Assembly: GCA_004295015.1 (NCBI GenBank)
Contig: SHNE01000049.1
Coordinates: 62,001 to 126,000 of the forward strand
Direction of reading: 5' to 3'
From: Bacteroidota bacterium
GTDB lineage: Bacteria; Bacteroidota; Bacteroidia; AKYH767-A; 2013-40CM-41-45
DNA length: 64,000 nt
Position numbers and translations under genes: made by a program. Every line of letters starts with the position of its first letter. Position 1 is the stretch's first letter. This document shows, one piece after another, positions 1-64,000 of this stretch. The notes beneath the pieces were generated by a model. The model worked only from the letters and a program-made list of their open reading frames with translations. It had not been told where the DNA came from and did no database searches.

Positions 1-92
1 TAAATATTGCCCGGATTTCTTTTTATACTTTCATGACAAGATACAAAATCATTATTGGATTTTGCTAACGTACAGTTTATACTAAAAATGGC

Positions 93-1670
93 TTAAATTT
101 TACCTGAGGCAGATTCCGCACATCGCTCTCCATCCATTGCTGCTGATACAATTCCGCCAGCATATCCTGCACCTTCGGCACAAGGATACAAGCCTTTAAT
201 TTCCGGATGTTGCAGACTTTCTTTGTCACGGGGGATTCTGACAGGTGAAGAAGTCCTTGACTCTGTTGCCACCAGGATTGCTTCGTTAGTATAGTATGAC
301 TTCATTTTTCTTCCAAATTCCTTTAAGCCTATGCGTAGCGCTGAGCTTACTGCGCGCGGGAGTGCGTCGTCCAAATTTACCGAGTTTATTCCGGGTACAT
401 AAGAACATTTAGGCAACGTTGAAGAGACTTTATTCTCTACAAAGTCAATCAGCCTTTGCGCCGGTGCGACTAATTTTCCACCACCTGCAACAAAGGATTT
501 CTGCTCAACGGATTCCTGAAAGCGCAAGGCTGCTAATTCTCCGTGTTCGACGAATGGGAGAAAATCCTTTTCTCCTACACTGACAACCATTCCTGAATTA
601 GCAAAAGGATTATTTCTTTTCGATGGAGACCATCCATTGACTACCATTTCATTATTCTTCGTTGATGCAGGTGCAATTATTCCACCCGGACACATACAAA
701 AGGAATATACTCCTCTGTCTCCAACTTGTGTTGAAAGTGAATAGCTGGCAGGAGGGAGGAATGGATTTCGGGTCTCGCAATGGTATTGTACCGAGTCAAT
801 GATTGCCTGAGGATGTTCAATCCTTACTCCTAATGCGAAGTCTTTTCGTTCAATTTTAATTTTTTTTCTGTCAAGCAATTCAAAAATATCTCTGGCAGAA
901 TGGCCTGTTGCAAGAATCAATTTGTTTGCCCTGAATTCTTTTTCTTCCCCTGTATTGATTTCCTTAGTGAGGACGCCCTTAATTTCATTCTTATCGAAAA
1001 TTATATCTGTCATCCTTGTTTCAAAATGGATCTCGGCTCCGGCCATTAAAATGCTTTCACGAATTGTCTCAACAACTTTGGGAAGTTTATTTGTTCCAAT
1101 GTGCGGGTGGGCATCAATAAGAATTTCGGGATCAGCTCCATGCTTTACAAGAATGGAAAGGATGCGACGGATATCGCCTCTTTTACCTGAACGGGTATAT
1201 AGTTTTCCGTCAGAGTAGGTACCTGCTCCGCCTTCACCAAAGCAATAATTTGAATCAGGATTCACTTGGCCTTCTTTATTGATGGCTGCAAGGTCACGGC
1301 GCCGTTTACGTACATCTTTTCCTCTTTCAATAATTACCGGCTTTAAACCAAGTTCGATAAGACGAAGTGCGGCAAACATTCCGGCCGGTCCAAAACCAAT
1401 TATTAATACCGTCGGTTTAGAACTAATGTCATTGTCAAAATGAAAGCTGTGATCAGGATCTGATTTTATGGGTGATTTCTCATCGATGAAAACTTCAACC
1501 AATAAACGAATTCGCACAATTTTTGAACGTGCGTCTATGGAGCGTTTCAGGATGTTTAAATCGAGCAGGCGAGAAAGTGGGATTTTTAATTCCCCTGATG
1601 CTTTATTTAAAACTTTCGTCCTGTCTGCCGCCTCTTCGGGAAGAAGGACAAGTTCGAGTTGTTTAATCAT
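93..1670 (-). CDS. NAD(P)/FAD-dependent oxidoreductase, COG2509-like
   Basis: This 525-residue protein looks like a cytoplasmic FAD-dependent dehydrogenase of the COG2509 type, whose substrate is unknown. The dinucleotide-binding glycine motif GFGPAG is at residues 92-97, followed by an acidic/basic strand end (IIERG), and a second FAD-contacting stretch ends near the C-terminus (YPCAEGAGYAGGI). The first ~85 residues form the extra N-terminal domain usual in this family. It starts at ATG with 27 bp to the PorT-like gene upstream. Family assignment is firm, the reaction is not; a quinone or flavin reductase role is only a guess. Confidence 0.85.
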   Translation of the reverse strand: MIKQLELVLLPEEAADRTKVLNKASGELKIPLSRLLDLNILKRSIDARSKIVRIRLLVEVFIDEKSPIKSDPDHSFHFDNDISSKPTVLIIGFGPAGMFAALRLIELGLKPVIIERGKDVRKRRRDLAAINKEGQVNPDSNYCFGEGGAGTYSDGKLYTRSGKRGDIRRILSILVKHGADPEILIDAHPHIGTNKLPKVVETIRESILMAGAEIHFETRMTDIIFDKNEIKGVLTKEINTGEEKEFRANKLILATGHSARDIFELLDRKKIKIERKDFALGVRIEHPQAIIDSVQYHCETRNPFLPPASYSLSTQVGDRGVYSFCMCPGGIIAPASTKNNEMVVNGWSPSKRNNPFANSGMVVSVGEKDFLPFVEHGELAALRFQESVEQKSFVAGGGKLVAPAQRLIDFVENKVSSTLPKCSYVPGINSVNLDDALPRAVSSALRIGLKEFGRKMKSYYTNEAILVATESRTSSPVRIPRDKESLQHPEIKGLYPCAEGAGYAGGIVSAAMDGERCAESASGKI

Positions 1671-1697
1671 AGCTTATGTGCCACCAGATGGCGGGGG

Positions 1698-2447
1698 CTA
1701 TTCAAAGGTAAATGAAATGAGGAATACTTTTGATTTTAATCCTGTCAAGGGACTTGCAAAAGGGGTGTTCTCTGAAATCAAGAGATTGTTTAAGCCGTTG
1801 AACATTTTTATTTCCGGAGAGAATTTGAAATAGGTCATGTAAAAGTCAAAACCCATACCTATCTCATACCCGTAATCACGCTTTTTTAATTTGACGATGT
1901 CTTTATCCTTGTTTAAAACCTTGGCTTGTGAAACCATATCGATTGCATACCGTGCACCGGCTAAAACATAAACCCGGTAATTATTTATTCTGCTGGATTT
2001 AAATTTCAAATCTAAAGGAAACTCAAGATAAGTGGACTCGATACTTTTTACGATGAAATCTCCGGTATTTCCTGTATAATAAAAAGTATATTCAAGATTC
2101 CTTTGCGAGAAGGAAAGGGCCGGAATGAATCGAAGATCCCAGTGTTCTCCGAGTCTCAGATTGCTTACTATTCCAAGATTCAAGCCCATTACTGCTTTTG
2201 GTTCAATGGCATAAACTGAATCAAGACTTTTAAAATTGCTAACCTTATCCACCCGGAACGTAGTGCTATTGAGTCCAAGCGTAAATCCAAAATGAATTTT
2301 TTGCTTATCGTATTTTGGTAAATTAATTGGGACTCGATTTAACTGAGCCTGAGTAGACGAAAAAATAAAGCAAGCGAATACTACTGCAAGGAGTTTCTTG
2401 TTAGTGCACAATATGAATGATAAAATATGTTTACTGAGCTTTTTCAA
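1698..2447 (-). CDS. porT: PorT-like outer-membrane beta-barrel protein (T9SS-associated)
   Basis: A 249-residue exported protein with a signal peptide (about residues 1-34, ending STQAQ), then alternating hydrophobic/polar strands and an aromatic C-terminal end (FTFE) typical of an outer-membrane barrel. In many Bacteroidetes the porT/sprT gene, needed for type IX secretion and gliding, lies next to ubiE/menG. The same arrangement is seen here, with only 2 bp between the genes. Two proteins with T9SS sorting domains in this window agree with such a role. The symbol rests on length, topology and neighbourhood; another PorT-family barrel remains possible. Confidence 0.65.
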   Translation of the reverse strand: MKKLSKHILSFILCTNKKLLAVVFACFIFSSTQAQLNRVPINLPKYDKQKIHFGFTLGLNSTTFRVDKVSNFKSLDSVYAIEPKAVMGLNLGIVSNLRLGEHWDLRFIPALSFSQRNLEYTFYYTGNTGDFIVKSIESTYLEFPLDLKFKSSRINNYRVYVLAGARYAIDMVSQAKVLNKDKDIVKLKKRDYGYEIGMGFDFYMTYFKFSPEIKMFNGLNNLLISENTPFASPLTGLKSKVFLISFTFE

Positions 2448-2449
2448 AA

Positions 2450-3178
2450 TTATTTTTTTCCAATATATATTGTTACCACTCCAAATGTAAGTGGATGAAT
2501 TTTTACATCCTTATAGCCTGTTTTTCTCAGAATAGTTGCAAAATTCTCTCCTTCAGGAAATGCTTCGACGGATTTGTTCAAATAAGTATATGCAATAGGA
2601 TCTTTTGATATCATGTTTCCCAGCCAAGGGCAGACTTTGCCTGAATAAAAAGCGTAAAAAGATCGGATGATGGAATTTTTTGGTTTAGAAAATTCAAGAA
2701 TTACAGCTTTTGCTCCCGGCTTGAGAACTCTCAGCATTTCGGAAAGACCTTTTTCTAAGTTTTCAAAATTTCTTACACCAAAACCAACGGTAATAGCATC
2801 AAATTTATTGTCTTCAAAAATTAAATTTTCTGAATCAGACTCAAGCAGCTCTATTTTGTCCAACAGGTTTTTTTTGCGAAGCTTATCTCTGCCAATTTTC
2901 AGCATGTCTTCTGAGATGTCCACGCCATAAACCTTTAAGGGATTTAATCGGAGCCCTGCAATTGCGAGATCGCCTGTGCCGGTTGCTACATCAAGTATTA
3001 ATTCCGGTTTGTCATTTTTTAAAACCGAAATAGTCTTCCTTCTCCAATAGTTATCGACGCCAAATGAAAGAAAATGATTCAGGAAATCGTAACGCCAGGC
3101 AATGTTGTTAAACATTTTAGCGACCTGCTGTTTTTTGTTCAGCTGACTGTCCTGATAAGGTGTAACCGGTTGTGGCAT
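2450..3178 (-). CDS. ubiE: demethylmenaquinone methyltransferase MenG/UbiE
   Basis: This 242-residue class I SAM-dependent methyltransferase performs the last C-methylation of menaquinone synthesis. The SAM-binding motif I reads LDVATGTGDLA, and the family motif around GVRNFENLEKGLSEMLRVLKPG is present. The reading frame is open further upstream into the kinase gene, but the start chosen is ATG at 3178 (MPQPVTPYQ), which fits the family length and leaves 2 bp after the kinase stop. It is apparently co-transcribed with rfaE1 upstream and the PorT-like gene downstream. In an organism with menaquinone only, MenG is the correct function. Confidence 0.92.
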   Translation of the reverse strand: MPQPVTPYQDSQLNKKQQVAKMFNNIAWRYDFLNHFLSFGVDNYWRRKTISVLKNDKPELILDVATGTGDLAIAGLRLNPLKVYGVDISEDMLKIGRDKLRKKNLLDKIELLESDSENLIFEDNKFDAITVGFGVRNFENLEKGLSEMLRVLKPGAKAVILEFSKPKNSIIRSFYAFYSGKVCPWLGNMISKDPIAYTYLNKSVEAFPEGENFATILRKTGYKDVKIHPLTFGVVTIYIGKK

Positions 3179-3180
3179 TC

Positions 3181-4188
3181 TTAAATTAGTTTCAAAAGAT
3201 TCGCTTCGGCTAAAAGCTGTGCCTTTTCGACCGGCACTACGCCTACTTTCTCGCAAACAAGCCCGCCTGCAAGATTGGCTAATGTTGCCATTTTAACTGC
3301 AGAGGTTTTAGCAGCAAGACACAAAGCAGCAACGCCAATAACAGTATCTCCTGCACCGGAAACATCAGCAATATTCCTGATGTGTGCAGGAATAAGTTCT
3401 TCATGTTTATCGTCGACTAATAATACGCCACGTTCTGATAAAGTAAGCAGCACTGTGTCCAATTGGTGATCTTTTCGGATCTTTTGTACAGCTCCAATTA
3501 TTTCTTTCAAATTTCCCTTTTCAAGATCCAGTTTCATTCCTTCACGAAGTTCCTTCAGATTTGGTTTGAAAAGCGTAATGTTTTTATAGTAGTTGAAATT
3601 CCTTTTCTTCGGATCAACGGCTGTTGGTATTTTATGCTTCTGAGCTATTTTTACCACTTGTTCAATCAGTTGCTTGGAAATAACACCTTTGTCATAATCT
3701 TCCAGCACAATAACATCAACTTTGTTTTTATCAAGAATATTACTGATTCTGTCTAATAGACGTTTACGGTCTGCAGCAGAAATATCTTCATCCCTTTCTT
3801 CGTCAACTCGCAGCATTTGGTGATTGTTTCCTATAACTCTTGTTTTTCGGGTGGTGGGTCGTTCCGGACTCTGAACTAATCCATCCGCTGTCATATTCAT
3901 TTGCTGAAGAATTTCAATGAAGGTTCGGCCATTCAAATCATTTCCTATAACTGAGCAGAGTATCGGTGTCGCTCCTAATGATTGTATGTTAATGGCAACA
4001 TTGGCAGCACCACCCAATCGATTCTCTCTTTTAGTGACAGATACGATGGGAACAGGAGCTTCAGGAGATATTCTGTCAACTTTTCCCCATAGATAGGCAT
4101 CGATCATTACGTCTCCAATGATGAGTACGTTCAGCTTTTTGAAATCTTCAAAAAGTTGAGAAGTAGATTTTGTTTTAGACTTTGTCAA
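3181..4188 (-). CDS. rfaE1: D-glycero-beta-D-manno-heptose-7-phosphate kinase (RfaE1/HldA)
   Basis: A 335-residue PfkB/ribokinase-family kinase resembling the N-terminal half of HldE. It phosphorylates heptose 7-phosphate at O1 in the pathway to ADP-heptose for lipopolysaccharide core. The PfkB signatures are visible: the substrate-side GGAANVA motif and the C-terminal anion-hole/catalytic motif DVSGAGDT. The adenylyltransferase half is absent, so a separate HldC-type enzyme would be needed; none is in the window. It is probably the first gene of the rfaE1-ubiE-porT set. Confidence 0.88.
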   Translation of the reverse strand: MTKSKTKSTSQLFEDFKKLNVLIIGDVMIDAYLWGKVDRISPEAPVPIVSVTKRENRLGGAANVAINIQSLGATPILCSVIGNDLNGRTFIEILQQMNMTADGLVQSPERPTTRKTRVIGNNHQMLRVDEERDEDISAADRKRLLDRISNILDKNKVDVIVLEDYDKGVISKQLIEQVVKIAQKHKIPTAVDPKKRNFNYYKNITLFKPNLKELREGMKLDLEKGNLKEIIGAVQKIRKDHQLDTVLLTLSERGVLLVDDKHEELIPAHIRNIADVSGAGDTVIGVAALCLAAKTSAVKMATLANLAGGLVCEKVGVVPVEKAQLLAEANLLKLI

Positions 4189-4203
4189 GGTTATTAAATT
4201 AAA

Positions 4204-4221
4204 TTCAACAAATCTGTTGAA
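4204..4221. repeat. Inverted repeat upstream of rfaE1
   Basis: TTCAACA and TGTTGAA form a perfect 7-bp inverted repeat around a 4-nt loop in the 55-bp gap between the aminotransferase stop and the rfaE1 start. There is no T-run, so it does not look like a canonical intrinsic terminator. It could be an operator or a transcript-stabilising hairpin. Confidence 0.35.
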
Positions 4222-4243
4222 GAATTTCAGAATGGAAAACGAA

Positions 4244-5443
4244 TTAGCTCAATTCGCTTAAAGCTTTTTTTATTCTATGCATTGCTTCAGTCAGTTTCTC
4301 GTCAGATGCTGCGTAGGAAAGCCTGATGTAATTTGGTGCACCAAAAGCATCGCCTGTAACCGTGCTGACGTGTGCTTTATGCAAAAGATACATGCAAAGA
4401 TCTTTGGCATCTTTAATTGGAGTATCGCCATCCTTTTTACCAAAATAGGAACTAACATCAGGGAACACATAAAAGGCGCCTTTGGGTTCATTTATAATGA
4501 GCCCGGGTATTTGTTTTAGCATATTTACTACAAGATTTCTTCTCCTGAGAAAAGCCTGTTGCATTTCAATTGTAGGTTTGTTGTATGTTCCGAGTGCTGT
4601 TTCGGCTGCCTTCTGAGAAATGGAAGAAGCAGCTGAAGTAAATTGCCCCTGGATTTTGTCACAAGCTGCAGCAATATATTTCGGTGCACCAATATAACCG
4701 ATACGCCAACCCGTCATAGCGTAACCTTTAGACACACCGTTTACAATAATTACCCTGTCTTTTATTTCTTCAAATTGGGCAATGCTTTCATGTTTTTCCA
4801 AAAAATTGATATGCTCATAGATTTCATCTGATAAAATAAATACCTGCGGGTGTCTGGCAAAAACTTTTGCGAAAGCTTTAAGTTCATCTTTGGTATATAC
4901 ACTTCCGGAAGGATTGCAAGGGGAGGAAAAAATAAAGAGTTTGGTTTTCGGTGTGATCGCATTTTCCAATTGTTCAGGACTGATTTTAAAATCAGAATCG
5001 ATGGTTGATTGAATTGGAACAGTTTTTCCTTCTGCAAGTTTTACAATTTCAATGTAACTCACCCAGTACGGTAGTGGTATTATCACCTCATCTCCGGGAT
5101 TTACCAGACTGAGAACTACATTAGCAATAGATTGCTTTGCACCGGTAGAAACAACAATCTGATCCGGTGCATAGTCAAGATTATTCTCTCTTTTGAATTT
5201 TGCGGAGATGGCTTCGCGTAACTCAGCATAACCTGATATTGGTGGATAGAAGGTAAATCCATCATCAATTGCTTTTTTTGCAGCAGTTCGGATATGTTCA
5301 GGTGTTACGAAATCAGGTTCTCCTAAACTGAGGTTAATGATATCAAATCCTTTCGCAGTTAATTCCCTGCTCAGTTTAGACATGCCTATCGTTTGGCTTT
5401 CTGCAAGCGTATCTAGTCGTACCGACAATTGTTGTTGTTTCAT
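4244..5443 (-). CDS. PLP-dependent aminotransferase, aspartate aminotransferase type (fold I)
   Basis: This 399-residue class I/II aminotransferase probably moves amino groups between aspartate (or an aromatic/branched amino acid) and 2-oxoglutarate. The PLP lysine is Lys239 in VSKGYAMTGWR. The SPCNPSG motif near residue 175 and the SDEIYE segment near 205 supply cofactor contacts, and Arg in the C-terminal YIRLSYA binds the substrate carboxylate. Length and motifs fit the AspC/AspB Ib subgroup. The substrate cannot be fixed from sequence alone. A consensus promoter lies directly upstream. Confidence 0.9.
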   Translation of the reverse strand: MKQQQLSVRLDTLAESQTIGMSKLSRELTAKGFDIINLSLGEPDFVTPEHIRTAAKKAIDDGFTFYPPISGYAELREAISAKFKRENNLDYAPDQIVVSTGAKQSIANVVLSLVNPGDEVIIPLPYWVSYIEIVKLAEGKTVPIQSTIDSDFKISPEQLENAITPKTKLFIFSSPCNPSGSVYTKDELKAFAKVFARHPQVFILSDEIYEHINFLEKHESIAQFEEIKDRVIIVNGVSKGYAMTGWRIGYIGAPKYIAAACDKIQGQFTSAASSISQKAAETALGTYNKPTIEMQQAFLRRRNLVVNMLKQIPGLIINEPKGAFYVFPDVSSYFGKKDGDTPIKDAKDLCMYLLHKAHVSTVTGDAFGAPNYIRLSYAASDEKLTEAMHRIKKALSELS

Positions 5444-5453
5444 AAGAAGGCTG

Positions 5454-5484
5454 CAAACCTAAAGATTCCCATCGAATAGGCCAA
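5454..5484 (-). promoter_or_regulatory. Bacteroidetes-type promoter of the aminotransferase gene
   Basis: On the minus strand the -33 element TTG (5484-5482) is followed after 20 nt by TAGGTTTG (5461-5454), an exact match to the Bacteroidetes -7 consensus TAnnTTTG. Expected initiation near 5447-5449 would be only a few bases before the ATG at 5443, giving a nearly leaderless mRNA. Confidence 0.6.
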
Positions 5485-5780
5485 GAATGAAAACTAAGTA
5501 TTTAGCCGGGTTTTCCATAGTATTCTACCCGTAAAATGAAGATAATGCCCTGATTATAGAGTCTATACCTTTATCGATGAAGAGCCCGGGAATGAAATTA
5601 TTTTGATTTTCTGTCTATGCCGAACAATTACATCTGATTTTTTGTTCAAAGAAGGAGCAGCTTTGCCTTAGAATGAAATCACGAACCAGTTATCAGCATA
5701 TATGGTATGAGCCCTGATTAATAGCCTCTATTAAATTGACTCTCCGATTTATTTTCATTTTCTTGCAATGCATTCCACCG
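5485..5780. other. Gene-free divergent intergenic region
   Basis: Between the minus-strand aminotransferase promoter and the repeats upstream of lon there are about 300 A/T-rich bases with no credible reading frame. No RNA gene or repeat was recognised in this part. Confidence 0.5.
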
Positions 5781-5814
5781 ATTTTGGCAGGAAAGTCTAT
5801 TTTGGCACGAAAGT
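5781..5814. repeat. Two tandem 16-bp repeats upstream of lon
   Basis: ATTTTGGCAGGAAAGT (5781-5796) recurs as ATTTTGGCACGAAAGT (5799-5814), one mismatch and a 2-bp spacer, so the period is 18 bp. The word GCATTCCA also occurs on both sides, near 5770 and 5829. The repeats lie just upstream of the putative lon promoter, a fitting place for a regulator site; no regulator is identified. Confidence 0.5.
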
Positions 5815-5826
5815 GGACTCATTAGC

Positions 5827-5853
5827 TTGCATTCCAATTCAGGAATATTTCTG
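5827..5853 (+). promoter_or_regulatory. Possible lon promoter
   Basis: TTG (5827-5829) and TATTTCTG (5846-5853) resemble the -33 and -7 elements of Bacteroidetes promoters. One base of TAnnTTTG differs and the 16-nt spacing is slightly short. The position, about 40 nt before the lon ATG, is suitable. Confidence 0.3.
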
Positions 5854-5892
5854 CCAGAATGTCGTTATTAACCCTTGATTTCCCTTCTTATT

Positions 5893-8439
5893 ATGAATGA
5901 TAATAATCTCCTTAATCCCTTAGATCTCAGCAATATCATTGATGATGATTCTGAATTTATACCCTTGCTTTCGCAGGAGGACGAAGATCAGATGAATCAA
6001 CAGGATGTTCCTGACATACTATCAATATTACCGCTTCGTAACACCGTTCTTTTTCCGGGTGTCGTTATTCCGATTACGGTAGGCCGTGACAAGTCTATCA
6101 ATCTGATAAAAGATGCCTATAAAGGCGATAAAATAATCGGGGTTGTGGCTCAGAAAGATGTTGCCATAGAGGATCCGAGTTTTGAAGAATTGAATTCTGT
6201 AGGAACAGTTGCAAGCGTTTTAAAAATGTTGCGTATGCCTGATGGCAATACGACAATAATCATTCAAGGTAAAAGGAGATTTCGACTAGATAAATGTGTT
6301 CAGACGGAACCGTATATAAAATGCAGTGTCAAGCCTTTTCCGGAAACCAAGGGTAGCATTCAAGATAAAGAGTTCATGGCTACGGTGGCTTCTCTAAAGG
6401 ATCTTGCTTTACAAATTATCCAGCATTCACCCAATATACCGTCCGATGCTGCCTTTGCGATTCGGAATATAGAGAGCCAGACCTTTCTGATCAATTTCAT
6501 ATCCTCCAATATGAACATGGATGTGAATACAAAACAGGAATTGCTCGAAATAGAAGACCATAAGAAACGCGCAACAAAAGTGCTGAGTTTATTAACGAAG
6601 GAGTTGCAAATGCTTGAATTGAAGAATCAGATTCAAAGCAAGGTGCGGACAGACATTGACAAACAGCAAAGGGAATATTTTCTCAATCAGCAATTAAGAA
6701 CTATACAAGAAGAGTTAGGAGGTTCAACGCCGGATCGTGAAGTAGCAGAATTGCGTGAGAGGGCAAAGACCAAAAAATGGAGCAAGCCTGTAGCTGAAAT
6801 TTTCCAAAAAGAATGCGACCGTATTTCAAGGATGAATCCTGCTGCCGCCGAATACTCGGTTATTCTGAACTACCTGGAATTGCTTCTCGATTTACCGTGG
6901 AATGAACTGACCAATGATAATTTTGATCTTAAACATGCCGAAAAAGTGTTAGACAAAGATCACTATGGTTTGGAGAAAGTTAAAGCAAGAATTCTGGAAT
7001 ATCTTGCCGTGTTGAAGCTCAAGCGTGATATGAAATCACCCATCATGTGTTTGTACGGTCCTCCCGGAGTGGGAAAAACATCGTTGGGAAAATCAATTGC
7101 CAAGGCATTGGGAAGAAAGTATGTAAGAATGTCTCTTGGTGGATTGAGAGATGAAGCCGAGATCCGTGGACATCGCAAAACTTATATTGGAGCAATGCCC
7201 GGACGAATTATCCAGAATCTTAAAAAATCCAAATCGAGCAATCCTGTTTTTGTGTTGGATGAGATAGATAAATTGGGGAATGATTTTCATGGAGATCCAT
7301 CATCTGCTTTACTGGAGGTTTTGGATCCCGAACAAAATAATACTTTCTATGACAATTATGTAGAGATCGATTATGATCTCTCGAATGTCCTGTTCATTGC
7401 CACAGCGAATTCTTTGAGTCGTGTTCAACCTGCATTGATGGACAGAATGGAAATTATAGAAATCAATGGTTATACGCTGGAGGAAAAAACACAGATTGCA
7501 CTGAAGCATCTTATGCCTAAGCAATTGGAAGCCCATGGTGTGAAGAAAGACCAAATAAAAATTTCCGGGAAATTGATCGAGTATATTATTGATAATTATA
7601 CAAGAGAGTCAGGAGTTCGTGGATTAGAAAAGAAACTCGCTTCTGTAGTGCGTGGTGTTGCAAAGCAAATTGCGATGGAAGAAAAGTATAATCCTGTTCT
7701 TACAGAAACAGATATACATCGTATTCTTGGTGCAACCATATTTCATTCTGACAAAAAGCAGGGTAATGAAGTGGCAGGTGTTGTCACCGGTTTGGCATGG
7801 ACATCTGTTGGAGGCGACATCCTTTTTGTTGAAGCCAGCATAAGCAGAGGTAAGGGTAAGCTAACTCTTACCGGAAATCTTGGTGATGTTATGAAGGAAT
7901 CGGCTGTCATTGCACTTGCCTATTTGAAAGCCCATGCTCACCAATTGAATCTTGATTACAGAGTATTTGAGCAGTGGGACATTCATATCCACGTTCCGGA
8001 AGGCGCAACGCCAAAAGACGGACCTTCGGCAGGTATTACCATGTTGACAGCTCTGGCTTCGGCTTTCTCTCAGCGAAAAGTAAAAAATGGTCTTGCCATG
8101 ACAGGCGAGATTACGCTGCGGGGAAAAGTATTACCTGTTGGAGGAATCAAAGAAAAAATTCTGGCTGCACGTCGTGCAGGAATCAAGGATATTATTCTTT
8201 CTGCTGAAAATAAGAAAGACATTGATGAGATTGCAAAAGAGTATCTCAAAGATCTCCGTTTTACTTATGTGAAGGAAATGATTGAGGTGATAGAGTTTGC
8301 TTTGATGAAAGAAAAAGTGAAAGAGCCTCTTGATGTTCGATATTTTCCTGAATCTAAATCGGATAAAAACGGATTTGAAGAAGTTCCTGTTAAGGAAATT
8401 CGGAGCCAACTGGCGAAAGGAAAGTCTTCAAAGCGCTAA
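5893..8439 (+). CDS. lon: ATP-dependent protease Lon
   Basis: An 848-residue Lon (LonA type) that degrades misfolded and regulatory proteins in the cytoplasm as a hexamer. In order: an N-terminal substrate-binding domain (about 45-245), a helical coiled region, an AAA+ module with Walker A GPPGVGKT at 389-396 and Walker B LDEID near 455, and a Ser-Lys protease domain with the serine in PKDGPSAG (Ser ~712) and lysine in GGIKEK (Lys ~753). ATG at 5893 is preferred over an in-frame TTG 18 bp upstream. The C-terminal tail is basic and extended. Tandem repeats upstream may be regulatory. Confidence 0.97.
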
Positions 8440-8516
8440 ACATATTTTAGTTGGGCATGCTTTAATCATGATTGAGTATATATGATGAAATCTTTTTAAT
8501 ACATGCTTGATTAACT

Positions 8517-9173
8517 ATGAAAAGTCCAAAGACTGCATTAATTGCCGGAAGTACCGGCTTGGTTGGCCGGGAATTATTAATATTATTGGTTGAGAATCCG
8601 GCTTACGAAAAAATAATCGCTCTTGTCAGGAAAAGGAATTCCTATCAGCACGAGAAACTGATTCAGGTCGAGACAGACTTTAATGATATGAGTGCGGTCG
8701 CTTCCTCTTTCAAAGGTGTTGATGATGTTTTTTGTTGTCTTGGAACTACAATGAAAAATGCAGGCAGTAAGGAAGCGTTTCGAAAAGTCGACTTCGATTA
8801 TCCGGTGTCCCTTGCAAGACTTGCGGAGAAAAATTCCTGTTCAGGATTTTATTGTATTAGTGCGATGGGAGCTGATCCTAAATCTCGTGTTTTTTATAAT
8901 CGGGTGAAAGGAGAAATGGAAGAGAAGGTTTCAGCAATGAATATCCATTCAATAATTTTCTTCAGGCCTTCTTTATTAATTGGATATAGGGAAGAAGTTC
9001 GAACAGGGGAAAGGCTTGCAGTTGCACTTTTCAGAGCCCTGGCATTTGTTTTTTGGGGACCTCTAAAAAACCTGAAAGGAATTCCTGCCGGGAAAGTTGC
9101 TACTGCGATGATGAAAGCTGCAGAGTCTCCCCAAAAAGGGAAGCACATCGTACTTTCCGGTGCTATGCAATAA
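8517..9173 (+). CDS. NAD(P)-binding Rossmann protein (HTATIP2/atypical SDR-like)
   Basis: A 218-residue cytoplasmic protein with an N-terminal GSTGLVGRELL nucleotide-binding motif, a GVDDVFCCLGTT segment and a YNRVKGEMEE stretch that occupies the place of the YxxxK motif. This matches the atypical short-chain dehydrogenase group related to TIP30/HTATIP2 and NmrA-like proteins, which often act as redox sensors or have no known substrate. It follows lon by 77 bp on the same strand and is convergent with rho. Function is not predictable. Confidence 0.75.
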   Translation: MKSPKTALIAGSTGLVGRELLILLVENPAYEKIIALVRKRNSYQHEKLIQVETDFNDMSAVASSFKGVDDVFCCLGTTMKNAGSKEAFRKVDFDYPVSLARLAEKNSCSGFYCISAMGADPKSRVFYNRVKGEMEEKVSAMNIHSIIFFRPSLLIGYREEVRTGERLAVALFRALAFVFWGPLKNLKGIPAGKVATAMMKAAESPQKGKHIVLSGAMQ

Positions 9174-9241
9174 AGCCCTTTCGACTCAGGGATTTGAGTT
9201 CCGGACAAGTCGTATTAGAGTAGGATTTTTTGGTCTGCAAA

Positions 9242-10906
9242 TTATGCATTCATCGAAACGAGGAATTCTTCGTTCGATTTTGTTCCACGCATTTGCGTGA
9301 GTAGAAACTCCATAGCTTCCAAAGGATTCATATCTGCAAGGTGATTGCGCAAGATCCACATTCTTTGTAAGGTCTCTTTGTCAAGAAGCATATCCTCACG
9401 GCGTGTACTTGATGCCACAAGATCAATAGCAGGGAAAATGCGTTTGTTAGAGAGTTTTCTGTCGAGCTGCAATTCCATATTTCCGGTTCCTTTGAATTCC
9501 TCAAAAATTACCTCATCCATACGTGAACCGGTATCTATTAAGGCTGTAGCCAGAATGGTCAGACTTCCTCCATTTTCAATTTTTCTTGCTGATCCAAAGA
9601 ATCGTTTTGGTTTGTGTAGGGCATTGGCTTCAACACCACCTGATAATACTTTTCCGCTTGCCGGAGCAACCGTATTGTAAGCACGGGCCAAACGAGTAAT
9701 TGAATCGAGCAGAATGACAACGTCATGGCCGCATTCAACCATTCGCTTTGCTTTTTCCAGGACAATATTTGCAATTTTAACATGGCGCTCAGCCGGCTCG
9801 TCAAAAGTGGAGGCTACAACTTCAGCTTTAACACTTCGTGCCATATCCGTGACTTCTTCCGGTCTTTCATCAATGAGCAGGATGATCATATACACCTCCG
9901 GATGATTGGCAGCGATAGCATTAGCCACATCCTTTAAGAGCATGGTCTTTCCTGTTTTTGGTTGAGAAACGATGAGTCCTCTTTGGCCTTTTCCAATAGG
10001 AGTGAAGAGGTCCATGATACGGGTAGAGAAAGTTGTATTGGATCCGCTAAGATTTAACTTTTCCTGAGGAAATAGCGGCGTAAGGAAGTCAAAATGAATT
10101 CTGTCCCGCACTATAGCAGGATCCTGACCATTGATATAATCTACTTTCACAAGTGGAAAGTATTTTTCACCCTCACGCGGAGGTCTAACCATACCACGAA
10201 CAGTATCTCCGGTTTTGAGACCAAATAATTTTATTTGTGATTGTGAAACATATACATCATCAGGGGAAGTCAGATAATTAAAGTCGCTTGATCGTAAGAA
10301 ACCAAATCCGTCCGGCATGGTTTCTAAAACACCTTCCGCTTCAATTATTGAATCGAGTTCAGTAGGAGCTTCAACAACCGGGGCCGGGCTCTGACGATGT
10401 CTGAAATTTCTGTCTTGTTCAACAGGTCTCGGTGGCAAAGGGCGATTGGAGTTTTCCTGACGTGGAGCAGGCGGAGCAGCCACCGGTGCAGCTGATGCAG
10501 GAGCCGGGGCAGGGCGGGAGGCAGGAACTTTCACACTTGGCTCTAAAACAACTGCCTCAGATTTCGTTTTTCCATCTGTCTTTGCAGGTATAACCCGCTT
10601 ACGTTTTGGTCTTCCTTTAGAAGAGCCTTTTGAATCTTCTTCTTCCTCTTCTTCCTGTTCCGCTTCTTGCATTTGCTTTGCAGCAGCTTTAGATTCCTTT
10701 ACAGAAACTTTTTCTGCGGGTGCAAACTTTGAGACAAGTGACTCCTTGATTGAGTTACTGGCTTGCGGATTGAGCGCTTGCTGGTCGAGGATTTTGTAGA
10801 TGAGCTCTTGCTTCCGCAGTTCGTCGTAGTTCGGAATGCTCATCAAGCGTGCAATTTCTTTTAGCTCGTTTACGAGCTTGTCATTCAATTCTAGAATATC
10901 GTACAT
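9242..10906 (-). CDS. rho: Transcription termination factor Rho with long insertion
   Basis: Rho is the hexameric RNA helicase that ends transcription at unstructured sites. This 554-residue form has the Rho_N helical domain (about 1-45), a low-complexity insertion (about 60-180; acidic EEEEEE then basic then Pro/Ala-rich), the RNA-binding cold-shock-like domain ([16 protein letters not shown]) and the ATPase with P-loop QPKTGKT and Walker [10 protein letters not shown]. coli Rho is 419 residues; long disordered insertions are common in Bacteroidetes Rho and can influence RNA binding or assembly. The C-terminal EFLVSMNA end is intact. Confidence 0.96.
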
Positions 10907-11053
10907 GAAAAAATTTTGGATTTTATTGGCGAATAGTCAGGATAACCTTCGCTTGGTATATTGCTTAATTGTCCTCTAAAAAGGACATCAAATCATAAGA
11001 ATTAATAAGATAAAATTGAGTTTGCTGAAACCGTAAGATGAACGGGGGAAATG

Positions 11054-11083
11054 CCGTGCGGAAAAATAAAAAATCCGCAACGG
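11054..11083 (-). promoter_or_regulatory. Hairpin in the rho leader
   Basis: In the 336-bp gap upstream of rho, CCGTGCGGA (11054-11062) pairs with TCCGCAACGG (11074-11083) through a nine-pair stem with one bulged base and an A/T-rich loop. A smaller hairpin (TGTCCT/AGGACA) lies near 10970-10990. Read on the minus strand these fall in the probable rho 5' leader. E. coli rho is autoregulated by leader attenuation; a similar role here is inference. No coding sequence was seen in the gap. Confidence 0.4.
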
Positions 11084-11129
11084 AGGTTATTTATTGGGCA
11101 AGTATACGCTCTTTTAAGAACTTGTACAA

Positions 11130-11137
11130 CAAATATA
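11130..11137 (-). promoter_or_regulatory. Possible -7 element for rho
   Basis: On the minus strand TATATTTG matches TAnnTTTG exactly. The nearest TTG is 13 nt away rather than 17-23, so the -33 part is poor. Initiation here would give rho a leader of roughly 215 nt. Confidence 0.3.
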
Positions 11138-11242
11138 TTAAATTATTATTCAATTATTAAGTTTTATCTGTAACGATAGTTTAGCTAATATTGTTTCGTA
11201 AAACCGGAAAGGCAAATATCCTTAAAATCTTCATAAAATCCT

Positions 11243-11680
11243 ATGATTCAGCGCTCACAATCGATATATTTACTCCTGGTGGTAGTTATTTCAGGCTTAC
11301 TGTTAAACGTTCCCGTGTACGAACTTCATGATTTTGCCGCTGCCGGCTCCATCGCTAAGGTGACCACATTCAATATAATGGACAATACCCTGCTGGTCAT
11401 TCTGAATAGTGCCATAGGGGTACTCGCATTTATAACCATCTTTCTCTATAAGTGGAGGAACGTTCAGATCCGTATTTGCAACATTAATCTCTTGCTTACT
11501 TGTTTGCTCATTGCACTGCTGTTTTTTGTCGCTGATACTATGTCTTCAAACATGAATCAACGTGTACAGTATCGATACGGGAGTTATCTTCCCTTGATTG
11601 AGCTCGTATTATTATTTATAGCGAGCAGAGCTGTTAAAAAAGACGATGAATTGGTCAAGTCAGCGGATCGTCTCCGTTAA
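11243..11680 (+). CDS. DUF4293 family membrane protein
   Basis: A 145-residue integral membrane protein with four hydrophobic segments (about 7-25, 50-70, 78-97 and 107-122) and a charged C-terminus. The N-terminus MIQRSQSIYLLLV is characteristic of the Bacteroidetes-restricted DUF4293 family, whose function is unknown. It is convergent with the phosphodiesterase gene (1 bp between the stops) and divergent from rho. Confidence 0.8.
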   Translation: MIQRSQSIYLLLVVVISGLLLNVPVYELHDFAAAGSIAKVTTFNIMDNTLLVILNSAIGVLAFITIFLYKWRNVQIRICNINLLLTCLLIALLFFVADTMSSNMNQRVQYRYGSYLPLIELVLLFIASRAVKKDDELVKSADRLR

Positions 11681-11681
11681 T

Positions 11682-12188
11682 TCAATCAATTGAGCCTCTT
11701 AGGCCGAGTTCAACAACTTTTACTTCTTCTATCTTTTTACCGTTCACTTTAAAAGTGATCATAGACATGAATTTATGAAATCCGTGCTTGCCTGCAGCTC
11801 CGGGGTTAATATGTAGAAGATTATTCGCCTTATCGGAAATTATTTTTAAAATATGCGAATGTCCACAAATGAACAGATCCGGTTTTAGAGCTGAAATTTT
11901 TTTTCTTGCTTCCGGAAAATAATTTCCGGGATAACCACCAATATGGGTTATGAATACATTCAGATCCTCACATTTGAATACCTGATCCAAGGGGTGCATT
12001 GTCCTTAGTTCAGTACCGTCGATATTTCCAAAAACTGCACGGTAGGGTTTTAGTTTACTTAAGGTATCCGATATTTTAGCATCGCCTATATCTCCGGCAT
12101 GCCATATTTCATCACAATCTCTCAGGTGCTTGAGGATACTTTCGTCGAGGTAACCATGAGTATCGCTGAGTAATCCGATTTTCTTCAA
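11682..12188 (-). CDS. YfcE/MJ0936-type metallophosphoesterase
   Basis: A 168-residue calcineurin-like phosphoesterase. Metal ligands appear in order: SDTHG near residue 8, HAGDIGD near 35, GNIDG near 54, and the C-terminal GHSH (about 110-113) followed by NPGA. This compact form is the YfcE/MJ0936 group, which hydrolyses phosphodiesters in vitro; the natural substrate is unknown. It lies 51 bp after batE on the same strand, so it may be the last gene of the Bat transcript. Confidence 0.88.
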   Translation of the reverse strand: MKKIGLLSDTHGYLDESILKHLRDCDEIWHAGDIGDAKISDTLSKLKPYRAVFGNIDGTELRTMHPLDQVFKCEDLNVFITHIGGYPGNYFPEARKKISALKPDLFICGHSHILKIISDKANNLLHINPGAAGKHGFHKFMSMITFKVNGKKIEEVKVVELGLRGSID

Positions 12189-12238
12189 GTTCTGATGATA
12201 AGCAGGCAGTTTGTTTATTTGGGAGAGATCAGCTGCTT

Positions 12239-13009
12239 TTAAATTATCTCAATTTCCTTTGCCATAAGCCAGCCGATATTTCCATTTACCAGTTTTATTT
12301 TTTTCCAATCTTTCAACTCATCAAGAAGTTCAACCTTAATTCCTTCATGTATGATGAACAGATCGTTTCCTTTCACATCAGGTGAACTTTTAACATATAC
12401 GCTCGGCGACATGACTATCGCTTCCTGTTCACGGTATGTTTTTGAATTGCTCTCCGATGCAATTAAAAATGAAAATAATACCAGGCCAAGGAAAGACAAG
12501 GATAAAACAAAGCCGGTTTTCCTGATACCAACGGAATGACCAAAAAGGTACAGTACTGAGCTGAACAAACTTAACCAGAGAAACACAAGCACTAAGGTGC
12601 TCCAATCATTTGGAGATAACAAATTTGTAATTGCTTCAAACCAACGTTTGTAAAATATCTGTGGTACGGGGTCAACTTTATCTACTATTTTCAACATTGC
12701 AATCTTCAGGTTGAACCGGGCTTCATCATCCTTTGGATCCAATTTCAAGGCTCGCTCATAGTTAAGAATGGACTGAGGTATATTCCCTGATTTATAATAT
12801 GCATTTCCTAAATTAAAAAATAATTCAGGTGCTGTTTGACCTTCATTTAACAAAGCATTGTATAGTTCGATTGCTTTTTGATAGTCTTTCTCCTGGTAGG
12901 CAAGATTTGCCTTTTGGAAATTTTCCAAATGCTTGGGTGTGGCTATGGCAGAACTTGCCAGACATAGCCAGAGAAAAAGAAAACAAAAGAAATTATTTTT
13001 TGATTTCAT
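12239..13009 (-). CDS. batE: BatE: TPR and SH3-domain membrane protein
   Basis: This 256-residue protein has a signal peptide, TPR repeats (about 22-100, including ELFFNLGNAYYKSGN), two membrane segments (about 128-150 and 160-180) and a C-terminal bacterial SH3 domain (about 196-255). That order is typical of BatE from the Bacteroides aerotolerance cluster. ATG at 13009 is chosen because it starts directly before the signal peptide and 4 bp after the batD stop; an in-frame ATG 27 bp upstream overlaps batD. It may anchor or sense envelope components with the other Bat proteins; biochemical function is unknown. Confidence 0.85.
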   Translation of the reverse strand: MKSKNNFFCFLFLWLCLASSAIATPKHLENFQKANLAYQEKDYQKAIELYNALLNEGQTAPELFFNLGNAYYKSGNIPQSILNYERALKLDPKDDEARFNLKIAMLKIVDKVDPVPQIFYKRWFEAITNLLSPNDWSTLVLVFLWLSLFSSVLYLFGHSVGIRKTGFVLSLSFLGLVLFSFLIASESNSKTYREQEAIVMSPSVYVKSSPDVKGNDLFIIHEGIKVELLDELKDWKKIKLVNGNIGWLMAKEIEII

Positions 13010-13013
13010 AATT

Positions 13014-14870
13014 TCAGGATCGCGTGGATAGTTCAATTTTGGAAATGGATTCTAATGCTTGTTTGTAAAGGTTTTCATGGCTTTCTCCATGTGATCCGGC
13101 AAAGCGTGCAAATTCACATTTGTCAATTGTATTGGTAAATTCAGTAACCAGAGAAGGATCAACATTGTTTTTTAAGAGCGCATCTGTCGCTGTTTCCTTA
13201 GAGAGATCTGAAACCGGAATTTGTAATTTGTCACTTATAAAACCCCACATTGCCTTGGAAATTTCGTCCAGAAATTTTTCTTTATCATTTGAAGCCAGGA
13301 ATTTTTTTGCCACTGCAAGCCGTTTCTGAGCAAGCTTATTTGCTCTTTTACTCTTCAATAGCCCGGCTTTTCCTTTCATGTTTTCTTGTCTTCTCCTAAA
13401 GAGAAGTAAGCCTGCAAACAGAAGTACAGGAGCTGTCATGAAAGAATAAAATAATTTCGAACCAAAGAAAGGGCTTGTGTCTTGGAGAAATTCCGGATTC
13501 TTAGTTTTTATAAACAAGATATCCTTTCCAAGAAGTTGTATGTCCGATTTATTAACGCCGGTTCCTGTGATGACTGTGACTGATTCATCGCCTTTGTTTA
13601 CTTTAAGAATAATTTCAGGTGATGGAATCTCCTGGTAGGATTTTTTATCCAAATCAAAAAAGGTAAAGTTGGCAATTGGAATCTTGAATTCTCCTGCATT
13701 TCTCGGAATCAGCAAGTATTCGATCGTTTTCGTTCCGCTAACACCGGCTGTTGTTACGTTAATGTTAGAATTTTCTTTAGGGTCATAGGTTTCAAAATCC
13801 GGAGGGAAGGTGATAGCAGGTGGGTCTATCAGTTTGATATTTCCCTTGCCACTGATTTTAATTTTTAATGTGACAGGTTCATGTGCTTTGAGTTCATTCT
13901 TGTCTACGGAAACCTCATAGTTTAATTTCCCAACGGCCCCATTAAATGAAATGGGAGCATTGCCGGGCAGCTCTTTTACATTAATTTTTATTGCTTCGCC
14001 TTTCAAAGGGATCTTTACATCCTTCACACTTGAATTAAATGGATTGTTGAAAAATGGGTCATTGAAAAACTGATCGAAAGGATCATTACTTCTTCCTTGC
14101 CTTTTCACCTGAATACGTGCAATTACTTCACCTTTCATTGCATCGACCGTTAAGGTGCCACTTCGCTGTGGGAAGAGAACCATTTTTTTTATGTCAGCGA
14201 CATTGTATGCCACGCCATTAAAATTCTCTTGTCTGAACTGAAGTTGTTGAGGCATGGCAATATCCTGACTCCAAAATCCATTCATGGAAGGGATTTTTTC
14301 GACTGAATAATTTACCAGCGAAACTTTTGTGTAAAGACGATATGTCACCACGAGGGCTTCCCCCTGATAAACATTCGATTTATCTACAAACGTTTTCAGA
14401 AATACATTTTTACTGTCATCTTGATTTTGTTGCGTGGTTCCCTGGCCTCCTGATTGTTGCTGAGATGAGCTTCCACCCTTCACAACATTAATCGTTAAAG
14501 TATTGCTGAGTACCTTACCTGAGCTTCCAACAATTTCTGCGGCTCCGATTTTAAAGGTGCCTTCATTAACAGCTTGTATAACATAAGTGAAGGAGAGCGT
14601 CTGAGAAAAATTTCCGTTTATGATCTGGACACTACTGCTTTGGTTGGGGCCCATTAACACACTAAAATTGGAAAAGTCAGGTGCACGGAAATTTTTTCCA
14701 TTTCCGGTGAAAGTGAAAGTTACCTGAAATTGATCTCCAACAGAGACGGTGGAAGATGAGGCCGTAGCACTCAGCTTTTCATTCTGGGCAAATAGTTTTG
14801 GGACCTGAAAAAGTGATGCTATCAGGAACAGATATAAAGACCAATGAGCTATTTTAATTTTTCTCTCCAT
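13014..14870 (-). CDS. batD: BatD family protein
   Basis: A 618-residue envelope protein. It has a signal peptide (ending LFAQ near 29), several beta-sandwich domains across the periplasmic part, a short Gly/Ser/Gln-rich linker near residues 132-150, one membrane segment near 465-485 and a cytoplasmic helical tail that includes a region of KFLASNDKEKFLDEI type. This is the usual BatD architecture. It follows the GNAT gene by 24 bp and precedes batE by 4 bp. BatD is known as part of a cluster linked to oxygen tolerance and envelope stress, but its molecular action is unsettled. Confidence 0.88.
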   Translation of the reverse strand: MERKIKIAHWSLYLFLIASLFQVPKLFAQNEKLSATASSSTVSVGDQFQVTFTFTGNGKNFRAPDFSNFSVLMGPNQSSSVQIINGNFSQTLSFTYVIQAVNEGTFKIGAAEIVGSSGKVLSNTLTINVVKGGSSSQQQSGGQGTTQQNQDDSKNVFLKTFVDKSNVYQGEALVVTYRLYTKVSLVNYSVEKIPSMNGFWSQDIAMPQQLQFRQENFNGVAYNVADIKKMVLFPQRSGTLTVDAMKGEVIARIQVKRQGRSNDPFDQFFNDPFFNNPFNSSVKDVKIPLKGEAIKINVKELPGNAPISFNGAVGKLNYEVSVDKNELKAHEPVTLKIKISGKGNIKLIDPPAITFPPDFETYDPKENSNINVTTAGVSGTKTIEYLLIPRNAGEFKIPIANFTFFDLDKKSYQEIPSPEIILKVNKGDESVTVITGTGVNKSDIQLLGKDILFIKTKNPEFLQDTSPFFGSKLFYSFMTAPVLLFAGLLLFRRRQENMKGKAGLLKSKRANKLAQKRLAVAKKFLASNDKEKFLDEISKAMWGFISDKLQIPVSDLSKETATDALLKNNVDPSLVTEFTNTIDKCEFARFAGSHGESHENLYKQALESISKIELSTRS

Positions 14871-14894
14871 TTTTAGCTGATCGCCTTGTTGAAT

Positions 14895-15446
14895 TTAATT
14901 TTGTTTAGTATTCGAATTCATGTGAGCCATACGAGAAAACCAGGTTTCGGAATTTATTGAGTACTCTACGCAAACTGTATCATGATCAATAAATTCATTG
15001 GTAAAGGTCATCCCGATATTCTTTAATATAGCAATACTTGGATAATTTACTTTTGTGGCTTTTCCAACAATACTTTTTAAAGCAAGCGTATTAAAACCAT
15101 ATTCCAAACATTTTTCAGCAGCTTCTCCGGCCAATCCGTTTCCTCTGAACTTTGGTAGAATTCTATAGCCCAGATCAACTTCATTTTTTGATTCTGACAA
15201 TTTCAATCCACACCAACCTACATAATCGTTTGTTAATTTATCGATTAAGCTGAAGCGTCCCATTTTGTATTTTTCAAATTGATCGTAATTTAAAATAAGA
15301 GTTTTAGCTTCATCAACATTTTTGAATGGTTTATCGCCCGTATTCAGAAATACATCTTCCGGAAGATTCAGTTCATACATACCATAAGCATCTTCGAGTT
15401 TCATTGGACGAAGAATCAGCCGTTTTGTATGAAGTTCAAAATTCAT
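14895..15446 (-). CDS. GNAT acetyltransferase, RimJ/RimL type
   Basis: A 183-residue N-acetyltransferase of the GNAT superfamily. The N-terminal ETKRLILRPMK-like strand (here LHTKRLILRPMKLEDA) and the acetyl-CoA loop in RGNGLAGEA (about residues 104-112) place it in the RimJ/RimL group that acetylates protein N-termini or small amines. It is inserted between batC (12-bp gap) and batD (24-bp gap), in the same direction, so it must be co-transcribed with the Bat genes. It is not a standard member of the cluster, and its target is unknown. Confidence 0.85.
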   Translation of the reverse strand: MNFELHTKRLILRPMKLEDAYGMYELNLPEDVFLNTGDKPFKNVDEAKTLILNYDQFEKYKMGRFSLIDKLTNDYVGWCGLKLSESKNEVDLGYRILPKFRGNGLAGEAAEKCLEYGFNTLALKSIVGKATKVNYPSIAILKNIGMTFTNEFIDHDTVCVEYSINSETWFSRMAHMNSNTKQN

Positions 15447-15458
15447 TTGTTGTTTTAA

Positions 15459-16256
15459 TTACCACTTCTTGTCTATAGATATTTTTGTGGCGTCTTTTTT
15501 AGTTAACTTTTTTTGTGTTTGCTTTTCATCGTTATTCAACGCCTGCAGAATTTTTTCGGCATCTTCTTTTGAGATTTCGTTCTTGTTTTTCTGAGCAGAT
15601 TTTTGATCTTCTTTCCCTTCTTCACCTTGTTTTTGCTGTTCAGAATCTTTATTTTCTTTATTTTCTTGCTTATCTTCTTTTTGATCTTGCTTTTGTTGGT
15701 CTTTATTTTCTTGATTGTCTTTGTTGTCCTTGTTATCTTTATTTTGCTGTTGCTGTTGTTGCTGCTGTTGGAGTTTTGCTTGTGCGTAAGCCAGATTGTA
15801 TCGTGTATCGTTGTCTTTTGGGTTTAGTTTTAATGAGTTTTTATATGCATCTATGCTTTCTTTGAATTTCTCCGCTTTCAAATAGGTGTTTCCCAGATTA
15901 TGAAATGCTTTGGCTTTGTTTTCGGCACTTAAATCCTTGTTTAATAATAGCGACTGATACTGACCGGCGGCTTCATCCATTTTATCCTGTCTGTAGTAGG
16001 AGTTTCCAAGATTGTATTTACCTGCGGTAGAGTTTTTATTTTTTTCAAGTGATTTTTTATATTCAATTTCTGCTTCGCTGTATTTTTTTGAATTGTATTT
16101 TTCGTTTCCTTCTTTAATAATTTTTCTTTCTGTCTGAGCATATATTGATCCGAGCGATATAGTAAGAAAGAACAAACAAAACAGGGCATATTTCAGCTTC
16201 AAGAAGATCCTGTTTGATCTTTTAATGCTATTTTTTAAAATTTCTCTGTATCTCAT
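15459..16256 (-). CDS. batC: BatC: TPR protein with Gln/Lys/Asn-rich tail
   Basis: This 265-residue protein has a basic N-terminus with a signal/anchor segment (ending SIYAQ near residue 40), three to four TPR units (about 45-165) and then a strongly biased charged tail starting with nine glutamines and rich in NKD/QENKD words (about 168-225). ATG at 16256 is preferred over a TTG 12 bp upstream. TPRs suggest a scaffolding role among the Bat membrane proteins. The biased tail is longer and more regular than the folded part requires. Confidence 0.85.
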   Translation of the reverse strand: MRYREILKNSIKRSNRIFLKLKYALFCLFFLTISLGSIYAQTERKIIKEGNEKYNSKKYSEAEIEYKKSLEKNKNSTAGKYNLGNSYYRQDKMDEAAGQYQSLLLNKDLSAENKAKAFHNLGNTYLKAEKFKESIDAYKNSLKLNPKDNDTRYNLAYAQAKLQQQQQQQQQNKDNKDNKDNQENKDQQKQDQKEDKQENKENKDSEQQKQGEEGKEDQKSAQKNKNEISKEDAEKILQALNNDEKQTQKKLTKKDATKISIDKKW

Positions 16257-16279
16257 TTTGTTACACAAAGTTAAGTTTC

Positions 16280-17329
16280 TTAATCAATTTTTTTTTCTTT
16301 TTCTCCAAAGAGATCAATTTTATCCATTCGGGGATTTCTCCTCTGACTAATGAGCGATTCAAGGAGGAGAAGGAGAAGAGCAGCTCCCAGAAAGTATTGA
16401 AACCTGTCTTCAAAACCGGTAAATTGCTTTACCCCAAAACTTTTCTTTTCCATTCCCGCTATTTGGCTGAGGATCCTTGATAATCCATCATCGCTGTTAG
16501 TAGCCCGAATATATTGGCCTTTACCTTCTGCAGCGATCTTTTCAAGGGTGAGTTCGTCTAACTTAGTAAGAACGGTATTGCCATCTTTATCTTTTATAAA
16601 ATCAATTTGAGCCCCATTTCTGTATACCGGAATCGGTGCGCCGTCAGGAGAACCAAAACCTATGGTGTGAATTATTATACCTTCCTCGTTGGCCTTTTTG
16701 GCAGCTTCAACAGCGTCATCTTCATGGTTTTCACCGTCGGTAATAATAACAAGTGCCTTATGTTTGTTGTCTTGTCCAACATACGATTTCATAGCGAGCT
16801 CTATGGCAGAACCTATAGCAGTGCCTTGAGTTGGAATAATGTCTGAGTCAATGGTGGATAAAAATAATTTGGCGGCGGCATAATCAGCCGTAATGGGAAG
16901 CTGTACATAGGCATTCCCGGCAAATACGATTATACCGATTCTGTCATTCTCCAGTTGGTCAATCAATCTGCTAATCGATTGTTTGGCTCGTCCCAGGCGA
17001 GTTGGCCTGATGTCTTCGGCGTTCATACTGTTTGAAACGTCTAAGGCTATGATAACATCTACCCCTTCGCGTTTCACCTCTTCAAGCCGGGTACCAAGTT
17101 GCGGATTAGCCCAGGCAACAACCAATAATGCAAAGGTGAAAATGAATAGAATGAAACGAACTATTGGTTTAGACTTTGAATGTGACTTCATCAACTTCGC
17201 TACCAATTTTGCTTCACCAAATCGCTTTAGGTATTTTCTCCTTGTATAGACGGCAAGAATAAATACCAGCAAGATAAGCGGGATTGCCAGTAATGCATAC
17301 AAATGTTCAGGATGTGCAAATCTGAGCAT
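16280..17329 (-). CDS. batB: BatB: von Willebrand A domain membrane protein
   Basis: A 349-residue protein with an N-terminal hairpin of two membrane segments (about 10-28 and 57-75), a VWA domain whose metal-ion site DxSxS is D97-S101 (DVSNS), and a C-terminal membrane segment near 312-327. This matches BatB. VWA domains bind partner proteins through a divalent metal and commonly work with MoxR ATPases, one of which is encoded upstream. It starts 2 bp after the batA stop, indicating translational coupling. Confidence 0.9.
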   Translation of the reverse strand: MLRFAHPEHLYALLAIPLILLVFILAVYTRRKYLKRFGEAKLVAKLMKSHSKSKPIVRFILFIFTFALLVVAWANPQLGTRLEEVKREGVDVIIALDVSNSMNAEDIRPTRLGRAKQSISRLIDQLENDRIGIIVFAGNAYVQLPITADYAAAKLFLSTIDSDIIPTQGTAIGSAIELAMKSYVGQDNKHKALVIITDGENHEDDAVEAAKKANEEGIIIHTIGFGSPDGAPIPVYRNGAQIDFIKDKDGNTVLTKLDELTLEKIAAEGKGQYIRATNSDDGLSRILSQIAGMEKKSFGVKQFTGFEDRFQYFLGAALLLLLLESLISQRRNPRMDKIDLFGEKEKKID

Positions 17330-17331
17330 GA

Positions 17332-18327
17332 TCAGGGAATGGATTTTAGAATTGAATTTCTTAAAAGAATATCAAGTCCTAGTAATATGAGAGCAAGAAG
17401 TATCAATGGATAGAATTCTTCTGATTTATTTCTAAATTCAGTAACATCAATTTTTGTTTTTTCTAATTTGTCTATATCTGCATATATCTCTTTCAGTTGT
17501 GCAGTACTTGTAGCTCTGAAATATTTGCCTCCGGTTTCTTCTGCGATTTGTTTTAATGCAGGCTCATCAATCTGAACTTCTACATTTTGGTATTGTATGC
17601 CAAAGGGGGTATTGAACGGGTAGGGTGCCATTCCTCTTGTACCAACTCCAATAGTGTAAACCCTTATTCCAAATGTTTTGGCAATTTCTCCTGCAGTTTC
17701 AGGTGCGATGGATCCGGTATTATTTACGCCATCAGTAAGCAGAATGATAACTTTACTTTTGGCTTTGCTTTCCCGAATTCTGTTTACTGCCGTGGCAAGA
17801 CCTTCTCCAATTGCTGTACCATCAGCCAGCATTCCGGATTCAATGCCGTTAAATAAATTTTTAAGTACAGCATGATCAGTGGTGAGCGGACATTGGGTAA
17901 AACTTTCTCCACTAAAAACAACCAGTCCGATACGGTCATTCGGTCTTGCGTCAATAAAATTTTCTGCCACTTTTTTGGCAGCTTTAATGCGATTCGGTTT
18001 TAGATCTTCAGCGAGCATACTTGCTGATATATCAAGCGAAATTACTATGTCAATACCTTCAGTCGTTACATTCTGACCACTTGAGCTGGATTGTGGCCGG
18101 GCCAGAGCCACAACAATTGCTGCTATGGCAAACATTCTTAAAATAAAAGGAAGAATTAAAAAACGTTGTCTGAAGGAGGGTTTGTATCCTTCCAGAACAG
18201 GAAATGCAGAGAAACGAATGAAGCTGGGTTTCTTTTTACTTAAATAAATGTGAATCCCTGTTATCAGAGGGATTAAAAGCAGAAGCCAGAGATATTGAGG
18301 TTCCGCAAATTGAATTCCACGAATCAT
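17332..18327 (-). CDS. batA: BatA: von Willebrand A domain membrane protein
   Basis: A 331-residue paralogue of batB with the same layout: membrane segments near 12-28 and 57-76, a VWA domain with MIDAS residues D99, S101 and S103 (DISAS), TDG near 195 for the third metal contact, and a membrane segment near 308-326. In Bacteroides fragilis, bat genes support aerotolerance. The start overlaps the preceding gene by 4 bp (ATGA), so the two are coupled. Confidence 0.9.
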   Translation of the reverse strand: MIRGIQFAEPQYLWLLLLIPLITGIHIYLSKKKPSFIRFSAFPVLEGYKPSFRQRFLILPFILRMFAIAAIVVALARPQSSSSGQNVTTEGIDIVISLDISASMLAEDLKPNRIKAAKKVAENFIDARPNDRIGLVVFSGESFTQCPLTTDHAVLKNLFNGIESGMLADGTAIGEGLATAVNRIRESKAKSKVIILLTDGVNNTGSIAPETAGEIAKTFGIRVYTIGVGTRGMAPYPFNTPFGIQYQNVEVQIDEPALKQIAEETGGKYFRATSTAQLKEIYADIDKLEKTKIDVTEFRNKSEEFYPLILLALILLGLDILLRNSILKSIP

Positions 18328-19358
18328 GATGACACCTCCTTGTTGTTGAAATCGGATTGTGTCACAGGCCTTGTCGAGTTCACAAAATCGTATGCATAGC
18401 TCATTGCTTTTTCGTTTTCATCAGCCATTGGAATAAGTTTGGCAAATTTAACGAGATCGGCAGTTTGAAGCACGGAAGCAAGTTTATCAATAATATCAAC
18501 ACTGAATTTTTTTCTGTGGATTCTATCCAGAGTCTCATCAGTGGTGAGTTCAAGTGCATTGATGTCATAACTGTGCTCAATGTATTGTCTCAATATATCT
18601 GAAACATTACTGTGGTATTGTTTATACAATCCTTGTTGCAACAATTTTTCCTGTTCTGTTTTTTTCAAGGCTTCCAAAGCAAGCTCATATGGAGGCCGGC
18701 TTGGTATTTTCACCTGAGGAGGTGAATCTGTTTTCTTCCGCTTTTTCCAAAGATGAATGAGAAACCAAATCAAAGCGATACTCAGAATACCAATGAGACT
18801 ATAGGTGAGAATTTCCTGCCATGTGACAGGAACTGTGAGTATAGGCTTGATGTCTTTGATGGCTACTGTAGTATCTACATCAATCGTTTTTACAGTAATC
18901 AAAAATGCTTCGGTTGAAAATGTATCGGTAAGACCGGTTTCTTTATTGAGGCTCGTGAAATGAAATGGTTCAACTGCATAATACCCTGAGTCAAAACTTG
19001 TAGTAAGAAGAGATTGAATATAGGTTGTATTACTTTTATCCTCTGCAGTAATAGTATCGATTTTACTTTTAGATACAATTTCAATCCCGTTCAGTGTATC
19101 GGGAAAGAGTGGAAAGTTGACATTGACTCCGGTGGGTACATTAGCTTTCAGCGTTATTTTGAACTGTTCTCCAATGCGAATTTGATTCGTGTCCGGTTTT
19201 GCTGAAACGACAATTGGTGCGGCAGGAAGTGCAGCACGGATTAAAGTATGGGGAATAACGAGTAGCGACAGACAAACAAGTGTCAGTCTTGTTACTTTTT
19301 TAATTTTTAGTACCGGTTGAATTAACGATGCTGTCATAATTGTTCGATTCAGATTCAT
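18324..19358 (-). CDS. Bat-operon conserved membrane protein of unknown function
   Basis: A 344-residue protein with a basic N-terminus and signal/anchor (about 20-43), a periplasmic beta-rich part resembling the N-terminal repeats of BatD (AKPDTNQIRIGEQFKITLK), one membrane segment near 178-198, and a cytoplasmic helical tail. A protein of this shape is usual between the DUF58 gene and batA in Bacteroidetes. ATG at 19358 was chosen; GTG codons 12 bp upstream and nearby are alternatives. It overlaps batA by 4 bp. Function is unknown. Confidence 0.7.
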   Translation of the reverse strand: MNLNRTIMTASLIQPVLKIKKVTRLTLVCLSLLVIPHTLIRAALPAAPIVVSAKPDTNQIRIGEQFKITLKANVPTGVNVNFPLFPDTLNGIEIVSKSKIDTITAEDKSNTTYIQSLLTTSFDSGYYAVEPFHFTSLNKETGLTDTFSTEAFLITVKTIDVDTTVAIKDIKPILTVPVTWQEILTYSLIGILSIALIWFLIHLWKKRKKTDSPPQVKIPSRPPYELALEALKKTEQEKLLQQGLYKQYHSNVSDILRQYIEHSYDINALELTTDETLDRIHRKKFSVDIIDKLASVLQTADLVKFAKLIPMADENEKAMSYAYDFVNSTRPVTQSDFNNKEVSS

Positions 19359-19373
19359 CACTTGAATCACTTC

Positions 19374-20249
19374 TCAGGCGCGTGTTCCTCTTTTTTTGAA
19401 TAAGGTCATCAATGGTTGCACATACGACTGATCTGTGCGGATCGAGCAATGATCCACACCGCTACGCGCAAAAGTATCAGACAACTGTTTTTCTCTACGG
19501 AGCCATTCTTTCTTATAAGCCAGTCTGAAATTTTCAGAATGTGTATCCACATAAAGCATTTTACCTGTCTCCGGATCCCGGAGGTGCACTAGTCCGATAT
19601 CCGGCAGCTCTTTTTCATGTTGATCATAAATTCTCAATGCTACAACATCGTGTTTTTTGTTTGCCAGCTTCAAGGCATCATCAAAGGATTGATCCATAAA
19701 GTCAGAAATCACAAAACAGATACTTTTTTTCTTGATGACGTTTACAACGTAGCGAAGTCCTTCAGAAATATTTGTTCCGGTGTGTACCGGCTCAAAGTTG
19801 ATGAGCTCCCGTATTATCCGGAGGATGTGAGACTTCCCCTTTTTTGGCGGAATGAATTTTTCAATTTTATCGCTGAAGAAAATCAAACCGATCTTGTCAT
19901 TGTTTTGAATAGCCGAAAATGAAAGTACGGCACATAATTCAGTGAGCAAATCTTTCTTAAACTGGGTCTTCGTTCCAAAATCTCCGGACGCACTGACATC
20001 TACCAGTAACATGACTGTTAGTTCTCGTTCTTCTTCGAAGATTTTTACGAATGGATGGCCAAAGCGGGCTGTGACGTTCCAGTCAATAGATCGAATATCA
20101 TCGCCAGGCATATATTCCCTTACTTCACTAAAAGCCATACCTCTCCCTTTGAAGGCACTATGATACTCTCCCGAAAATATGTGGGATGAGAGTCCACGTG
20201 TTTTGATCTCAATCTTTCTGACTTTTCGTAATAGCTCTGTGGTTTCCAT
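19374..20249 (-). CDS. DUF58 domain protein (MoxR-associated)
   Basis: A 291-residue cytoplasmic protein containing the DUF58 signature around YMPGDDIRSIDWNVTARFG (about residues 47-65), followed by a VWA-like fold with a partial metal site LVDVSAS. DUF58 proteins almost always accompany a MoxR ATPase and VWA proteins, as here. They are presumed clients or partners of the chaperone-like ATPase. The start ATG is 79 bp after the moxR stop. Confidence 0.88.
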   Translation of the reverse strand: METTELLRKVRKIEIKTRGLSSHIFSGEYHSAFKGRGMAFSEVREYMPGDDIRSIDWNVTARFGHPFVKIFEEERELTVMLLVDVSASGDFGTKTQFKKDLLTELCAVLSFSAIQNNDKIGLIFFSDKIEKFIPPKKGKSHILRIIRELINFEPVHTGTNISEGLRYVVNVIKKKSICFVISDFMDQSFDDALKLANKKHDVVALRIYDQHEKELPDIGLVHLRDPETGKMLYVDTHSENFRLAYKKEWLRREKQLSDTFARSGVDHCSIRTDQSYVQPLMTLFKKRGTRA

Positions 20250-20328
20250 GTAGCACTTTGTTCGTTGATGAATACTTTCTCTTTAATAAGATTAACTATG
20301 CATCAAGTATCCAATTAATAAATATGGT

Positions 20329-21312
20329 TTATGGAACTTCAACAGTATTTAAAATTTCATTTATAATATGTTCGCTTGTAACATTTTCTGCTTCCGCTTC
20401 ATAAGTAAGGCCAACACGGTGACGCATTACATCGTGACAAATTGCCCTCACATCTTCGGGAATTACATATCCTCTGCGTTTGATAAATGCAAATGCCTTT
20501 GCTGCCAATGCCAGATTAATACTCGCTCGTGGAGATCCACCATAGCTGATTAATTGCTTCAGTCGTCCCAGATTATAATCTTGTGGCATGCGGGATGCAA
20601 AGACGATATCGACAATATATTTTTCAATTTTCTCGTCCATGTACACTTCACGAACCATTGACCTGGCCTTGATGATTTGTTGTGGACTGATAATTGGAGA
20701 CACCTTTGGAAAATCCAGTCCAATATTTTGGCGGATTATATTTTTTTCTTCTTCCTTACTAGGATATCCGATTACCACCTTCAGCATAAACCGGTCGACC
20801 TGTGCTTCAGGCAATGGATAAGTTCCTTCTTGTTCAATTGGATTTTGAGTAGCAAGAACCAGAAATGGTTCCTCTAAAGAAAAGGTTGAATCGCCGATGG
20901 TGACTTGTCTTTCCTGCATAGCTTCAAGCAAGGCACTTTGGACTTTCGCCGGAGCTCTGTTGATTTCATCCGCAAGAATAAAGTTGGCGAAGATCGGGCC
21001 TTTTCGAACTCTAAACTCTTCTTGCTTTTGACTATAAATCATTGTACCGATTAAATCGGCAGGAAGAAGATCCGGAGTGAATTGTATTCTGCTGAATTTT
21101 GCCTGAATCGATGATGCGAGGGATTTAATTGCCAGGGTTTTTGCTAAACCCGGGACACCTTCCAATAAAATATGTCCGTTACCCAGCAGGCCGATCAAAA
21201 GTCTTTCGGTCATATATTTCTGTCCGATGATCACTTTGCCAAGTTCCATAGTCAACAAGTCGACAAAGGCCGACTCCTGTTGAATTTTTTCATTGATTTC
21301 TTTAATGTCCAT
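20329..21312 (-). CDS. MoxR family AAA+ ATPase
   Basis: This 327-residue ATPase is the first gene of the Bat cluster. Walker A is GVPGLAKT (about 55-62), Walker B LADEINRAP (about 113-121), sensor/arginine-finger motifs follow (QNPIEQEGTYPLPEAQVDRF), and the C-terminal helical lid ends the protein. MoxR proteins are thought to act as chaperones that activate VWA-domain partners; BatA, BatB and the DUF58 protein are the likely partners here. A 188-bp gap separates it from the ABC permease genes upstream, where a new promoter is expected but no perfect motif was found. Confidence 0.92.
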   Translation of the reverse strand: MDIKEINEKIQQESAFVDLLTMELGKVIIGQKYMTERLLIGLLGNGHILLEGVPGLAKTLAIKSLASSIQAKFSRIQFTPDLLPADLIGTMIYSQKQEEFRVRKGPIFANFILADEINRAPAKVQSALLEAMQERQVTIGDSTFSLEEPFLVLATQNPIEQEGTYPLPEAQVDRFMLKVVIGYPSKEEEKNIIRQNIGLDFPKVSPIISPQQIIKARSMVREVYMDEKIEKYIVDIVFASRMPQDYNLGRLKQLISYGGSPRASINLALAAKAFAFIKRRGYVIPEDVRAICHDVMRHRVGLTYEAEAENVTSEHIINEILNTVEVP

Positions 21313-21500
21313 AAGTTGCGATTTAATTCAAGAGTGCTTCAATATGCTTTTGATTATCAGGTCAATAGTGAGATTCCTGTGAGTAATTCCGGCTTCAGTA
21401 GATTACAAAGTTGAAGAAATAATTGGTTTTTTAAGAGTGCAATTTTATTGATTTATCCATGAATGTTAAATGAAAGAAGAGGTTAAAAATTGTTAAGGCA

Positions 21501-22808
21501 TCATAGAGGCTTTTCCTGTGGTACATAATGATTTTCATCTGCGATTCTGTTCAGCATAATAAGTAAAATAGCGATAGAAATCCCGGGAAATATAATGAGC
21601 CACCATGCACTAAATTGTTCTCTTCCGGCAGCCATCATTGAGCCCCAGCTAACGGTATCCGGATATAAACCTATGCCTAGAAAAGACAAACCTGCTTCAG
21701 TAAGTATAGCTCCGGCAATTCCGAAAATAATTCCAACGCGAACAGTCACAATTGCATTAGGGAGTAAATGATATATAATTTGTCTGAAATTGCTGAGTCC
21801 TAAAGATATTGCGGATTCCATAAATCCCATATTTTTTAAACGAATAAATTCTGCCCGAACCATTCTTGCAATGCTTGTCCACGCAGTAAATCCCAGAATT
21901 AGTACGAGGCTCATTGCAGATGGTCTGGATATTGCTGCCAGGGTGATTATTAAAATTAAACGTGGTACAGACACGAATAATTCTATTCCTCTGGAGATAA
22001 AGCTGTCAATAGGGATGGTCCACAGTGTTTGCGGACTGTCTTTCTTTGACTTGTTTATTTTCATTGTGAATGGAAGTGCGATGATAAACAGGAACAGTAA
22101 AACTTTGAGAAAACTGAAATAGGCAGGAATGCTTTCTGTTTCGGGCAGTTCCAAATTGTTTTCAGGAAAAACAAAAATGTAAAATCCTGCAGGAACGACG
22201 AGGATTAATGAAAGTATCAGACTTCTTCGGTTTACCTTTAGTAATTTGTCGCCGAAGAAACCGGCAAGAGATCCGATGCAAATGCCGATGACTGAGGCAA
22301 TGAACATGGAAAAGAATCCGATCAGCAAGGAAAGTCTTGTGCTGTGAACCAAGCCCGCGAGGACATCGGCACCGGTTTTAGTTGTGCCTAGCCAGTGTCT
22401 GTTTCTCCAGGAAAGAGGTTTTAGTTCGGAAGGAGGTTTTTCTGATTCTGTGTATTGTTGTGCGAAGGGAGAAACGTAATTGTAATTGATGAGATCGCTG
22501 GAGCTGGGATCATAGGGAATGGGTGCAAATAGTTGGAATTCATTTTTGATTGCATGCCAGTTAACAGCTTCTTTTAAAACGGCTATTTCTTTTCCATTTT
22601 CTTGAATGATTACATAAGCTGAATTTTGGAATGCAGGAAAGTACCAGTTCCCTTCTTTAATCATAAAAAGGGGGGCCTTGTTGGCAATGAAAGGGGCAAA
22701 CAAAGCTGTAAAAATATACATACTGAATACCCATCTTATCCAAAGCGGTTGTTTCTTCAGTTGAAAAATATTTTTCACAGATTCCCAAGCAAGCTTTATG
22801 ATTTTCAT
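21501..22808 (-). CDS. ABC transporter permease, OppC/DppC type
   Basis: A 435-residue inner-membrane permease of the peptide/nickel importer class. It has a first membrane segment near 25-43, a long extracytoplasmic insertion to about residue 140, and then the BPD_transp_1 domain with the EAA loop (SAISLGLSNFRQIIYHLLPN). A second hydrophilic stretch and additional membrane helices lie near 195-250, which makes it longer than E. coli OppC (302 residues). It overlaps the OppB-type gene by 4 bp. Substrate is probably peptides but cannot be read from sequence. Confidence 0.85.
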   Translation of the reverse strand: MKIIKLAWESVKNIFQLKKQPLWIRWVFSMYIFTALFAPFIANKAPLFMIKEGNWYFPAFQNSAYVIIQENGKEIAVLKEAVNWHAIKNEFQLFAPIPYDPSSSDLINYNYVSPFAQQYTESEKPPSELKPLSWRNRHWLGTTKTGADVLAGLVHSTRLSLLIGFFSMFIASVIGICIGSLAGFFGDKLLKVNRRSLILSLILVVPAGFYIFVFPENNLELPETESIPAYFSFLKVLLFLFIIALPFTMKINKSKKDSPQTLWTIPIDSFISRGIELFVSVPRLILIITLAAISRPSAMSLVLILGFTAWTSIARMVRAEFIRLKNMGFMESAISLGLSNFRQIIYHLLPNAIVTVRVGIIFGIAGAILTEAGLSFLGIGLYPDTVSWGSMMAAGREQFSAWWLIIFPGISIAILLIMLNRIADENHYVPQEKPL

Positions 22809-23944
22809 GAAACCTGTTTTTTAGAAAATGAAATCCGGGGATCAGCCATGGCATACATGACATCGCTGAGCAGGAATCCGGCCATCGTGATAAGTCCTGT
22901 GAGAAAGAAAACCGCTGTCAATACCGGGTAGTCTTTTGCGTCAATACTTTGATAAATTGTGAGCCCCATACCGGGAATACTGAATATTGTTTCAAGTAAA
23001 ACCGATCCACCAATTGCAGAAGGAAATACAGAGGAGAAGACAGTAATCACTGGAAGAAAAGTGTTTCTAAAGGCGTGTTTCCCTATTACGACTTTTTCGG
23101 AAAGTCCTTTTGCTCTGGCAGTTTTGATGAAGTCCTGCTTCAGAACTTCGCTGATCGTGACTCGAAAAATGCGACTTAGAAATGCGAGTGATGAGTAGGT
23201 GTAACAAATAGTTGGAATCACGAGATAGGGCAAGGTCATTCGAATTTTTTGAATCCATGTTATACCATCAGGGAAGCCACCGGTTGGTTGAACACCTGAT
23301 GCCGGAAAGAAATAAAAGATATCCGGATTGGCAAACAGCATCAATAGTACGGTCGCTGACCAGAATACAGGTAATGAGAAAAGAATAATCAATGAGGTCG
23401 AACTTACTTTCGTAAAAAGCGAGCTAGGATGCTGAGCAGCATGTAAACCTATTGGAAGACTTATAAGATAAGCTAAGAGAATGGAGAACAAAGCAAAAAA
23501 GAGTGACCAGCCTATACGGGAAGCTATGAGTTCAGAAACCCTTTGTCCACTTGTGTATGAAATTCCAAAATCACCCCGAATAATTCCACGTGACGATAAG
23601 TTATCCCCAAGAAACCAACGGTGAAACTGATTGTTAGGATGGAAGTGAAGAAAGGGAATAAATTTCTTCCACGTATCCTCAGCTGTTTCACGGGATAATG
23701 AATTGTCTTCCCAAGATCCAATGCTGAGATAGAATACAGGAAGATCTAAGCCCAGCCTGTGATTCCAATAGCTTCGTTGATCAGACCATTCGCCTGCATC
23801 CTGATAGTACTGAGAATTAGAGCCCATCATCATCCTGTCTACCGGATTTCCGGGGGCAAGACGAAAGAGCGTAAACGAAAGCAACACTAACAGGAAGAGT
23901 GTTGGAACAAAGAAAATGATTCGCTTGAGCAGATACCTGCGCAT
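22805..23944 (-). CDS. ABC transporter permease, OppB/DppB type
   Basis: A 379-residue permease. The N-terminus MRRYLLKRIIFFVPTL and first membrane helix with LAPGNPVD are classic OppB features. An extracytoplasmic insertion of about 90 residues follows, then the BPD_transp_1 domain with the EAA loop (IKTARAKGLSEKVVIGKHAFRN-like, near 270-292). It sits 52 bp after the binding-protein gene and overlaps the OppC gene. The two ATPase subunits (OppD/OppF) are not in the window and must be encoded elsewhere. Confidence 0.87.
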   Translation of the reverse strand: MRRYLLKRIIFFVPTLFLLVLLSFTLFRLAPGNPVDRMMMGSNSQYYQDAGEWSDQRSYWNHRLGLDLPVFYLSIGSWEDNSLSRETAEDTWKKFIPFLHFHPNNQFHRWFLGDNLSSRGIIRGDFGISYTSGQRVSELIASRIGWSLFFALFSILLAYLISLPIGLHAAQHPSSLFTKVSSTSLIILFSLPVFWSATVLLMLFANPDIFYFFPASGVQPTGGFPDGITWIQKIRMTLPYLVIPTICYTYSSLAFLSRIFRVTISEVLKQDFIKTARAKGLSEKVVIGKHAFRNTFLPVITVFSSVFPSAIGGSVLLETIFSIPGMGLTIYQSIDAKDYPVLTAVFFLTGLITMAGFLLSDVMYAMADPRISFSKKQVS

Positions 23945-23996
23945 GGATTCAAATATACAAGAGGGAGTTCAAGTAAATACCTTGAATATCTATGAA

Positions 23997-25826
23997 TTAT
24001 TCAGCGGTTGTTGACAATAGCCTGAAGGTGTTTAGGAGTAATCCCGGACGATCAGCGAATACTGAGATATTTCCGAATCTTTTATGAATCAGATTTCTCC
24101 GCATGCTGCAGAATAAAAAGACATAGGGTTGGTCATCATAAATCATCTCCTGAAACCGCATGATCATCCCTCGTCTGCTTACGCTATTTATTTCAGTTTT
24201 TATTGAATCAATAAGTGCATCACTTTCTGCATTACCAAATCCTGAATAATTTGAACCATTGTTAAGCCAGGATTTTGAATGCCAAAGTTGTGTAAAGTCT
24301 TCCGGAAATGGCGTTCCACCCCAGCTACCCAGAATCATATCAAAATCATGCTGTCTGGCTTTTTCTAAAAACACCCTCAGGTCAACAGGCAGAAGATCTG
24401 TTTTAATGCCCGCTTTGGCATAGGATTCTGAAATTAGCATGGCCATATCTTTCCAATCCGGACTACTGTTCAGGTATGCGAGTTCTACTTTGAAAGGAAT
24501 GACGCTGCCATCGATTTGTTTATCCAGTATACCATCCGCATCTGTGTCTCTCCATCCGGCTTCGTGCAGTAATTTTGCTGCAGAATCAATATCAAGTTTT
24601 ATGGCATCCAATGATGAATTAAACTCCGGTTTTAGAGGAGAAACATTGCTTATCATTCTCTTACAAAATGTACTGTATTCTTTGTAAACCACTCTGGTCA
24701 GATTTTCAACAGGCGTAAGAAGTGCAAACGCCCTTCTCACTTGCTTATCAGTAAAAAGTTTCTGTCGCTTTGGGCTTTCCGGTTTTTCATTAAAGCACAG
24801 AAAAGTATAGTTGTAAGTAAGAGACAATACATGATGATAATTTGTGCTGACAGCCGGGTTAGATGCAAGTGCAGTAAAGGTTCCCATAGAAAGGTTGGTA
24901 GAAACATCTAAAGTTTGCGTTTTAAATTCAAGTTGAACAGAATTCTCGTCTTTGTTAACCTTGTATATTATTTTATCGGGTAAAGCTGACAATCTTGATT
25001 CAGATGAATTAGATGTCCAATGATTTTTCTTTTTGATCAGCGTAACTGATTGTCCGGTTTCCCAATTGCTAACTTTGTATGGTCCGAGCCCGTTCAAATA
25101 TTCCGGCGTTCTCCCATACTTATCATCATTAAAATTTTGTGCCCATTGAAGCAGTTCTTTTTCGTTTTCTGCGTGGAAGTTGCTGTCGTCAAGTTGTTCG
25201 AAAGAATACTTGTTCAAAATATTATCGGGATCATGAAAAGAGCGTTGCATGATGCAGAAGCTGGTTACGAATGACATGTTTTGAATATTATTTTCTTTCA
25301 TGATCATCGTAAATTTTTGAGGGTCCTTATCATCAGGAAGAATAGTTTGTATATTTTTCCAATAAGCTTTCACTGAAGGGTTGTTTGTTAGCTCACATTT
25401 CTGAGCTTTGGCAGTGAATATGACATCCTGCACTGTCAGTCTTTCACCGTTGTCCCATTGAGGATCTTCACGAAGAGTATAAGATAAGGAAAGTCCATCT
25501 GAAGAAATTGTCGGTAGCGCTGTCACCAATCCGGGTGCAATAGTTTGGTTTTCAAAATCAGTAATCAGAAGGAATGCCTGGGTTTGAATGAGAATTTCTG
25601 AGCGAGGACTAGAGCCTCCGTTGCTTGGATGAAGATTGTCGGGTTCTGCATTGAGGTGTGATACAATGGTATTTGACTTAGACCAGTTAGGGTCAAAACC
25701 TGATGTATCCTGCAAATGGATGACCGGCGATAAGTTTAAAGAATTGGCAGGCTGTTTTTTATCGACCTCTTTGCACGAAAAGTGCAGGATGATAAGAAAT
25801 AAAAACAAAGGAGAAACTTTAGGCAT
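23997..25826 (-). CDS. Extracellular solute-binding lipoprotein, family 5 (OppA/DppA type)
   Basis: A 609-residue lipoprotein that would bind oligopeptides or similar ligands and deliver them to the two permeases downstream. The start is ATG at 25826, giving a lipoprotein signal with the lipobox cysteine at residue 18 (LHFSC). The frame is open a further 228 bp upstream, but that extension lacks a signal and would run across the divergent gene at 25951. The SBP_bac_5 core covers most of the protein, with a typical GPYKVSNWETGQSVTL segment and a GWRDTDADGILDK stretch near the middle-to-C-terminal part. Confidence 0.87.
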   Translation of the reverse strand: MPKVSPLFLFLIILHFSCKEVDKKQPANSLNLSPVIHLQDTSGFDPNWSKSNTIVSHLNAEPDNLHPSNGGSSPRSEILIQTQAFLLITDFENQTIAPGLVTALPTISSDGLSLSYTLREDPQWDNGERLTVQDVIFTAKAQKCELTNNPSVKAYWKNIQTILPDDKDPQKFTMIMKENNIQNMSFVTSFCIMQRSFHDPDNILNKYSFEQLDDSNFHAENEKELLQWAQNFNDDKYGRTPEYLNGLGPYKVSNWETGQSVTLIKKKNHWTSNSSESRLSALPDKIIYKVNKDENSVQLEFKTQTLDVSTNLSMGTFTALASNPAVSTNYHHVLSLTYNYTFLCFNEKPESPKRQKLFTDKQVRRAFALLTPVENLTRVVYKEYSTFCKRMISNVSPLKPEFNSSLDAIKLDIDSAAKLLHEAGWRDTDADGILDKQIDGSVIPFKVELAYLNSSPDWKDMAMLISESYAKAGIKTDLLPVDLRVFLEKARQHDFDMILGSWGGTPFPEDFTQLWHSKSWLNNGSNYSGFGNAESDALIDSIKTEINSVSRRGMIMRFQEMIYDDQPYVFLFCSMRRNLIHKRFGNISVFADRPGLLLNTFRLLSTTAE

Positions 25827-25950
25827 GGAATTTTGTTGAAGGCTAAATGTATGAATTTTTAAGCTAAATGTTTTGCATCGTGCTCCCAATATTTTCTTCG
25901 TAGATTCGTTGATATAACTTAAGGATCTGAACTTATTAAGCCACGATAAA

Positions 25951-26472
25951 ATGAAAAAAGTAATGAGCATGTTTGCCATTTCGCTATGCTGCCTGACAGC
26001 ATACGGGCAAACAATTCCATCATTCAAAGGAACGACTGCTGAAGAAAAAAACATTTATATTCCGGAAATTTCAAAAGGAAAATATTTGCTTATTTGTTTT
26101 GCATCCTCGAAAAAGGCGCAAGCCGATCTTGAGAGCTGGTTGAATCCGGTGTATAACCGATACATCGCAAAGACCGGCTTTATGGATGACATGTTTGACG
26201 TAGATGTTTTCTTCGTTCCGATTTTCGGTGGTGCCGAAGGAGCGATGCAGGAAACCATAAAACGACGGTTTATTGAGACAGCCCAGAAAGATGTTTGGCC
26301 TCATTTAGTCTTTGCAGAAAAAGGACTGAAGGAAATTCTACAACCTTTAAAGATGGAGAATGAGGCTCTTCCTTATTTTTTCTTTTTGGATAAAAGCGGG
26401 AAGATTGTTTATAGAACTTCCGGGGCATTTTCTGAAGAAAAATTTGATGCGATAGATGATTTGGTGGAGTGA
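25951..26472 (+). CDS. Exported thioredoxin-fold-like protein, no CxxC
   Basis: A 173-residue protein with a signal peptide (about 1-19, ending AYGQ). The rest has the order of a thioredoxin-like fold: GKYLLICFASSKKAQADLE (strand and helix), a central helical section, then ALPYFFFLDKSGKIVYRTSG matching the cis-proline and last strands of TlpA-like proteins. The usual CxxC is replaced by a Ser-Ser stretch, so thiol redox activity is unlikely. It is divergent from the lipoprotein gene. Family membership is a moderate-confidence reading of pattern, not of a clear motif. Confidence 0.6.
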   Translation: MKKVMSMFAISLCCLTAYGQTIPSFKGTTAEEKNIYIPEISKGKYLLICFASSKKAQADLESWLNPVYNRYIAKTGFMDDMFDVDVFFVPIFGGAEGAMQETIKRRFIETAQKDVWPHLVFAEKGLKEILQPLKMENEALPYFFFLDKSGKIVYRTSGAFSEEKFDAIDDLVE

Positions 26473-26549
26473 ACGAATTTCCATTTAACATAATGAAATA
26501 TATCTGAGAATCTCACTGCCACCCAAGGCTAGGGGGCATTTGCATTTTT

Positions 26550-28766
26550 TTAAATCTTTTTCACTTTGAATTTACGTTGGTTTAAAGATGTGATTGCATC
26601 AAAAATTGATTGTATATCAGCCGCTTTACTTGCCGGAACCATTTCTGCACGAACTACCAAGGAAGTTTCAAACAGCAATTTGTAATCATCTTTTTGTTCA
26701 ATTTTTATGATATAATATCCGTATGAATTTGAAAATGTGTCAACCATATTTTCAGCTTCCAGAAGTTTCACCGGATGATCGAATTGCATGAGGAAGCGAT
26801 GTATATCCTCTGATTTAAAATCAGGATAATAATCTAAGCGTCGGTTTTCAGATGAAAATTCCTCATCCTTAAAATTATTAAACCAGCCCTCAAACCCGAA
26901 AGTGTATATACCGTCTTCAGCTTTTTGGATAAACTTTTCCTTTTTAAAATTAAAAGCAAAAGTTGCAGGGAATGGAAATAGCACGCTAAGTTTTTCACTG
27001 CTGATTTGAACCTGATCGCCCGGATCTGCAAGGTCTTTGATCGATTTATAATAAACAGGATTTATTGTTGTGTCCATGCTTTGGTACAAGTAATAGCCAC
27101 GGGTCAGCGTTGAAAACTGTCCGCTTAATTTTAATTTCCCGCTTATTCTGATATTTAAGCTATCAAGCGATGCACTGATTATTGCTGTTGTTTGTCTGTT
27201 ATTATCTTCGTGATTACTAGACGGAGTACGGACGAATTTAAATTCAACAGAAGGCATGAAGTCACTTTTGTTTTCTGCAGGCAAATGTTGCGGGACCAGA
27301 ACTGTCATTACGTTTTCATAATAAAACGGAAATTCATTTGCCTCGTATCCGAACCTGCTGGCTTTCGGGTAGAAAAACAGAAATTGATCCTTATACGGAA
27401 CAGAATACATCCAGCTTTGGAGGCCTAAGTGTTCATATTTTCCCGGGTCAATTGAATTGGTTCGTTTGTCGGCCATTATACTTAAATAGTATTCCCTGTC
27501 AAGTCTCAAAAAGATCTGTTCATAAAAATGATGCCTGCTAATTTGTCTCAGTAATTTATTCTCAACATTCTTTCCAAGTTTTTCAAGTTTAGTGTCATTG
27601 CCTTCGTAATAATTAATGTCGTCATCATAATCAAACGATTCAACAATTGTATGGTGAATTCCGGAAATTATGGCAGCTGTTGTAGTATCCTTTACTTTTG
27701 ACCGTTCTTCTTCCACGAACTTATTCATTGCGGATGTAGTTTTGTCTTTCCACTTGAGTTTAAAATTTAAATCATCATATTGATAAGACAGAAAGGGAGA
27801 TAATTTAAACCACCAGGGATAGGGAAGTGGGTATTGAATTACAGCAGCATTAGCTTGATGGGCTCCGAAGTCGAGATTGTGAAGATAAAAAGAAATGTAT
27901 GGCAGTTCCCTTGCAGGTCTTGAGCCGCATTCGCTTATTCCGCCCTTTAAATTTTTTTCTTTATAAATAACATCTCGGTATCGCATATTGCTGCCTGCCA
28001 TTTCAAATGTATCAGCAGGATTGGATACGTTATGGTCAAAAATGAAATAAGTATCCTTTTGCCTTTGTCTGAATGTTAGCTGGAAATTTTGTTTCGGCAT
28101 TTCGCCACTGAAAAAAAGGCGGGAAGTCGGGCTATAAGTGTATGAACCTTCGTATGAATAATCAATCTCTAACTCGTCACCCGGTTCGAGTCCGCCTATC
28201 TGAAAATTCCAACTGAAGAATGTGATATCTCGCCCGTCACGCGGTTGAATTTCTTTGTCAGTAGACTCGTGTAATAGTGCATTTTTTATTCTTCCATCTT
28301 TCTTGATTATCCGTGCGGCAAAATACCTCACACATTGGAATTCGCCTCGCGGTCTCCGTAAAGAAATTCGTTTTGCATGCGGTACTATCAGCATGTCGTG
28401 CTGCGGATCAAAACTTTCAGGAAGAGTAAAAGTTGAGAACTTATCAATACCTTTTTGAGTGAGAAATTTTATTCTAACATATTTCTGAACAATGGGTGAT
28501 TTTCCCTGAGAAGATTCATCAATATAAAAATAGTTTCCAATGGCATTTACTGTTGAATAATTCTGTACTAAGTTTCCGGTAATATTGTAAATGCATTTTT
28601 CGTCCATAATGACGGCATCTTCTTTTGAATAGATGCTGTCGAGAACCATGGGATCCGGCTTTACAGATTTCCACTCATAATTGTATTTTCTATAGTCAAA
28701 ACTTTGCGAATAAATACCTGATAGTACGCTAACGATTAGGATAAAGGTAAATAGAGCCGACCGCAT
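26550..28766 (-). CDS. Large exported DUF3857-like protein
   Basis: A 738-residue protein with a signal peptide (about 1-20, ending GIYSQ). The N-terminal third resembles the DUF3857 domain that usually precedes a transglutaminase domain: a beta-rich run with GLEPGDELEIDYSYEG near residues 190-205. No Cys-His-Asp transglutaminase core is evident after it. The C-terminal part is beta-rich and aromatic. Such proteins are frequent in Bacteroidetes and their function is unknown. It is a single gene with 245 bp upstream before the next gene. Confidence 0.6.
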   Translation of the reverse strand: MRSALFTFILIVSVLSGIYSQSFDYRKYNYEWKSVKPDPMVLDSIYSKEDAVIMDEKCIYNITGNLVQNYSTVNAIGNYFYIDESSQGKSPIVQKYVRIKFLTQKGIDKFSTFTLPESFDPQHDMLIVPHAKRISLRRPRGEFQCVRYFAARIIKKDGRIKNALLHESTDKEIQPRDGRDITFFSWNFQIGGLEPGDELEIDYSYEGSYTYSPTSRLFFSGEMPKQNFQLTFRQRQKDTYFIFDHNVSNPADTFEMAGSNMRYRDVIYKEKNLKGGISECGSRPARELPYISFYLHNLDFGAHQANAAVIQYPLPYPWWFKLSPFLSYQYDDLNFKLKWKDKTTSAMNKFVEEERSKVKDTTTAAIISGIHHTIVESFDYDDDINYYEGNDTKLEKLGKNVENKLLRQISRHHFYEQIFLRLDREYYLSIMADKRTNSIDPGKYEHLGLQSWMYSVPYKDQFLFFYPKASRFGYEANEFPFYYENVMTVLVPQHLPAENKSDFMPSVEFKFVRTPSSNHEDNNRQTTAIISASLDSLNIRISGKLKLSGQFSTLTRGYYLYQSMDTTINPVYYKSIKDLADPGDQVQISSEKLSVLFPFPATFAFNFKKEKFIQKAEDGIYTFGFEGWFNNFKDEEFSSENRRLDYYPDFKSEDIHRFLMQFDHPVKLLEAENMVDTFSNSYGYYIIKIEQKDDYKLLFETSLVVRAEMVPASKAADIQSIFDAITSLNQRKFKVKKI

Positions 28767-29011
28767 AATTGATTAAGTTCAAAAAAGATTTAGTAAATAG
28801 TAAGAGGTAAATATAAATGCTTTTGGTAAATATTCTCACTTTCTTATTACTGAAATTATACAGGAATCCGACTTAATTTAATAAAAGGCCTTAACATCTT
28901 TTTATTAAGCTTCCATTAGGAGAAAACAGATTAAGGCTGATTTTGCGCTATGTATTCAAGGCAGGGAATTGTCTTTAAAAAAAACGGTTTTGATGGATAT
29001 CTGTCGGATGT

Positions 29012-29911
29012 CTAAAATGCAAACAGCTTTAGAACAAGTTTTTTTTCATCGGCTAATATATGCACATAGTATATTCCCGAGGCAAGGTCAGCAGTTTCGA
29101 TAGTCAGGCTTGATTGAGAACTAAAATTGCCTGAATATAGAATCTTACCAAGCGCATCGGAAAGTACAAGCTTTACCTGAGCGTAATCTTTTGCTAAGCG
29201 TATCGTAATTTTTTCTGAGAATGGATTTGGATAAGCAATGGCATGCAATGTTGAATTCTCGGTATCTGAAAGCCCTGTCGGCAGGCATAGTCCGCTATAA
29301 CTGTCGTATAATAAGAGGGCGTTGTTATCGCTTGCGATGTTTGCATCATCGTTGTCAACAAGGCCGTCACCGGTCAGATCTGTTAGCACATATCCCGTTA
29401 CTCCCAATGATTGATCATTATCAATAATTATAATGTCGGTTACATCAACGGTTCCATCCCGGTTCACATCTCCACTGTATGCAGATGCAACTCCATAGGT
29501 AGAATCAAAAGCACAGCAAAGGTTTGACGGGATTGTCAGGTCAATTGATTTACTCGTTGAATCGAGAAGCAGCTTGTTTAAGCTTACCACATGTAACGTA
29601 TTTCTGAATCGAACTCCAATCAGGTAGCTTGTCCCTAAAAATCCATTAGGTAAAGTAGAGATTCCATACCCTCTGGTTGAAAATGCCACGCGATCACAAT
29701 AGATGCTTTGTCCTGAACTTGAATCTATGAGAACAATTGTGGCGGTATCACACAACGTTGGATGGTTAATAGGATCGACTACAGGAACCATTTCCATAAG
29801 AGAGGGGGAGTAGAATCCTTGCGCATAAGCACGAATTTCAAGTTGAATGGACTGAGCCGTAACAGGCAATTTCAATCCAACTATTATCAGAAAAAAGAGA
29901 ATTTTCTTCAT
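29012..29911 (-). CDS. Secreted T9SS protein with dockerin-like calcium loops
   Basis: A 299-residue secreted protein. It has a signal peptide (about 1-20), a beta-rich N-terminal domain, two EF-hand-like loops typical of type I dockerin repeats (DVNRDGTVDVTD near residue 168 and DLTGDGLVDNDD near 195), and a C-terminal type A sorting domain (about 225-299: YPNPFSEKI then GIYYVHI). The sorting domain should route it through the type IX system to the surface or medium. ATG at 29911 is preferred; an in-frame ATG 18 bp upstream is possible. Ligand unknown. Confidence 0.8.
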   Translation of the reverse strand: MKKILFFLIIVGLKLPVTAQSIQLEIRAYAQGFYSPSLMEMVPVVDPINHPTLCDTATIVLIDSSSGQSIYCDRVAFSTRGYGISTLPNGFLGTSYLIGVRFRNTLHVVSLNKLLLDSTSKSIDLTIPSNLCCAFDSTYGVASAYSGDVNRDGTVDVTDIIIIDNDQSLGVTGYVLTDLTGDGLVDNDDANIASDNNALLLYDSYSGLCLPTGLSDTENSTLHAIAYPNPFSEKITIRLAKDYAQVKLVLSDALGKILYSGNFSSQSSLTIETADLASGIYYVHILADEKKLVLKLFAF

Positions 29912-29959
29912 TTGCTGTTCGATTGACATATTGATGAATTTCGGTATAAGATAAGGAAT

Positions 29960-29987
29960 AAAAAAACAGAAATCCGGCCTTTCCGGA
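29960..29987 (-). terminator. Probable intrinsic terminator after the 30110-30727 gene
   Basis: On the minus strand TCCGG and CCGGA form a GC-rich 5-bp stem (29987-29973) around a 5-nt loop, followed after a short spacer by seven T residues (29966-29960). It lies in the 198-bp gap between two minus-strand genes. Confidence 0.45.
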
Positions 29988-30109
29988 ATTCCTTTGCCGC
30001 ATGGTAGCAGGAATATGTGGCGATCGATATTTTTTTCTTGATTAGTTGGAGCAAGGCTTGAGAATTCACCTCATTTTATTCAGAATAAGTAACTAAACCG
30101 GAAACTGAA

Positions 30110-30727
30110 TCAGCGTCCTGCAGTTAAGACTAATATAGCGGCAACATTTACTCCGAATGCAATACCCAAATTCGACCAGATCTTTCCTTGCTTGATCCTT
30201 TTTGATCTTTTTGTGTAGCCTTCATAATACTCTGATTTATTCATTAGTTCCCGGTTGGGATAGTTCAAATTTTTCTCTGCCGGTGATTTACCGGAACAAG
30301 CAATAGCAGGAACAAGCCCAAGAATTGGTGAAAGAAGTCCGACCAATAGAACAGTGGTGCTGGATGCTTTGTATCCTGTATAATATCTTGAGGCATCCGC
30401 TAAACCTTGTGTATACAGATCAGCGCTTGATGGGATGAGAATGATTTCTTCTGTTTGAGATTTTGGCATTGTTACCGGCTCCGAATTCTCTGCGTAAAAA
30501 ATTTCGTTAGTGCCATTCGAATAGCGAATCATAAACACTTCGGATTTCGGTATAACATATGTAGGTCCATCGAGGTGATCGGTTTGTTTGTAGTTTATTT
30601 CCGTCGGGCTTACTTCAAGTACTTTGGCCGGAATTTCGTCCGTGTTTCTTTTAATTATTAAATCCTGAGCATGACTTGAGATATTTAAAGAAATCATTAA
30701 GGCTATAAATAGTGTAAGTTTTCGCAT
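30110..30727 (-). CDS. Small exported membrane protein of unknown function
   Basis: A 205-residue protein with a signal peptide (about 1-20, ending SSHAQ), a short beta-rich domain (about 22-80) of a type common in Bacteroidetes (IIKRNTDEIPAKVLEV then YVIPKSEVFMIRYSNG), and two hydrophobic segments near 122-143 and 185-203. The domain recurs in many uncharacterised Bacteroidetes exported proteins; no activity is known. It stands alone between two gene-free stretches. Confidence 0.6.
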   Translation of the reverse strand: MRKLTLFIALMISLNISSHAQDLIIKRNTDEIPAKVLEVSPTEINYKQTDHLDGPTYVIPKSEVFMIRYSNGTNEIFYAENSEPVTMPKSQTEEIILIPSSADLYTQGLADASRYYTGYKASSTTVLLVGLLSPILGLVPAIACSGKSPAEKNLNYPNRELMNKSEYYEGYTKRSKRIKQGKIWSNLGIAFGVNVAAILVLTAGR

Positions 30728-30757
30728 AGGAAGCTATTCAATTGAAAGGATATTTTT

Positions 30758-30779
30758 CGTGTAGAATTGTTGGTACACG
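30758..30779. repeat. Inverted repeat upstream of the 30110-30727 gene
   Basis: CGTGTA (30758-30763) and TACACG (30774-30779) form a perfect 6-bp inverted repeat with a 10-nt loop, 31 bp before the start of the minus-strand gene. The rest of the 369-bp gap up to 31096 is A/T-rich and holds only the promoter listed separately. Confidence 0.3.
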
Positions 30780-30997
30780 AATGTAAAGAAAACATCCCTT
30801 TGTTTATTAATTCGATGGTCATGAATTTCCGGGTTAAAATAAATTGGATTTTAATTTAAAATTGCATTTACATATAGCATAGACGTTCTAATCGCATGAT
30901 TAAAGCTGATGTATCTCCAAATGTCAGCTGCCGGATTGCATGTGACGTCTGACATTGATAATATATTTTCTTTCAAGGCTATGATTTGCCGGTTACA

Positions 30998-31027
30998 TTG
31001 TCGATCTCAGAAATCTTTCTAATTTAG
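30998..31027 (+). promoter_or_regulatory. Probable promoter of the 31097 lipoprotein gene
   Basis: TTG at 30998-31000, a 19-nt spacer and TAATTTAG at 31020-31027 match the Bacteroidetes -33/-7 pattern with one deviation from TAnnTTTG. Initiation near 31034 would give a leader of about 60 nt. Confidence 0.5.
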
Positions 31028-31096
31028 CCCTACATTTCGGTTTAGGTCTTCCGCAAATGGACTCTCATTTTAATCTCTCTACAAATATTCTTAATT

Positions 31097-31777
31097 ATGA
31101 AAAAAACTATTCTTAGTGTGTCAGCCATTTTTATGCTGACATTATTCTCCTGCATGAACAAGGAAGAAAAAAAAGCTGAAGCTCCTGAAGCCACAATCCC
31201 CTCTGATAGCGGATTGGTTATGGTTGTCCGATTCACAGCCAATGATTTTGCAACATTCGATTCGGTTTACAATGCCCAGGATTCCTTGAGAGCTGCTTAT
31301 GGAATTTCAAAATTGGCGCTGGCCCGTGAGATGGAGGACTCTTCCAAAACAATAGTAATTGAAAGAATCGCAAATCTTGATCAGGCTAAGAGTTTCGGAG
31401 CATCTGAAGGACTTAAAAATGCCATGGCTGCCGCAACCATTAACTCTGCGCCATCCTTTGATTTTGTAAGTCTGGTTAGGAATGACAGTTCTCCTTTGGA
31501 AATCAAAACCAGGATAATGATAAAACACCGCGTCAAGGATTTTGATGCCTGGTTGAAGGTCTATGACGGAGAAGGTATGAAGGTCAGAGCAGAAAATGGG
31601 TTGATAGATCGTGCCCTCTCTCGAGGCGCAGAGGATCCAAACATGGTCTATATCGTTTTTGCTATCTCGGACATGGATAAGGCCATGGCTCGGAGCAATT
31701 CTCCGGAGCTAAAGGCTACTATGCTTAGAGCAGGAGTTGAAGGTGAACCCGAGATTGTTATGTATACAATGCAGTAG
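31097..31777 (+). CDS. Lipoprotein with two ABM-like (dimeric alpha/beta barrel) repeats
   Basis: A 226-residue lipoprotein: lipobox cysteine in LTLFSC (about residue 19), a Lys/Glu-rich linker, then two similar halves (about 40-125 and 133-226). Each half begins with a strand of MVVRFTANDFATFDSVY or MIKHRVKDFDAWLKVYDG type and contains an AREM/DRALSRG strand, as in the ferredoxin-like antibiotic-biosynthesis-monooxygenase fold. The internal repeat may form a barrel within one chain. No catalytic residues are identified. It has its own promoter and a strong terminator. Confidence 0.65.
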   Translation: MKKTILSVSAIFMLTLFSCMNKEEKKAEAPEATIPSDSGLVMVVRFTANDFATFDSVYNAQDSLRAAYGISKLALAREMEDSSKTIVIERIANLDQAKSFGASEGLKNAMAAATINSAPSFDFVSLVRNDSSPLEIKTRIMIKHRVKDFDAWLKVYDGEGMKVRAENGLIDRALSRGAEDPNMVYIVFAISDMDKAMARSNSPELKATMLRAGVEGEPEIVMYTMQ

Positions 31778-31790
31778 TCAAATTATATTT

Positions 31791-31828
31791 CCAAAAAAAA
31801 ATCCCGCTTAAGTCGGGATTTTTTTTGG
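31791..31828. terminator. Strong intrinsic terminator
   Basis: CC-(A)9-TCCCG and CGGGA-(T)8-GG form a long stem around a CTTAAGT loop, 14 nt after the lipoprotein stop. The stem is symmetric, so it should act on the plus strand for this gene and could also act on minus-strand transcripts arriving from the tRNA operon. Confidence 0.85.
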
Positions 31829-31910
31829 ATAGAAATTCATCCGAATTAGGGTAAAGTAATTTCAATAGATTTATAGAGAGCTCAAGAAAATGGGTGACGA
31901 AAAAGCTAAT

Positions 31911-31975
31911 TATCCCAGGTAATCGAACCTACAACCTTCTGGTTCAGAAACGGGATGCACCAGCTTTAGTACGTC
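31911..31975 (-). pseudogene. Decayed tRNA-like sequence
   Basis: On the minus strand a stretch reading GGTTGTAGGTTCGATTACC, followed by TGGGATAA, closely resembles the T-arm and 3' end of the intact tRNA-Arg downstream in this operon (GGTTGTGGGTTCGATTCCC then GCCGGGATCA). The anticodon arm has no T33 and the stems are broken, and no acceptor 5' strand pairs with the 3' end. It looks like a degraded tRNA copy in the same orientation as the tRNA operon. Confidence 0.4.
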
Positions 31976-31988
31976 GTTTATTGTGACA

Positions 31989-32074
31989 GTGAACAGTTCA
32001 CCATTCTTGATACTACCAAATATTTCAGGTTAGGAAACTTTATAGTACACTGTACACTGTTACAGTGCACTGTA
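31989..32074. repeat. Cluster of ACTGT/ACAGT palindromes
   Basis: This gene-free stretch contains GTGAACAGTTCAC (31989-32001), and between 32044 and 32074 a run of alternating ACTGT and ACAGT words that ends in the perfect 14-bp palindrome TACAGTGCACTGTA (32061-32074). The pattern suggests binding sites for a dimeric protein or the scar of a small element. The surrounding 31829-32222 region has no credible gene. Confidence 0.5.
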
Positions 32075-32222
32075 AACTCAAATGGCGTGTCGTCGGGAAT
32101 TGGTTCAGGTTGAAACAGTCAGGATATGGGATTCTTAAAAGAGTTATTGATTATTGGAGACGAAATAGTATAAGGGAATTTTTTCCGGAAGGGTCTCAGT
32201 TTTAGCGTGAGTAACAGTGTGA

Positions 32223-32245
32223 GAGAACAGTGGTTGACTGTTCTC
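32223..32245. terminator. Hairpin after the tRNA operon
   Basis: GAGAACAG (32223-32230) and CTGTTCTC (32238-32245) form a perfect 8-bp stem with a 7-nt loop, 28 bp beyond the 3' end of tRNA-Arg on the minus strand. There is no T-run, so it is a processing or weak termination hairpin at best. Confidence 0.4.
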
Positions 32246-32272
32246 CCGCTTTGTTCACCTACGCTGTGCAAG

Positions 32273-32346
32273 TGATCCCGGCGGGAATCGAACCCACAAC
32301 CTACTGCTTAGAAGGCAGTTGCTCTATCCAATTGAGCTACGAGATC
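32273..32346 (-). tRNA. tRNA-Arg (anticodon TCT)
   Basis: A 74-nt cloverleaf reads on the minus strand. Acceptor GATCTCG pairs with CGGGATC (one G-U), D arm GCTC/GAGC, anticodon loop CTTCTAA within an ACTGC/GCAGT stem, T arm GTGGG-TTCGATT-CCCGC, discriminator A. CCA is not encoded. It is the last tRNA of a three-gene operon. Confidence 0.93.
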
Positions 32347-32393
32347 CGGTTAAAAATTCTGCCTTTCGTCTCATCAATCAAATTTCAAAAAAG

Positions 32394-32468
32394 TCGGGGT
32401 GGCAGGATTCGAACCTGCGACCTCATGGTCCCAAACCATGCGCGATGACCGGACTACGCTACACCCCG
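32394..32468 (-). tRNA. tRNA-Pro (anticodon TGG)
   Basis: A 75-nt cloverleaf on the minus strand. Acceptor CGGGGTG pairs with CACCCCG, the anticodon loop TTTGGGA sits in a CATGG/CCATG stem, and the T arm has the GCAGG-TTCGAAT-CCTGC sequence with discriminator A. CCA is not encoded. It lies between tRNA-Ser and tRNA-Arg. Confidence 0.94.
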
Positions 32469-32568
32469 AGAGATTTCTTTCAACACCTTGATATCAAAGT
32501 ATTTGAAAGAGAATCTTGAAATTTTATATAAAATGAAGAACGATTTAAAACAGAGCAATTAATGAGCG

Positions 32569-32655
32569 CGGTGATGGTGGGATTCGAACCCACGGTACGA
32601 TTACTCGTACGACAGTTTAGCAAACTGTTCCTTTCGGCCTCTCAGGCACCTCACC
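32569..32655 (-). tRNA. tRNA-Ser (anticodon GCT)
   Basis: An 87-nt tRNA on the minus strand with the long variable arm of class II tRNAs (CGTACGA/TCGTACC hairpin). Acceptor GGTGAGG pairs with CATCACC except for one internal G-A mismatch. The anticodon loop TTGCTAA sits in an ACAGT/ACTGT stem, the T arm is GTGGG-TTCGAAT-CCCAC, and the discriminator is G, the serine identity base. First tRNA of the operon. Confidence 0.93.
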
Positions 32656-32669
32656 ATTTGGCAGGGCGG

Positions 32670-32699
32670 CAAAGATAGAAATCGGATTAGATCAGACAA
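32670..32699 (-). promoter_or_regulatory. Consensus promoter of the tRNA operon
   Basis: On the minus strand TTG (32699-32697), preceded by another T, is separated by 19 nt from TATCTTTG (32677-32670), an exact match to TAnnTTTG. Initiation near 32664 falls about 9 nt before the 5' end of tRNA-Ser. Confidence 0.72.
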
Positions 32700-32763
32700 A
32701 ACATTTATTGGCATTTTGCCATTATTTTTAGCTTCATATTCAAGCTTCTGAGCATTTATTAGT

Positions 32764-34485
32764 TCAATACCAAAATTTGCTCACCCATTTGGTCGTATTT
32801 CCACGTGCATCGGTGACGGTGACTTCGATGGGATGTTCGGTGTTCATAGGGAGAAAGGATAAATCTGCACTGAGGATGCTACTCTTTGGATCGTACTCAA
32901 AGAGGTGCCATTTTCCATCGAGCGTTCCGGAGTAGGATTTGATGCCGCTCAGATCATCACTGATTCTGACTTGCACAATGCCACCGCGGGATGTGTTCAA
33001 ATCTGCCGGTACATATTCTTTGATAACAGTAGGTGGAACGGTATCCAACAGCATGGCAAAGCTTCCAAAATGTTTTGGTTTGGCAGTAAGAAATTCGCCT
33101 TTCCATTCGCCCCCTTCAGGACTTATTTTACCGTAATCTCCAATTGAGACAATCAGTGCCTTGCTTTTTAAGGAGTCTGGAATTAATGTGCTTGGTTTGA
33201 TTCCGACGCTTATCGGAACATCGACGGCATCATTTCGATCTCCAATCATGAAAACTGAACTGAGGTATGATGAATTCTTTGCCTCCGTATCGTTATAATA
33301 AATATCTTCATAAACTGCCCCTGTAGGGATGATCAGTTCGAGATTGGCCTTGTGAACGGCGATTCCTTTTTCGTTGGTGACAAGCAAGCTGCCATCGGGA
33401 ATTTTTTGATAGGGCTCAGCACTTAGTGTAGAATAGGAGAGTATCAGGAAATTAAATACGGTTTGATTTCCATTGAAGTCTTTCACTACTATTTTGATAT
33501 CGTGGGAATCATCGTCGATAAAATTCATGTAACCTGACTGTGAGGTATCCCCATAAATGGGCAGGAAATTTCCCGGGAGTCTGAAGCATCGTTCAATAAT
33601 CTTCTGGTCTCGTATCCGACTAAGGTAGTCGGTATGCGCATTCACCATTCGTGTATCTTTAAAATTAAATCGATCTTGTTTCCAGCTGTACATGATGGTA
33701 TTGTCGACATACATTTCTGCAGAATATATGCCCAGGTCTGAGTTTGAAAGATCCTGTTTGTCAATGGCTTCAAATCCAACCCCGATGATGCCGTGTGCCT
33801 GTATATAATCGGGTGTGTTCAGCGAAAAATATCCATTCATTTCCTGCATTTCATAGGTGATGGCCGAATCCGTCCGGGCAAGTATTCCTGCTTCACGGAC
33901 AGGAAACACCCGCACATTCTTAATCATCGGAGGAATGTTATCATGCACTTTGAGCCCAAACAGCAAAGGATTAATGGGTTCTTCAGTCAGCTCATCACGA
34001 ATTTCAAAATGCAAATGTGGACCGCTAGTGCCTCCGGTATTTCCGGAATAAGCTATTACTTCACCTTTTTTTACCCTGAAATCTTTTGATTTAGGGAATA
34101 ATTCTATTTCAAATTTTTTCTCCGAGTATTGTGTATTTCTTACCAATTCATTGACCGGAGCTGTAAATTTTTGAAGGTGTCCGTAAACGCTTACATAACC
34201 ATTCGGGTGGGTGATATAGAGTGCTTTTCCGAATCCGTCAGCAGAGATTTTAATCCTGGATATATACCCATCAGCAGAAGCCATGACAGGTAGTCCTTCC
34301 TGTTCACCTGTGCCGAGGTCTATCCCGGAATGAAAATGATCCGGACGGATTTCACCGAAGGTACCAGCTAGTATAAGTGGAGTATCTAAAGGTGCTGAGA
34401 AATATCCTGTTGGATAGTTTTGTGCTGATGTTGCTTTAGCCATCAGAGTTATGAAAATGAGCAGAATAGCAGCTAGTCGTGTCAT
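32764..34485 (-). CDS. M23 (LytM) peptidase-domain exported protein
   Basis: A 573-residue exported protein with a signal peptide (ending TSAQ near 22) and an N-terminal LytM/M23 zinc-peptidase domain (about 28-175). The zinc ligands are seen in HSGIDLG (His and Asp near 52-56) and in GPHLHFEIRD (about 160-169), so the first and last motifs are intact. The long remainder is beta-sandwich-like, ending in an Ig-type domain with a DLSGIKSYSGTLDGKW stretch. It could cut peptidoglycan peptides or act as a surface/envelope assembly factor. Confidence 0.85.
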   Translation of the reverse strand: MTRLAAILLIFITLMAKATSAQNYPTGYFSAPLDTPLILAGTFGEIRPDHFHSGIDLGTGEQEGLPVMASADGYISRIKISADGFGKALYITHPNGYVSVYGHLQKFTAPVNELVRNTQYSEKKFEIELFPKSKDFRVKKGEVIAYSGNTGGTSGPHLHFEIRDELTEEPINPLLFGLKVHDNIPPMIKNVRVFPVREAGILARTDSAITYEMQEMNGYFSLNTPDYIQAHGIIGVGFEAIDKQDLSNSDLGIYSAEMYVDNTIMYSWKQDRFNFKDTRMVNAHTDYLSRIRDQKIIERCFRLPGNFLPIYGDTSQSGYMNFIDDDSHDIKIVVKDFNGNQTVFNFLILSYSTLSAEPYQKIPDGSLLVTNEKGIAVHKANLELIIPTGAVYEDIYYNDTEAKNSSYLSSVFMIGDRNDAVDVPISVGIKPSTLIPDSLKSKALIVSIGDYGKISPEGGEWKGEFLTAKPKHFGSFAMLLDTVPPTVIKEYVPADLNTSRGGIVQVRISDDLSGIKSYSGTLDGKWHLFEYDPKSSILSADLSFLPMNTEHPIEVTVTDARGNTTKWVSKFWY

Positions 34486-34685
34486 TCTGCAAAGAAAGGC
34501 TTTTTAGCTGAAAAAATAATCAGAGAGAGAATGAATTATTGAATTCTATCTTTTTTTTAATGTTCGAGAATATTATTTTCAAGTGGCTGATATACTGAGT
34601 TCTGCCTGTTCATAACTTATGTGATTATTCAGATATTTTTCTAATCTTTGTACGATACCTTAGATTGATTTTAAAAGAGAGGGTT

Positions 34686-34991
34686 ATGCCAGACGCTAAA
34701 CTACTGTCGACAAATTTATCAACGCTCGAACAGCGCATTCAAAAATTGATATCTTTGCATGAGGAACTTAAAGATTCAAATAAGAGTCTTGTTTCGGACA
34801 TAAGACGTCTGAAGATTGAGTTAGAAGAAGAACGCACAAAGACGAACCGGATGGAAGAAGGATACCGGAACCTGAAAGAGATGGAGAAAACCGGAAATCG
34901 TCAGAGTATCGCCCAAATCAAGAAACGAATAAACGATATCATCGGAGAAATAGATAAAAATATTACTCTTTTGAACGGACAAAATAAGTGA
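34686..34991 (+). CDS. Short coiled-coil protein upstream of zapA
   Basis: A 101-residue, almost wholly alpha-helical protein with heptad pattern over residues 5-95 (LEQRIQKLISLHEELKDSN then LKIELEEERTKTNRMEE). ATG at 34686, after a purine-rich GAGAGGG, is preferred to an in-frame TTG 21 bp upstream. It overlaps zapA by 4 bp (GTGA), so the two are translationally coupled. Small coiled-coil proteins paired with ZapA suggest a ZapB-like role at the division ring; this is inference from position and shape. Confidence 0.7.
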   Translation: MPDAKLLSTNLSTLEQRIQKLISLHEELKDSNKSLVSDIRRLKIELEEERTKTNRMEEGYRNLKEMEKTGNRQSIAQIKKRINDIIGEIDKNITLLNGQNK

Positions 34992-35314
34992 ATCAATCCT
35001 TTATGGGGGAATATCTATCAATAAAGGTCTCTATTGCAAATCGCAATTATCCGCTCCGCATCACGACCGAAGAAAACGAGCGTGTCATGCAAGCGGCTGA
35101 AAATATCAATAAGCGCATCAAGGAGTTTGAAGACAATTATGCAGTAAAAGATAAACAGGACCTTCTGGCCATGTGTGCGCTGCAGTTTGCGAGTGAAGCG
35201 TTAAATCAGCAGAAAAATGATGGCGCCAAGTCATCACAAGAGATGGAGGACCAAATCCAGTATCTTAGTCTGATGATTGATGATTACCTTGAACAAGAGA
35301 CAAATTCTCAATAA
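34988..35314 (+). CDS. zapA: Cell division protein ZapA
   Basis: A 108-residue ZapA, which binds and bundles FtsZ at the division site. The family pattern is clear: LSIKVSIANRNYPLRI at the start, EENERVMQAAENINKRI, then a C-terminal coiled coil for dimer/tetramer formation. Two starts are possible: GTG at 34988, overlapping the upstream stop, or ATG at 35003 (MGEYLSIKV), which matches family length better. The gene is followed by a 6S RNA, as in Gammaproteobacteria. Confidence 0.88.
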   Translation: MNQSFMGEYLSIKVSIANRNYPLRITTEENERVMQAAENINKRIKEFEDNYAVKDKQDLLAMCALQFASEALNQQKNDGAKSSQEMEDQIQYLSLMIDDYLEQETNSQ

Positions 35315-35427
35315 AGGCAACGTTCTTTGAAACTTATAATAATTCTTTGAAGGATTAATTTATCGAATGGAAGACCTTTGTGTTTCCTGATGAAATAATT
35401 TAACCTCTTTGGATTATTTGGGATATA

Positions 35428-35621
35428 CCCGCATTAGTTCCGATTCACTTATTAAACTCAACACTTCGATACCATTGGAGCAAAGCTCAGGGCATCTATG
35501 GAAGGCTTCATACCGTATTTACGGTTTCCTTAACCGGACAGAAGAATCCAGAAATTGTCAGGCAGCTCCACCCTTGAAATCTGGGGTTTATGGTAGTCAA
35601 CGGAATTAGTGCGGGTTTTTT
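35428..35621 (+). ncRNA. ssrS: 6S RNA (6S-Flavo-like), with terminator
   Basis: The 376-bp gap between zapA and rny folds as a 6S RNA. A closing stem pairs 35428-35442 (CCCGCATTAGTTCCG) with 35601-35615 through 15 pairs including two G-U. A central bubble has about 34 and 31 nt on its two sides. An inner stem pairs GGAGC (35477-35481) with GCTCC (35565-35569), and an apical hairpin is ACCGT-ATTT-ACGGT (35512-35525). A T-run (35616-35620) ends it. 6S RNA mimics an open promoter and binds RNA polymerase. The zapA neighbour agrees with the known zapA-ssrS linkage in Gammaproteobacteria. No reading frame fits better. Confidence 0.78.
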
Positions 35622-35690
35622 ATTGCCTGAACCGAAGCAGGATACTGCGGTAGAAATCAGTACAAACAACATTAACATTTTAATTTATTT

Positions 35691-37259
35691 ATGGATACCA
35701 CCCAACTCTTGCTCATACTTGTTGGAATTGTAGGATTAGTCCTTGGGATAATTATTTCTTATTTCCTTCTGAAAAAGGCTATGAAATCGAAAGTCGAGGA
35801 GTCTAAACAAAAGGCTATGTCGATTATCAAAGATGCCGAGGCTGATGCCGAAGTCATGAAGAAGAATAAAATCCTCGAAGCAAAAGAAAAGTTCCTTCAG
35901 CTCAAATCGGATCACGAAAAAGTAATCAGCGAAAAAGATAAGTCGATTAATGCTGCAGAAAATCGTGTGAAACAAAAGGAGACCACTCTTGCACAAAAGC
36001 TTGAGCAAACACAACGCAAACAGCAAGAATACGAACAACAGCAGGCTACACTGAAAAACCAGCTCGAAATTCTCGAAGCCAAAAAGGAAGAAGCATCAAA
36101 GCTTCACCAGCGCCAGGTTGAGCAACTTGAAAAGATCAGTGGATTGAGTGTTGATCAGGCAAAAACTCAACTTGTTGAAGCGCTTAAGGCGGAAGCAAAA
36201 ACCGAAGCGATGTCCTACATAAAAGACATCATGGAGGAAGCAAAGCTGACTGCGAATAAGGAATCCAAAAAAATCGTCATACAAACTATTCAGCGTGTTG
36301 CTACTGAGCATGCCGTTGAGAATGCCGTAACTGTTTTCAATATCGAAAACGATGAAGTAAAAGGAAGAATTATCGGCCGGGAAGGCAGGAATATACGTGC
36401 ATTGGAAGCGGCTACGGGTGTCGAAATTATCGTTGATGATACTCCTGAAACAATTATTCTTTCCGGTTTTGATCCTGTTCGTCGTGAAATGGCAAGACTG
36501 GCTCTTCATCAGCTCGTAAGTGATGGAAGAATTCATCCTGCCCGAATTGAAGAAGTTGTTGCTAAGGTAAAACGACAACTCGATGATGAAATTGTTGAAG
36601 TTGGAAAGCGTACTACGATCGATTTAGGTATTCACGGACTTGCTCCTGAACTAATTCGTATGGTTGGAAGAATGAAATACCGTTCTTCCTACGGACAAAA
36701 CCTCTTGCAACACTCCCGCGAGGTAGCTAATCTTTGTGCTATCATGGCTGCAGAGCTAGGACTCAATGTTAAACTTGCCAAACGTGCAGGTCTCCTGCAT
36801 GATATTGGAAAAGTTCCTGATGATGAGCCTGAATTACCACACGCAATTCTCGGTATGAAACTCGCTGAGAAATTCAAGGAAAATCCTGAAGTGTGTAATG
36901 CTATCGGAGCTCACCATGATGAGGTTGAAATGACCAGTATGATCTCTCCGATTGTTCAGGTATGTGACGCTATTTCCGGCGCACGTCCGGGTGCAAGAAG
37001 GGAAGTTGTTGCTTCTTATATCAAACGTTTGAAGGACATGGAGGCACTGGCGCTTTCTTATCCGGGTGTTGAGAAAACGTTTGCCATTCAGGCAGGTCGT
37101 GAATTGAGGGTGATTGTGCAAAGCGAAAAGATTGACGACAAACAGGCGGAAGTACTATCCTTTGACATCGCAAATAAAATTCAAACGGAGATGACTTATC
37201 CGGGACAGGTTAAGGTGACTGTGATTCGTGAGACACGTTCAGTTAATTACGCTAAATAA
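35691..37259 (+). CDS. rny: Ribonuclease Y
   Basis: A 522-residue membrane-anchored endoribonuclease that begins mRNA decay. An N-terminal membrane helix (about 5-27) leads into a long coiled coil (about 30-200). A KH RNA-binding domain with [11 protein letters not shown] (about 226-236) follows, then an HD phosphohydrolase domain with H (HSREVANL near 343) and the HD pair in LLHDIGK (near 369), and the C-terminal rny-specific domain ending SVNYAK. Length matches the family exactly. Confidence 0.96.
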
Positions 37260-37339
37260 TTTTTTCGATAAAATTTATTTGTCCGGCTGACAAGATTCCC
37301 TTGTTCAAGGATGCTATATCGTAAACAATATTTCAATCC

Positions 37340-38191
37340 ATGCCCTCACAGGAATTTAGCGTTATCATTGAACCCGGCCGTAAAAAGTCATTTTACTGGA
37401 GAGATATCTGGAGATTTAAAGGGCTGTTTTTTTACCTTGCATGGCGTGATATCCTCGTTCGATATAAACAGACTGCCATAGGTGTATTATGGAGTGTCAT
37501 TCGGCCATTACTTACCATTGTTGTCTTTACATTAGTATTCAACAAACTGGGTAATTTTCCCTCTGAAGGTGCTGTCCCTTATGCAATCATGGTATGTGCA
37601 GGAATGTTGCCATGGCAATATTTTTCCAGTGCCTTCAGTGATTCAGCTAACTCTCTTGTTGCGAATTCAAATCTTCTTACAAAAGTTTATTTCCCTAGAA
37701 TTATAGTTCCTGCAAGCAATGTGATTGTTTGTCTTATCGACTTCCTGATTTCATTCGTGATATTGATCGGACTCTATTTTTATTATCAATATACACCGGA
37801 TTGGCGAATTGTTTTTGTTCCTGTTTTCCTATTACTCGCAACAATTACGGCAATGGGCTTTGGTTTATTCATCGCGGCCTTAAATGTGAAGTATCGCGAC
37901 TTCCGCTATGTTATTCCATTTATTGTTCAGTTTGGATTATACATATCTCCGGTTGGTTTTAGCAGCTCAGTAGTATTTTCGAATCCATCCATTCCTCAGT
38001 TCTTAAAATATCTGTATGCCTTGAATCCAATGGTAGGTGTGATCGACGGCTTCCGTTGGGCAATGCTGGGTGGTAGTGTTGATTTGCACCTTCCCGTTTT
38101 CTTCGCATCAGTGGCTGTGAGTATTTTATTCTTGTTTATTGGAATCTGGTATTTTAGAAGGATGGAAAAATCATTTGCAGACGTAATTTAA
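37340..38191 (+). CDS. wzm: Polysaccharide ABC transporter permease (Wzm/TagG type)
   Basis: A 283-residue ABC-2 type permease with a cytoplasmic N-terminus, amphipathic helix (WRFKGLFFYLAWRDILVRYK) and six membrane segments. This is the Wzm/TagG family that exports completed O-antigen or capsule chains on a lipid carrier. The ATPase partner Wzt begins 7 bp later. It opens the surface-glycan locus; an 80-bp gap separates it from rny. Confidence 0.9.
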   Translation: MPSQEFSVIIEPGRKKSFYWRDIWRFKGLFFYLAWRDILVRYKQTAIGVLWSVIRPLLTIVVFTLVFNKLGNFPSEGAVPYAIMVCAGMLPWQYFSSAFSDSANSLVANSNLLTKVYFPRIIVPASNVIVCLIDFLISFVILIGLYFYYQYTPDWRIVFVPVFLLLATITAMGFGLFIAALNVKYRDFRYVIPFIVQFGLYISPVGFSSSVVFSNPSIPQFLKYLYALNPMVGVIDGFRWAMLGGSVDLHLPVFFASVAVSILFLFIGIWYFRRMEKSFADVI

Positions 38192-38198
38192 TTTTTAC

Positions 38199-39512
38199 AT
38201 GAGTGAGACGATCATCAAAGTAGAAAACATTGCTAAAAGCTATATACTCCGCCACCAACAGGCTGAGAAGTACACTGCCTTGCGCGATGTTATCACTCAT
38301 AAAGTGAAATCGATTTTTTCTTCTGCCAAAGAAACAGATGCTTTCCGTTCGAGGGAAGAATTCTGGGCATTAAAAGATATTTCATTCGATGTAAAAAAAG
38401 GCGACAGGATTGGTATAATTGGTAGAAACGGAGCGGGGAAATCCACGCTTTTAAAAATATTGAGCAGAATTGTAGAGCCAACTAAAGGTAAAATTTCAAT
38501 GAATGGCCGCGTTGCAAGTTTGCTCGAAGTAGGGACTGGATTTCATCCTGAACTGACAGGAAGAGAAAATATTTTCCTCAACGGTTCCATTTTAGGAATG
38601 GGGAAAAGGGAGATCCGGCAGAAGTTTGATGAAATTGTTGATTTTGCCGGTGTTGAGAAATTTCTGGACACACCAGTGAAAAGATATTCTTCCGGTATGT
38701 ATGTGCGTCTTGCTTTTGCCGTGGCTGCACATCTTGAGCCGGAAATATTAATTGTCGACGAGGTGCTTGCAGTTGGTGATGCAGAGTTTCAGAATAAATG
38801 CCTCGGAAAAATGGATGAGGTAAGTAAATCAGAAGGGAGAACCGTTTTATTTGTCAGTCATAATATGGGTGCTATCAATGCACTCTGTAATAGTGCTATC
38901 CTCCTCGACAAGGGTCAGATAAGATCCATGGGTAAAACGGAGACGATCACCGGAATGTATTTCAGTGGTTCTTATGCTGAGGCAGGTGAGTTTATCATAG
39001 GCAAAAGCAGTAATGATGAAAAGGTAATTATTGAAAAGGTCACCCTTCGTGATGCGATGAACCGACCACAACATACTTTTCAGTTTGGAGATAATATTCA
39101 AGTCGAGATTGAGTTAGATGCTTTACAGGAATTTGAAAAACCATATCTCTGGATTGGAATAAAAAATGGCAGAGGGCCTGTCACGGCTGCGACCGCTATG
39201 ATTGATGGATTTCGTCCGGCTAAATTTTCAAAGGGGCATAATACCGTGAAGTGTACCTTTCTGAATGTTCCTTTTATGCCCGGACAATACACCATACATA
39301 TGGGAATCAGAGCTGCAGATGGATTAAGTCTGATCAGCGATTCAAAAGATGTAGCAATTTTCAGTATTTCTACGATTCTGTCCGAAATTGGCTTGAACGG
39401 CGGTCTTGCTGATACGCTGGCCTCAGATTCCGTGTCACCTTTAATTCCTTATATTTGGGAGTTTGAGGGAGATCAAAAATATTCTTTCGACATTAAAAAC
39501 TATGTTAAATAA
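38199..39512 (+). CDS. wzt: Polysaccharide ABC transporter ATPase with C-terminal glycan-binding domain (Wzt)
   Basis: A 437-residue ATPase. Walker A is GRNGAGKST (about residues 75-83), the signature YSSGMYVRLAFA (about 165) and Walker B EILIVDEVLAVGD (about 185). After residue ~265 comes a Wzt_C beta-sandwich domain, which in E. coli O8/O9a reads the chain's terminal modification before export. The glycan made by this locus is therefore probably recognised by a modified end. The stop overlaps pseB by 11 bp. Confidence 0.9.
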   Translation: MSETIIKVENIAKSYILRHQQAEKYTALRDVITHKVKSIFSSAKETDAFRSREEFWALKDISFDVKKGDRIGIIGRNGAGKSTLLKILSRIVEPTKGKISMNGRVASLLEVGTGFHPELTGRENIFLNGSILGMGKREIRQKFDEIVDFAGVEKFLDTPVKRYSSGMYVRLAFAVAAHLEPEILIVDEVLAVGDAEFQNKCLGKMDEVSKSEGRTVLFVSHNMGAINALCNSAILLDKGQIRSMGKTETITGMYFSGSYAEAGEFIIGKSSNDEKVIIEKVTLRDAMNRPQHTFQFGDNIQVEIELDALQEFEKPYLWIGIKNGRGPVTAATAMIDGFRPAKFSKGHNTVKCTFLNVPFMPGQYTIHMGIRAADGLSLISDSKDVAIFSISTILSEIGLNGGLADTLASDSVSPLIPYIWEFEGDQKYSFDIKNYVK

Positions 39513-40515
39513 TAAATCAATTCTCATCACAGGAGGAACCGGTTCTCTTGGAAAAGAGCTGGTCAAAACCATCTTGCATAAATGGCCGGATGTGAAACGA
39601 CTGGTTGTTTTTTCCAGAGATGAACAGAAGCAATTTATGATGGCTCAGGAATTTCCTGAATCAAAGTACTCTTGCATGCGATATTTTATCGGTGACGTGA
39701 GGGATCAGGAAAGGTTAAAGAGGGCTTTTTCCGGGGTCGACTATGTGATTCATGCTGCTGCAATGAAACATGTGCATATCGCAGAATACAATCCTGATGA
39801 ATGTGTAAAGACTAATGTGGGAGGAGCTGACAATGTGATTAAAGCTGCACTGGAGACACAGGTATCAAAAGTTGTTGCATTGTCGACCGATAAAGCCTGT
39901 GCACCTATTAATTTGTACGGAGCAACAAAGCTTACTTCCGATAAGTTGTTTATCGCAGCGAATAACATCAAAGGGAACAGAGATTTAAAGTTTTCTGTGG
40001 TTCGTTATGGAAATGTGATGGGTTCTAACGGTTCCGTTATACCTTTTTTTATTGAAAAGAAGAAGACAGGAGTAATACCAATTACGAATCCGGAGATGAC
40101 ACGATTCAACATTTCACTGAAAGAAGGAGTTGATATGGTCTTGCATGCAATGGAGACTGCCTGGGGCGGTGAATTGTTTGTTCCGAAGATCCCTTCCTAC
40201 CGGATCATGGATGTTGCAAATGCTATTGCACCCGAATGCAAGCACGTAATTACCGGTATTCGCCCGGGTGAAAAGATTCATGAAGAAATGATCACGAGTT
40301 CTGATTCCTTCTCGACTTATGATCTTGGAAAATATTATGTAATTCTTCCTCAGGTTCCAAATTGGAATCTTCAGGAGTATATCAAACATTTCAAAGCAAC
40401 ATTGGTTCCTCAGGGATTTAATTTTACATCCAAGGATAATACAGAATGGGAGACAGTTGAAAGTCTCAGAAAATTAATCAAGGAACATGTAGATCCTAGT
40501 TTACAATTCCCGTGA
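39502..40515 (+). CDS. pseB: UDP-GlcNAc 4,6-dehydratase (inverting), PseB
   Basis: A 337-residue extended-SDR enzyme, step one of CMP-pseudaminic acid synthesis: UDP-GlcNAc to the 4-keto-6-deoxy-L-arabino sugar. Motifs: NAD(P) site GGTGSLG (about 9-15), AAAMKHVHIAE near 87, the STDKA triad region and YGATK near 137-141. The start is ATG at 39502; an in-frame ATG 39 bp upstream lies within wzt. The AMKHVP-like (AMKHVH) motif is diagnostic of the PseB/FlaA1 group. Confidence 0.93.
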   Translation: MLNNKSILITGGTGSLGKELVKTILHKWPDVKRLVVFSRDEQKQFMMAQEFPESKYSCMRYFIGDVRDQERLKRAFSGVDYVIHAAAMKHVHIAEYNPDECVKTNVGGADNVIKAALETQVSKVVALSTDKACAPINLYGATKLTSDKLFIAANNIKGNRDLKFSVVRYGNVMGSNGSVIPFFIEKKKTGVIPITNPEMTRFNISLKEGVDMVLHAMETAWGGELFVPKIPSYRIMDVANAIAPECKHVITGIRPGEKIHEEMITSSDSFSTYDLGKYYVILPQVPNWNLQEYIKHFKATLVPQGFNFTSKDNTEWETVESLRKLIKEHVDPSLQFP

Positions 40516-41708
40516 TGAACAAAGTTATTCCATATGGACGTCAGAATATTTCTGCAGCCGACATCCAGGCAGTCACAGAGACCTTACAATCTGATTTTCT
40601 GACACAAGGACCAAAGATTGCTGAGTTCGAAAATAATTTTTCCAACTATATAGGATCAAAATATGCAGTAGCTGTTTCAAACGGTACTGCTGCATTGCAT
40701 TTATGTGCATTGGCCTTAGGTGTAAAGCAAGGTCAGAAGGTAATTACAACTCCTATTACATTTGCTGCATCTGCAAATTGTGTACGCTATTGTGATGGGG
40801 AAGTTGTATTTGCCGATATTGATCCTGACACATATCTGCTGGATCTCGTAAGCGTTAGGAAATTATTGGAAGCCTCACCGAAAGGAACGTATTCCGGAAT
40901 TATACCGGTAGACTTTGCCGGAAGAGCAGTTGACATGGAAGCTTTTCGTCTTCTTGCGACAGAGTATGGCTTATGGATAATTGAAGATTCATGTCATGCG
41001 CCGGGTGGTTTTTTTAAGGACACTAATAATGTTATTCAAAATTGTGGTAATGGGCAGTTTGCCGACCTCGCCATCTTTTCCTTCCATCCTGTAAAACACA
41101 TTGCCTGCGGTGAAGGTGGAATGATTACTACAAACGATGAGGAACTGTATAAGAAATTATTAGTACTGCGTACTCACGGCATTACCAGAGAAGCTGAAAT
41201 GTTAGAGAACAGTATTTCTTTTGCGGCTGCTGATGAGTCGGCCACGAAATACCCTAACTGGTACATGGAAATGCAAGAGCTTGGTTTTAATTACAGGCTC
41301 ACAGATTTTCAGGCTGCATTAGGAATAAGTCAGCTGAAACGTGCTGATGATGGTTTAGTTCGGCGGAGAATCATCGCAGAAAAGTATGCCGCCGAATTTA
41401 AAGGTAAAGCATTCGTGAAAGGCCAATCCGGACTAGTTGAGGGCCATGCATATCATTTATATGTTTTGGAAGTCGAAGACAGATTGGGTCTGTATAATTA
41501 TTTACGAGAGAATAAAATATTTGCACAGATACATTATATCCCATGTCATCTTATGCCATACTATAAGAAGTTTGGATGGAAGGAAGGGGATATGCCCAAT
41601 GCTGAAACCTATTACAAGCGATGCATCAGTTTGCCGATGTTTCCAACCCTGACTGATGCGGATCACGAATTTGTGATGGCGAAAATTAATGCATACTATC
41701 ATGGCTAA
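40515..41708 (+). CDS. pseC: UDP-4-amino-4,6-dideoxy-N-acetyl-beta-L-altrosamine transaminase, PseC
   Basis: A 397-residue DegT/DnrJ/EryC1 aminotransferase, step two of the pseudaminic pathway, using glutamate and PLP. The PLP lysine is Lys194 in FSFHPVKHIACGEGGM. The PseC-type N-terminus VIPYGRQNIS and the stretch HSCHAPGG-like (EDSCHAPGG) are present. ATG at 40515 overlaps the pseB stop by one base (TGATG); a GTG directly before it is an alternative. Confidence 0.93.
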   Translation: MNKVIPYGRQNISAADIQAVTETLQSDFLTQGPKIAEFENNFSNYIGSKYAVAVSNGTAALHLCALALGVKQGQKVITTPITFAASANCVRYCDGEVVFADIDPDTYLLDLVSVRKLLEASPKGTYSGIIPVDFAGRAVDMEAFRLLATEYGLWIIEDSCHAPGGFFKDTNNVIQNCGNGQFADLAIFSFHPVKHIACGEGGMITTNDEELYKKLLVLRTHGITREAEMLENSISFAAADESATKYPNWYMEMQELGFNYRLTDFQAALGISQLKRADDGLVRRRIIAEKYAAEFKGKAFVKGQSGLVEGHAYHLYVLEVEDRLGLYNYLRENKIFAQIHYIPCHLMPYYKKFGWKEGDMPNAETYYKRCISLPMFPTLTDADHEFVMAKINAYYHG

Positions 41709-42390
41709 TCTTGCTATTATACCGGCACGTGGCGGGAGTAAACGAATTCCACGCAAAAACATTAAAGATTTTTTTGGTAAGCCGGTAATTGCCTATTCCA
41801 TTGAAACTGCTCTCAAGAGCGGCTTATTTTCGGAAGTGATGGTATCAACAGATGATTCTGAAATCGCAGAGCTTGCAAAAAAATATGGAGCCAAGGTTCC
41901 CTTTATGCGGTCTGAAAAGAACTCCGATGATTTCGCAAGCACTTTAGACGTAATTAATGAAGTAGTCGTAAATTACAAAAAGCTTGAAAATAAATCATTC
42001 GAAAATATTTGTTGCATTTATCCTGCGGCTCCGCTTATAGATAGTCGCCAAATTCTTGAAGGGTTCAATAAATTTATCAGTCAGGAATTTGATTCAGTCT
42101 TTCCTGTTTTTGAAAGTACAAATCCTGTTTGGCGGGGTTTTGAAATAAGTAACGAAGGCAAGGCAAAATTACTATGGCCGGAGTTTAGTCAAAGCAGAAG
42201 TCAGGATTTAAAAAAAGTTTATTTTGACGCCGGTCAGTGGTATTGGATTCGCTTTGATTCTTTGAAAGGCTCTATCTTCAGTGATAATTCCGGAATTGTT
42301 TTACTTAAACCGGAGCAAGTTCAGGATATCGATTCCGAATCAGATTGGAAATTGGCTGAACTAAAATATAAATTGATCCATGAAGCCTAG
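41701..42390 (+). CDS. pseF: Pseudaminic acid cytidylyltransferase, PseF
   Basis: A 229-residue nucleotidyltransferase that activates pseudaminic acid with CTP. The N-terminal IPARGGSKRIPRKNIK signature (residues 6-21) binds the nucleotide, and STDDSEIAELAKKYGA and a DAGQWYWIR segment near residue 176 match CMP-sialate/Pse synthetases. The ATG at 41701 overlaps pseC by 8 bp. It is the last of the biosynthetic steps although it is third in gene order. Confidence 0.92.
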   Translation: MANLAIIPARGGSKRIPRKNIKDFFGKPVIAYSIETALKSGLFSEVMVSTDDSEIAELAKKYGAKVPFMRSEKNSDDFASTLDVINEVVVNYKKLENKSFENICCIYPAAPLIDSRQILEGFNKFISQEFDSVFPVFESTNPVWRGFEISNEGKAKLLWPEFSQSRSQDLKKVYFDAGQWYWIRFDSLKGSIFSDNSGIVLLKPEQVQDIDSESDWKLAELKYKLIHEA

Positions 42391-43834
42391 AATCCTCATC
42401 CGTGCAGACGGAGATTCTTCGGTTGGGCTTGGGCATTTGGTTCGCTGCCTTGCTTTGGCTCAGATGCTGCAGGAAAAATTCCATGTGATTTTTTATTGCA
42501 TGACAATTCCTGTTCAATTTAAATCAGAAGTTGTATCAAAAGGTTTTAAGGTGCAACCAATGGAAGCAGATTCAGATTTTTATTCATCTGTTCTTGATGC
42601 TGATATTGTAGTGCTGGATGGCTACCAATTTGCACTGGAAGACCATCAAAAAGTAAAGGCTGCCGGAGCATTGTTGGTATGCATAGATGACCTCCACAAT
42701 ATAACGTATGCTGCTGATGTGATAATTAATCATTGTCCCGGAATAAATGTATCCGATTACCAGGCGGAGGTATATACTCAATTTGCCTTGGGAAGCGAAT
42801 ATGTTTTATTAAGACCAAAGTTTCTAAGTGCATGTGGAACCAGGAGATTCAAAGAAAATCCGGATGCTGTCATGATTTGTTTTGGGGGAGCTGACACAAA
42901 CAATTTAACTGTAAAGGCACTCCGTCAGGCATTGAAGCAGGATTGGTTAAAGAAAATTGTAGTTATCAGTGGTCCGGCTTATGTTTTTAAGGAAGAATTG
43001 GATGCGCTTTGTATTTCCGATCTTAGGGTTGAACACATTCATGCTGCTGACGAATTAACGATGCTTTCAAAGATGTTGGAGACTGATATTACGATAGTGC
43101 CAACCAGCGGTGTCCTCCTTGAAGCATTAGCAACAGGTAGTAGAGTAGTTTCAGGCTACTTTGTGGACAATCATAAATTTATCTACTCTCATTACCTCAA
43201 GGTTGGTGCTTTTATTGATGCAGGAGATTTTAGTGATAACTTAATTGAGAATGCTCTGCTTAGAGCTCGTCAAGATGGAGGTCTAAAGGAGCCATTTTTT
43301 GATGGACATTCAGGTGCTCGGATTGAAAAAATATTTCTGCATCTCAAGGCAAGTAAGGACATTAAACTACGTATAGCCAAAGACGAGGATCTTGAGCAAA
43401 CGTATTCCTGGGCTTCAAATCCGATCATTCGTGCCTATTCATTTAATCAGCATGAAATTCAATGGCCGGAGCATGAACAGTGGTTTAAGAAGAAAGTTCA
43501 GGATCCAAATTGTTTTTACTTCATTGCAGAAAAATCTAATCTGCCTATAGGTTCAATACGATTTGATATTACCTCCGAAAATGCTTTAATTAGTTATCTG
43601 GTAGATCCGGCATATCATGGATCAGGCTATGGACACATTTTACTGCGCAATGGATTGATTGCCTTGATGAACAGATTAGCATTACTGGATAGAACGATAA
43701 GTTCTGTAACAGGAATGGTATTTAAATCCAATATTGCCTCCCTAAAAGCATTTCAACGATTGGGCTTTGAAAGTATTAATGAAGACTCAGAGTATTTCAC
43801 GTTTAGAAAATTATGCAGGAATGAAGGAAATTAA
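42380..43834 (+). CDS. pseG-pseH: PseG-PseH fusion: UDP-sugar hydrolase plus N-acetyltransferase
   Basis: A 484-residue two-domain enzyme. Residues 1 to about 325 are PseG, a GT-B-fold hydrolase removing UDP from the 2,4-diacetamido sugar (DGDSSVGLGHLVRCLALA at 10-27; VPTSGVLLEA near 238). Residues 327-484 are a GNAT domain (acetyl-CoA loop HGSGYG near 413) matching PseH, which acetylates the 4-amino group in the preceding step. Joining the two puts consecutive steps 3 and 4 on one chain. It overlaps pseF by 11 bp and pseI by 14 bp. PseG and PseH are separate proteins in Campylobacter and Helicobacter. Confidence 0.9.
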   Translation: MKPRILIRADGDSSVGLGHLVRCLALAQMLQEKFHVIFYCMTIPVQFKSEVVSKGFKVQPMEADSDFYSSVLDADIVVLDGYQFALEDHQKVKAAGALLVCIDDLHNITYAADVIINHCPGINVSDYQAEVYTQFALGSEYVLLRPKFLSACGTRRFKENPDAVMICFGGADTNNLTVKALRQALKQDWLKKIVVISGPAYVFKEELDALCISDLRVEHIHAADELTMLSKMLETDITIVPTSGVLLEALATGSRVVSGYFVDNHKFIYSHYLKVGAFIDAGDFSDNLIENALLRARQDGGLKEPFFDGHSGARIEKIFLHLKASKDIKLRIAKDEDLEQTYSWASNPIIRAYSFNQHEIQWPEHEQWFKKKVQDPNCFYFIAEKSNLPIGSIRFDITSENALISYLVDPAYHGSGYGHILLRNGLIALMNRLALLDRTISSVTGMVFKSNIASLKAFQRLGFESINEDSEYFTFRKLCRNEGN

Positions 43835-44858
43835 AATTGCTGATTTTATTATTTCGGATTCTTCACCTTGTTTTATCATTGCGGAATTATCTGCTAACCA
43901 TAATGGAAGTTTGGAGCGGGCTTTAGCAACTATAAAACAGGCTAAACGCGCAGGAGCCAATGCTATCAAGCTTCAAACATATACTGCAGACACAATTACA
44001 CTTGACGTTCGAACTGATGATTTTAAAGTGAAGCAGGGCACTATTTGGGATGGTAAGTACTTGTATGACTTATACAAAGAGGCATATACTCCCTGGGAAT
44101 GGCATGAAGAATTATTCGATGCTGCCAGAAAAGAAGGACTGGTTTGCTTTTCATCACCCTTTGATAAAACGGCTGTTGATTTTTTGGAAAAGCTGGAAAC
44201 ACCTGCATATAAAATTGCTTCCTTTGAAATAACCGACATTCCATTGATTGAGTATGTTGCATCTAAAGCAAAGCCGGTGATCATATCAACGGGGATTGCC
44301 GAAGAAGAGGATATCAGATTAGCACTTGAAGCATGCAAGAGAATGGGAAATGACCAAATTATACTGTTGAAGTGTACTTCAAGTTATCCTGCTCCCTTGG
44401 AAGAAGCAAATCTTGTCATGGTAAAAGATCTTGCGGATCGCTATAAGGTATTTACCGGATTATCAGATCATACGATGGGAAGCATTGCGCCTGTTGTTGC
44501 CAGGGTTTTTGGCGCTAAAGTATTGGAGAAGCATTTTACAATCGACAGAGCAGAAGGAGGACCTGATAGTTCTTTCTCAATGAATCCTGATGAATTTAAT
44601 CTAATGGTAAATGCAGTGAGAGATGCCGAAAAGTCTATTGGAATCATCGATTATAATCTGACTGAGGGGCAATTGAAGGGCAAGCAGTTCTCGCGTTCCT
44701 TGTACGCAGTGACTGATATCAATATTGGAGATGAGATAACTGAATTAAATGTTCGATCGGTTAGACCTGGATTTGGAATGCATCCAAAGCACTATAAGGA
44801 AGTACTTGGAAAGAAATCAGTGAAGAAATATAAAAAGGGCGACCGGTTTAGCGGTTGA
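43821..44858 (+). CDS. pseI: Pseudaminic acid synthase, PseI
   Basis: A 345-residue enzyme that condenses 2,4-diacetamido-2,4,6-trideoxy-L-altrose with phosphoenolpyruvate. The NeuB-type barrel covers about 1-260 (FIIAELSANHNGSLE, LKCTSSYPAPLEEANL, GLSDHTMG) and the C-terminal SAF antifreeze-like domain about 285-345 (RSLYAVTDINIGDEIT). ATG at 43821 is chosen; the earlier in-frame ATG lies deep in the previous gene. The SDHTMG stretch is typical of PseI rather than NeuB. Confidence 0.94.
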   Translation: MKEIKIADFIISDSSPCFIIAELSANHNGSLERALATIKQAKRAGANAIKLQTYTADTITLDVRTDDFKVKQGTIWDGKYLYDLYKEAYTPWEWHEELFDAARKEGLVCFSSPFDKTAVDFLEKLETPAYKIASFEITDIPLIEYVASKAKPVIISTGIAEEEDIRLALEACKRMGNDQIILLKCTSSYPAPLEEANLVMVKDLADRYKVFTGLSDHTMGSIAPVVARVFGAKVLEKHFTIDRAEGGPDSSFSMNPDEFNLMVNAVRDAEKSIGIIDYNLTEGQLKGKQFSRSLYAVTDINIGDEITELNVRSVRPGFGMHPKHYKEVLGKKSVKKYKKGDRFSG

Positions 44859-44868
44859 TCAAATTGAA

Positions 44869-45846
44869 ATGATTGGAATGAGGCTCAAAGATCTCTTTAA
44901 TCCCGACGAGTTACCTGATACACTAAATTGTAAGCACAATAGTGAATACGGTGACGCATGGATTGTTGCCGCTTACTGCGGTTTTTCGGAAATTCCTCAA
45001 CCATTTTCCGGCGAATGGCAACACGGTTGGATGATGCCTGAAAGAAATTTCCATCCTGAATTTGTTATCGGTAATGATGGTCTGTCAAGAAACAGAAAAT
45101 CGAAAAAGTATTTAGTTGCAAGAAAAGATCAGGTTGACTATCTGCAATCGGAGGGATATACGAATGTTACAGCAATCGGTCTTCCTATTATATATGTGCC
45201 GAAGCCTAATCTTGAAAGAATTCCAAAGAGTCTGCTCGTAATGCCAGTACATTCACTATCGGATACCGAAGAGCAATGGAATGATGAGGAATATGCACAG
45301 TATATTGAAAGTGTATGTACTGATTTTGATGATATAGTTCTTTGTCTTCATAGTTCCTGTATGAAAAAAGGTAATTGGATTAATGCATTCAGAAAGCGAA
45401 ATGTTAAAGTGGTGCTTGGAGCTGATCCTCATGATTGTAATTCCTATTTAAGATTAGCACACTTGTTCAATCGTTTTGAGTTCGTAACTTCAAATGAAAT
45501 GGGATCGCATATTGCTTATGCTGCCTATATGGGAGCCAGGACTTCAATTGCAGGGCCGGGCCCGCGCTTTGAAAAAGCTGATTACTCAAAAACTGAATTT
45601 TACCGCAATGTTCCGGAATTATTGGATGTACTTGACAGCTGGTATAAAGAAGAGTTTTTTAAAAAGCATTTTGGATTTCTCTATTGTGACCCGCAGAATG
45701 CCAAATTGAATGTTGAATGGGCAGAGTTTCAGCTCGGTGAAATTCACAAAAAGAGTCCACCTGAATTAGCTTCTATCCTCGGATGGAATAGTTCCGGTCG
45801 GGCTTTGTATAAAATAAAGAAGGCAGTTCGTAAAATTATTTCTTAG
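44869..45846 (+). CDS. Unclassified protein linked to the pseudaminic acid genes
   Basis: A 325-residue soluble protein that I cannot place in a named family. It has no signal peptide or membrane segment. Visible features: WQHGWMMPE (residues 50-58), ARKDQVDYLQSEGYTNVTAIGLPIIYV-like stretch near 85-110, a VMPVHSLSD segment near 125 and GADPHDCNSYLRL near 185. The alternation of short strands, Gly turns and helices looks like a two-Rossmann GT-B protein. Its place 10 bp after pseI makes a role in pseudaminic acid transfer plausible, but this is inference only. Confidence 0.5.
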   Translation: MIGMRLKDLFNPDELPDTLNCKHNSEYGDAWIVAAYCGFSEIPQPFSGEWQHGWMMPERNFHPEFVIGNDGLSRNRKSKKYLVARKDQVDYLQSEGYTNVTAIGLPIIYVPKPNLERIPKSLLVMPVHSLSDTEEQWNDEEYAQYIESVCTDFDDIVLCLHSSCMKKGNWINAFRKRNVKVVLGADPHDCNSYLRLAHLFNRFEFVTSNEMGSHIAYAAYMGARTSIAGPGPRFEKADYSKTEFYRNVPELLDVLDSWYKEEFFKKHFGFLYCDPQNAKLNVEWAEFQLGEIHKKSPPELASILGWNSSGRALYKIKKAVRKIIS

Positions 45847-45865
45847 AAAGATAGTCAGATTTAAA

Positions 45866-46897
45866 ATGAAAGCATCTGTAATAATTCCAACATATAATCG
45901 TGCCGATCAGCTCAGCGTTACGCTTTCGAGTTTGGTGCGTGTGGATTATGATGCAAATTTGTTTGAAATAATTGTTGTCGATAACGGATCAACAGACTCT
46001 ACCAAAGAAATAATTCATAAGCATATCCATGAGAATCCGAATCATCATATCAATTATGTATTTGATGCGATTCCGGGATTGCTTACAGGGAGGCATCGTG
46101 GTGCAATGGAGTCCAAGACAGATATTTTAATCTTTATTGACGATGATATTAAAGCGGATAGAAATTGGCTTCGGGAAATTGTTGGAACTTTTGAGCGACA
46201 CACTGACGTGCATCTCGTTGGCGGTAAATGTTTACCGGATTTTGAAAAAAGTCCGCCTGATTGGATCCGATACTTCTGGAAAGAGCTCCCGGATGGTGGT
46301 CGTATGTTAACCGATTTGAGTCTGTGCGAATATGGTGAAACAGAAAAGGAGATTCCTGCCACCTGGGTATGGGGATTAAATTTTTCGATTCGTAAAGAAT
46401 CATTGTACAAGTATGGAGGTTTTCATCCTGACAATATCCCGCCATCTTTACAGCATTTTCAGGGAGATGGTGAGACAGGATTATCATTTAAACTGATGAA
46501 GGCAGGTTGTAAGGTAGTATATAATCCAAAGATAATCGTGCTGCATATGGTTCCGGCAGAACGGATGACTTATACATATTTTGAAAAAAGGTACTTTTAC
46601 CAGGGTGTTTGTAATTCATTCACCGAAATACGACGTATAAAGGGCTCTAATTGCCGGAAAATTATAACGACTTTTGTGAGAATGATGAAAGAAATTTATC
46701 ATGCTTTATTCCGCACTGATAGAAATAAATTCATACCCGGGACAGATGATTATGATAAGAATTTGCTCATAACCCGATTTGCCTCAATGGAAAAAGCCGG
46801 TTATTTGTTCCACCAAAAAATAGCATGGAATTCTCCGGAATTGATGAAATGGATTTTACGTAAAAATTATTTCGATTATAAATTACCCAATATCTGA
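45866..46897 (+). CDS. Family 2 glycosyltransferase
   Basis: A 343-residue GT-A fold glycosyltransferase. It starts with the usual SVIIPTYNRADQL, has VDNGSTDST near residue 36, and the metal-binding FIDDDIKADRNWL near residue 90. A C-terminal basic helical region may lie against the membrane. The acceptor and donor sugars are not predictable. It overlaps the cupin gene by one base (TGATG). Confidence 0.88.
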   Translation: MKASVIIPTYNRADQLSVTLSSLVRVDYDANLFEIIVVDNGSTDSTKEIIHKHIHENPNHHINYVFDAIPGLLTGRHRGAMESKTDILIFIDDDIKADRNWLREIVGTFERHTDVHLVGGKCLPDFEKSPPDWIRYFWKELPDGGRMLTDLSLCEYGETEKEIPATWVWGLNFSIRKESLYKYGGFHPDNIPPSLQHFQGDGETGLSFKLMKAGCKVVYNPKIIVLHMVPAERMTYTYFEKRYFYQGVCNSFTEIRRIKGSNCRKIITTFVRMMKEIYHALFRTDRNKFIPGTDDYDKNLLITRFASMEKAGYLFHQKIAWNSPELMKWILRKNYFDYKLPNI

Positions 46898-47325
46898 TGT
46901 TAGAAAAAATTATTGAAAACAATATATTGTTAGCGATTATCATTGGCAATTCATACAAACAGGATGGCATATCGTTCTTTACGGATGATAATTTCTCCCA
47001 ACAGCTAGGCTACATGAATCGTCCAAAAGGTCATGTCATTGAACCTCATCGTCACAATCTTGTTTCGAGGGAAGTTGTGCAAACACAGGAAGTTTTATTT
47101 GTAAAGTCAGGAAAAGTGCGTGTCGACTTTTATAATGATGATCAGAAGTATATCGAAAGCAGAATTCTTTTGCCGGGCGATGTGATCCTTCTTGCAGCCG
47201 GTGGTCATGGATTTGAAATGCTGGAGCCAAGTGAAATGATCGAGGTGAAGCAGGGACCATACATTGGTGAAAAGGATAAGGTTCGTTTTGAACCTGCGTC
47301 AAACTCAAATATAATCGTTAAATAA
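46897..47325 (+). CDS. Cupin-fold protein of the glycan locus
   Basis: A 142-residue single-domain cupin. The first cupin motif is in GHVIEPHRHNLVSREVVQTQEVLFVKSGKV-like sequence (about residues 44-72), with the metal-type histidines His50/His52-region and a Glu, and the second motif is LLPGDVILLAAGGHGFE near 98-114. Small cupins beside sugar aminotransferases often act as nucleotide-sugar isomerases or epimerases (FdtA/WxcM types), but this one is not close to those by eye. Role unproven. Confidence 0.7.
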   Translation: MLEKIIENNILLAIIIGNSYKQDGISFFTDDNFSQQLGYMNRPKGHVIEPHRHNLVSREVVQTQEVLFVKSGKVRVDFYNDDQKYIESRILLPGDVILLAAGGHGFEMLEPSEMIEVKQGPYIGEKDKVRFEPASNSNIIVK

Positions 47326-47328
47326 TAT

Positions 47329-48435
47329 ATGATTCCGGTTAACACACCTTTACTTGATGGCAATGAAGAGAAATACCTGATCGAATGCATCCGGACAGGT
47401 TGGATTTCATCGGAAGGGCCATTCATTAAAAAGTTTGAAGATGATTTTTCTGCTTACGTTCACCGTAATCATGGCATAGCGGTTTCCAATGGTTCCGCAG
47501 CTCTTGATATTGCTGTGCAGGCTTTGAATTTGAATCAAGGTGACGAAGTGATTATGCCTTCTTTTACAATTATTTCTCCGGCACAATCGGTAGTGAAGGC
47601 TGGATTGCGTCCGGTGCTTATTGATTCAGATCCTGTAACATGGAATATGGATGTTGCAGCAATCGAGTCAAAGATTACCAAGAAAACGAAGGCCATCATT
47701 GTCGTCCATATCTATGGACTTCCGGTTGACATGGATCCTGTATTGGAGTTGTGCAGAAAGTTCAAACTTTTCCTCATTGAAGATGCAGCTGAAATGCATG
47801 GTCAAACGTATAAGGGAAAAGCCTGCGGATCTTTTGGTACTATTAGCATTTTTAGTTTTTATCCCAATAAACATATTACTACAGGTGAAGGTGGAATGAT
47901 TGTCTGCGATGATGACAAACTTGCAGCACAATGCAGAAAACTTCGAAACCTTGCTTTCGAACCGGATGGTAGAAGATTTGTTCACCATGAATTGGGATGG
48001 AATTATCGCATGACCAATATGCAGGCTGCTTTGGGTCTGGCACAACTTGAGAAGATTGATGAGCATATTCTAAAAAAAAGACATATTGGTAATCGTTATC
48101 AAACCGGTCTTGCATCATTAAAAAACTTTCAATTGCCAATGGCAGGAACAAGATATGCCGAGAATATTTACTGGGTATATGCCTTGGTAGCAGAATCAGA
48201 AGAACTTTGTCTTGAAACAGTGAGGAAGCTTTCGGAGTCAAAAATTGGAACCAGACCTTTCTTTTGGTGCATGCATGAACAACCTGTTTTTAAAAAAATG
48301 GGATTGTTTTTGGATGAAAAATACCCTGTAGCCGAGAAACTTGCACGTAACGGTTTCTATCTTCCAAGCGGATTGGGATTAACGGATGCGCAGATCGATA
48401 CTGTAATTGAAACAATGTACAGAATCAATTCCTAA
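47329..48435 (+). CDS. DegT/DnrJ/EryC1/StrS sugar aminotransferase
   Basis: A 368-residue PLP enzyme that would aminate a keto-sugar nucleotide. The PLP lysine is Lys181 in SFYPNKHITTGEGG; EDAAEMHGQ (151-159) contacts the cofactor and AVSNGSAALD (51-60) the phosphate. It resembles perosamine synthase-type (4-amino) enzymes, so a GDP- or UDP-4-keto-6-deoxy sugar is a likely substrate. It follows the cupin by 3 bp. It is a paralogue of PseC and of the enzyme at 56096. Confidence 0.88.
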   Translation: MIPVNTPLLDGNEEKYLIECIRTGWISSEGPFIKKFEDDFSAYVHRNHGIAVSNGSAALDIAVQALNLNQGDEVIMPSFTIISPAQSVVKAGLRPVLIDSDPVTWNMDVAAIESKITKKTKAIIVVHIYGLPVDMDPVLELCRKFKLFLIEDAAEMHGQTYKGKACGSFGTISIFSFYPNKHITTGEGGMIVCDDDKLAAQCRKLRNLAFEPDGRRFVHHELGWNYRMTNMQAALGLAQLEKIDEHILKKRHIGNRYQTGLASLKNFQLPMAGTRYAENIYWVYALVAESEELCLETVRKLSESKIGTRPFFWCMHEQPVFKKMGLFLDEKYPVAEKLARNGFYLPSGLGLTDAQIDTVIETMYRINS

Positions 48436-48467
48436 AAGTAGCAGAGAGTTTAGCGATGTATTGAATT

Positions 48468-49682
48468 ATGAAAATAGCAGTATGGATATTGGCTGATTAC
48501 AAGCATCAAATTGGTGGTGGCTTTGCTTTGTACGACAAGTTTATTCAACAAATCGACAATTATGATTTTTCGCCCGAGATTGAAGTATGTTTTATTGGTC
48601 AGAATTCGGCGAGCAATTATAAGTTCAAGAAAAGGTATACTCAACTAAAATTTTTTGGATCTCTTTCGAACTCACTCTTTAGCCCGCTTCAAAAGTTGTT
48701 CGCCAGATTTTCTCATCGCATTGGTCTGTTAAACCGGTTTCAAAAAAGCATACTGAATTCTGAAAACATTGACTTGATTTTTTACCCGGTTCAGGGTTTC
48801 AGAAAGATTGGCAATTTTCCATTTGTTGTTTCGAATTGGGATACCGGACATAAGGCATCTTATGCATTTCCTGAATTGGCCATGAATTATTCTTTCAACT
48901 ACAGAGATAAATGGTACAGTAAAGATATTTTCAAGGCATTACTGGTTTTTGCAGAGAGTGTTGCAGGACGAGAAGAGCTCATTTATTATACACATTTGAA
49001 CCCTGATAGAGTAAAAATTCTCCCCTTATTCCCGGGCGGGGTAGTAGATTTGCAGGTGGATAAAATCATTCAGGAAGAAAAACTTTCTCACCTGAAGCTC
49101 TCTGCAGGTAAATACTTTTTTTATCCCGCGCAATTTTGGGCGCATAAAAATCATTATAATTTACTTGTTGCCTTTAAACAGGTCGTAAAGGAATATCCGG
49201 AATTTCAACTGGTTCTTACCGGTTCTGATAAAGGCAATAAGAAGTATATTGTCGAATCTGTTGAGAACCTGGGGCTGACTGACAATGTTCTTTTTACAGG
49301 GTTTATTGATAATGAGACTATGCTGGCTTTGTATTCAAATGCTGCAGCTATGGTAATGCCTTCATTCCTTGGTCCGACTAATATGCCTCTGCTTGAGGCA
49401 AGGTTGCTTCATTGTCCTGTCTTATGCTCCCATCTTCCCGGCCATAAAGAGATAATGCAAGATGGAGCTTTCTACTTTGATCCTGCCAATGCTGTTGAAA
49501 TGGCTAATCAAATGATAAAGGTGTTGAATGATCATGAACGCTTAGGTTTGCTTGAAAAGGCAAGGACTAGCATTAATAATAGCAAGTTTAGTACTGAATA
49601 TGCATTAGCTAAATTGAATGAACATTTTATTCATCTGCAGGCTATCAGAAAAGCTTGGGGTAAGAGTGATAAGATATTTTAA
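48468..49682 (+). CDS. Family 4 glycosyltransferase
   Basis: A 404-residue GT-B glycosyltransferase. The C-terminal GT1-type domain holds FYPAQFWAHKNHYNLL near 218, VLFTGFIDNETMLALYSNA near 275 and the donor-binding MPSFLGPTNMPLLEA near 300 (EX7E type region). The first domain is divergent. It opens a run of four sugar-related genes with short gaps. Donor unknown. Confidence 0.87.
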   Translation: MKIAVWILADYKHQIGGGFALYDKFIQQIDNYDFSPEIEVCFIGQNSASNYKFKKRYTQLKFFGSLSNSLFSPLQKLFARFSHRIGLLNRFQKSILNSENIDLIFYPVQGFRKIGNFPFVVSNWDTGHKASYAFPELAMNYSFNYRDKWYSKDIFKALLVFAESVAGREELIYYTHLNPDRVKILPLFPGGVVDLQVDKIIQEEKLSHLKLSAGKYFFYPAQFWAHKNHYNLLVAFKQVVKEYPEFQLVLTGSDKGNKKYIVESVENLGLTDNVLFTGFIDNETMLALYSNAAAMVMPSFLGPTNMPLLEARLLHCPVLCSHLPGHKEIMQDGAFYFDPANAVEMANQMIKVLNDHERLGLLEKARTSINNSKFSTEYALAKLNEHFIHLQAIRKAWGKSDKIF

Positions 49683-49706
49683 GTGAGTGTAATTTGTTTT
49701 TGAGCT

Positions 49707-50465
49707 ATGCGATTTTCCATCATTATTCCTTCCTTTAACCAGGACAAGTACATTCGCAGTACGTTGGAGAATGTTGTAGCATTAAAGCAAGAGGCTCATG
49801 CTAAGAATACGCTTATTGAAATAATCCTTATTGATAATGAATCGAATGAGTCTGTGCGAAGAATCATTGAGGAGTTCAAACCGCATATTGATTATTTGGA
49901 TATTAGTAAAGATAAGGGCCAATATGACGCTATCAATAAAGGTATTTCAGTATCTCAAGGCGATTATTGGACATGGCTGAATACTGACGACCATATTGAT
50001 ATTCCGGGATTTTTTAAATTGCTTGAAATAGTGAAGCTTAATCCTGATATCGACTATATTTACGGAGGCATCCAATACATGAATGAATCGGGTGAGATGC
50101 TGAATTATGTAAAACCTGAAATTTTATCTCTTGATACTTTGGTCAATAAAACACCGGGTATCTATCAGCCCGGATCTTTTTTTAAAAAGAAATTCACGAA
50201 TAAAATTGGTTTACTAAAGCCTTACCGTTGTTGCTTTGACTATGAATATATTCTGCGTTGTCTAAAGAATGGAGCCATGTTCCATTGTTGTGATTTTTCC
50301 CTTGCCAGATTTCGCTTTTACAGTGACTCTAAAACAGGCAGTTTGATTCCTGTTTTCATAAGAGAGCAACTTAGTATAAGTGCAGACTATGGACGACGTC
50401 CCTTTAGTTTTCTTGGCTGGTTTTCCAGACTACGGTTGATTAAGCACAAATTATTTCCCCGCTAA
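49707..50465 (+). CDS. Family 2 glycosyltransferase (WcaA-like)
   Basis: A compact 252-residue GT-A enzyme: FSIIIPSFNQDKYIRSTLE at the start, IDNESNESV near residue 45 and the DxD-like WLNTDDHID near 93. The C-terminal half has the GSFFKK and CCFDYEYILR stretch typical of this family's acceptor region. One-base overlap with the next gene (TAATG). Donor and acceptor unknown. Confidence 0.87.
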   Translation: MRFSIIIPSFNQDKYIRSTLENVVALKQEAHAKNTLIEIILIDNESNESVRRIIEEFKPHIDYLDISKDKGQYDAINKGISVSQGDYWTWLNTDDHIDIPGFFKLLEIVKLNPDIDYIYGGIQYMNESGEMLNYVKPEILSLDTLVNKTPGIYQPGSFFKKKFTNKIGLLKPYRCCFDYEYILRCLKNGAMFHCCDFSLARFRFYSDSKTGSLIPVFIREQLSISADYGRRPFSFLGWFSRLRLIKHKLFPR

Positions 50466-51559
50466 TGAAAAAGATTTTGTTATTGGGCGATATTAACTCC
50501 AGCCATCTTATAAAATGGGCAATTTCATTACGGAGGTATGGTTCAGAGATTTGTATTTTTTCTTTGAGTAAACCAAAGAGAGATTGGTACACTGAAGAAA
50601 ATATCCGGGTGTATATTGGCCAGCAGAATGAATCAGCAGACTTTAGAGCCAATGATTCATTTAAGCTCAAATATATTTATGCATTGCGGGCTTTGAAGAC
50701 ATTCATCATTACTGTCAAACCGGATATCCTTCACGCACATTATGCGAGCAGCTACGGTTTGCTTGGGGCCTTAAGTGGTTTTAAGAACTACTATATTTCT
50801 GTCTGGGGATCTGATGTTTTTGTTTTTCCCCGAAAAAGCATTTTTCATCGCTTAGTACTGAGATTCAATCTTGCAAAGGCCAGATTGATTTTTTCTGCCA
50901 GTGAGGTGATGGCTGATGAAACGGTAAAGTATACTCAAACACCAATTCATGTGATACCATTTGGAGTGGATATTGAACAGTTTAGTCCGAACATTGCAGA
51001 ATCGGCCGATGAGCGAAAGACCATTGTCGTCGGAACAGTTAAATCACTGGAGCCCGTATATGCTATCGATATTTTAATTAAAGCTTTCGCTAAAGTGAAT
51101 GCAAATAGGAGAGACCAAAAACTCAAATTGTTGATTGTTGGTGATGGATCATTGAGAAATGAATTGGAAGCTCTTGCTCGTGAATTGCAACTCGGTAATG
51201 TTGAGTTTACCGGACAGATCGATAATTCAAAAATTGCACTTTACCATCAGCGAATTGATATTTTTGTAAACCTTTCTCTCATGGAAAGTTTTGGAGTCAG
51301 TGTTCTTGAAGCTATGGCTTGTGGAAAACCTGTAATCGTTTCAAAAGTTGGTGGTCTCGCTGAAATTACGGATACTAATTGCGCTATTCAGGTAGAGCCG
51401 GCAAATATTGACGAATCAGAAAGAGCGATAGATAAACTCATTTCTCACCCTGACTTAAGAGCTGAGATGGGTAAGAAGGGCCGAAAAAGAATAGAGGAGA
51501 TGTATAATTGGCAACAAAGTGTTTCCCGAATGATGAGTTTATATAATCGAATGAGTTAG
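50465..51559 (+). CDS. Family 4 glycosyltransferase
   Basis: A 364-residue GT-B enzyme. The first domain carries PDILHAHYASSYGLLG near 81-96. The second has VGTVKSLEPVYAIDILIKAF near 190, EFTGQIDNSKIALYHQRIDIFVNLSLMESFGVSVLEAMACGKPVI-type sequence near 245-290 with the ESFG...E donor motif. This is the common capsule/LPS transferase design. Starts within the stop of the previous gene. Confidence 0.9.
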   Translation: MKKILLLGDINSSHLIKWAISLRRYGSEICIFSLSKPKRDWYTEENIRVYIGQQNESADFRANDSFKLKYIYALRALKTFIITVKPDILHAHYASSYGLLGALSGFKNYYISVWGSDVFVFPRKSIFHRLVLRFNLAKARLIFSASEVMADETVKYTQTPIHVIPFGVDIEQFSPNIAESADERKTIVVGTVKSLEPVYAIDILIKAFAKVNANRRDQKLKLLIVGDGSLRNELEALARELQLGNVEFTGQIDNSKIALYHQRIDIFVNLSLMESFGVSVLEAMACGKPVIVSKVGGLAEITDTNCAIQVEPANIDESERAIDKLISHPDLRAEMGKKGRKRIEEMYNWQQSVSRMMSLYNRMS

Positions 51560-51576
51560 TTAATCCATTTTTTAAT

Positions 51577-52263
51577 ATGGACAAAAGTTTAGTAAAAGAT
51601 ATTTTTGAATGGGATACAGAAAACTGGTCTAAAGCGCTTCCCTTTTGGGAGGCGATGTTGGAATCGGCTCCTTCTGCAAACCTTTCCTGTCTGGAACTTG
51701 GTAGTAACAAAGGAGGACTTTCCTTATGGCTTGCATTGAAAGGTCATCATGTTCTCTGTTCAGATTATGTAAACCCGGAACCGAATGCATCTGCGCTACA
51801 CGAAAAGTATAAAGTCACTCAACTGATTCAATACCTTCAGATTGATGCATTAAACATTTCCTATAAAGAAAAGTTTGATGTGGTTGTCTTTAAATCCATT
51901 CTAGGTGGAATCAGTCGCAATAATCAAAATCAGCTGAAGAAGCAGGTAATAGAACAAATTTATAATTCATTAAAGCCCGGTGGAATGATTTTATTCGCTG
52001 AGAATTTAAGTGCCTCCTCCATGCACAAATATTTTCGCAGGAAATTTGTCAGCTGGGGAAAAGATTGGAATTATTTGAAACTCGATGAACTCCCTGACTT
52101 GTTTTCAAAATTCTCCAGCTTTGAATATAAAACCCTTGGCTTTTTAGGTTTACTCGGCAGAAACGAGTTGCAAAGAAAATTTCTTGGCAAAATCGATAAT
52201 TTATTAGCTCCTTTAATTCCGCCTTCAGCTTCATATATTTTGGTGGCTGTTGCCAAAAAATAA
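51577..52263 (+). CDS. Class I SAM-dependent methyltransferase
   Basis: A 228-residue methyltransferase. Motif I is LELGSNKGGLSLWLA near residues 38-52, the acidic end of strand 2 is CSDYVNPE near 63, and a later DVVVFKSILGGI strand carries the usual D. In a glycan locus it may O- or N-methylate a sugar, possibly the chain-end modification that the Wzt C-terminal domain would read; this link is inference. Confidence 0.82.
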   Translation: MDKSLVKDIFEWDTENWSKALPFWEAMLESAPSANLSCLELGSNKGGLSLWLALKGHHVLCSDYVNPEPNASALHEKYKVTQLIQYLQIDALNISYKEKFDVVVFKSILGGISRNNQNQLKKQVIEQIYNSLKPGGMILFAENLSASSMHKYFRRKFVSWGKDWNYLKLDELPDLFSKFSSFEYKTLGFLGLLGRNELQRKFLGKIDNLLAPLIPPSASYILVAVAKK

Positions 52264-52266
52264 TCC

Positions 52267-53499
52267 ATGAAAATATTAATTCTTACACAATATTTTCCGC
52301 CGGAAGTTGGTGCTCCTCAGAACCGCTTGTTTGAACTTGCTACACGCTTGAAGGCTGCAGGAGTAGAGATTACTATCCTGACTGCGATGCCGAATTATCC
52401 CTGGATGGAAATTCACAAGGATTACCTGGGGAAAAAACGAATGGTAGAAGAAATGGATGGATTGACTGTACATAGAACAAGTATCTATGTCAGTAAAAGT
52501 AAAAGCATAATGAGGCGCTTGATGAATTACTTTTCGTTTGTGTGGTCATCTTTTTGGTATGGCAGAAAACTGGAAGCCGATTTTGATTATATTCTCTGTG
52601 AAAGTCCGCCCTTATTTTTAGGGATCTCTGCCTGGCTGCTGTGCAAAATTAAAAAAGCCAGACTTATTTTTAACGTTTCTGATTTATGGCCTGAAAGTGC
52701 TGAAAAGCTTGGACTTGTAAGCAATAAATTTTTCCTTGGTGCTGCTAAAATTCTTGAAGAATTTCTTTATCGGAAATCCTTTTTGATATGTGGTCAAACA
52801 CAAGGAATTGTGCAAAATATTTCTTCAAGATTTCCACATAAGAAAGTCTATTGGCTGCCAAATGGAGTTGATTTGAAATTATTCTCCGGTACACCAAGCA
52901 GTGATTGGCGTATCCGTACTGGAATTCCGGAAGATTCGTTTTTGCTGATCTATGCCGGCATACTTGGACATGCTCAGGGTCTGGAGATAATTATTAAAGT
53001 GGCTGATAAGCTAAAGAATAATTCTGCTATTCATTTTTTGATTTTGGGTAGCGGCCCTTTGAAGAATGACCTTATAGCCTTGACTAAAAGTCTTGCTGTA
53101 AAAAATGTTACATTTCATGATGCTGTAAGGAAAGGTGACATGCCCGGTATACTTTCAGTTTGTGATGCATCAATTATTCCTTTGAAGAAACTGGATTTAT
53201 TTAAAGGAGCTATTCCTTCAAAGATTTTTGAAGTCTTGGCAATGAAAAAACCAATTCTTCTGGGAGTTGAAGGTGAAGCTAAAGAGTTATTCATCGATAA
53301 AGGCAAGGCCGGAATTTATTTTACTCCTGAGAATGTCGATGAATTGGAGGGTGCCATCAAAACCCTTTCCGCTGATTCTGCATTATGCCGGCAGTTAGGT
53401 TTAAATGGTTTTAATTTCGTTGCTGAGCATTTTACACGAGATATGATTGCGAATAAATTTCTGAGCTATTTGAAGGAACTTCATGCTATGGGTGACTAA
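52267..53499 (+). CDS. Family 4 glycosyltransferase (WbuB-like)
   Basis: A 410-residue GT-B enzyme. The N-terminus ILTQYFPPEVGAPQNR with TAMPNYPWMEIHKDYLGK matches WbuB-like fucosamine/N-acetylaminosugar transferases, and the second domain has FLILGSGPLKNDLIAL and SIIPLKKLDLFKGAIPSKIFE. It ends the run begun at 48468; a 134-bp gap with a promoter-like element follows. Confidence 0.88.
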   Translation: MKILILTQYFPPEVGAPQNRLFELATRLKAAGVEITILTAMPNYPWMEIHKDYLGKKRMVEEMDGLTVHRTSIYVSKSKSIMRRLMNYFSFVWSSFWYGRKLEADFDYILCESPPLFLGISAWLLCKIKKARLIFNVSDLWPESAEKLGLVSNKFFLGAAKILEEFLYRKSFLICGQTQGIVQNISSRFPHKKVYWLPNGVDLKLFSGTPSSDWRIRTGIPEDSFLLIYAGILGHAQGLEIIIKVADKLKNNSAIHFLILGSGPLKNDLIALTKSLAVKNVTFHDAVRKGDMPGILSVCDASIIPLKKLDLFKGAIPSKIFEVLAMKKPILLGVEGEAKELFIDKGKAGIYFTPENVDELEGAIKTLSADSALCRQLGLNGFNFVAEHFTRDMIANKFLSYLKELHAMGD

Positions 53500-53575
53500 G
53501 ATTTGTTGCTGAATTTTCCCGTAATTTCTGATTGTAATGAGATAACCGGCATTCTTTAAATCAGGTTTAAATATG

Positions 53576-53583
53576 TACTTTTG
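53576..53583 (+). promoter_or_regulatory. Internal -7 promoter element before wecB
   Basis: TACTTTTG matches TAnnTTTG exactly, 50 bp before the wecB ATG. The -33 region has only TTT/TTC at the right distance, so an internal promoter is possible but not certain. Confidence 0.4.
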
Positions 53584-53633
53584 GACTTGTCAAATGACCT
53601 TAACCCTGGCTTAATGCTTTAGTTTTCATTGTT

Positions 53634-54737
53634 ATGAAGATCCTCACGATTATCGGGGCAAGACCCCAGTTTGTAAAAGCTTCCGTTCTTAGCAGGGCTT
53701 TTTCTGCCTATTCGGATATTGAGGAATACATCGTGCACACAGGTCAGCATTACGATGATAATATGTCCGCTGTTTTTTTTAAAGAACTTGGATTAAGACA
53801 AGCTGATCAGAATTTAAATATTCAGGGTGGTTCGAATGCTTCCATGGTCGCTCAGATGATTTTAGCTATAGAATCTATCATCAGGCAGCAGGATCCTGAT
53901 CTTGTACTTGTTTATGGTGATACAAATTCAACCCTTGCCGGAGGAGTTACAGCAAAGATGTGTGGTAAGAAGCTGGCGCATGTCGAAGCCGGAATGAGGC
54001 ATGGCGATCTTTCCATATCGGAAGAGTTGAATCGTGTGCTTACAGATAATGTGTCTGACTATTTATTTTGTTCTACAGAAGCTGCCATGAACAATCTTTT
54101 AGCGGAAGGTGCTGAGAAGAAATCAGCGCAGTCATTTCTCTGTGGGGATCTGATGATGGATGCTGCATTACACTATTCTAAAATTGCTGAGTCCCGTCCA
54201 ATTCTTTTGGATAATAATGTCAGGAAGAATTATATTCTTTGTACCCTTCATAGAGCAGAAAATGTGGATAATGAGGAGCGGCTTATAAATTTATTTTCAG
54301 CGCTCGATAAAATTGCTGAACACACTCCGGTCATTCTGCCAATTCATCCCCGAACAAGAAAACGAATGTCTGAATTTGGACTGAGAACAGCCGTAACATT
54401 GATGGATCCGGTCGGTTATCTTGACATATTAAATTTGATACGTCATAGCAGCCTGATTATGACCGACAGTGGCGGACTCCAAAAAGAAGCCTACTGTTTT
54501 AAGAAACATACTGTTCTTTTGCGAGAACATACCGAATGGGTAGAACTCCTTGACAATGGTTACCTGATTACAGCAGGGACTGATCCGCTAAGAATTCTTA
54601 ATGCATTCAATGAACTGCGAAATAAACAAAGCAGCTTCGAAGAGAATTTTTATGGAAGGGGAGATGCAGGTGAAAATATCGCCGGTGTGATCAGTAAACT
54701 GTCAATCGGAGCAAATGTTTCATTACGTGAATCATAG
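53634..54737 (+). CDS. wecB: UDP-N-acetylglucosamine 2-epimerase (non-hydrolysing), WecB
   Basis: A 367-residue GT-B-fold epimerase that interconverts UDP-GlcNAc and UDP-ManNAc. Signatures: GARPQFVKAS at 8-17, VYGDTNSTLAGG near 93-104, HVEAGMRHGD near 115-124, TLHRAENVDN near 203 and the DSGGLQKEA loop near 275-283. UDP-ManNAc may be a chain sugar or feed ManNAcA, but no UDP-ManNAc dehydrogenase is in the window. Confidence 0.95.
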   Translation: MKILTIIGARPQFVKASVLSRAFSAYSDIEEYIVHTGQHYDDNMSAVFFKELGLRQADQNLNIQGGSNASMVAQMILAIESIIRQQDPDLVLVYGDTNSTLAGGVTAKMCGKKLAHVEAGMRHGDLSISEELNRVLTDNVSDYLFCSTEAAMNNLLAEGAEKKSAQSFLCGDLMMDAALHYSKIAESRPILLDNNVRKNYILCTLHRAENVDNEERLINLFSALDKIAEHTPVILPIHPRTRKRMSEFGLRTAVTLMDPVGYLDILNLIRHSSLIMTDSGGLQKEAYCFKKHTVLLREHTEWVELLDNGYLITAGTDPLRILNAFNELRNKQSSFEENFYGRGDAGENIAGVISKLSIGANVSLRES

Positions 54738-54746
54738 AATATCGTG

Positions 54747-56030
54747 ATGGAATTAGCAAAGAAAGATCAGATCGGATTATGGCTTCAATCGATCTTTGTT
54801 TTTTTTCTTCCTCTTTGGCAGCAGGTTTCGGTTGTTTCACTTATAGCATTAGTTGTTTTTGCTATTCTTAGTGGTAAATGGAAAGAATCATTCACTCTTT
54901 TTAAAGCTGATAAAGCTCTCTGGTTATTCGTTTCGTTTTATTTGATCCATGTTTTGGGGATGTTTTATTCCAGTAATCTCAGTTATGGATTTTTTGATTT
55001 GCAAGTCAAACTTTCATACCTGCTCATACCTCTTGTTTTATCCTCGCTTCTAATCTTGTCGCACAATCTGAGAATAATTAAATGGAGTTTCATTCTTGGG
55101 AATACTCTTGCCGGAATAATTTGTGTGCTGATTGCATTATCAAAGTATTATAAAGATGGCCTGTTCAGTCATTTTTTCTACATAGATTTTTCTCATTTTC
55201 TTCACACAAGCTATTTTTCAATGTATCTGAATTTATCTATCATCTTTTTGATTGATGAATGGTTGTCAAAAAAATCAAAAAATAAACTACTCAGTAACGC
55301 CATTCCGGTACTAAGCTTATTTCTTTTGTATTTAGTTATTCTTTTGTTCGCCCGCACTGCTTTGGCTGTATGCTACCTGAGCATTCTTTTATTTCTGATT
55401 TTAAAACGGAAGCAATGGTTTCCGGAAAAGAAAAAAGTCTTTGTCTTGTTCTCCGCCGGAGTTTTTGTCTTGATTTTTCAATTGGGAGCACTTCATTTCA
55501 ATAATCGTTTTGTGCAGGTTGAAAAGGCGATGGAAAGCTCAAACACAGCCGGGAATGAAATCAGCAGGACGACAGATACATCGGTTTCGGAAGAAGAAAA
55601 TAGCACCAGCACCCGGTTTAAATTGTGGAAGAACGCATTGCTCTTAATAAAGCAGCACCCGATCGTTGGTGTTGGGACTGGTGATATTAAGGATGAACTG
55701 AATGCAGAGTATAGGAGTACCGGTTATGAGTATGGTGCTAAAGGTGACTTTAACCCTCATAATCAGTATCTGCATACGATGGTCATGCTGGGCATAGCAG
55801 GAATTAGTATACTTCTTGCCTATCTCATTATTCCGTTCAGGATAGCTATCATGTCCCGAAATTGGCTTTACCTGAGTTTTCTTCTCATCATCATCTTAAA
55901 CTCCTTAACTGAATCTATCCTTGAAGTACAAAAGGGAGTATTGTGGGTAGCCTTTTTCCAGGTTCTGTTTTATATCAACTGCAAGCATCAACAAGATGAT
56001 CGAACTATGAATGTTCAAAAATCCACTTAA
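54747..56030 (+). CDS. O-antigen ligase / polymerase-like membrane protein (Wzy_C/WaaL)
   Basis: A 427-residue integral membrane protein with about ten to eleven hydrophobic segments and one large periplasmic loop (about 250-340). In that loop the Wzy_C/WaaL pattern HPIVGVGTGDIKDE and DFNPHNQYLHTMVMLGIAG is present, including the histidine needed in ligases. It would either join glycan chains to a lipid acceptor or polymerise repeat units; with a Wzm/Wzt exporter, ligase is more likely. ATG at 54747 follows an in-frame GTG. Confidence 0.85.
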   Translation: MELAKKDQIGLWLQSIFVFFLPLWQQVSVVSLIALVVFAILSGKWKESFTLFKADKALWLFVSFYLIHVLGMFYSSNLSYGFFDLQVKLSYLLIPLVLSSLLILSHNLRIIKWSFILGNTLAGIICVLIALSKYYKDGLFSHFFYIDFSHFLHTSYFSMYLNLSIIFLIDEWLSKKSKNKLLSNAIPVLSLFLLYLVILLFARTALAVCYLSILLFLILKRKQWFPEKKKVFVLFSAGVFVLIFQLGALHFNNRFVQVEKAMESSNTAGNEISRTTDTSVSEEENSTSTRFKLWKNALLLIKQHPIVGVGTGDIKDELNAEYRSTGYEYGAKGDFNPHNQYLHTMVMLGIAGISILLAYLIIPFRIAIMSRNWLYLSFLLIIILNSLTESILEVQKGVLWVAFFQVLFYINCKHQQDDRTMNVQKST

Positions 56031-56095
56031 TATTTCTCCGTTTAACGATGCCGGAATTTTGATTATTGTTGTATTTTGCCCCTTAGAAAACAGAT

Positions 56096-57322
56096 ATGAT
56101 TCCCTTTTCACCACCTCGTATTGATCAGAAGATCATTGATGCCGTCACAGAAACCTTGCGTTCCGGTTGGATTACTACCGGGCCAAAGACTCGTCTTTTC
56201 GAGAAAAAACTGGAAGAATACTGTGGCAATCCTAAAACGCTCTGTGTAAATTCAGCAACTTCAGGTTTAGAGTTAATGCTTCGTTGGTTTGGAGTTGGCC
56301 CGGGTGACGAAGTAATTTTGCCTGCTTACACATACTCTGCTACTGCTAATGTGATTGTTCATTGTGGCGCAAGACCCGTATTTGTTGATGTGGAGAATGA
56401 CTTTAATATTAGCCTGAAAGCTATCAGAATGGCAATCACAAGTAATACTAAAGTGATTATGCCGGTAGATTTTGGGGGCTGGCCTTGTGATTATGATGCT
56501 ATCAATGCTTTGGTGAAGGAGAAGGAAATGATCAATATGTTTCGTCCAAACAATACACAGCAAGAATTGCTTGGAAGAATTTTTGTGTTGTCAGACGCCG
56601 CTCATTCACTCGGTGCTATTTATAATTCTAAACGAAGCGGTTCGCTCACAGATGTTTCTGTTTTTTCCTTCCATGCGGTGAAGAATTTAACAACAGCTGA
56701 AGGTGGGGCCATTGCTTTGAATCTTCCTAAACCTTTTGATAATAAGTTAGTCTACGATACGCTTTGCATCAAGGCATTACACGGGCAGAATAAGGATGCT
56801 TTGGCTAAAATGCAAAGAGGTAACTGGCGATATGATATTATTGAGCCGGGCTATAAGATGAATATGCCGGACATTCTGGCTGCAATCGGGCTGGTTGAAA
56901 TTGAAAGATACGAAAGTGATACCTTGGCCAGACGAAAGCAGATTTGTAATTATTATTCTGAAAAATTAAAAGGGTATTCCTGGGCGATGTTACCCCTTAA
57001 CAGCGGGAAACAAAATTCCGGAGCTACATGCACCGGATCATATCACTTATATCCATTACGCATTAATGATATTTCAGAGGAGAGCAGAGACAGAATCATT
57101 AAGGATATTTCAGATAGGGACGTATCTGTCAACGTACATTTTATCCCTGTACCAATGATGTCATATTATAAAAATCTTGGTGCTGAAATCAAGAAGTATC
57201 CGAAAACTTATTCAATGTATCGGAATGAAATTTCTCTCCCTGTCTATTATGATCTCACAAACGAACAGCTGGATTTGGTTTTAAATACTGTGATTACTGC
57301 AGTCGAAAATGAATTAACCTAA
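56096..57322 (+). CDS. DegT/DnrJ/EryC1/StrS sugar aminotransferase
   Basis: A 408-residue PLP aminotransferase. The PLP lysine is Lys196 in SFHAVKNLTTAEGG; SDAAHSLGA (166-174) is the cofactor strand. It is about 40 residues longer than the enzyme at 47329, with an insertion near 140-160. The substrate is probably a 4-keto or 3-keto hexose nucleotide. It precedes the alpha/beta hydrolase by 7 bp and belongs to the last segment of the locus. Confidence 0.88.
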   Translation: MIPFSPPRIDQKIIDAVTETLRSGWITTGPKTRLFEKKLEEYCGNPKTLCVNSATSGLELMLRWFGVGPGDEVILPAYTYSATANVIVHCGARPVFVDVENDFNISLKAIRMAITSNTKVIMPVDFGGWPCDYDAINALVKEKEMINMFRPNNTQQELLGRIFVLSDAAHSLGAIYNSKRSGSLTDVSVFSFHAVKNLTTAEGGAIALNLPKPFDNKLVYDTLCIKALHGQNKDALAKMQRGNWRYDIIEPGYKMNMPDILAAIGLVEIERYESDTLARRKQICNYYSEKLKGYSWAMLPLNSGKQNSGATCTGSYHLYPLRINDISEESRDRIIKDISDRDVSVNVHFIPVPMMSYYKNLGAEIKKYPKTYSMYRNEISLPVYYDLTNEQLDLVLNTVITAVENELT

Positions 57323-57329
57323 ACTATAT

Positions 57330-58652
57330 ATGAAACCGTTTGCCTTACTATTGATCTTACTTGCTCTTGATCTTACAACGTATTCTCAGGTTGAAACTGA
57401 TTATTTAAAACGTTCCGAACAAATATTCACCCTGGTGCGTGCTAAAGAGTTTGGAAAGATCATGGCAGATTTTGATAGTAGTTTGGCGAAACAAGTTGAT
57501 TCTGTTCGATTACTTAGCGCATGGAATAGTTTGCTTGAAAGGGTTGGTAATTTTGTTAAAGTGACAGAAACGACTACGGAGAAAGTCGGAAAGCACGATG
57601 TGGTAATTCAAAAATCGGAATTCGAAAAACGTGCTGTTGATTTCAAGTTAGTCTACGGTGAGAATGGGAAAATCAAAGGGATCTTTTTTGTTCCTGAGGT
57701 TAAGAAATTTGTATTTACTAATCCGGATTACCTCGATTCTTCCCGCTTCTATGAAAAAAGAATGTACTTGACTACAGGAGAATACCGATTACCTGCAATA
57801 TTGACAATGCCCCGTAATGTCGTTCGTCCACCCGTGCTTATTCTCGTCCATGGTTCCGGTCCTAATGACAAAGATGAGACGGTAGGCAACACAAAAATTT
57901 TCAGGGACATCTCTGTTGGATTGGCTGCACAAGGAATAGCCGTTCTGAGATATGATAAGAGAACCCGTAATTACGGGAGCAGGATGCCGGAACTTATGAG
58001 GAACCTCACTGTAAAAGAAGAAACAATGGATGATGTCCTTTCCGCAATTAAATTAGTGAAGCAGGATTCCACACTTGATGCCGGCAGAGTATACCTTGCA
58101 GGTCACAGTTTGGGAGGAATGTTGCTTCCGCGAATCGCAATGCAGACGAAGGACATCTCCGGTTTAATATTGATGGCGGCAAATGCAAGACCTATGGAGG
58201 ATTTAATGCTTGAACAGATGAACTACCTTAGTGCAGGTGACAGTGCATCTGAAGAGCTAGTCCATATGAGAGACAGTATGCAGACTGAAGTGGCAAGAAT
58301 TAAAAAACTGACAAAATCCAATGCTCAGGACAGTATCGGTATACTTGGTATTCCGGTCTCTTATTGGTTGGATCTTAAATCCTACGATCAGGTGGCTTCT
58401 GCTTCAAAATTAAAATTACCTATCTTGATTTTACAAGGCAATCGGGACTACCAGGTTACGCTTAGCGATTTTGCTTTATGGCAATCAGGATTGAATAAAA
58501 ATAAGAACGTGAGCTTCCGGTCCTATGAAAAATTGAATCACTTTTTTATTGCAGGAGAGGGGAAGAGCCATCCGGATGAATATGATAATCCCGGACATTT
58601 CGATAAACAAGTGATTGATGATATGAGCACCTTTATTTTGAAGGGCTTTTGA
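57330..58652 (+). CDS. Exported alpha/beta hydrolase with DUF3887-like N-terminus
   Basis: A 440-residue exported hydrolase. It has a signal peptide (about 1-19), a small alpha+beta domain (about 25-120) like DUF3887, and an alpha/beta hydrolase domain with oxyanion motif HGSGPND (174-180), nucleophile Ser260 in GHSLGG, and a C-terminal His in NHFFIAGEG-like sequence. It could be an esterase or peptidase acting in the periplasm. Its place between sugar genes (gaps of 7 and 9 bp) suggests glycan deacylation, which is inference. Confidence 0.82.
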   Translation: MKPFALLLILLALDLTTYSQVETDYLKRSEQIFTLVRAKEFGKIMADFDSSLAKQVDSVRLLSAWNSLLERVGNFVKVTETTTEKVGKHDVVIQKSEFEKRAVDFKLVYGENGKIKGIFFVPEVKKFVFTNPDYLDSSRFYEKRMYLTTGEYRLPAILTMPRNVVRPPVLILVHGSGPNDKDETVGNTKIFRDISVGLAAQGIAVLRYDKRTRNYGSRMPELMRNLTVKEETMDDVLSAIKLVKQDSTLDAGRVYLAGHSLGGMLLPRIAMQTKDISGLILMAANARPMEDLMLEQMNYLSAGDSASEELVHMRDSMQTEVARIKKLTKSNAQDSIGILGIPVSYWLDLKSYDQVASASKLKLPILILQGNRDYQVTLSDFALWQSGLNKNKNVSFRSYEKLNHFFIAGEGKSHPDEYDNPGHFDKQVIDDMSTFILKGF

Positions 58653-58661
58653 ACTAAGCCG

Positions 58662-59273
58662 ATGATTCTTGCCTTGAACCGGATTTTAATTCGTTCTGCT
58701 GATATATTTTTTTCATTTCTGGGATTGATCTTTTTTTTGATCCCGGCGATTATTATTGCCATTCTTATCAAGTTCGATTCAAAAGGTCCTGTAATTTTCA
58801 AACAAACAAGAGTTGGAAAAGGAGGAAAAGATTTTCGCCTTTTAAAATTCAGAACCATGAACAGGAACGCTGAATCGAAAGGCCTTATTACCGTTGGCAC
58901 GGCAGATCCAAGGATTACCGGTATTGGCTCCGTTTTGAGACGAACAAAATTGGATGAGATACCCCAGTTATACAACGTACTCTTGGGTGAAATGAGCCTC
59001 GTTGGGCCCCGACCGGAAGTCAGAAAATATGTCGATCAGTATTCACCGGAGCATAGAATTGTACTGTCTGTACGCCCCGGAATAACAGATTTCGCTTCCA
59101 TTAAATTCAGCAACGAAAATGAGCTCCTAAGCAAATCGGATGACCCTGATCAGTACTATGTGGAACACTTGATACCCGAAAAGATACGGCTGAATATGAA
59201 TTTTATTGAAAAGCCTACTATAGGGAATTACCTAACTATCATTTGGTTGACCCTTAGGAAGCTGTTTTTTTAA
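58662..59273 (+). CDS. Initiating sugar-phosphate transferase (PglC/WcaJ family)
   Basis: A 203-residue bacterial sugar transferase. One N-terminal membrane/re-entrant helix (about 12-38) leads into the catalytic part with FKQTRVGKGGKDFRLLKFRTM (about 49-69), RRTKLDEIPQLYNVLLGEMSLVGPRPE-like stretch near 95-121 holding the Asp-Glu and GPRP motifs. It transfers a sugar 1-phosphate to undecaprenyl phosphate, the first step of chain assembly. The short PglC-like form fits diacetamido sugars but galactose or GlcNAc are possible. Ends the locus. Confidence 0.9.
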   Translation: MILALNRILIRSADIFFSFLGLIFFLIPAIIIAILIKFDSKGPVIFKQTRVGKGGKDFRLLKFRTMNRNAESKGLITVGTADPRITGIGSVLRRTKLDEIPQLYNVLLGEMSLVGPRPEVRKYVDQYSPEHRIVLSVRPGITDFASIKFSNENELLSKSDDPDQYYVEHLIPEKIRLNMNFIEKPTIGNYLTIIWLTLRKLFF

Positions 59274-59315
59274 GTGCTGCTTGAATCCGGCAATGGGTAT
59301 TATTAAATTGAATAT

Positions 59316-59348
59316 TTGTTTAACATATCAAAAAAGGTTCTACTTTTG
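59316..59348 (+). promoter_or_regulatory. Consensus promoter of the Cas6-like gene
   Basis: TTG (59316-59318), a 22-nt spacer and TACTTTTG (59341-59348), an exact TAnnTTTG, lie about 60 bp before the start codon. The Cas6-like gene should therefore form its own transcription unit, independent of the glycan operon. Confidence 0.65.
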
Positions 59349-59407
59349 TAAAAGCTATATAATAGCAGGGGATTTTTTTAGCAATATCTTTTTCACGTAT
59401 AGTAGTT

Positions 59408-60178
59408 ATGAGAATAAAAATTTCGTTTTTGAAGGTCCACGGTAGCAGTGGAACCGTTCCACTTCACCACCAAAAAATCATTTCCGCCTTTTTAGAGGAG
59501 GTCATCAGGGAGATGTCTGTGTCTTCGGACAATTACAGCTTTTCTTCACTGAAGGGAACTTCAAAGGTTCAAACCGGACAGATTCGTTTCTTGTCTTCCA
59601 AAGTATCTTTGGTGCTCTCTGCTCCGGAAGCAGATTTTATTGATGAATTGGTCAAGAAAATTTTTGATCGACGCCTTGTAAGCTTCGCTAAGTTGACACT
59701 CGTGCCGAAATCATTTGAAGTTATACCTGATCCGGAATTTAATACTCAGATGAAATATGTGTGTATTTCTCCGATGGTTCCTCAGGAAGCCTTCCTTGCT
59801 GATGAATCAGGAAATTTGCCTGAGCCCTTAGATCCAAGAGCACAGGAGTATTCAGATATGTTTTACGATGCAATCCTTGATCGCATGGAGAAAGCAGGAT
59901 TTACTGAAGATCAAATAAGCAAGTTCGCTGAATTTGAAATCATCCCTGATCCAACCTACATCCAGAAAATCGCTGATACACACAAAAAATTCGCACGTAT
60001 CTATAAGAATAACCTGAATCAAACGATATACGGTTATCTCTTACCTTTCACTTTGCACGCACACCCGCAAGTCCAGAAATTTATATGGGAATGTGGAATT
60101 GGTCTCTACACAACGCAAGGATACGGAATGGTTGATATTGTTGGCGGCTCTGCACCTGAGACTGAATCAGACAATTGA
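59408..60178 (+). CDS. Orphan Cas6-family (RAMP) protein, probably lacking the catalytic histidine
   Basis: A 256-residue protein with the Cas6 pattern. The N-terminal strand MRIKISFLKV is followed by the helix start VPLHHQKIISAFLEEVI (17-33), then YSFSSLKG (43-50, usual FTFSxL), CISPMV (119-124), DPRAQEYSDMFYDAI (142-156), and C-terminal GYLLPFTLHAHP plus the Gly-rich loop GIGLYTTQGYG (230-240) that contacts RNA in Cas6. In typical Cas6 enzymes about 30 residues with the catalytic His separate the first helix from the FTFSxL strand. Here there are about 10, without His. His20/His21 are present but not in that position. No cas gene or CRISPR array is nearby. Confidence 0.75.
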   Translation: MRIKISFLKVHGSSGTVPLHHQKIISAFLEEVIREMSVSSDNYSFSSLKGTSKVQTGQIRFLSSKVSLVLSAPEADFIDELVKKIFDRRLVSFAKLTLVPKSFEVIPDPEFNTQMKYVCISPMVPQEAFLADESGNLPEPLDPRAQEYSDMFYDAILDRMEKAGFTEDQISKFAEFEIIPDPTYIQKIADTHKKFARIYKNNLNQTIYGYLLPFTLHAHPQVQKFIWECGIGLYTTQGYGMVDIVGGSAPETESDN

Positions 60179-60198
60179 TCTATAGAAGATCCCCTTGA

Positions 60199-60720
60199 TC
60201 ATTCGAACTTCGAAATCTTAGCGAACTTGACTGATTGATGCTCTCCGTTTACTACTGCAATCAATATGTAAACACCCATGTCCAAATTTTGAACGGGTAT
60301 TTCCCTGCAAAGAATATTTGGGTTGAAAGAGTTACTGCAAGAAATGCTCGAATAGTATTCACTGAATTTTAATTTACCGAAGGCATCGTAAATATAAAGT
60401 GTTACGGGACTGATTGTCTTTAAAAAAATACTGAAGGTTCCCGGGAAATTTGAAACTGCGGTAGGGTAAAAGTTGATGTCGAAGTTTCCGCAAACAGTGC
60501 TTGTTGTCCAGCTTCCATCCAGAAGACCGCCCCAATAATAGGCAGCACATTCATTTTTATACGTGACATTATCACAACCGCAAACCGGTTCATAAGTCGT
60601 GCCGCATGGCCAGAATTTATCTTCAATTCGGGTACTGTCGACACAATAGCTGAACTGTTGTTGTGCATGGCTCTCGCTTAGTCCAAGAACCAGCATACAG
60701 GCAATCAGTAGAATTCTCAT
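60199..60720 (-). CDS. Secreted Kazal-type inhibitor with T9SS sorting domain
   Basis: A 173-residue secreted protein: signal peptide (about 1-19), a Kazal-like domain (about 25-75) with CGTTYEPVCGCDNVTYKNEC, i.e. the C-x-PVCG-x-D-x-x-TY-x-N-x-C signature, and a C-terminal type IX sorting domain (about 80-173: FYPTAVSNF and GVYILIAVVNGE). Kazal domains block serine proteases with a reactive loop around the second cysteine. The protein would be exported by the Por system and may guard the cell surface against proteases. Convergent with the Cas6-like gene (20 bp). Confidence 0.8.
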   Translation of the reverse strand: MRILLIACMLVLGLSESHAQQQFSYCVDSTRIEDKFWPCGTTYEPVCGCDNVTYKNECAAYYWGGLLDGSWTTSTVCGNFDINFYPTAVSNFPGTFSIFLKTISPVTLYIYDAFGKLKFSEYYSSISCSNSFNPNILCREIPVQNLDMGVYILIAVVNGEHQSVKFAKISKFE

Positions 60721-60930
60721 TGTTGTAAAGATATTAAATAGCAGGGCTCAAGTCAATTCTAAGAAGATATTCAACGAACATTAACTTATTTAGGTCAGGA
60801 TTGTTTTATTGCCCGGAATATTTTGGTGATATTCATCCGGCTTTGCCGGCATTTCTATTTAAATAAATCCATAAGTGTCTTATTATCATTTGTTTATTTT
60901 GAATAATTTAAGTATATTAATCATATTATT

Positions 60931-61512
60931 TTGAACTTTCTGGCCCATATCTATCTAAGCGGCGACAATGAGGAGCGAATGATCGGGAATTTCATTGCCG
61001 ATTATGTCAAAGGAAGGAAGATGTACGAATATCCCGATGAGATTCGAAAAGGAATAGAGCTACACAGAAAAATCGATTACTTCACCGATCATCATCCAAT
61101 TACATCCAGAAGTAAGGCCCCTTTGAGAAAAAAGTACAGACATTATTCAGGTGTGCTCGTTGACTTATTTTACGATCACTTTCTAGCTAAAAATTTTCCT
61201 GATTACTCAGGTTTATTATTGAAAGATTACTCTTTGAACACCTACGAAATATTAAGTCGAAGAAAAAGTGAATTGCCTGAAGGTGTCCAACATTTTCTTC
61301 CATTTATGATTGAAAGAAACTGGCTGCTGAGTTATGCCAGCCTGGAAGGTATAAACCGTGTAATGACAGGGCTTTCCAAAAGGGTGAAGTTTGAAAACCG
61401 CATGGATGAAGCCATTTACGACCTCAAAGCCGGATATCCTGCATTTGAAGCCGATTTCAGCGAGTTTTTCCCGGAGTTGATTACCTTTGTAGAGCAACAA
61501 AGCCCGGAATGA
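60931..61512 (+). CDS. acpH: Acyl carrier protein phosphodiesterase (AcpH)
   Basis: A 193-residue AcpH, which removes the 4'-phosphopantetheine arm from acyl carrier protein. The family start MNFLAHIYLS is read from a TTG codon at 60931; no in-frame ATG gives this sequence, so TTG is the real start. HRKIDYFTDHHP (about 46-57) holds the metal/His-Asp motif of this HD-like family and LVDLFYDHFLAKNF near 78-91 is conserved. The stop overlaps the DUF167 gene by 4 bp (ATGA). Confidence 0.88.
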   Translation: MNFLAHIYLSGDNEERMIGNFIADYVKGRKMYEYPDEIRKGIELHRKIDYFTDHHPITSRSKAPLRKKYRHYSGVLVDLFYDHFLAKNFPDYSGLLLKDYSLNTYEILSRRKSELPEGVQHFLPFMIERNWLLSYASLEGINRVMTGLSKRVKFENRMDEAIYDLKAGYPAFEADFSEFFPELITFVEQQSPE

Positions 61513-61772
61513 CCCTTTTTGTAAGAATAAAGCCTAATCAACGTCTTGATCTGATTGAAAGAGTGAACAATGAATGGCAAATCCGACTGAAAGCTCCTGC
61601 TGTCGATGGAAAAGCTAATGATCATTTGCTTACTTTTTTGTCGCAAGTGTTGAATCTTCCTAAAGCTGCTATCCTGATTAAACGTGGGCATAGCTCACGA
61701 ATGAAATATCTTGAGATCAATGCAACAACGGATTATGTGTTGGGAAAACTTGAGGCTTTGGTAAATGAATAG
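61509..61772 (+). CDS. DUF167 (YggU family) protein
   Basis: An 87-residue protein of the YggU/DUF167 family with the signature RLKAPAVDGKANDHLLTFLSQ (split around residues 25-44) and a final SSRMKYLEI strand. It has a small alpha/beta fold of unknown function; relatives frequently sit next to unrelated housekeeping genes. It is translationally coupled to acpH. Confidence 0.88.
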   Translation: MTLFVRIKPNQRLDLIERVNNEWQIRLKAPAVDGKANDHLLTFLSQVLNLPKAAILIKRGHSSRMKYLEINATTDYVLGKLEALVNE

Positions 61773-61944
61773 GCTGGTAGCCTGCATGCTATGGGAACTA
61801 CACAAGCCAATGTGAATAACTATCGCGTGGATTGTCGCTTCTAATGGGCTGCCGACTCTAATTTTAGGCGACATTTTTAGCTCTTGCCTCGAACCTGATT
61901 TGGTAAATCTCTCAGGCTCCGGGAGAACAAAAGAAATTAAACAG

Positions 61945-61964
61945 TTTCTGGAATAGTCCAGAAA
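61945..61964. repeat. Inverted repeat upstream of parE
   Basis: TTTCTGGA (61945-61952) and TCCAGAAA (61957-61964) form a perfect 8-bp inverted repeat with the loop ATAG, 27 bp before the parE ATG. It could be an operator or mRNA hairpin controlling the topoisomerase IV genes. The remaining 170 bp of the gap hold a weaker hairpin only. Confidence 0.45.
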
Positions 61965-61991
61965 AGCAGCGTAAAATTAATATTGATAATA

Positions 61992-63872
61992 ATGGCAGAG
62001 AAGAAAAAACCGGATCACGAATATACAGAAGACAGCATTCGATCGCTCGACTGGAAAGAGCATATCCGCACTCGTCCCGGAATGTACATAGGAAAATTAG
62101 GAGACGGTTCCTCGAAAGATGATGGGATTTATGTTTTGCTGAAAGAAACCATAGACAATTCCATTGATGAGCATGTCATGGGATATGGGAAATTGATCGA
62201 CATTCTCATTCAGGACGGAAGAGTAGAAGTCAGGGATTATGGTCGTGGTATTCCCCTTGGTAAAGTGGTTGAATGTGTTTCTAAAATTAATACAGGCGGA
62301 AAGTATGACAGCAAAGCTTTTCAGAAGAGTGTGGGTCTGAATGGTGTAGGTACAAAGGCAGTGAATGCCTTGTCTTCTTACTTCAAAGTTCAATCCGTGC
62401 GCGAAGGTCGGATAAAGATTGCTGAATTCTCTCAGGGAAATCTCAAGAAAGAGGAAAAGGAAAAAAGTACGACTGAAAAGAATGGTACCATGTTCAGTTT
62501 CATACCTGATGATTCCGTTTTTTTAAATTACAGATATAACAAAGATCATGTGGCTAACATGATGTGGAATTATGTGTATCTGAATAAAGGACTTCGTATC
62601 AAATTCAATGATATGGAGTTTTATTCTGAGAATGGACTAAAAGACCTGCTGGAAAGAAATCTGTCGGATGAAATATTATATCCGATAGCTCACCTGCACG
62701 GAGAGGATATCGAAATTGCATTCACGCATACTACAGCCTATGGTGAGGACTACTATAGTTTTGTGAATGGTCAGCATACTACGCAAGGTGGTACACACCA
62801 GGCTGCTTTTCGCGAGGCAATTGTTAAAACAGTCAGAGAGTTTTTCAAAAAGGAGTTTGATGCAAGTGATATCCGGACTTCTATTGTTGCAGCAATAAGC
62901 GTTCGTGTGCAAGAGCCTGTGTTTGAATCACAGACGAAAACAAAATTAGGTTCACTTACACGTGAGCCGAATGGACTTGCAATCAGAACATGGATCAATG
63001 ATTTCGTTAAAACTGAACTTGATAATTACCTTCATAAGAATCCGGAAGTTGCAAAAGCAATTGAGAGTAAGATATTGCAGAGTGAGAGGGAACGAAAAGA
63101 AATTGCGGGAATAAAGAAGTTAGCCAACGAAAGAGCAAAGAAAGCAAATCTTCATAACAAGAAATTGCGTGACTGTCGTGTTCACCTTAATTCAAAACAT
63201 ATCGACCGTCTAGAGTCCACTTTATTTATCACCGAAGGAGATTCTGCCAGTGGATCAATTACCAAGGCGAGAGACGTTAATACACAAGCTGTTTTCAGCC
63301 TCAAGGGAAAACCTCTGAATTGTTATGGGATGACAAAAAAAGTGGTTTATGAGAATGAAGAGTTCAACCTCTTGCAAAATGCATTAAACATTGAAGACGG
63401 ACTTGATGAATTACGCTACAATAAAATTGTGGTCGCTACCGATGCCGATGTTGATGGTATGCACATTCGTCTCTTGTTGATGACATTTTTTCTTCAGTTT
63501 TTTCCTGAGCTGGTGAAAAACGGATATGTCTATATTTTGCAAACGCCTTTGTTCCGCGTACGAAATAAGAAGGAGACGATTTATTGTTATAGCGAAACTG
63601 AACGGGTTCGTGCCATCGAAAAACTCGGTGTTAATCCTGAAATTACCCGTTTTAAAGGATTGGGAGAAATATCTCCTGATGAGTTTTCAAACTTTATAGG
63701 AAGAAAAATTCGCCTCGAACCTGTGATGTTGAGCCAGGATGAAACGATTCATCATCTACTTGAATATTACATGGGAAAAAATTTTCCCGAACGTCAGGAT
63801 TTCATCATTCAAAACCTTCGTATTGAAAAGGATGTGGTGAAGGAACAACTTATGGCAGAAGAAGTAGAATAA
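61992..63872 (+). CDS. parE: DNA topoisomerase IV subunit B (ParE; GyrB-type)
   Basis: A 626-residue type IIA topoisomerase ATPase subunit that, with ParC, decatenates daughter chromosomes. The GHKL ATPase covers about 20-230 ([32 protein letters not shown]). The transducer domain follows (QTKTKLGS near 313), and the TOPRIM domain has TEGDSASGS (about 410-418) and the acidic pair in [11 protein letters not shown] near 476. Length near 630 fits Bacteroidetes ParE rather than GyrB. ATG at 61992 is chosen over TTG 9 bp upstream. parC-like sequence starts 48 bp later. Confidence 0.92.
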
Positions 63873-63920
63873 ATTTTCGAAATTAATCAGCAAATAAGGA
63901 GTATTAATATTAATGGCATA

Positions 63921-64000
63921 ATGGCTAAGAAGAAGAAAGAAATTACTAAAACTAAAGTTACGGCGGAAAAGGTTGATCTTGATCAACAACATGCAGAAAA
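63921..64000 (+). CDS. parC: Probable DNA topoisomerase IV subunit A (ParC), 5' end only
   Basis: The last 80 bases open a frame MAKKKKEITKTKVTAEK that runs off the window. A purine-rich AAGGAG lies about 20 bases upstream. Only the lysine-rich N-terminal tail is visible, so the identity rests on position directly after parE. An ATG at 63913 is closed immediately by a stop. Confidence 0.55.
   Translation, partial: MAKKKKEITKTKVTAEKVDLDQQHAE

Follow-up and report, generated by a model that had tools for sequence, protein, structure and literature searches.

Introduction

In the Cas6 CRISPR endoribonuclease of P. furiosus (PF01881/TIGR01877; PDB: 3I4H/3PKM), which has a two-RAMP fold and a G-x-G-x5-G-x-G loop, the catalytic residues are Tyr31, His46, and Lys52 (PMC3652601). 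PfuCas6nc (PDB: 3UFC) and PhCas6nc (PDB: 3QJJ) are both archaeal and have been reported as non-catalytic or inactive (PMC3652601, PMC3727216); inactive PhCas6nc still binds RNA (PMC3727216), and PfuCas6nc has a catalytic Cas6 paralogue. SsoCas6 (Sso1437), like some other crenarchaeal Cas6 proteins, has no catalytic His and is nevertheless an active crRNA-processing enzyme that uses basic residues within CRISPR immunity (PMC3652601). A Streptomyces I-E derivative with a STAND NTPase keeps cas6 in a multi-gene cas5-6-7-8 module that has neither an array nor adaptation genes (PMC8730458).

The gene described here lies in a 64,000-nucleotide stretch of DNA (the window) and encodes a stand-alone protein that shares the two-RAMP fold, the glycine-rich loop, and full-length profile homology with the P. 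furiosus type of Cas6, but lacks its Tyr, His, and Lys together with the helix bearing the His, has no CRISPR neighbours, is distributed like a core gene, and carries D243 in place of the Lys that follows the loop in CRISPR Cas6. The clade to which it belongs finds its best profile and fold matches in the two archaeal Cas6nc proteins and meets, as far as sequence alone can tell, the Cas6nc criterion of having no catalytic triad. With the crenarchaeal proteins it has the absent His in common, and with the Streptomyces derivative the retention of cas6 without an array or adaptation genes, although here it is a lone core gene and not part of a module. Its recurrent upstream partner is the gene for YchF/Ola1, an unrelated P-loop ATPase. 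Our literature searches, which did not cover preprints or most subscription papers, returned no description of a stand-alone Cas6 clade. To our knowledge, reuses of Cas proteins have mostly been confined to defence, transposition, and competition between mobile elements.

Results

Gene call and promoter

The original prediction had given the interval 59316–60178. Position 59316 falls in the promoter and is not coding; the open reading frame runs from 59408 to 60178, and its ATG is taken as the start because relatives share the same N-terminus, MRxKIxF. That the gene has a promoter of its own also needed qualification: a Bacteroidetes-type promoter is present (Table 1), but its pattern matches the window five times against 3.7 expected, which is chance level, and we rejected it as evidence when taken alone. 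Support comes from recurrence in relatives, since 58 of 81 sequences have TAnnTTTG ahead of the gene, compared with 13 in shuffles, mostly 75–91 nt before the start codon.

Table 1. Positions of the stand-alone Cas6-like gene, its sequence features, and its surroundings within the window.
Feature	Position	Strand	Basis
Three-tRNA cluster	32273-32655	-	Rfam
Bacteroidetes-type promoter, TTTG-N22-TACTTTTG	59315..59348	+	Pattern search; TAnnTTTG recurrence in relatives
Stand-alone Cas6-like gene, 256 aa	59408..60178	+	ORF, profile searches, AlphaFold2 model; in the window's order, one copy in 41/42 genomes
P18-L-H20-H21-Q22 codons, start of helix 1	59459..59473	+	Alignment
Deletion site, residues 35-43, where CRISPR Cas6 has an extra His-bearing helix	59510..59536	+	Alignment, models
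F45-S-S-L-K49-G50 codons	59540..59557	+	Alignment
K193..R197-I-Y199 codons, basic/aromatic motif specific to stand-alone proteins	59984..60004	+	Alignment
Glycine-rich RNA-binding loop codons G230-G232-G238-G240, then D243	60095..60136	+	Alignment
Convergent neighbour, secreted-looking protein with Kazal-type inhibitor domain	60199-60720	-	Pfam

The protein has a Cas6 fold

A match to Cas6 along the length of the protein had been proposed from its motifs, all of which we found, and several methods agree with it. PF01881 (Cas_Cas6_C) matches at 58.8 bits (E = 1e-15), well above its cut-off of 23, and the PADLOC Cas6b profile matches over the full length (E = 5e-29). Not every profile was so clear: TIGR01877 reaches 56.1 bits, 2.5 bits below its equivalog cut-off of 58.65, and PF10040 matches neither this protein nor anything else in the window's genome. 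TIGR01877 does match all 51 stand-alone relatives sampled. A profile built from these 51 found 3UFC as the best of the solved Cas6 structures (E = 5e-18), and hhalign of the stand-alone clade with a CRISPR Cas6 profile gave 99.9% at E = 1.3e-35. The AlphaFold2 model of the window protein (pLDDT 92.2, pTM 0.87) has the Cas6 structures 3QJJ, 3UFC, 5YI6, and 3I4H as its top Foldseek matches, with TM values of 0.70–0.81 and E < 1e-14. The window protein is thus a genuine Cas6-fold protein with two RAMP domains, and a non-Cas6 fold, which would have refuted the original prediction, was not what the structure prediction returned.

The rank of the structural matches was also considered as proof that the protein is non-catalytic and was rejected; a His-bearing CRISPR paralogue likewise has 3UFC on top, so fold rank does not show that catalysis has been lost. 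The two groups are told apart by sequence profiles, with active PfuCas6 matched at 2e-27 by CRISPR Cas6 and only at 1.7e-4 by the stand-alone clade.

Loss of the catalytic triad

Stand-alone proteins were aligned with 38 other Cas6 proteins that served as the CRISPR set: 14 second copies from Cyclobacteriaceae (which we take the family to be from its named carriers Algoriphagus, Belliella, Echinicola, Cecembia, and Roseivirga), 21 that come from a different class of the same phylum, and three others. Some of the 24 references from outside Cyclobacteriaceae were assigned to CRISPR by sequence without a check of each locus. The position of the catalytic His is a gap in all 71 stand-alone proteins and a His in 37/38 CRISPR Cas6. 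The triad Tyr is kept in 3/51 stand-alone proteins versus 37/38, and Lys or Arg occupies the position of the triad Lys in 5/51 versus 38/38. The models agree with the alignment: in the CRISPR paralogue (AlphaFold, pLDDT 88) an extra helix at residues 37–46 bears the catalytic His, whereas in the window protein the helix of residues 22–34 runs directly into a strand. The reported shortening of the His segment is therefore a true deletion, and the Tyr and Lys positions are lost as well.

The RNA-binding loop has been kept. Its four glycines, G230, G232, G238, and G240, are invariant in 71/71 stand-alone and 38/38 CRISPR proteins, and after them D243 is found in 71/71 stand-alone proteins against a frequency of 0.03 in CRISPR Cas6, which has Lys there. 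Further residues are fixed in the stand-alone clade and rare in CRISPR Cas6, namely H21 (70/71 versus 0.11), K49 (71/71 versus 0.08), G50, S63, P100, S149, D150, R197, and Y199.

A missing His alone would not prove inactivity, because SsoCas6 cleaves RNA without one (PMC3652601). With all three triad positions and the His helix gone, the alignment suggests that the stand-alone proteins are likely not to cut RNA, which remains unproven. The main rival is an endoribonuclease which is still active, having rebuilt its site from H21 with K49, R197, and Y199, and which processes a housekeeping RNA outside CRISPR. These four residues are indeed fixed in the clade and rare elsewhere, and Cas6 active sites are plastic enough for SsoCas6 to work without His (PMC3652601, PMC3727216). 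Not only are the three canonical positions and the helix bearing one of them lost, however, but H21 aligns with the conserved [HY] of P-x-x-[HY]-Q at the start of helix 1 and not with the catalytic His. We consider a rebuilt site unlikely without being able to exclude it, so that of the two possibilities first put forward, a non-cutting RNA-binding protein or a relocated active site, the former is better supported.

Independence from CRISPR

The original prediction had noted that the window has no cas genes or array. No CRISPR array was found in the window or at any stand-alone locus in a scan of 1.8 Mb of locus sequence, and the same scan did find arrays, only at loci chosen for CRISPR Cas6 or Cas1. 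Profile searches of the window's genome, which is 99.98% complete, detected no Cas1, Cas5, type III RAMP, or PF10040 match (class 2 effectors were outside their scope); the type I or III cas operon whose presence elsewhere in the genome would have undone the prediction was not found. Conservation in related genomes without CRISPR, proposed as a check, is strongly borne out within the order: 41 of its 42 genomes carry the cas6-like gene, whereas nine have Cas1, one has type III RAMPs, and none has Cas5. In the one genome that has type III RAMPs, Cas1 lies inside an open frame of 881 aa that may be a fusion.

Another rival is a Cas6 that serves arrays or type III systems elsewhere in the genome in trans, as a part of ordinary CRISPR immunity. 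Most type III systems apparently rely on Cas6 in trans (PMC12669027), and Cas1 is present in 8/41 carriers of the gene in the window's order and in 54/129 in Cyclobacteriaceae. The latter figure compares with 5/20 non-carriers and is not an enrichment beyond chance (Fisher p = 0.22). Several Cyclobacteriaceae genomes moreover have a second, distant Cas6 match (E about 1e-4 to 1e-7); the Tyr and His of the canonical motif are present in all 14 second copies examined, and many of the genomes concerned have Cas1 at a distance of about 1–12 kb. Carriers with CRISPR can thus, to judge by these motifs, have a separate triad-bearing Cas6 in a cas operon. Taken with the lost triad, the array-free stand-alone loci, and the lack of these cas genes in the window's genome, this largely refutes a role in trans, which we regard as very improbable.

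A stand-alone relative in Bernardetia (NZ_CP147018.1, 328852-329664) is labelled “CRISPR-associated endoribonuclease Cas6” and has no cas genes within 6 kb, which is likely a misannotation.

Distribution and evolution

The gene is single copy in all 11 genomes of the window's family and in 41/42 of its order, or 33/33 when only good-quality genomes are counted. Outside the order one copy is present in 129/149 Cyclobacteriaceae genomes, in 145/292 genomes from 13 families of the Cyclobacteriaceae order (E ≤ 1e-20, nearly all < 1e-50), and in 3/3 genomes of a third order. “Orphan”, the term originally chosen, is accurate as to the missing link with cas genes but too weak for what is a single-copy core gene across a large part of Bacteroidia. 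Certain families near Cyclobacteriaceae lack the gene, which shows that it is not universally essential. The window's order is known from MAGs of wastewater, lakes, and soil. The uncultured order's version of the gene, 51% identical to the window, also occurs on a contig (CALQOD010000006.1) of a MAG titled “Chitinophaga pinensis”, probably a wrong name.

In a PMSF tree built from 51 stand-alone proteins and the 38 of the CRISPR set, the stand-alone proteins all fall on one side of a single branch (support 100/99, recovered in all 200 bootstrap trees), with the caveat that the third order, whose branch is long, meets the CRISPR side. The tree is unrooted, so that descent from a CRISPR Cas6, as opposed to an old sister line, is inferred by parsimony: archaeal and bacterial CRISPR Cas6 share the triad, which makes its loss on the stand-alone branch the parsimonious reading.

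Nine close pairs of stand-alone genes gave dN/dS values of 0.007–0.05, indicating strong purifying selection. Within Cyclobacteriaceae the median identity of the stand-alone protein (87.9%) is on a par with that of YchF in the same genomes (84.1%), whereas between orders it diverges faster (37% versus 65.5%). A degenerating cas6 left behind after the loss of CRISPR could account for a deletion that takes out the catalytic segment and for a genome in which no cas genes were found. Such a remnant would not, however, be kept as an intact single copy in nearly every member of its own order, in most Cyclobacteriaceae, and in a third order, nor be as conserved as YchF within Cyclobacteriaceae, and we rejected this explanation as refuted by dN/dS, synteny, and near-universality. 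A mobile gene was rejected too, with no copy among 2.9 million viral contigs and a single plasmid record, from Bernardetia (0.6 Mb).

Genes for defence tend to be patchily distributed and to evolve fast. A non-cutting Cas6 acting in defence or regulation against phages or plasmids, and not in housekeeping, has to be considered given that the Cas6 family is part of the defence machinery and that some cas modules without arrays, such as the Streptomyces I-E derivative, are predicted to act in defence (PMC8730458). Vertical inheritance as a single copy, very slow evolution, the lack of viral copies with only the one plasmid copy, and the absence of defence-gene neighbours at the loci examined all speak against it, and we hold it to be improbable.

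Gene neighbourhood

A search of named genomes found ychF directly upstream and on the same strand at all 44 loci from Cyclobacteriaceae and their close kin. The same adjacency is seen in 7 of 20 further genomes from the order to which Cyclobacteriaceae belong, in 3/3 genomes of the third order, and in at least eight genomes of the window's order, and so spans three orders and about twelve families. It is missing from most genomes of the window's order and from the window's own, where the upstream gene encodes a sugar transferase. As the remaining neighbours vary, the pair looks ancestral and repeatedly broken. The gap between the two genes is about 35–240 nt with a conserved promoter in many genomes, and since this TAnnTTTG element would give the cas6-like gene a promoter of its own, the pair looks like a neighbourhood and not a strict operon.

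Inspection of this gap by eye, without a covariation test, revealed only AT-rich sequence, the promoter, and, ahead of the start codon, a short block that is conserved; a structured RNA was looked for in this way and rejected. In Cyclobacteriaceae the block (about GTTTAACTTTTCATTTTTA) sits just before a conserved GTG start and could be an element for translation or autoregulation. Rfam detects no known RNA near the gene, the three tRNAs of the window being far away. On the other side, a relative of the Kazal-domain protein adjoins the gene in seven genomes examined, the window included, and in 12 genomes of the window's order a transglycosylase gene (PBP1-like by motif) follows directly.

Discussion

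We consider it probable that the protein is a Cas6 domesticated as an RNA-binding factor that does not cut, and that its gene has become a vertically inherited single-copy housekeeping gene, with ligand and function inferred. Under this proposal the ancestor would have been a CRISPR crRNA-processing endonuclease, the direction of descent being itself an inference, which lost the His helix together with the triad Tyr and Lys and retained the glycine-rich loop, while a new set of invariant basic and aromatic residues became fixed in the clade. The protein would then most likely bind a cellular RNA without cutting it, although neither binding nor the lack of cleavage has more than inferential support. 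The RNA in question may belong to, or act at, the translation apparatus, as an rRNA, a tRNA, or mRNA leaders; this is suggested by the recurrent place of the gene right behind ychF. YchF of E. coli makes contact with IF3 and with the small subunit of the ribosome, and it is a repressor of leaderless mRNA translation (PMC8138138). The fuller picture of a CRISPR RNase turned into a core, non-cutting translation factor working with YchF, in Cyclobacteriaceae as well as in families related to them and in uncultured orders nearby, is possible but tentative.

The finding also bears on annotation. The database label is misleading for at least one copy, which is called a CRISPR nuclease without having cas neighbours, and as TIGR01877 matches every stand-alone member sampled (51/51), surveys that count Cas6 to estimate CRISPR may be inflated in these lineages. 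The cultured carriers Algoriphagus, Echinicola, Belliella, and Roseivirga make the hypothesis testable. If it is true, hundreds of species have fixed a lone Cas6 as a slowly evolving core gene, which would be an unusual way for a CRISPR component to be domesticated for ordinary cell biology. The protein would then be a candidate global RNA-binding protein in Bacteroidetes, a phylum in which little is known about RNA biology.

Follow-up and report, generated by a model that had tools for sequence, protein, structure and literature searches.

An orphan protein of predicted Cas6 fold conserved across a Bacteroidetes order and much of Cytophagales

Among described Cas6 proteins, PfCas6 processes pre-crRNA with a catalytic triad, Tyr31-His46-Lys52, and SsoCas6 (Sso1437), which lacks a catalytic histidine, is CRISPR-associated and yet active, using basic residues only, namely Lys25/Lys28/Lys51/Arg231 (PMC3652601). 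PH0350 of P. horikoshii (PhCas6nc) has been described as a Cas6 homologue without activity, binding unstructured, single-stranded RNA in its inter-domain cleft (PMC3727216). Cas proteins outside CRISPR loci have been described as solo Cas4 and solo Cas1 (PMC5704561, PMC9939771). The Cas6 fold, inactive Cas6 paralogues, solo Cas1 and solo Cas4 are already known, and in the open literature, that is, outside subscription papers, we found no paper describing a core Cas6 family that is independent of CRISPR.

Here we describe cas6L, a gene in a 64,000-nucleotide stretch of a Bacteroidota genome (the window), and name its product, an orphan Cas6-fold protein, Cas6L (Table 1). The preliminary description had let the gene begin at 59316, which takes in the promoter; the open reading frame starts at 59408 with an ATG codon. 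All motifs quoted there (PLHHQ, YSFSSLKG, CISPMV, GYLLPFTLHAH and the glycine-rich loop GIGLYTTQGYGMVD) were found in the protein. Profile searches matched Cas6L to PF01881 (Cas6_C; E 1.2e-15, above the cut-off), of which it is the sole match in its genome, and to PADLOC Cas6b over residues 1-245 (E 5.1e-29). TIGR01877 gave E 6.4e-15 and 56.1 bits, 2.5 bits short of the equivalog cut-off of 58.65, and PF10040 matched nothing anywhere in the genome. An AlphaFold model built from a 27-sequence alignment (pLDDT 91.6, pTM 0.87) matched Cas6 structures end to end. Its top solved structure was 3qjj, one of the PhCas6nc entries (3qjj/3qjl/3qjp; Z 25.7), with further matches to 5yi6 (Z 25.5) and the P. 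furiosus relative 3ufc (Z 25.4); PhCas6nc and 3ufc were also the best PDB profile matches. PfCas6 (3i4h) aligned with Z 24.5 and an rmsd of 2.1 A over 214 residues. Because profiles and predicted structure match Cas6 along its length, as had been proposed, the modelled two-domain RAMP/Cas6 fold with its glycine-rich loop is not in doubt.

Table 1. Features of the cas6L locus (window coordinates)
Feature	Position	Strand	Basis
Bacteroidetes-type promoter: TTTG 59315-59318 and TACTTTTG 59341-59348, some 60 nt upstream of the ATG	59315..59348	+	read directly
cas6L, orphan Cas6-fold protein, 256 aa	59408..60178	+	open reading frame, profiles, predicted structure
PLHHQ, residues 18-22, start of helix 1	59459..59473	+	alignment
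Shortened linker, about residues 34-43, in place of the PfCas6 segment with catalytic His46 and Lys52	59507..59536	+	His46 column gapped in 57/57
FSSLKGTSK, residues 45-53, with invariant Ser46, Lys49 and Gly50 that set the orphan clade apart	59540..59566	+	alignment
Conserved basic strand KKFARIY in the second RAMP domain, residues 193-199	59984..60004	+	K193, A196, R197 and Y199 invariant
Glycine-rich loop, as in Cas6/RAMP proteins: GIGLYTTQGYGMVD, residues 230-243	60095..60136	+	profile and alignment

The active-site region was compared in an alignment of 57 orphans (the window protein and 56 others), PfCas6 and several canonical Cas6 proteins, for which every residue of the PfCas6 reference sequence was verified against 3pkm and 3i4h. 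Every one of the 57 orphans has a gap at the His46 column of PfCas6, in line with the earlier observation that the segment of the catalytic histidine is missing, and the orphans vary at the columns of Tyr31 and Lys52. The LHxxG segment is present in 17 of 17 canonical proteins, PfCas6 included, and in none of the 57 orphans. Judged by this alignment, Cas6L is without a Tyr31/His46/Lys52-type active site in its N-terminal domain; it shares with PfCas6 the fold and the HQ at the start of helix 1, but all three triad residues are lost. PhCas6nc is the closest fold, and Cas6L combines a Cas6 fold with a missing triad; the two sequences are only distantly related: the archaeal protein is just 19% identical, keeps a longer linker region and, unlike Cas6L, is known from CRISPR hosts and has been studied with CRISPR repeat RNA. 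Canonical Bacteroidota Cas6 proteins (TIGR01877; L161-L163, L192-L203) belong to the same superfamily, share the C-terminal domain and are the probable ancestral stock of Cas6L. They differ from it in that they keep LHxxG, are scattered rather than core, form a separate clade and in some cases lie near Cas1 or an array. We class Cas6L as Cas6-derived and outside the CRISPR-associated Cas6 endoribonucleases. In our moderately confident reading, it is an ancient, CRISPR-independent and probably non-cleaving RNA-binding protein, encoded by a vertically inherited core gene.

Loss of the triad is no proof of inactivity, since SsoCas6 cuts without a catalytic histidine. The preliminary description had proposed either a non-cutting RNA binder or a protein with a relocated active site, an interpretation that our results support in part. 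The main rival reading, which we consider unlikely though by no means negligible, is that Cas6L is still an endoribonuclease whose active site has moved to His21, Ser46/Lys49 and Lys193/Arg197 and which processes a conserved cellular RNA. These five residues are invariant over two deep clades. His21 of the P[LF]xHQ motif is found in 57/57 orphans, where canonical Cas6 proteins of the same class have Tyr, and Ser46, Lys49 and Gly50 of FSxLKG are kept in all orphans without exception. Precedents exist in SsoCas6, which cuts with Lys/Arg only, and in Cas6e and Cas6f, which have a histidine in helix 1 (PMC3652601). Against a relocated site, the equivalent of His21 in PfCas6, His22 of PYNHQ, lies outside the triad, so His21 may be structural, and the inactive PhCas6nc is among the best fold matches. 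Two other candidate sites were rejected: H217/H219 (LHAH) is replaced by LYAA at the same place in Cytophagales, and a histidine in the longer linker of family f43 is not conserved among its three genomes.

A further, improbable reading is that Cas6L has lost RNA binding and acts as a protein-protein adaptor or ribosome-associated factor. It draws on conserved polar surface motifs that are atypical of Cas6 (FSD 148-150, D181, Y184) and on adjacency to ychF. It is countered by the glycine-rich loop and the basic KKFARIY strand, segments that contact RNA in Cas6 proteins and are among the most conserved of Cas6L; all orphans keep both the loop and the KKFARxY strand.

The gene ychF is the most recurrent partner of cas6L among relatives, lying directly upstream on the same strand. 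It holds this place in 30/30 loci of family f19 (placed as Cyclobacteriaceae/Flammeovirgaceae from two MAGs only, hence called Cyclobacteriaceae-type here), in 11/11 further f19/f43 loci, in 6 of 15 representatives of other Cytophagales families and in 5/29 loci of the window's order, where the cases are scattered over its branches. The link is lost in 9/15 of those other Cytophagales representatives and in most of the window's order, the window included, where cas6L lies between a bacterial sugar transferase gene and a convergent gene (60199-60720, minus strand; syntenic in the family) for a secreted-looking protein with a Kazal-type inhibitor domain. From the recurrence of ychF upstream across relatives, the pair looks ancestral and broken in the window's lineage. 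One syntenic block precedes ychF-cas6L in nearly all Cyclobacteriaceae-type loci (L144-L159); it contains what we take to be a DUF3276-like (Pur-alpha-type) gene and, in most loci, presumably an AI-2E-type transporter gene. Given the losses of the ychF link and the long syntenic blocks that Cyclobacteriaceae keep anyway, neighbourhood is weak functional evidence here. The E. coli YchF protein makes contact with IF3 and the small subunit of the ribosome and controls translation of leaderless mRNA (PMC8138138).

The distance between ychF and cas6L is usually 80-220 nt and goes down to 39 nt. Two loci of family f3 (G012 and G015; L181, L180) have cas6L beginning about 38 nt or less after ychF, and there the two genes are probably co-transcribed, unlike in the window. 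The earlier claim that cas6L has its own promoter fits the window locus, which carries TAnnTTTG, and sits less well with some relatives, where only about 38 nt separate ychF from the start of the gene. Given how often TAnnTTTG occurs in the window, 0.06 occurrences would be expected in the 134-nt gap before cas6L, and the motif lies within 125 nt upstream of the gene in 7/9 family relatives. In many Cyclobacteriaceae-type loci (L110-L134) the promoter falls just 3' of the ychF stop codon. An A/U-rich block, ATTGTTTnAnTTTTnATTTTTAA, is common to many genera of this family about 10-35 nt before the cas6L start; it is a possible autoregulatory site, judged from leader comparison that places it not clearly above background. 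When the 5' leaders were searched for an RNA ligand, the A/U-rich block ATTGTTTnAnTTTT shared by cas6L leaders of f19 scored 0.47 for conservation, against 0.46 for the leader of the nearby DUF3276-like gene, and we make no claim for it. Rfam returned three tRNAs only for the window.

CRISPR arrays were scanned in the window only, and cas genes were searched genome-wide by profile. The window held no CRISPR-spaced repeats, and the genome (99.98% complete) contained no Cas1, Cas5, RAMP (PF03787) or second Cas6. The preliminary description had reported no cas genes or array near cas6L and had named a class 1 CRISPR locus in another part of the genome, served by this Cas6, as the observation that would undo its orphan status; the profile searches found no such locus. 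Gene-family comparison likewise revealed no cas neighbours at 39 named cas6L loci. Class 1 CRISPR is almost absent from the window's order, in which Cas5 occurs in 0/42 genomes and a RAMP in 1/42, against 41/42 for cas6L. In the Cyclobacteriaceae-type family, cas6L is frequent both with Cas1 (28 of 31 genomes) and without it (38 of 47), so its presence does not follow CRISPR. A role in trans, with Cas6L still serving arrays missed by profile searches, is strongly disfavoured by the near absence of Cas5 and RAMPs from the order and of any Cas1, Cas5 or RAMP from the window's genome, even though type III loci can be served in trans by Cas6 (PMC12669027) and Cas1 occurs in 9/42 genomes of the order. 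Moreover, where a genome has a real CRISPR Cas6, that protein is encoded by a separate canonical copy: in G439, G472 and G462 this copy shares a contig with Cas1 at a distance of about 8-10 kb and cas6L lies elsewhere, and the Cas6L profile scores the canonical copies at E 1e-12 to 1e-10 against about 1e-70 for Cas6L. Most Cas1 proteins of the window's order (L072-L079) match PF01867 only at about 1e-30 and come without Cas5 or RAMPs, a pattern that would be expected if they belonged to type II systems, which use no Cas6.

Across the window's order, cas6L is a single-copy gene in 41 of 42 genomes, the one miss being a 58%-complete genome. It was found in 66/78 Cyclobacteriaceae-type genomes (65/77 genera) and in 129/241 genomes of Cytophagales overall, spread over about 13 families. 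Among the other families of the class that were sampled, f43 alone has it. Conservation in CRISPR-free relatives, on which the preliminary description had made the idea of a host role depend, thus extends over the whole order and much of Cytophagales. Weak matches from the remaining classes of Bacteroidota, at E 1e-27 or weaker, were discarded as family members, as all 12 of 12 fetched proved to be canonical Cas6 with LHxxG, and a phage origin was rejected because no viral contig encodes a relative. Two genomes of family f52 (G088, G269; L108, L109) carry another short Cas6_C-like protein without LHxxG that only distantly resembles Cas6L. In a tree with 17 canonical Cas6 proteins, all orphans form one clade (support 100/100) on a long stem beside canonical Bacteroidota Cas6, for which a single origin followed by vertical inheritance would be the simplest reading. 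Solo Cas1 differs in lying in casposon-type neighbourhoods and Cas4 in being a common nuclease, whereas cas6L belongs to the chromosomal core and has no mobile surroundings.

Compared with its nearest relative, the window gene shows nucleotide identities of 0.87/0.96/0.41 at first, second and third codon positions; synonymous sites are saturated between the two, and no dN/dS value is given. Protein identity is 84%, and all neighbouring genes have lower values except parE (90%). As read from these comparisons, cas6L is under strong purifying selection. That it might be all that is left of a lost CRISPR locus, decaying or without function, as vanished catalytic residues and the lack of cas neighbours could suggest, has next to no chance of being right and is refuted by conservation, because codon positions (96% identity at the second, 41% at the third) and protein identity show selection, the reading frame is full-length in nearly every genome and retained order-wide, and the orphans make up a single clade that has new invariant residues in common.

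Under the preferred reading of a CRISPR-independent RNA-binding protein, a Cas6-derived protein would have left CRISPR immunity long ago and become a vertically inherited core gene of the window's order and much of Cytophagales. By analogy with the non-catalytic Cas6 of P. horikoshii, Cas6L would bind a specific cellular RNA in its two-domain cleft and glycine-rich loop, and would probably leave it uncut. More weakly, the ribosome-associated ATPase encoded by ychF hints that this RNA might be tied to translation or to RNA metabolism related to the ribosome. A broader proposal, tentative and on balance doubtful, makes Cas6L a housekeeping factor of Cytophagales and a sister order that would act together with YchF in translation or in RNA metabolism linked to the ribosome, either binding a single conserved cellular RNA or cutting it with a relocated active site.

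For annotation, these genes matter in that CRISPR pipelines will call them cas6 and so overcount CRISPR systems in Cytophagales. If confirmed, our findings would mean that the fold which processes CRISPR RNA has been put to use in ordinary cell biology across a deep Bacteroidetes branch, and would open the search for the RNA that Cas6L recognises.
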